Source: Saccoglossus kowalevskii
Taxonomy: Eukaryota > Hemichordata > Enteropneusta > Harrimaniidae
Length of the DNA: 22,317 nt
Reading direction: 5' to 3'
Assembly: GCF_000003605.2 (NCBI RefSeq)
Contig: NW_003133843.1
Coordinates: 783,317-805,633, forward strand
A program made the translations under genes and the position numbers. Positions 1-22,317 of this stretch are shown piece by piece. Every line of letters starts with the position of its first letter. Position 1 is the first letter of the stretch. The notes below the pieces were generated by a model. The model was not told the origin of the DNA. It saw only the letters and a program-made list of their open reading frames with translations, and did not search any database.

Positions 1-1318
1 TGTTCAATGTAATTAGAGAACACGTGTTTAGAGAACGCATACAGGTTCAGTGTAATTAGAGAACACGTGTTTAGAGAACGCATACATGTTCAGTGTAATT
101 AGAGAACACGTGTTTAGAGAACGCATACATGTTCAGTGTAATTAGAGAACACGTGTTTAGAGAACGCATACAGGTTCAGTGTAATTAGAGAACACGTGTT
201 TGGAGAACGCGTACAGGTTTAGTGTAATTAGAGAACGTGTGTTTAGAGAACGCATACAGGTTCAGTGTAATTAGAGAACACGTGTTTAGAGAACGCATAC
301 ATGTTCAGTGTAATTAGAGAACACGTGTTTGGAGAACGCATACAGGTTCAGTGTAATTAGAGAACATGTGTTTAGAGAACGCATACAGGTTTAGTGTAAT
401 TAGAGAACACGTGTTTAGAGAACGCATACAGGTTCAGTGTAATTAGAGAACACGTGTTTAGAGAACGCATACAGGTTCAGTGTAATTAGAGAACACGTGT
501 TTCGAGAACGCATACAGGTTCAGTGTAATTAGAGAACACGTGTTTAGAGAACGCATACAGGTTCAGGCATAATTAGAGAACACGTGTTTAGAGAACGCAT
601 ACAGGTTCAGTGTAATTAGAGAACACGTGTTTAGAGAACGCATACAGGTTCAGGCATAATTAGAGAACACGTGTTTAGAGAACGCATACAGGTTCAGTGT
701 AATTAGAGATCACGTGTTTAGAGAACGCATACAGGTTCACTCATAATTAGAGAACACGTGTTTAGAGAACGCATACAGCTTCAATGTAATTAGAGAACAC
801 GCGTTTAGAGAACGCATACAGGTTTAGTGTAATTAGAGAACACGTGTTTAGAGAACGCATACATGTTTAGTGTAATTAGAGAACACGTGTTGAGAGAACG
901 CATACATGTTCAGTGTGATTAGAGAACACGTGTTTAGAGAACGCATACAGGTTTAGTGTAATTAGAGAACACGTGTTTAGAGAACGCATACAGGTTTAGT
1001 GTAATTAGAGAACACGTGTTGAGAGAACGCATACATGTTTAGTGTAATTAGAGAACACGTGTTCAGAGAACGCATACATGTTTAGTGTAATTAGAGAACA
1101 CGTGTTTAGAGAACGTATACATGTTCAGTGTAATTAGAGAACACGTGTTTAGAGAACGCATACATGTTTAGTGTAATTAGAGAACACGTGTTTAGAGAAC
1201 GCATACAGGTTCAGTGTAATTAGAGAACACGTGTTTAGATAACGCATACAGGTTCAGTGTAATTAGATAACATGTGTTTGAGAATTCACACTGTTTCAGT
1301 GTAATTAGATAACACATG
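1..1318. repeat. 43-bp tandem satellite with E-box palindrome
   Basis: About 30 head-to-tail copies of a 43-bp unit, truncated at the left window edge. Each unit carries the 10-bp palindrome AACACGTGTT flanked by two copies of TTAGAGAAC, so the monomer looks built from two related halves. Variants include a unit one base longer (near 563, 649 and 735) and point changes in the palindrome (near 234, 366 and 790). The final units from about 1252 to 1318 are degenerate, as expected at an array edge. Period and copy number were read directly from the sequence. Any protein-binding role of CACGTG is inference. Confidence 0.97.
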
Positions 1319-2798
1319 ATCGATGGTCCCCAAAAGAACCTGTTTCATCGTTCATATCATCTTGGACTATTGTGGTGATAGGTGAAAATATCTAATTTTA
1401 GTAACTTGAGACAAATCTATAAGCAAGAGGCAAGTCGCTGAAGCGAAAATTGAATTCGAAGATCACGTATTAATACTTTTATTTCGTTCAAGTGTTCTGT
1501 GCCACCAGTCTGAGATCAGATGTATTATGCGTCCCATGGTTGTTCATTCTAAACTATTTTGAGTTTTCTCGATGATATTGTTTAAATCACACCTACCGGT
1601 AAAAAGTACGTGTTTAATTACCGTATTCCTGTCACGAATGTCAGCGAGTTCTATTCACTATTCTACTCCCGTTATATTCATTATATTGTCCCTTGTAGAA
1701 AACGCTTTTCAAGCTAACGACCTTCTAGCCGTCTACATTGTCTGAACACTGGAAAACTAAATCTTTAGCATGAGAGATTCCAGCTCATTTAAAGGGCCAC
1801 AATGGGTATAAGGGCGTGTAATAGGAATGGAAAAAATAAAACTAGAAATGCATTGTGTTAAATGAAAAGGAAATCTTTCATTTTAAAATGAACAAACCAG
1901 AATTGTATTAGGGTACAATAAAAACAACTTTAATATAAACAACAATAGCACTTTCCTTTTAGGGACGTCACCAGACTTCCTCGTCTCATTACCCGTGGCT
2001 CTTGTATTTTCTGTCAACTTCTTCTAATTACGTTTATAACAGTATACACCATAAATGCAAGTGTAAATGCAAATGATCAATGTCAAGCACTTTTTTCAGC
2101 AAAATCTGTCCGTCCAACAAAAATAGTATGTAGAGAAAAACACAGAAAAAATAGTACGTCACGAAGGCAAACGGTTCAATTATACCAAACTACGTGGACA
2201 TTGATGCCAATTTGATTGTTTGTGTTGAACTGTTGTGTTCTTATGTCAGTCGTTATCTAAGCAGTAAATCAATGCAGTCTGCTGAATTGCGTACTGTGTA
2301 TTTGTAAACCAGAGCGACAAATAATGTGCATATAAATTATACTTATTTATCTATAGGGTATCATATCTACAATTAATTATATTATCATGATAAACATAAA
2401 ATAGAATTCATATAATAAACTTATGATCACTAAATATTAAGAGCTCTATTGAAAGACGATTTGGTATATATATATCAGTGTAACCAACACCCATTAATTA
2501 TTGTGGTAACTTAAGGTAAAAATATGTGGTATTGGATGGGCTAAGAATACTAATATATCAGGTGTCTAGCATAATTTGGCTGTGTAACGTGGCGCTGTGA
2601 AAGTGTTAGAAACAGCATGCACGTGCCTAGCACTGAGGCCGAGAACTTCACTAACTGTTTCTCGTCAAATTTTCGGACAATCGTGCAGAGAATGAGACTG
2701 TTTATGGCCTAACGACTTTAAATGAAACTGAATTCTTCCACTTTGTTTCATACTATTTGACGAGTTTTATATTACTCGTATGATTGTTTCTTTGACAG
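1319..2798. other. Non-coding stretch upstream of gene A
   Basis: No EF-hand exon or other gene was recognised. Gene A should have a first coding exon upstream, expected to end in ATG followed directly by a GT donor as in genes B and C. The only ATG-GT strings here (near 1323 and 1535) have poor donor context, so the first exon and promoter remain unassigned. They may lie here in divergent form, or to the left of the window. Confidence 0.6.
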
Positions 2799-2832
2799 GC
2801 CGCTCACCAATTGACAGAAGACCACATTGCTG
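2799..2832 (+). CDS. Gene A exon 2 (N-terminal segment)
   Basis: Acceptor TTTCTTTGACAG precedes 34 bases coding [11 protein letters not shown] plus one base, followed by donor GTAGGT. It corresponds to the 31-bp vertebrate calmodulin exon coding ADQLTEEQIA, with one extra codon and the same phase-1 end. Confidence 0.85.
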
Positions 2833-4922
2833 GTAGGTGACGATTGTTTGGATGATTACAGATAAATAATGCGATATTTGGGTTATTCAAATTCGTAATT
2901 CAATTTACCTTGTGTGTGGTCGTACTACGTGTTATTCATTCGTAAAAAAACATTCCGTGCATTTCTGATTATTTGGAGTACTGGATAGACAGTATTCCCT
3001 CGTGTACTTAATTATCTATCGCAATATTACCGGACCATTCGACTGTTTTATTCCGAAATATGGTGACATTAAGCTCATATGTTCTCGAACAATGGATGTG
3101 TTGTGCGATTTATGACTGAATAATAAAATGTGATGTTTTTTTTTGTTGGTTCTCAACAAATGACAGAATTCAAAGAAGCGTTCTCGTGGTTTGACAAAGA
3201 TGGCGATGGTACAATAACTGCTACTGAGCTGGGATTCGTCGTTAAGGCCCTTGGAATTCCAGCAACCGCGCAAGAACTAGAAGACATGATTGATGAAGTA
3301 GATGACGATGGTAAGAAAATACAAAGCCTTCGCTATATTTAATCAAATATTACAATGTATAAATTAGTGTCAATTGCATATAACATTAACACTATTGTGA
3401 TATTATCTGCAGAATCTATAAGTATATGCTATTTGTCTATTTCATTATCTGTTTCTATCTAATGCACCGTTCTTCCTTTTCTGCACTGGCAGCGCGACTG
3501 GTAGTCGGTAAACAACCAAAAGGTAGGATCAAGTAACAAGCTTTCCACGTCTGTTCTCTTTAACTATTGTACTATTTTCATTATTAAGTTACTTGGATAC
3601 AAAAATATTCTGCATGATATGTGCGCGTTGATCACAGTGAATACTAGCACGCATAGCAACTGTATTCACTGTCATTAGAGCTACGACACGTGGTAAACCA
3701 ATAATGATGACAACAAGAAAACAGTTTATTCTCAGTAGGGATACTGCTACCATTTGTTTGTCAGTAGTGACAATGAGTATTGTATTTTTCCCGACGTGTG
3801 CTAAAATTATGGCAACACGTATTAAGATGTGAAGATATATTTCGCTATTCGAACATTTCAATGAAATATTCCCGCAGGCAACGGAACAATTGATTTCCCG
3901 GAGTTCCTAACTGTCATGGCAAAGAAGCTGAAAGAAGGTGACGAAGATGAACTTCAAGAAGCATTCCGGGTGTTCGACAAAGATAATGGTGGCTCAATAT
4001 CTTACCAAGAATTACGTGACGTCATACGAAATCTTGGGGAAGATTTGACCGATGGTGAGATAGATCAAATGGTACGTGCAGCTGACATCGATGGAGACGG
4101 AGAAATTGATTTTGAAGGTCAGCTTTCTACATTTTTAAAATGCACAACGAACACAATTTAACGTATTTTACTAATAAATATTCCACAATAATTTTAATAA
4201 ATCGGTTCGTAATGCATTCTTGTTAAAACGAGTTTGTTCTTATTTAAAATTTATTTACCACCCGTTATAGACATCTTTCGCCCCAATCACCCAATAATAA
4301 TACCCTCTTATTAAAAAATAAAAAAATAAACACTCAATGGCATGATGTTATAAAATGTTTTCATAGAAGTTCGTTTCCATAATGCACAAATAATTAAATC
4401 ATCATATTATTTTCACTACACTACGCTACGCTATTCTCGCAACGACCACTTTTTCAGTGCTTCCACTCCAGGCATGCTCATCCATCATTCATCTGTATTA
4501 CATTTCCTTTGTATTAACTTGACGCCACGATTATTGGCAGTCAAATTTCAAAGTTGGTCATCGGTGTTTTCATTCTGTTTGAAGTGTTTCATTATAATGC
4601 ATCTTGTTCTTACCGAATCTCGTATTGCTGGACATTGACAACGTCATCGTATTGGTGGGCATAATCGACACTCACATCGTCATCGCATTGGTGGACATAA
4701 TCGACACTTACATCGTCATCGCATTGGTGAGCCATATTCTAATCTGACTTCATCCTTTCTACCTTATCTTTACCTTTTTTCTCTGTCTTTTTACCATTTC
4801 AGAATTCCAGGCTATGGTCATTCCTCATCCAAATGCTCCAAGAATATAACGGATATAGATTTACTACAAATGTTGTATGTCTTTTTTTAGACTTCCGCGC
4901 AATGGTGTTACCGAGAGAGTAG
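2799..4922 (+). CDS. Gene A: divergent calmodulin-like four-EF-hand protein, first exon missing
   Basis: Exons 2799-2832, 3167-3310 and 3878-4117, then a terminal exon starting at either 4803 (stop 4847-4849) or 4891 (stop 4920-4922). The frame is continuous for both endings: 154 or 149 residues plus the unseen N-terminus, against 149 for calmodulin. EF1 loop [12 protein letters not shown] and EF2 loop [12 protein letters not shown] are canonical. EF3 loop [12 protein letters not shown] has Gly at position 5, where calmodulin has the ligand Asn. EF4 loop starts [11 protein letters not shown], and its position 12 is Glu or Asp depending on the last exon. Helix 1 reads [10 protein letters not shown], with a Trp where calmodulin has Leu and normally has no Trp at all. 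Several calmodulin Met positions are Val or Ile, and the central linker is one residue shorter. By family it should be a cytosolic calcium sensor; this is probably a specialised paralogue, not ubiquitous calmodulin. Confidence 0.88.
3167..3310 (+). CDS. Gene A exon 3 (EF-hand 1 and first helix of EF-hand 2)
   Basis: 144 bp, exactly the length of the equivalent vertebrate calmodulin exon. It starts [15 protein letters not shown] and ends at the first Gly codon of EF loop 2, with donor GTAAGA. The acceptor is AACAAATGACAG, behind a T-rich tract. Confidence 0.93.
3878..4117 (+). CDS. Gene A exon 4 (EF-hands 2, 3 and most of 4)
   Basis: 240 bp after acceptor TATTCCCGCAG, ending in donor GTCAGC. 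It equals vertebrate exons 4 and 5 joined (243 bp) minus one linker codon. It codes [17 protein letters not shown], the linker, the [12 protein letters not shown] loop, and EF4 up to the split codon 12. Confidence 0.93.
4446..4490 (+). pseudogene. Possible decayed third copy of the gene A terminal exon
   Basis: Inside the last intron, CCACTTTTTCAG is followed after a few bases by TCCAGGCATGCTCATCC. This aligns with TCCAGGCTATGGTCATTCC of terminal exon a with a one-base deletion. The reading frame does not give the F-x-A-M-V tail. It may be a relic of the same duplication or a chance match. Confidence 0.25.
4651..4730. repeat. 36-bp tandem repeat in the last intron of gene A
   Basis: ATTGGTGG / ATTGGTGA anchors recur at 4651, 4687 and 4723 with ATAATCGACACT and CATCGTCATCG between them, giving a little over two copies of a 36-bp unit. 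It is intronic, so the multiple-of-three length probably has no coding meaning. Confidence 0.8.
4803..4849 (+). CDS. Gene A terminal exon, version a (EF4 Glu-12)
   Basis: A strong pyrimidine tract and acceptor (TTTTACCATTTCAG) precede bases that complete codon 12 of EF loop 4 as GAA (Glu). The tail then reads [14 protein letters not shown] and ends in TAA. FQAMV matches calmodulin FVQMM in position. No donor is seen, so a transcript using this acceptor would carry version b as 3' UTR. Confidence 0.8.
4891..4922 (+). CDS. Gene A terminal exon, version b (EF4 Asp-12)
   Basis: Acceptor TGTCTTTTTTTAG lies 88 bases downstream of the version-a acceptor. The exon completes codon 12 as GAC (Asp) and codes FRAMVLPRE before TAG. 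It resembles version a in both DNA and peptide (pattern F-x-A-M-V-x-P), pointing to a tandem exon duplication. Which version is used cannot be read from sequence. Confidence 0.78.
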
Positions 4923-5799
4923 AACACTTGTCGTTAATGTACACGAGAAGGTCGTATTTACGGGGTTTCACATCTATCACGTGATATATGACGCACCTAG
5001 TACTGCAATAGACACAGCTTTTAGTTGTACGTCGTCAATCATTCCATAAGTTATACATTCACCAAAACCAGTTAATGAACTGAACCTTTGTTGATGTAGA
5101 CCAGTCAGTACATAGTAAACACATAGTGTTTTAGTGACTCAATATAAGCATAGTTATCATTTTATATTTATATATAAACTATAAATGCTATTGCTTTTGG
5201 GCTTGGCGTGTATACATTGCCACATATGTGTGTTATATGAATATGTACTTCCACAGGCATGTATTTAGTGTTGTGTGGAGGCCAGCTTTTGTTCTATTTA
5301 ACCATTATGTTTCATTTCGGCTGATCAATTTTCTATTTCTGAGGAAGATAATTTACAAGCTTTAAAGTGCAAATGCGCTAGATTTATGTTATAATTTTAC
5401 GGGATTATTCTCGGTACGAAATCATGTCAACATGTGTAGTTTACTTTAATATATCGTGAATCAGCAATTTTAATTCATTCCCAAGTAGATAGTCCCACAT
5501 ACATCCGCCAATAAGTGTCATTACAGTTGTGTTTTGTCACGCTTTCTTAATCAACACGTTGTTGGTTACAACAACCAGATTCCAACACCTCCGAGCATTT
5601 TGTGAACCGACCAATGCTACCATGGGTATTTTGTCATGTATATTTATAGAGATGTTCATTCGTTGTAGTAGATTTCACCAATTGTAAATATGTAAAATAA
5701 CACTAGATGTAATTCATATCATCATCGTTCTATATTTTATGATATTTCGCACCCTGGTGTTTACTTGGGGTTGGCGTTCATAAGAAATTTATAAAATGC

Positions 5800-5805
5800 A
5801 ATAAA
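5800..5805 (+). terminator. Candidate polyadenylation signal for gene A
   Basis: AATAAA hexamer about 880 bases downstream of the gene A stop codons, the first I found on this strand. The position is plausible for a long 3' UTR but is not otherwise supported. Confidence 0.3.
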
Positions 5806-6212
5806 TATAATCTATATAAGCTTTAAGTGAATGCAATACCGCATAGTTGTTTGCATTGTATAAATACAGTCAATTCTTTGTTGGGGTCAAAGGTGAAAGT
5901 TGTACAATAATAAAAAGTGTTACAGATCGTCGTCGTCACTTATTTTTCCCAGAGAACAATACATCAAGACACACCGATGTTGCTTGTCATGTCGGAAATG
6001 ATACACCGAAATGAATGATTATTAATATAAATGTAAATCTTTTAAACGACATTAAGCACATTGGTATTTGTTGCTGCCTTGTTCCATTCAAGTGGGCGCT
6101 TTGTCCGAGCTAACCGTTCTAAGGGTCTAGCCTGTGTTTTAAGAGTGGGTCACATTTTGCTCGTACTTGCTATTTCTTAGCATATACTAAGTGTTTGCGC
6201 ATGATTTCTTGA

Positions 6213-6245
6213 CACGGGCTAACGTTTTTAATCACATAGCCCGTG
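6213..6245. repeat. Short perfect inverted repeat
   Basis: CACGGGCTA at 6213-6221 is matched by TAGCCCGTG at 6237-6245 with a 15-base loop. It is a 9-bp perfect stem of unknown role. Confidence 0.6.
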
Positions 6246-6394
6246 GCAAGAACCTGTGTATGTAACTATCATCTCTTGAGGTATAGGTCATCCTTATTAT
6301 ATGGAATGAAATCATCGAAGTGTTCTCTCCTATACTGGTTACACGTCACTATAGTAAACAGGGTAAATTAACGTATTATATGTATTATGTACAT

Positions 6395-6400
6395 TTTATT
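6395..6400 (-). terminator. Candidate polyadenylation signal for gene B
   Basis: TTTATT on the plus strand is AATAAA on the minus strand, about 760 bases past the gene B stop. It is assigned on position only. Confidence 0.25.
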
Positions 6401-6966
6401 ACTCATTATAAATGTTAGATATTGTTTACAATTCTACAGTATATTTTGGACCAATAAAATAGGATTTGAATAATTTCTTGTCGGTTTTTGTATAACTATT
6501 ATGTTAATATTGAAAAACAAAAAAGAGGCACAACATCATCGAGTGTGCAATCAAAGCGTCCATAAGCTTATAGCATGGTTAAATGAGGCACCACGAACAA
6601 TTTGCATGAATTATTTTCTGTCATCAACAACAATAATGTGATAGCACGTTTCGTTTCATGGATTGACCAGAATCTGGACAATGTTATCTCTTCCATAAAA
6701 CCGTCTCTCCCGACTGCGAATGTTAAACAAAATGGAATCAACTTGTGCTATAGTGTCACAATGATCGGCTACACATCCTATTCGCATTATTCAGATAGAG
6801 TCGCCGAGATAACTTGAATAACGAAGGCATCTAAGTGTTTGGTAAATGTAACAAGTGATTGGAGGTTTTGAGGATGTCACAAAATGGGAATACATCCTGT
6901 AAAATGATTCACAGAAATAAACCAGTGTACTCATCCTCTGATTTGAAGACACAAACAAAATATGTC

Positions 6967-6992
6967 AATAATAATAATAATAATAATAATAT
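6967..6992. repeat. (AAT)n microsatellite
   Basis: About nine AAT units in the A/B spacer. Confidence 0.9.
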
Positions 6993-7155
6993 TGTTTAGG
7001 TACAACCCGTAGGAGCATTTAAGCAAAACAATGTATCGCATGGCGACATGCCACGCACATTTTGTCCCTTACTATAATGTTAATAACGCGTGAATTTGTC
7101 ATTGCATGTGTTGCTCATCATACGATGCATAGATATCCATGTCACGTAGGTGCTT

Positions 7156-7205
7156 TTAATGCAAGCGTTTGAAGAGACTTTCACCGGCCATGATGTGTAC
7201 GAATT
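7156..7205 (-). CDS. Gene B terminal exon
   Basis: Acceptor TTTGTTTGTTTCAG precedes AATTCGTACACATCATGG, which completes codon 12 of EF4 as GAA (Glu). The tail reads [15 protein letters not shown] before TAA and is longer than calmodulin's FVQMMTAK by several basic and hydrophobic residues. Confidence 0.85.
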
Positions 7206-10200
7206 CTGAAACAAACAAAAAATAAATATATTCAACAATCATTTTATTGTGTCTAACGCCTGAATACGATACGTGTATTGCCTGTAATGTTCATGTTGAC
7301 CCACATGTTTCCTACAGCTACTCATACTACGTGTCGTTCCAAAGTAATCGAAGACATCAGCCAATAACAACACTAGAATTTGTTGCACAGTTACATAGAA
7401 ACAATGCTTGATACGATACAACCCCCCCCCCTCAAGATCGTCACATTAAATATACGTACAAGCGAATCAATATTGATATGAATTTACTCGCATATCCCAA
7501 ACTTAGTAAATACGTCTTATACTACATTGTACATTTTCAATCAGGTATCAGGGGGAAGATCTTCCTCCACGGGGTTCCTCCACACTTGCCAGGGGGGAAT
7601 CTCGTCTCGTCTCTATATCTCGTCCCCTTGAGGTACGGGATCGGGGAAGTCACTTATACTTTACAGTCAAATAAGAAACACACAACGAAATACGTTTCAG
7701 CTCTCGTCTTAGTCGGTCAATCGAGCACTCTATAAGACACGGCGCCCTGGGGAAAAATCCCCAAGACTATCGCAAGGCTGACCCAAGACTCTCTTAGACT
7801 GCGTCAACACTCGCCCCAAGGCTCTCCAGGACTGCACTACGACTGCCCAGGAGTGCGTCTATCGTGGAGTACTCGCCAAGACCAACTCAAACTCTCTTTA
7901 TTCATTTTCAAAACTCTAACTAATTACAAAACAGTAAAAAGACTCTAGGGCGTAACCTTCAATCTTAAAGCCAATCACACTAAGCACTGAATACGTCATA
8001 TTGTTTGATTAATCGTTCACTACATTAATAACTATGAATATAAACTGTCAGAATGATTAGTCTGAATAGCGGCGGTTATCTGGTAATTAGTTCCAAATCA
8101 CTGAGCCAAGTTCCGTCCAAAACTTCAAATAGGCCTAAACGATGACAGACATAACACAGCAATTCAGCTAATAATCAGCTAATTAAGTCGGTTAACAGAT
8201 ACGCAAAAACAAATTCATGACACAGGACACAAATTGTAAACCCATCCGCGCGCTGCATGGCTCAACTATGCGACCAATATTTGTACACAAAATAGTGAAG
8301 CTTACCTTCGTAATTAACATGACCATCTCCATCAATGTCCGCTTCTCTTATCATTTCATCTACTTCACCGTCAGTTAATTTCTCTCCTAGATTGACCATA
8401 ACGTAACGTAACTCTGCTGCGCTGATTAACCCATTACCGTCCCTGTCGAATACTTTAAAGGCTTCGCGTAATTCCTCTTCAGGATCAAGTTCCTGCTTCT
8501 TTCGAATCATCATCTCAATGAACTCGTTGAACTCAATAGTTCCATTGCCTTTTCAGAAAACAACAACAAAAAACGAAATCACAAAATACATAAGGGAAGA
8601 GGGCGCTATAATTGGTTTGGGGAACTCATGCGTTGATACGTTTATTGTATGTATATAATAAACACAATGTAAATAAAAGGAGGGCTGATCTCTTACCGTT
8701 TTCGTCCACGTCACTAATCATGTCTTTAAGTTCAGCTTCTGTTGGATTCATTCCCAGTGATCGCATGACTATACCAAGCTCTTCTCGCGTTATGGCACCG
8801 TCCCCATTCTTGTCGAACATTGAAAATGCCTCCTTAAATTCTAGGAGAAAATTAACAATTACATTAACTATATATATATATATACATTTATATATATATA
8901 TTATTGTGCCATGTGAAGGGTTACTACTCAGTTTTTCTCATATATTTGTTATCGGATTTTTATTACCAGAAAAACGCCATCGGCCCTAAGAGGTTAGTAC
9001 ATATCACAAGATTATTCTTTTTTTTCCAGTTACAATAATACTTCAGTGGCATCCCTTCTAAACTTAAACGCCTGGTACACAAAATCTGCAACACGTTGTA
9101 AAAGTGATTCATTTGGGGTTGTAAGAAAATTATAAATTTAATATCTGTCGGCGGAGTAAAATAGAAATGTTGTATATAACGGTTTCTGATTTCTTGGTAA
9201 AAATTACATAAAAGTAAAAAATGTAATTCGTTTTCAATTACATTTAGATCACAAAACTCACATAAGCGCTGGTTTCTCTCAAAAGAACTCCGCCCTCTCT
9301 CTATTCTTAGACAATGGGATGAACAACGTAACCGTACTAAAGCTTGTACATGGGTATTGACTTTAACAGATAATAAATATATTTCCGGCTCAAGGGTAGA
9401 TTTAAAGAAACATGTGTATCTAGTTTGTCCAATGAGCAGATATCTGCCCTCACTCACAAGTTAAAAGAACCTTTACATTACTGACTTCATGGGCAAACCA
9501 AACCTCAGTCATATCGTAAAGTAAATTTCTAACATCATATAGTGGAATCTAACCACCTTCTTTTATTGTTTTCCTCCCCTTGTTACTAGCGTTACAGATT
9601 GGAAGTAGCATTTACACGTAACCCAAAGGTGGGAAGGAGTCAAAGCAAATTTAGCTGGTTAGGAAATTGTAGTAATTCTTTTAACAATTCAATTTCTTCT
9701 CTTTCTGTCAAAAGTAAGCTTATTGAAATTGTAGAATCACCTGACATCAATATTAATTAATGTATACATATTTTACAGGGGTGCTGAAGACACCTGCAGG
9801 AAAAAGTCGTGTGACATCTTCCAATTTTGGGTGTAAGCGTGATCAACCGATATGGTTTGACAGCACATGTAAAAATTCTCAAAGTGCGAAAATATCAATT
9901 GTTACGGAGATTTTGGCATACAAACCACCCTGACCATTTGAGAGCTTATCGGAGTGCGCGCAACACATTTAAATACACTTGCCATGAAAGAAAGCAAATT
10001 ATCTTACATGGATACACAGGAAGCAAACATAATGACTTTTACAAACAGTAGTAAACAGTTATGGTCCACGATTAGAGGCATTTTTTCGAAAAATATCATC
10101 ATTTTATGGGGTGATTATTTTAGTAATCTCTATTCTATCTCGACAACAAATGATGTGTTTATTTATAACACTGAATTGTTAAGTTATTTGGAATCAGTTG

Positions 10201-10823
10201 ATACCTTTACGTATGACAGGGAAATTGACTTAAATATTTTGAATGGCCAAAACACAGAATCGAAAATTACTGAAAGTATCAAACATCTAAAATAATAAAT
10301 CCCCTTCTTGGTGATTTTTTAAAAGTAATATTCAGATTCTGTTTCCATACTTAATACTGCATTTTAATAAAGTATTTGATTCTGGTGTTGTTCCAATTGA
10401 GTGGTCAAAGGTGATATTCGTTCCCATTTATAAAAAAAAATGGCGCAAAAAGTGATCCAGGTCATTTAATAGAGCGATATCGCTACTTAGTATTTTAGTA
10501 AGTTTTTTTTATTCATTTTAAATGCACGCTTAACTTTTTGGGCGAATGCCTTGGGGAAAATCGACGAGGCACAGGCTGAGTTTAGGCATGGTTATTCGAC
10601 ATTTGATAACATCTATATACTTCAGTCCGCAGCTCAAAGGCATATTACCAACAAACGTTGTAAATTATACTGTGCCTTTGTCGAAGATTGTGGTATGTTT
10701 TGCTCAAAGGGGGTGTCAACGGGAAGATGTTTAAAGTATTACATAATATGTATGCAAATACCAAATCGTGTGTTAGGACTATGAATGGAAATCGGATTAT
10801 TTTAACTGCCCCATACGGTATAC

Positions 10824-10913
<90 letters not shown>

Positions 10914-12163
10914 TCAATTTAGTAATTTTGTATGATACTGGGTTACTACAGTTATCCCCACAGAAGCTTTTTTTGTATTTGTTTTCTTTTCGGTAACTAT
11001 ACACGACGTGCTAGGTTACAGTCATTCTGTAATAACCAAGCTGTTATAAAGGTGGATATGAATTAATGTTATCCTGTGTTAGCTCATAAAAATCGGCGCT
11101 TTATGGTGTAATAAGCCGCAGGGTAAGTGCTAGGAGACGACCTCTGCGTTCTTATAGGATCATTGTTTAGTACTATTGTCGTTACTATGTTCAGTATTTA
11201 CTCCTACTGGAAACTAGCGTTAATTATAACTGCTAAGAATAATTCACCAATTTCCAAATAACAAACTGCCGGGAAATGAATTTTGAATGGATTTTGTTTT
11301 CTATACAGCCCTACCAAAAACAACAAAATAGGCCCAAGCACGGTAGTGACCAGTGCAAGATTAGTGTATGTTTACGAGGCACTAATTGTTTGTTTGGTAA
11401 TTTATGGCAACGTGCTGTGACTTATGACACCCAACTGACTGAGGCAATATTAATAAATGCTGAACACATCAATACTTTCTTGCGTTTAGTGTAGAACCAC
11501 ATTTCCTTCAATAGCAACTTACCTGCAAGTTCCTCTGGCGTCACCGCCTCCTCTTCTGACTGCGGATTAAAGACAGAGAGGAAATATCAGATGAATGGGG
11601 CTATTGAACAGGAAAACACGCGCCTTGTGTATGAATTCTCTCTTTTTGAAAAGCGATAACCTTTAGTCCGGATGAATGAAACAAACAACTTCATTCATTC
11701 ATTTATCCCAATGCATTCATGCATGTACTGTGGCTTTCAACTCTAAAGCACTAAATTGAGTGTTTTATCGCACTGCATTAGAGTCTCCTTCTTCATTACA
11801 TCGATGTTCTATCATAACTAACTGTAATCTGATCAATAATTATACCATATATAAATAACAATACAACAATTGCATAATTTGCTAATGTGATATCTCCATA
11901 GTTTAAGGGTGGACAACCCACAGCGTAATCTACACCTGGAAATGAGTTGAACGTTGTGAGGATGAAAACGGCACAACATATTTAGCATGTCGTCTCTTTT
12001 TGTGCAGACTGAGCTAATTTAGAGCAAACCACGTCGTTAAATCTGGTACTGTAGAAGCCAATGACAACATTAGATGAAGTTCAAGTTGATCAATTACAAA
12101 AACTTGTGCATGTGTCTATGTTTGACGGTGGAAATAAATGAACTTATACGGTTTACTCACCAT
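7156..12163 (-). CDS. Gene B: calmodulin-like protein, complete
   Basis: Five coding exons on the minus strand: ATG at 12163-12161, then 11559-11523, 8840-8697, 8548-8306 and 7205-7156 (TAA). The product is 158 residues against 149 for calmodulin; the extra length sits at the N-terminus ([12 protein letters not shown]) and in a longer tail ([16 protein letters not shown]). All four loops are canonical: [36 protein letters not shown] and [12 protein letters not shown]. The linker keeps calmodulin length, and most lobe Met residues are retained. An in-frame TAA just upstream of the ATG fixes the start. Family role: calcium-dependent binding of target-protein helices through the two lobes, in the cytosol or nucleus. 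The 2.7-kb second intron carries a rearranged LINE. This is the most conserved of the three paralogues; I cannot say whether it replaces a true calmodulin elsewhere in the genome. Confidence 0.92.
7422..7431. repeat. Poly-C tract
   Basis: Ten consecutive C residues in the last intron of gene B. Confidence 0.9.
8306..8548 (-). CDS. Gene B exon 4 (EF-hands 2, 3 and most of 4)
   Basis: 243 bp, exactly the summed length of vertebrate calmodulin exons 4 and 5. Acceptor CTGAAAAG has a weak pyrimidine tract; the donor is GTAAGC. It codes [18 protein letters not shown], the linker, EF3, and EF4 to the split codon 12. Confidence 0.94.
8697..8840 (-). CDS. Gene B exon 3 (EF-hand 1 and first helix of EF-hand 2)
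   Basis: 144 bp between acceptor TTTTCTCCTAG and donor GTAAGA. It codes [18 protein letters not shown] through DVDENG, ending at the first Gly of EF loop 2 as in genes A and C. Confidence 0.95.
8869..8903. repeat. (TA)n-rich tract between the LINE and gene B exon 3
   Basis: Two runs of alternating TA separated by CATT, lying between the acceptor of gene B exon 3 and the 3' end of the LINE fragment. It could be the LINE tail or an independent microsatellite. Confidence 0.7.
8963..9545 (-). pseudogene. LINE ORF2 C-terminal fragment
   Basis: Minus-strand reading shows the usual tail of LINE ORF2: a stretch rich in L/R/H ([15 protein letters not shown]), then a zinc-knuckle-like segment [20 protein letters not shown] different frame just upstream reads [17 protein letters not shown], a typical preceding region, so at least one frameshift separates them. 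No catalytic residues lie in this part. Confidence 0.78.
9590..10824 (+). pseudogene. LINE ORF2 linker and partial reverse transcriptase
   Basis: Successive plus-strand frames give an endonuclease-to-RT linker ([32 protein letters not shown]), then WGDYFSNLY, then [15 protein letters not shown] with PIYKKK, then [20 protein letters not shown] and [20 protein letters not shown]. These follow the order of LINE reverse transcriptases. The YADD catalytic motif is not reached: the sequence stops at an (ATT)n tract. Several frameshifts and stop codons break the frame. Confidence 0.8.
10826..10911. repeat. (ATT)n microsatellite, about 29 units
   Basis: An uninterrupted trinucleotide run at the point where the LINE reverse-transcriptase similarity ends. 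Read in frame it gives a long Tyr run, which has no coding meaning. Confidence 0.97.
11523..11559 (-). CDS. Gene B exon 2 (N-terminal segment)
   Basis: 37 bp between acceptor TTAATCCGCAG and donor GTAAGT, coding [12 protein letters not shown] plus one base. It is two codons longer than the vertebrate equivalent, with the same phase-1 end. The alternative AG four bases downstream would hit a stop. Confidence 0.88.
12161..12163 (-). CDS. Gene B exon 1 (start codon only)
   Basis: ATG followed directly by donor GTGAGT. This reproduces the animal calmodulin pattern in which the first exon contributes only the initiator Met. Context before the ATG is CTCAACG, with an in-frame TAA eight codons upstream. 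The 5' UTR extends to higher coordinates. Confidence 0.88.
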
Positions 12164-12335
12164 CGTTGAGGTATCCAAGAGTGATTATAGAGGAAATTCG
12201 AATCTGCTTCCAAACATCCGTTGTTTAGGTGGTTGTTTTTATTATGGTTCTGCGCATACTTGTGCCTGTTCCTAAGACTTCGTTGACAAAAAAACTCACA
12301 AAGATTCTCCAATGTTTAAATTAGAAAGGATTGAC

Positions 12336-12347
12336 TGCGCATGCGTA
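12336..12347 (-). promoter_or_regulatory. NRF1-like site upstream of gene B
   Basis: TGCGCATGCGTA, a one-base departure from the palindromic NRF1 consensus TGCGCATGCGCA, lies about 170 bases upstream of the gene B start codon. NRF1 sites are common in promoters of broadly expressed animal genes. No convincing TATA box was noted. Assignment rests on motif and position only. Confidence 0.3.
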
Positions 12348-12806
12348 CAACTATTTTCCTCAGCTGTGCCCTGCGGCCGTCACGCTTTTGTTTCCTCTGT
12401 GTATGTGTCTACTGAAGCATGGTACATTCTGGTGTTTACAACCCGTCGCATATACTGCCAGACAGTACAATTGTTTGTATGTATTTTATTATATAATATG
12501 GCGCCTAAATTTATCTTCAGATGTGACATGTCTCGTTTCTATTATATTTAAATGCGTGATCATTGGCAAAGGCACTAAATAGTGTTGTCATTAAAAGGAA
12601 GGTTCTATTGTATGTCAATAACAAAGGTTTGCTAATTTCAACTGAAAACATTCAGTGAGACCATGGCAATTATCACTTACTTTAGTATCAGTATGTTCAT
12701 GAAAACAATCGTACACAGTTGCATGAGACTGAATTTTGGATCTATTGATCTAAGTTTCTTTCTCTGATATCTTCAGATATGCAGTGAACTCAAATTATGT
12801 GTGTCA

Positions 12807-12839
12807 GCACCAAGGGCCAACTCGGGTAGAGCTTGGTGC
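12807..12839. repeat. Short perfect inverted repeat
   Basis: GCACCAAG at 12807-12814 and CTTGGTGC at 12832-12839 form an 8-bp perfect stem with a 17-base loop in the B/C spacer. It could be a fragment of a small transposon. Confidence 0.55.
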
Positions 12840-13118
12840 CCAAATTTTTTATAACTTCTTTCGCAGACCACATTTACCTACATGCATCAGTAGTATGTTA
12901 AAGCCCTGAGTGTGATAAATCCGGACATTCCTGTTTCTGTTTTCAGAGTATTGTATATTGAATACGTTTATATCAATGGCGTTTTATGGTATGTATTGTA
13001 TCCAACCATGGGTCTGCAACGACTCATGTCCTAGACTGGTGGTACAGTGGTGTGCGTCTTCGCAACGTGGAACGTCTTGTGACGTAGCTCCGACCCCGAG
13101 GATAGCTGGGATAAGTGT

Positions 13119-14145
13119 ATACAGCCAAAACAAAGTCAGTTTGGACGTTCAGTTGTGATACATGACAAAATAAACGGTGCCAGCGATAGATTTCGAGTAT
13201 GAAAGAACAAAATAAACGCAATCAAAGGCGCCGACCACGCGCGTTGGAAATAAATAGCACACGTTGCGACGTGAAATCTCACCTGCATCTTTCACTCACG
13301 CAAATGCACACACGCATGCTATTTCCGTATATTGAATACGTTGGCAACGGAAGGGACAAGTTTAAATCATCTTTGTATTAACACAACTTGAAAGCAACAG
13401 TCTCACACTGAATATATGTTTATAAATTATCAAACTAAACATTCAATGAAGCGGACTGTGACGGTTAAGACGAAAAGACAAGGCGAAATGAAGACGAAAA
13501 ACATGTGACAATACGATTATGCTCGTCTACTACATGCCCCGGGACTACACGTTCAAGTATCCAACTTCCCAATACAAAATTTTTTTTAGTATCAGCAATA
13601 ATTTCTAGTACTGCCTGGATAATTGCGTATTATTACTTTACATCAGACATAACCCTGTACAGGATTTTTTTAACAATGTCTCAAATTTCCGAAAGAATAA
13701 GTTGGGATGAAAATGAATTGAATGTCCATCTTTTAAAAATCGGCTAAACAGTTCACCACCACGATTATGGTGAATTGGCGAGTTATCAACAGAGACGACG
13801 GGACGTCTACGATCGTGAGCTGGCTGGTTCGAATTTATCCACTTTTACAGTGATGAATATTGCGTTCGAGTTGAGTTACTTGTAATTACAAGGTTGATTT
13901 ACATTTTTCTTGTGTTTTTTGTCAATGTATTAAATATAAGTGCGTTGGGAAATAGCATAAATATATTGCGTCAGTGAAAGGCTGGTGAGACTGTGTTACA
14001 AGGCGTTCTATTTATTACCAACGCGCTTGGTCGGCGCCTCTGATTGCGTTTATTTTGTGTTTTTATTTTCAAAATGTATCACTGGCTGCGTTTTTTTGTT
14101 ACGTCTCGCAACTGAACGTCCAAGCTGACTTTGTTTTTGCTGTAT
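13119..14145. mobile_element. Non-autonomous DNA-transposon-like element with long terminal inverted repeats
   Basis: The left arm (about 13119-13345) reads ATACAGCCAAAACAAAGTCA inward. The right arm (about 13925-14145) is its diverged reverse complement, ending in GACTTTGTTTTTGCTGTAT. The match also covers blocks near 13219-13250 (AACGCAATC...GGCGCCGACC) and their partners near 14030-14050, with small indels. Similarity ends abruptly at ATACAGC / GCTGTAT. The roughly 580-bp interior shows no transposase, so this resembles a foldback or MITE-type element. No target-site duplication beyond a possible TA is evident. Confidence 0.75.
13345..13924. other. Interior of the inverted-repeat element
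   Basis: No transposase-like reading frame. Near 13774-13840 there is a TGGCGAGTT string and, about 50 bases on, GGTTCGAATTT, reminiscent of Pol III A and B boxes, but no tRNA cloverleaf can be drawn. An internal hairpin TTCACCA/TGGTGAA lies near 13752-13774. Confidence 0.4.
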
Positions 14146-15406
14146 TTCTTACAGAAGGCCTAAAACCACACTATTAACCTCAGAGAAGGTTTAAGACAAC
14201 ACTGTAAACCCTCTACGAGTTCGACATGCATTCCACTACGACAATCACGTTGGTGCACAAAACAACTTTTAATACTTTTAATACATCATGATAGGCGTCC
14301 ATGGTTATTGAAATATTGTGAACTGAATAAGTTGGGAAAACCAGCTTGTGAAAATATTTTATTTGAAGTTTTTCAGAAATGTCAAGTCGACCAATACTCA
14401 GACCTACAGAGCATCAACCCCAACCGGATCACATAATACTTGGGCTGAGCCTAAGTGTGTTAATTTCAGATGGGAAATACCATACCAATCAGAGGTCCGA
14501 GATCTCATGCTGTAAACAATCTTCGCTGATGCAATTCTCGTTGAGTACTTCCCATGTTTTGCCACTGAGGGCAGCATTGTATATCAATTCTCCAACTAAA
14601 AAAGATGGTCAGGGAAAGGGCGTTACTTTCAACTTCAGGATTTCTTACAAATAATACATATGTAACGTATATATGTACTGGTAATCTGATTTATTTACAA
14701 GGCGACGAGACATGAGTATTGTAGAAGATAGTTAATATTAACTGAAATATGTGGTAATATTATTTCTTGATGATATAAATCTAATACTAGTACTACCGTC
14801 GTGTACCCGGAGCCTTCATATACGAATGAGGTCAAGGCACAGATCTGAATACGCATACGGACTGATCCATTTCACACCAGACTTTTATAAATGAATACAG
14901 TTTGCTTAGAAGGACGATAATGTATTACATCTGTTTGTCTATCTGTTTGTGAATAGTTCTAATCGAGGCGGTTGCGTGTCATGGAATGAGGACCATGATT
15001 TATGTAGTTAAATTGCAATTGACAATCAAATGACGTAGTGTGCTGCATTGGTATGCTACTGGTATGGTACATTCTCAGAGGTTTAACAATCTGAATGTTT
15101 CAGCATGCTGACTATTTCCCCATCTCCATACAATGCGCTAAATGTGAAAATCCTGCGCATTAATAGTTGACTAATATATAGTTTATGTACATCTCATTCA
15201 AATGCACATGGTATGCACATGCACATCATCATCATCACAAGTATCTCGGAATTTTACATATTACAAAATTGAAAGCATTTTTGGTAATATGCCCATAACA
15301 GAAACTTTGTCTTTTATATTTCAAACGATGAAGCTGTGTTCATTGTTGGTGATATGCGGATTACGAGTGCATCTGTACATCCTTTGTCGTTAGAGGGCGA
15401 TCTACT
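14146..15406. other. Spacer / presumed 3' UTR of gene C
   Basis: Downstream of gene C on its strand. The only signal noted is the AATAAA on the minus strand at 14690-14695. No gene recognised. Confidence 0.5.
14690..14695 (-). terminator. Candidate polyadenylation signal for gene C
   Basis: TTTATT on the plus strand (AATAAA on the minus strand), about 710 bases past the gene C stop and the first such hexamer found there. Confidence 0.3.
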
Positions 15407-15441
15407 TCAAACACTTTCTTCTCCCATCATCTTCACAAAAT
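15407..15441 (-). CDS. Gene C terminal exon (EF4 Asp-12)
   Basis: Acceptor CCTTCATTCTTTTTAG, then AT completing codon 12 as GAT (Asp), then [10 protein letters not shown] and TGA. It is only 154 bp from exon 4. FVKMM matches calmodulin FVQMM. Confidence 0.9.
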
Positions 15442-18400
15442 CTAAAAAGAATGAAGGAAATAAGGTATTTACTGACTACAACAATTCTCTTTGCAAAGAG
15501 ACATTTATCACATGGGCCACGACAAAATTTATTGCAAGTAACTTATGACATCACTTGATCTAAATATGTAAAGATGAAACTCTGTTTGTTATTACCTTGG
15601 AAACTCACAAGTCCATCACCATCAGCATCAGCTTCTTTTATCATCTCCTCTCCTTCTTCCTCTGTCAATATCACACCCAAACTTTTCATAATGTGTCGTA
15701 TTTCCTCGTTTGAGATAAACCCGTCATTATCTTTGTCAAATACTCGAAATGTTTCTTGGAGTTCTTTGATGGGGTCAACGTCTTTTAACCTTTTCATCCT
15801 TTTTGTCATCATATCAATGAATTCATCAAAATCAATTGTTCCATCGCCTAAGACATATTAAGGTGGAATGCTATTATTTGATGTTATTGAAATGTATCAT
15901 TCGTTGCTACTAGTACTGACTACTAACACTCGTGGTGGCGTGCTCGTTGACTACATTGATATACTATCATAGTTAGATGTTTCAGTGTAACATCTTCAGT
16001 TGTGCTAATCTCCTTGTAAATGTCACTCGGTTACCATGGCTACGCGTCATGATTAACTACAAGTATACTAATGTATACAATTATTATACTATAATATACG
16101 ATTCTTTGTCATGAACTTTAAATGTTCGAGTTTATATCCAGGGTTCTGTCAGATATTAAGGTAATGAACCTAATATGGGTACATCGTGCACAAATATATT
16201 CACGTCAAAGAACATAAAATAGTCACGATTTCCTGAATATACTAGTATTATGATTTCATAAAATTCCGTAGAATATGTTTTAGAACATATTTAGAAAAAC
16301 AAATTCCCCACAATCCTAATTCGGGTTATTTTATTTCAAGAGTAATTTCGAATTGTTATTGAAATATGATTGTTTGCCATTGCCACTGATAAACAAATGC
16401 AACTTGTTTCGCAGTTCTGTAACCATTGGTCTTTCATTCTTTATATCGTGAAGCATAATAAGACTCAGCTGTTAGCGGTTTGACAAGTGCAAGGTCACTG
16501 TTACTACTACCATTATGGCAATTAGATGAATGCCACACTAATAGCGACACGTGTAGGTAATATGGGTGAAAGTGGAATATACGATATCAGTGACAAGTGT
16601 ATTTAAGACCGAGTATTCATTAAAATTAAGTGAATATATATTACCTTGTGAAATCGATTCATTTGGGGTTTCTTTAATTTGAATCAAATGAATTTTTCAT
16701 TTTCAAAGAACCAATTGAAGGCTGTTGAAGGTTCAACAACTATATTCCGTTTATTCCCAAAAAATCTAAATATTATTTAGTAAATTATTTATTTTCTTGT
16801 TTGTTTGTTTGTTTGTTTGTTTGTTTGTTTGTTAGTTACTTAGTTAGTTACTTAGTTATTTATTAAGTTTTTAGAAATGCCTGGATTCAATGAGATTGTA
16901 GGTTAACCGATAACCGATGAAATATTGCGTGGTGCTATTCCCCTTAGCCTAATGCCGGTGTCATGACGTCAATCCATCGAATAATTCATGGCGTTAATTA
17001 AAATGTGTAAACAACTGTGCATGATAGGCATTTTTCCATTAACTCATATTATATGCTAATATTTTACTAGGAACGATGCTGCTTTCTGTGACGTGTGTTG
17101 TTTATGCACGTATGCACCTAGCAACGGTAAATCGTGAAATTTACCACGAGAAAGGAAACGAGAAAGGCAGAAATATCACAGTAGGGTTTCCATCGCGTCT
17201 AATGTACGTTGCTGTGGAATGTTAAGTAGATAAGTTGACCGGATCTTTTGATTGATTCACCTACTTACAAAATAAGCCAAAGAAGGTTGAAATATAACAA
17301 AACACCGAAGAGTGAATTTCAATTTCAATTTTGCAAACTCTGTAAGTATCCAAAATACTGCTACACAGTACTGCGAAATAAATAAGCAAGAATTTTGACA
17401 AATAAGTAATGCACCCGTTTTTGTCTTTTGAAAAGTGTATATAATAATATACACCTGTAATGCTATCCAGACAAAACGTACTAGACGCAAAATACATTCG
17501 GACAAAACCTCCCAACAAAACACCCCCGAACAGAATACATTCGGACAAAACAACTAGACAACAGTTTTTTTTACACTGCGTTCGTTCATCTAAAATGAGA
17601 GGTATTCTGTTCGTGTCTGGTTTGTCCAAAGGTATTGAGTGCCGAATAGAGAAGATTCAATGTGACTGTGCGTTAAGGGACAAACTCACCGTCGGCATCT
17701 ACTTCATTGACAATATCCTGGAGTTCTGCTTCCGTTGGATACTGTCCAAGAGATCTCATTACAATACCCAGCTCCTTCACGGTTATACTGCCGTCACCAT
17801 CCTTGTCGAAAAGGGCAAAAGCTTCCTTCAAATCTATGAAACGGAATGGTTACAATTCGAAATATCTATTGAATCGCAAAACCACTATTATTTGAGTCAG
17901 TGCAGGTGAATTTACAATACTACTTGCATATTGGATTCCTACTTATATCTGTATTTAAATATTGCATTCATGCCAATGTTATGGTATATTTATTTTTTGT
18001 ACCACAAATATTGTGCAAAATAAAGTAGTTTATTTGTTGTAAATTGTTCAGTTGTTGGCAACCGTTGAAATCTCATTAGAAGTATGTAAATACTGACCCG
18101 CTATCTGCTCCATTGACAATTCATCATCCTGGATGACAAAAGAAATAAAGAAGACAATGATTACAATAGACGCGGTTTCATCTCCCGATAGCAGACAACA
18201 CAATGGGCGGCATTGATGACGTCTTCAATAGGGTTTTTTTAACAATAGTTCAGTATGTTGAACCCATAAAAAGAAAGTACCTTCAATTTTTGAAAACAGG
18301 CCCGTTTAAAACACTGCGATAAAACGTCGTTGGATTATTTCATAGCAACATTTAAGGTCACTATTGCCGGAAAGGTTCACACAGATGTCAATAGTGATGA

Positions 18401-19012
18401 TATTTTAGACGTATATATCCATGAATGTTTGTAATTATATTTGAAATAAACAATATACAAGTACACTACTAGCTAGCGTGAGTAAGGATATTCTCTTACC
18501 CACGGTACGGGTCATACTGTATTTCAAATAAACAATCATATGTGTTTGAGACGACAAATGACTTCAAGTACTCTACCACAGCGGAATTTAACTCCTTAAC
18601 TCCTGTATGATGACTGTTAACCATAGTCTTAGTTGTAAATAGCCGACATAGTTACGAGGACAGAATTGCATAGCAACAGGTCATTACTCAATTCGACTTT
18701 ATACAGTTCAACGTACAACGCCAAAGCGGGCGGGTTAGACGTGATATTTAAAGAAATTGCCACCAAAGCCATCTAACTGCCGACAACCACAGAGGCGACC
18801 TGAGGTATAATTGGACAGAACCTAACGTAGTAAACATTTCATTTGAGTAAAGTTCAATGTTTATATTTCAAAAATACAACGTAATGTAAATGAATAATGT
18901 ATGTGAACCACGTAATAACTATGAGTACTATATTCACACCTACCATAGCAGCGGATTGTTGGTCCGACTCCTTCTTGTCAAACTCCGTGACTAGGCTGCG
19001 ATATTGTGACAT
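15407..19012 (-). CDS. Gene C: calmodulin-like protein with N-terminal extension, complete
   Basis: Five coding exons on the minus strand: 19012-18944, 18128-18098, 17833-17690, 15847-15596 and 15441-15407 (TGA); 176 residues. The start is the first ATG after an in-frame TAG, giving a 22-residue extension ([14 protein letters not shown]...) ahead of the Met that aligns with calmodulin Met-1. Loops: [36 protein letters not shown] and [12 protein letters not shown]. The last has Asp at position 12, where calmodulin has Glu. The linker ([18 protein letters not shown]) is three residues longer and strongly basic. The tail is [10 protein letters not shown]. Lobe Met residues are mostly kept. Family role: calcium sensor. 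The Asp-12 suggests weakened calcium binding in EF4 (inference). The extension has no signal-peptide or acylation motif that I can see. Confidence 0.92.
15596..15847 (-). CDS. Gene C exon 4 (EF-hands 2, 3 and most of 4)
   Basis: 252 bp, nine bases longer than gene B because of the longer linker. The acceptor is AATATGTCTTAG and the donor GTAATA. It codes [18 protein letters not shown], the basic linker, EF3, and EF4 to the split codon 12. Confidence 0.94.
16797..16833. repeat. (GTTT)n microsatellite
   Basis: About nine TTTG units, followed by a degenerate TTAGTTAC-rich tail to about 16865. Confidence 0.95.
17491..17551. repeat. Pair of 18-bp direct repeats
   Basis: AATACATTCGGACAAAAC occurs at 17491-17508 and 17534-17551, with similar ACAAAAC strings around them. 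Origin unknown. Confidence 0.75.
17690..17833 (-). CDS. Gene C exon 3 (EF-hand 1 and first helix of EF-hand 2)
   Basis: 144 bp between acceptor CCGTTTCATAG and donor GTGAGT. It codes [18 protein letters not shown] through NEVDADG. The split first codon gives Asp in place of calmodulin's Glu. Confidence 0.95.
18098..18128 (-). CDS. Gene C exon 2 (N-terminal segment)
   Basis: 31 bp, identical in length to the vertebrate calmodulin exon. It codes [10 protein letters not shown] plus one base between acceptor TTTCTTTTGTCATCCAG and donor GTCAGT. Confidence 0.9.
18944..19012 (-). CDS. Gene C exon 1 (22-residue extension plus Met)
   Basis: ATGTCACAATATCGC opens a 23-codon frame that ends in GCTGCTATG, immediately followed by donor GTAGGT. 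The last ATG is the start equivalent to exon 1 of gene B. No stop separates the two ATGs, and an in-frame TAG lies upstream with no other ATG between. Initiation at the second ATG would give an ordinary-length protein. Confidence 0.82.
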
Positions 19013-20446
19013 AGCGATGATGATGATTGACGGTGGAATTCCAGATAATTTGAAATTAGTTACACTAGGTAGCTAGGACTATGTTATGTAGCCACAAGGC
19101 ATGCTAACTGATTCTATGTTATGTCTCCCTTAAACTCGCTTCACTGGTGAATCACAATAGAGATCACACCCACTTCGTAAGTAGGGCAACAATAGTCAAG
19201 AAACGACTGTCAAATTACAATAGTTTATAAATGTTAGGAGACAGAGGGCGTAATGTTAATGTGAAATGTGCTACATTCATCTTCTTTCACGTAAGAAGTA
19301 TTTGTTTGTTTATTTATTTATTTATTTTAATTCGCTCTGCAGAAAATGATAGCGTTATCTTTTCTGAAATGATGATATTTATGTACCTATCTATACCCTG
19401 TCTTGGGCTCTGTTTTACATATCACCGAAATATTCGTGTATGCATACATGTTTTGATCCAATCATGGAGGTGAACGACATGTTACCTCTATGATTCAATA
19501 CATTTTATTTTACTTCGAAAACATGGAAATGTGTGTATTTACCTTCTATGCACTTGTCACTAGTAGCAAACCGGGCATTAATGCGGCGATATTTCTAGAT
19601 CGAGAATGTGTAATGAATCAGGAAAAGTATACCTCTCTAGACTGGTAATTTGTAATCGTTGTTCCTATCCCCAAAAGAACAACACGTGTACGCTCGTATA
19701 TAATGATTTAAGTTTCGATAATGTTATTGCAGATTTACGATAATGACAAATACCATTACTACGACATCTTAGAGTTATCGTAATACAGGGAATAGCAATC
19801 AAACATTTTCATTCATTACAACGTGACATGTGCGCGCCAGCAAGCGGTTAAATAATATGGTAGACGAGATACAAACCATCATACTGAGCGCCCTCAAAGG
19901 CAACATGACTGACACGATATACAAGCGACATCAGCTAATACGACAAATCACAATTACACTACATCTAAAAGTTATTATACGAAGAAAAAAAACAATCTAT
20001 TGGAGAGGAAAGCGAAGATGTGATAGACGAAAATGAAAGTTATTATGACATGGCGGTGGTTCGGCTATATTTTTGCAGATTGATACACAGAATGATTACA
20101 GTATTTTGACACAATTACAAGGTATAATATTGACATATTTGGTCTATTGAAAACATCATGTTTAGTACAGTATATTATAGATATATTTAATCTACTGAGT
20201 ACGTCGTATTTACATTTTCGGTCAACTGATAACGGCGATTTCTACGTCAGCACTTTCAAACTTGCTATATGAGTAACGATATATACTTTTGCCCAGTTTT
20301 GCATGAATTGATGTTATTTGATTATTTTTTAGTTACGATATGACAGTATCAATTTCTTTATTTTGTGCAATATTTCTTTCTTTGAGCTTCATGTAAAGAT
20401 GTGAATTTACTATGTAAATTGCTTTTAACTGCGTAATAAAAAACAG
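19013..20446. other. Spacer upstream of gene C
   Basis: It includes the presumed gene C promoter and 5' UTR just above 19012, but no clear core-promoter element. A short (TTTA)n tract lies at 19309-19328. Open stretches at 19231-19473 and 19830-20036 have no recognisable motifs and are not called. Confidence 0.5.
20235..20286. repeat. Isolated diverged monomer of the 54-bp satellite
   Basis: CGATTTCTACGTCAGCAC through CTTGCTATATGAGTAACGAT matches one satellite unit with several substitutions. It stands about 160 bp outside the array edge. Confidence 0.8.
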
Positions 20447-22317
20447 CAATGAATAGCGATATGTGTTTCCGATTCCCACGTCAACACGTACACACTTGCT
20501 ATATGAGAGGCAATATATGTCTCCGATTTTCACGTCATTATGTACACACTTGATATATGAGTAGCGATATGTGTCCCCGATTCTCACGTCAACATGTACA
20601 CATTTGCTATATGAGTAGCGATATGTGTTCCCGATTCCCATGTCAACACGTACACAATTGCTACATTAATAGCGATATGTGTTTTCGATTCCCATGTCAA
20701 CATGTACACACTTGCTATATGAGTAGCGAAATGTGTCTCCGATTTCCACGTCAACATGTACACACTTGCTATATGAGTAGCGATATGTGTCCCCGATTCT
20801 CACGTCAACATGTGCACACTTGCTACATGAGTAGCGATATGTGTCCCCGATTCCCACGTCAACATGTACACACTTGCTACATGAGTAGCGATATGTGTCC
20901 CCGATTCCCACGTCAGCATGTACACACTTGCTATATGAGTAGCGATATGTGTCCCTGATTTCCACGTCAATACGTACACACTTGATATATGAATAGCGCA
21001 ATGTGTCTCCTATTCCCACGTCAACATGTGCACATTTGATATATGAGTAGCAATATGTGTCCCCGATTCTCACGTCAACATGTACACATTTGCAATATGA
21101 GTAGCGATATGTGTCCCTGATTTCCACGTCAATATGTACACACTTGCTATATGAATATCGATATGTGTCCCTGATTTCCACGTCAACATGTACACACTTG
21201 CTATATGAGTAGCGATATGTGTCTCCTATTCCCACGTTAACATGTACACACTTGCTATATGAGTAGCGATACGTGTTTCCGATTTCCACGTCAACATGTG
21301 CACATTTGATATATGAGTAGCGATATGTGTCCCCGATTCTCACGTCAACATGTACACACTTGCTATATGAGTAGCGAAATGTGTCTCCGATTTCCACGTC
21401 AATATGTACACATTTGCTATATGAGTAGCGATATGTGTCTACGATTTCCACGTGAACTCGTACGCACTTGCTATATGAATAGCGATACGTGTCCCCGATT
21501 TCCATGCCAACACGTACACACTTAAAGCTTGTTATATGAGTAGCGATATGTGTTCCCGATTCCCACGTCAACACGTACACACTTGCTACATGAGTAGCGA
21601 TATGTGTCTCCGATTTCCACGTCAACACGTAGTACACATTTGATATATGAATAGCGATATGTATCTCCGATTTCCAGGCAAACACGTACACACTTGCTAT
21701 ATGAGTAGCGATATGTGTTCCCGATTTCCACATCAACATGCACACACTTGCTATATGAGTAGCGATACGTGTTTCCGATTTCCACGTCAACATGTACACA
21801 TTTGATATATGAGTAGCGATATGTGTCCCCGATTCTCACGTCAACATGTACACACTTGCTATATGAATAGCGATACGTGTCCCCGATTTCCATGCCAACA
21901 CGTACACACTTAAAGCTTGCTATATGAGTAGCGATATGTGTTCCCGATTCCCACGTCAACACGTTCACACTTGCTACATGAGTAGCGATATGTGTCCCCG
22001 ATTTCCACGTCAATATGTATACACTTGATATATGAATAGCGATATGTGTCTCCGATTTCCACGTACACACTTGCTACATGAGTAGCGATATGTGTCCCCG
22101 ATTTCCACGTCAACATGTACACACTTGCTATATGAGTAGCGATATTTGTCCCCGATTCCCACGTCAACATCTACAAACTTGCTATATGAGTAACGATATG
22201 TGTTTCCGATTCCCACGTCAACACGTACACACTTGCTATATGAATATCGATATGTGTCCCTGATTTCCATGTCAACATGTACACACTTGATATATGAGTA
22301 GCAATATGTGTCCCCGA
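20447..22317. repeat. 54-bp tandem satellite array
   Basis: About 34 copies of a 54-bp unit, running off the right edge. Landmarks in each unit are CTTGCTATATGAGTAGCGAT, ATGTGTCCCCGATT and CCCACGTCAACATGTACAC. Because 54 is a multiple of three and the unit lacks stops in some frames, it reads as long open frames on both strands (18-residue repeats, up to 377 codons on the minus strand). These have no independent support as genes. Insertions such as AAAGCTT near 21524 and 21912 shift those frames. Confidence 0.97.
21255..22046. repeat. Higher-order duplication inside the 54-bp array
   Basis: A multi-unit block starting near 21255 recurs from near 21751. It shares the same series of variant monomers, including the private 7-base insertion in CTTAAAGCTTG (21521 and 21909) and the variant CCATGCCAACACG before it. 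The second block lacks about two monomers. Confidence 0.75.

Follow-up and report, generated by a model that had tools for sequence, protein, structure and literature searches.

Probable tandem-duplicated terminal exons at the fourth EF-hand of a calmodulin-like gene in Saccoglossus kowalevskii

A calmodulin-like gene of the hemichordate Saccoglossus kowalevskii, here called gene A, is followed at its 3′ end by two short candidate last exons, each of which would complete the same EF-hand with a different residue. This raises the question of whether the locus encodes two alternative endings of one protein and, if so, whether the choice between them might alter metal binding. The gene lies in a window of 22,317 nucleotides (the whole stretch of DNA that was analysed), for which an initial annotation had proposed that two acceptors 88 bp apart switch the ligand at position 12 of EF loop 4 between Glu and Asp.

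Anatomy of gene A and its two endings

Gene A runs on the forward strand. Its exon 2 lies at 2799..2832 (acceptor at the 99.3rd percentile, donor at the 99.6th), exon 3, covering EF1 and the start of EF2, at 3167..3310 (acceptor weak, at the 66.2nd percentile; donor at the 99.4th), and exon 4, extending from EF2 to position 11 of the EF4 loop plus the first base of codon 12, at 3878..4117 (acceptor at the 95.6th percentile). These splice scores come from our own approximate matrix, and the percentiles are relative to all AGs (2131) or all GTs (2977) of the window. When joined, exons 2–4 encode a calmodulin-like protein, and they and both endings read without an internal stop. PDB calmodulins align to residues 1–144 of the spliced Glu form (E = 1.3e-57 for the best plain calmodulin), and Pfam recognizes four EF-hand_1 stretches in each spliced form. 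Gene A is thus a calmodulin-like EF-hand protein, with four EF-hands and full-length similarity to calmodulin. A start-codon (ATG) exon was not found in the window, where only two weak ATG|GT places (1323 and 1536) occur upstream. An in-frame ATG at 3160, directly 5′ of exon 3, offers an alternative start.

The C-lobe exon shares only 67% identity with a calmodulin query that was entered by hand, and 65% with the best match in the rest of the same genome; gene A is therefore calmodulin-like but diverged. A canonical calmodulin was rejected on the basis of these identities, of an exon 4 that is one codon shorter than exon 4 of window gene B and of paralog C1507, and of Gly at position 5 of EF loop 3. 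Abalone calmodulins, by comparison, are given in the accessible part of the report as 94–98% similar to the human protein (PMC6171432). Because of the Gly in EF loop 3, the C-lobe of gene A may already be weak in calcium binding.

Exon 4 yields pN/pS values of 0.25–0.49 against nine paralogous exons, with synonymous sites near saturation. A tree of the 10 paralogous exons had well-supported inner branches in 0 of 7 cases, with a bootstrap that had not settled, and did not resolve the nearest paralog of gene A; in both the tree and the pN/pS list, the first few codons of the C1214 row are from the far side of a frame break. When a second haplotype was sought in the assembly, which comprises 572 Mb in 4830 contigs and has the window on contig C2559, the region proved to be single-copy, the other DNA match being only a partial one (71%) to another calmodulin gene, and a scan of viral contigs for relatives outside the genome returned none.

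The donor shared by both endings, AAG|GTCAGC at 4118..4123 (99.0th percentile of 2977 GTs), lies within codon 12 of EF loop 4, so that the upstream exon retains only G, the first base of that codon. The acceptor 1 region (4739..4802) consists of the branch-like motifs CTAAT and CTGAC, a pyrimidine tract and CAG, with a score of 8.66 (98.8th percentile of the 2131 AGs on both window strands), and leads into the coding part of terminal mini-exon 1 at 4803..4849, which supplies (G)AA for Glu-12 and a short tail. The acceptor 2 region (4860..4890), with the branch-like motif TTTAC, a pyrimidine tract and TAG, scores 8.08 (98.3rd percentile of the same AGs) and precedes the coding part of terminal mini-exon 2 at 4891..4922, which supplies (G)AC for Asp-12 and the short tail FRAMVLPRE. 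Hence the sequence-level claims of the initial annotation hold at every coordinate: two acceptors with pyrimidine tracts, after 4802 and after 4890; a short in-frame ending with a stop behind each; an intron that begins after the first base of codon 12; and, to the base, GAA (Glu) from the first acceptor and GAC (Asp) from the second.

The branch-like adenines of acceptor 1, at 4742 (CTAAT) and 4747 (CTGAC), are 61 and 56 nt from the exon, with four weaker branch-like motifs nearer to the acceptor, and that of acceptor 2, at 4863 (TTTAC), is 28 nt from its exon; five-letter motifs of this kind are common in AT-rich DNA. No AG intervenes between branch-like motif and acceptor in either case. 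The first stop and mini-exon 2 are separated by 41 bp (4850–4890), and neither AATAAA nor ATTAAA is found between the two mini-exons. In a scan of 4101–6300, the first AATAAA 3′ of both endings is at 5800..5805 on the forward strand, followed by another at 5909. Both endings could therefore share one 3′ end, and a message that stops at the first stop would carry mini-exon 2 in its 3′ UTR.

With a common donor, branch-like motifs of their own and functional-looking acceptors, 4802 and 4890 are best classed, judging from their layout, as a putative alternative 3′ splice site pair. Strict mutually exclusive exons were rejected, since both copies end in a stop and the interval 4801–4960 holds no strong donor (the best is at the 85.3rd percentile). 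Three further candidate acceptors were considered and discarded: the AG at 4472 ranks above both acceptors (99.7th percentile) and opens not even a loose EF-hand ending, the AG at 4811 shifts the frame, and the acceptor at 5257 (score 7.0) fits the loose motif only, with Gly at position 12.

Kinship of the mini-exons and chance occurrence

Among the 11 terminal exons that were compared, each mini-exon of gene A has the other as its nearest relative. They share 15 of 23 bases, against 12 for the next best partner of each, and their BLOSUM sum is 31, the next best sum being 13 with copy 1 and 18 with copy 2. Both endings contain AMV-x-P, which is present in none of the nine other terminal exons. 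The similarity continues through the pyrimidine tract, in an alignment of 40 columns whose score was reached by one of 500 shuffled pairs (single-base shuffles). Adjacent, in frame and related in sequence, the two look like tandem-duplicated terminal exons.

The differences between the copies are concentrated at third codon positions, where 6 of 8 positions differ, while at first and second positions only 2 of 15 do (Fisher p = 0.006). When eight changes were placed at random, an equal degree of protein similarity survived in 10 of 20,000 trials that started from copy 1 and in 28 of 20,000 that started from copy 2. This comparison covers 23 sites in a pair that was picked out for its protein likeness, which is a bias, and a recently inactivated copy would still appear constrained. 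The simplest reading is that the acceptor and its mini-exon were duplicated in tandem long ago, after which most third positions would have changed while both copies were kept coding.

Could the second ending have arisen by chance? The pattern AGAMTTYNNNNNNATG has two matches in the window, precisely at both endings; the expected number is 0.35, and two matches also arose in 3 of 100 shuffled sequences. A looser pattern, CAGAATTCNNNNNNATG, is not rare, with at least 295 places in 572 Mb of the animal's own genome compared with 33 for a reversed control. A stricter test combined an acceptor score of at least 6 with the in-phase motif [ED][FYL]xx[MLI][MVIL], and was applied to both strands of the window and of 21 loci from the same genome (353,550 bases with some overlap; 15,126 AGs, 668 of them scoring at least 6). 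The motif was drafted after the endings had been seen, and it misses the ending of paralog C4738b. A strong acceptor together with the motif occurred in 13 rows at 12 places in the 353,550 bases. Ten of these places, counting both endings of gene A, are calmodulin-like last exons, one of them (L037) without a verified donor side; the remaining two are one EF2 coding sequence and one place (L031) that looks like chance. Two stray matches in 353,550 bases correspond to about 0.0006 expected within 100 bases. Chance as the origin of the second ending was rejected on this count over 15,126 AGs, the looser patterns being less telling.

Residue 12 and the use of the two endings

A split of codon 12 is shared by other members of the family. 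We verified it in at least eight paralogs of the same genome, namely genes B and C of the window, two genes on C1507, two on C4738, and those on C1214 and C1146, each of which has one convincing ending, while other family members, for example on C3770 and C3285, read through codon 12 without a split. Since the donor side supplies the G, a codon 12 that is split in this manner can encode five residues only (Glu, Asp, Gly, Ala and Val), and of the possible exchanges that between Glu and Asp is the mildest. In the eight donor-verified, single-ended paralogs, residue 12 is Glu in six and seemingly Asp in two. One Asp-12 ending belongs to gene C (15441, minus strand, acceptor score 10.3); the other, probable one is in a C4738 paralog, has a modest acceptor score of 3.8, and is the next closest terminal exon to copy 2. 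For this paralog, C4738b, a Glu ending (EFQSMEYEC...) lies 2 kb further on with a score of 4.6, above the 3.8 of the preferred ending; it fails the stricter motif and is probably due to chance. The preferred Asp ending fails the motif as well, and was kept for its proximity to the donor and its resemblance to the exit helix of an EF-hand. A further candidate ending, the second in the C1214 calmodulin (DFRVF-stop, score 5.2), also fails the stricter motif and is likewise probably due to chance.

These paralogs bear on the proposed Glu/Asp switch, of which the acceptors, the related in-frame endings, the split codon and the Glu/Asp difference itself all stand. Its interpretation is weakened in two ways. 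As the split is common to at least eight paralogs, the Glu/Asp difference follows from the intron position, and as Asp-12 is seemingly present in single-ended paralogs, position 12 is free to drift between the two residues in this family with no switch involved. The difference between the endings of gene A could therefore be ordinary drift after duplication. The tail beyond residue 12 also differs between the two forms, and may be weightier than residue 12 itself.

What Asp at this position would do was stated in the initial annotation as a lower calcium affinity or a preference for magnesium, and the literature on other proteins, in the parts accessible, agrees (PMC2873350; PMC9177970). A change from Glu to Asp at EF-hand position 12 is described as decreasing Ca2+ binding in favour of Mg2+, which was predicted and confirmed for EF1 of CaBP1 (PMC2873350), and Asp is reported at this position in about 10% of EF-hands, with reduced cation selectivity (PMC9177970). 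At the same position of human calmodulin, E140G is reported to lower the calcium affinity of the C-lobe about 17-fold (PMC9830374). By analogy, Asp should be milder here than Gly.

Taken together, we hypothesize that both endings of gene A are genuine and are used at least somewhere, for which the sequence features suggest a probability of about 0.62. Under this hypothesis, a block of about 40 bp comprising the last exon with its 3′ splice site would have been duplicated in tandem long ago. Each copy would have a branch-point-like motif, a pyrimidine tract and an AG, followed by a stop after eight codons that are related between the copies, and the donor at 4118 could be joined to one or the other of these 3′ splice sites, which would compete over a distance of 88 bp. 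Use of the first site would give Glu-12 and the first tail, with mini-exon 2 becoming 3′ UTR, and use of the second would give Asp-12 and FRAMVLPRE. The first site would probably be the default, being the first AG below a good branch-like motif and having CAG rather than TAG, and use of the second would require that the first be weakened or bypassed. The Asp form would be expected to bind Ca2+ more loosely at EF4, or tolerate Mg2+ there, in addition to carrying a different tail. By the exon-junction rule, nonsense-mediated decay needs an intron downstream of the stop. Since no intron was recognised 3′ of either stop, neither mRNA would be a target of decay under this rule.

In its more ambitious form, the hypothesis would be that the choice between 3′ splice sites 88 nt apart is regulated by tissue or stage, yielding two calcium sensors from a single message, one with the bidentate ligand Glu-12 (Ca2+-selective) and one with Asp-12 (Mg2+-tolerant), each with its own tail; we regard this as a tentative and rather doubtful extension. 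As for regulation by RNA structure, the fold of 4600–4960 is no better than that of shuffled sequences (z = 1.61), 93 of 100 of which reach an equal or better fold, and the unpaired probabilities, although different, are no proof of it.

Three other explanations compete with the use of both endings. The first acceptor alone might be used, in which case mini-exon 2 would be a duplication relic in the 3′ UTR that encodes no protein. The classical layout of the first site, with CTAAT/CTGAC 56–61 nt upstream, a long pyrimidine tract and CAG, would suit this explanation, and so would its being the first that a scanning spliceosome would meet and the predicted RNA folds, in which the pyrimidine tract of the second site is the less accessible one (mean unpaired 0.35–0.36 vs. 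0.44–0.73 for the first) and the second AG is paired in all three windows (unpaired 0.05–0.14). Pairing also prevails at the first AG in both longer windows (unpaired 0.01 and 0.15), the value for the shortest being 0.59. However, copy 2 retains a strong acceptor, the frame, the FRAMVLP stretch and a stop in spite of the six of eight third positions that differ between the copies, so we consider exclusive use of the first site unlikely.

It is also conceivable that mini-exon 2 is the main or original ending and mini-exon 1 a newer or weaker one, the two being redundant and the Glu/Asp difference without a functional role. Such redundancy is distinctly improbable in our view, given the slightly stronger acceptor of copy 1 and the Glu seen in six of the eight donor-verified, single-ended paralogs, even though Asp-12 endings in gene C and probably in the C4738 paralog indicate that residue 12 seems to drift. 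A decaying pseudogene, for which neither ending would be of consequence, is harder still to reconcile with exons 2–4 and endings that are all open, with splice sites that apart from one are at or above the 95.6th percentile, and with the pN/pS of 0.25–0.49 against paralogs; what speaks for decay is the failure to find a start-codon exon in the upstream part of the window, the weak acceptor of exon 3 (66.2nd percentile) and the Gly at position 5 of EF loop 3, and we consider it very unlikely.

Comparison with known systems

Gene A belongs to a kind of arrangement that is already known, from duplicated last exons on the one hand and from the EF-hands of alpha-actinin on the other, and a calmodulin-family example was not met among the open-access matches listed. 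Alpha-actinin is a large cytoskeletal protein whose duplicated exons are internal and chosen as whole exons. Like gene A, ACTN1 and ACTN4 have tandem-duplicated exons in the EF-hand region, and in the accessible text only one of the two duplicated EF-hand exons is described as retaining calcium binding (PMC9741552; PMC9177970; PMC4435478). Gene A, by contrast, encodes a small sensor in which the competing acceptors belong to a last exon, the change being confined to the final ligand and the tail. In tropomyosin and in pip, the duplicated terminal exons are separate exons. According to the part of the source available, 77 of 236 tandem-duplicated exon events in human swap C-termini, with tropomyosin as an example of duplicated terminal exons (PMC9741552), and Drosophila pip is similarly described as having tandem terminal exons that are used exclusively, with exchange of 3′ UTRs (PMC9013439). 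These resemble gene A in being related alternative last exons that arose by tandem duplication and exchange C-termini (3′ UTRs in the case of pip). Unlike them, gene A has both endings within 120 bp, possibly with one 3′ end, and would represent an alternative 3′ splice site event that reaches a metal ligand.

Within the calmodulin family, the exon plan of gene A fits that of abalone calmodulin, reported to have the same structure as in sea squirt, with five exons, the first consisting of the start codon only, and no intron in exon 4; the accessible part of that report mentions no alternative last exon (PMC6171432), whereas gene A has two. The initial annotation knew of no calmodulin gene that behaves in this way, and the open-access literature matches listed are in line with this, as competing last exons are described in none of them for a calmodulin or a calmodulin-like gene. 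The CaBP proteins share with gene A a natural Glu/Asp variation at position 12, which was taken to predict Ca2+ or Mg2+ binding and which concerns the functional EF1 of zebrafish CaBP2, 4 and 5 and of human CaBP5; as far as the available text goes, this variation is between genes and species and not between splice forms (PMC2873350). Sorcin is, like gene A, an EF-hand protein in which an alternative last exon alters the C-terminus, in that case first predicted and later confirmed by RT-PCR and sequencing; unlike gene A it is a penta-EF-hand protein, and the accessible portion of the report mentions no changed EF ligand (PMC10502117). Grapevine CML21 (PMC7663043) and caldendrin/CaBP1 (PMC4110014) are also calmodulin-like genes with alternative splicing, although the sources, in the parts available, place the alteration in the N-terminal region rather than in the last exon or an EF ligand.

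In human EF-hand genes, exon splits are reported, in the accessible part of the source, to cluster around codon 12 (PMC9177970). In any gene with an intron in this codon-12 phase, a duplication of the short last exon would by itself open a choice at the ligand between Glu, Asp, Gly, Ala and Val, and second last exons of such a kind are liable to be missed by gene predictors that handle short exons. The diversity of the calmodulin family in animals is usually ascribed to gene copies. In gene A, the choice of a splice site could alter a direct metal ligand.

Other possible start and ending of gene A

Gene A, the diverged calmodulin-like gene on the plus strand, may have a further ending besides its two candidate last exons. 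If the transcript were left unspliced at the last donor (4118), translation would continue in an open frame, in which position 12 of EF loop 4 would become Gly, followed by 17 residues, and a motif scan found AATAAA at 4173, 4196, 4317 and 4325 (within 4118-4330) of the last intron. Read-through at this donor, combined with the use of an intronic AATAAA, is a possible third ending, although this may be due to chance because the intron is AT-rich. The same intron also carries a tandem repeat (36-bp unit, 2.8 copies; 4631-4729) just upstream of the acceptor of copy 1, the Glu-12 last exon.

At the other end of the gene, ATG ACA (within 3160-3170) lies in frame directly upstream of exon 3, and the acceptor of this exon was scored as weak. 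It is possible, judging from the sequence, that this ATG serves as an alternative start (MTEFKEAF...), with exon 2 being skipped.

Neighboring genes and repeats

Each of the two other calmodulin-like genes in the window, both on the minus strand, has one convincing last exon. That of gene C (15407-15441), which is preceded by a strong acceptor, encodes Asp at EF4 position 12, based on sequence and splice-site scoring. That of gene B is located at 7156-7205, and the tail of the gene B protein is long and unusual.

The calmodulin-like genes of the window are flanked on both sides by long tandem arrays, one of a 43-bp unit (30.5 copies, 2-1315) and the other of a 54-bp unit (34.4 copies, 20449-22317). 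Two open frames, at about 8963-9460 (minus strand) and 10491-10784 (plus strand), look like broken pieces of a non-LTR retrotransposon.

Calmodulin-like paralogs elsewhere in the genome

Clustered calmodulin-like genes with long open frames, apparently intronless, are present on contig C3285 (L039, 68400-77400; L040, 78400-88399), and intron-bearing calmodulin-like genes were found at other loci. The calmodulin gene on contig C1214 (L012) has a C-lobe with 93% identity to calmodulin; in this assembly its reading frame is broken between EF2 and EF3 (L012, about 738-760) and one TGA falls within the match, and the frame break reflects either an assembly error or a damaged copy.

A diverged paralog on contig C4738 (L016, about 8149, minus strand) probably ends in DFRKFMIAGNIEGGEQLLEENEC-stop, with Asp at EF4 position 12. 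Among the 11 terminal exons compared, the last exon of this paralog was, after copy 1, the nearest to copy 2, the Asp-12 last exon of gene A.
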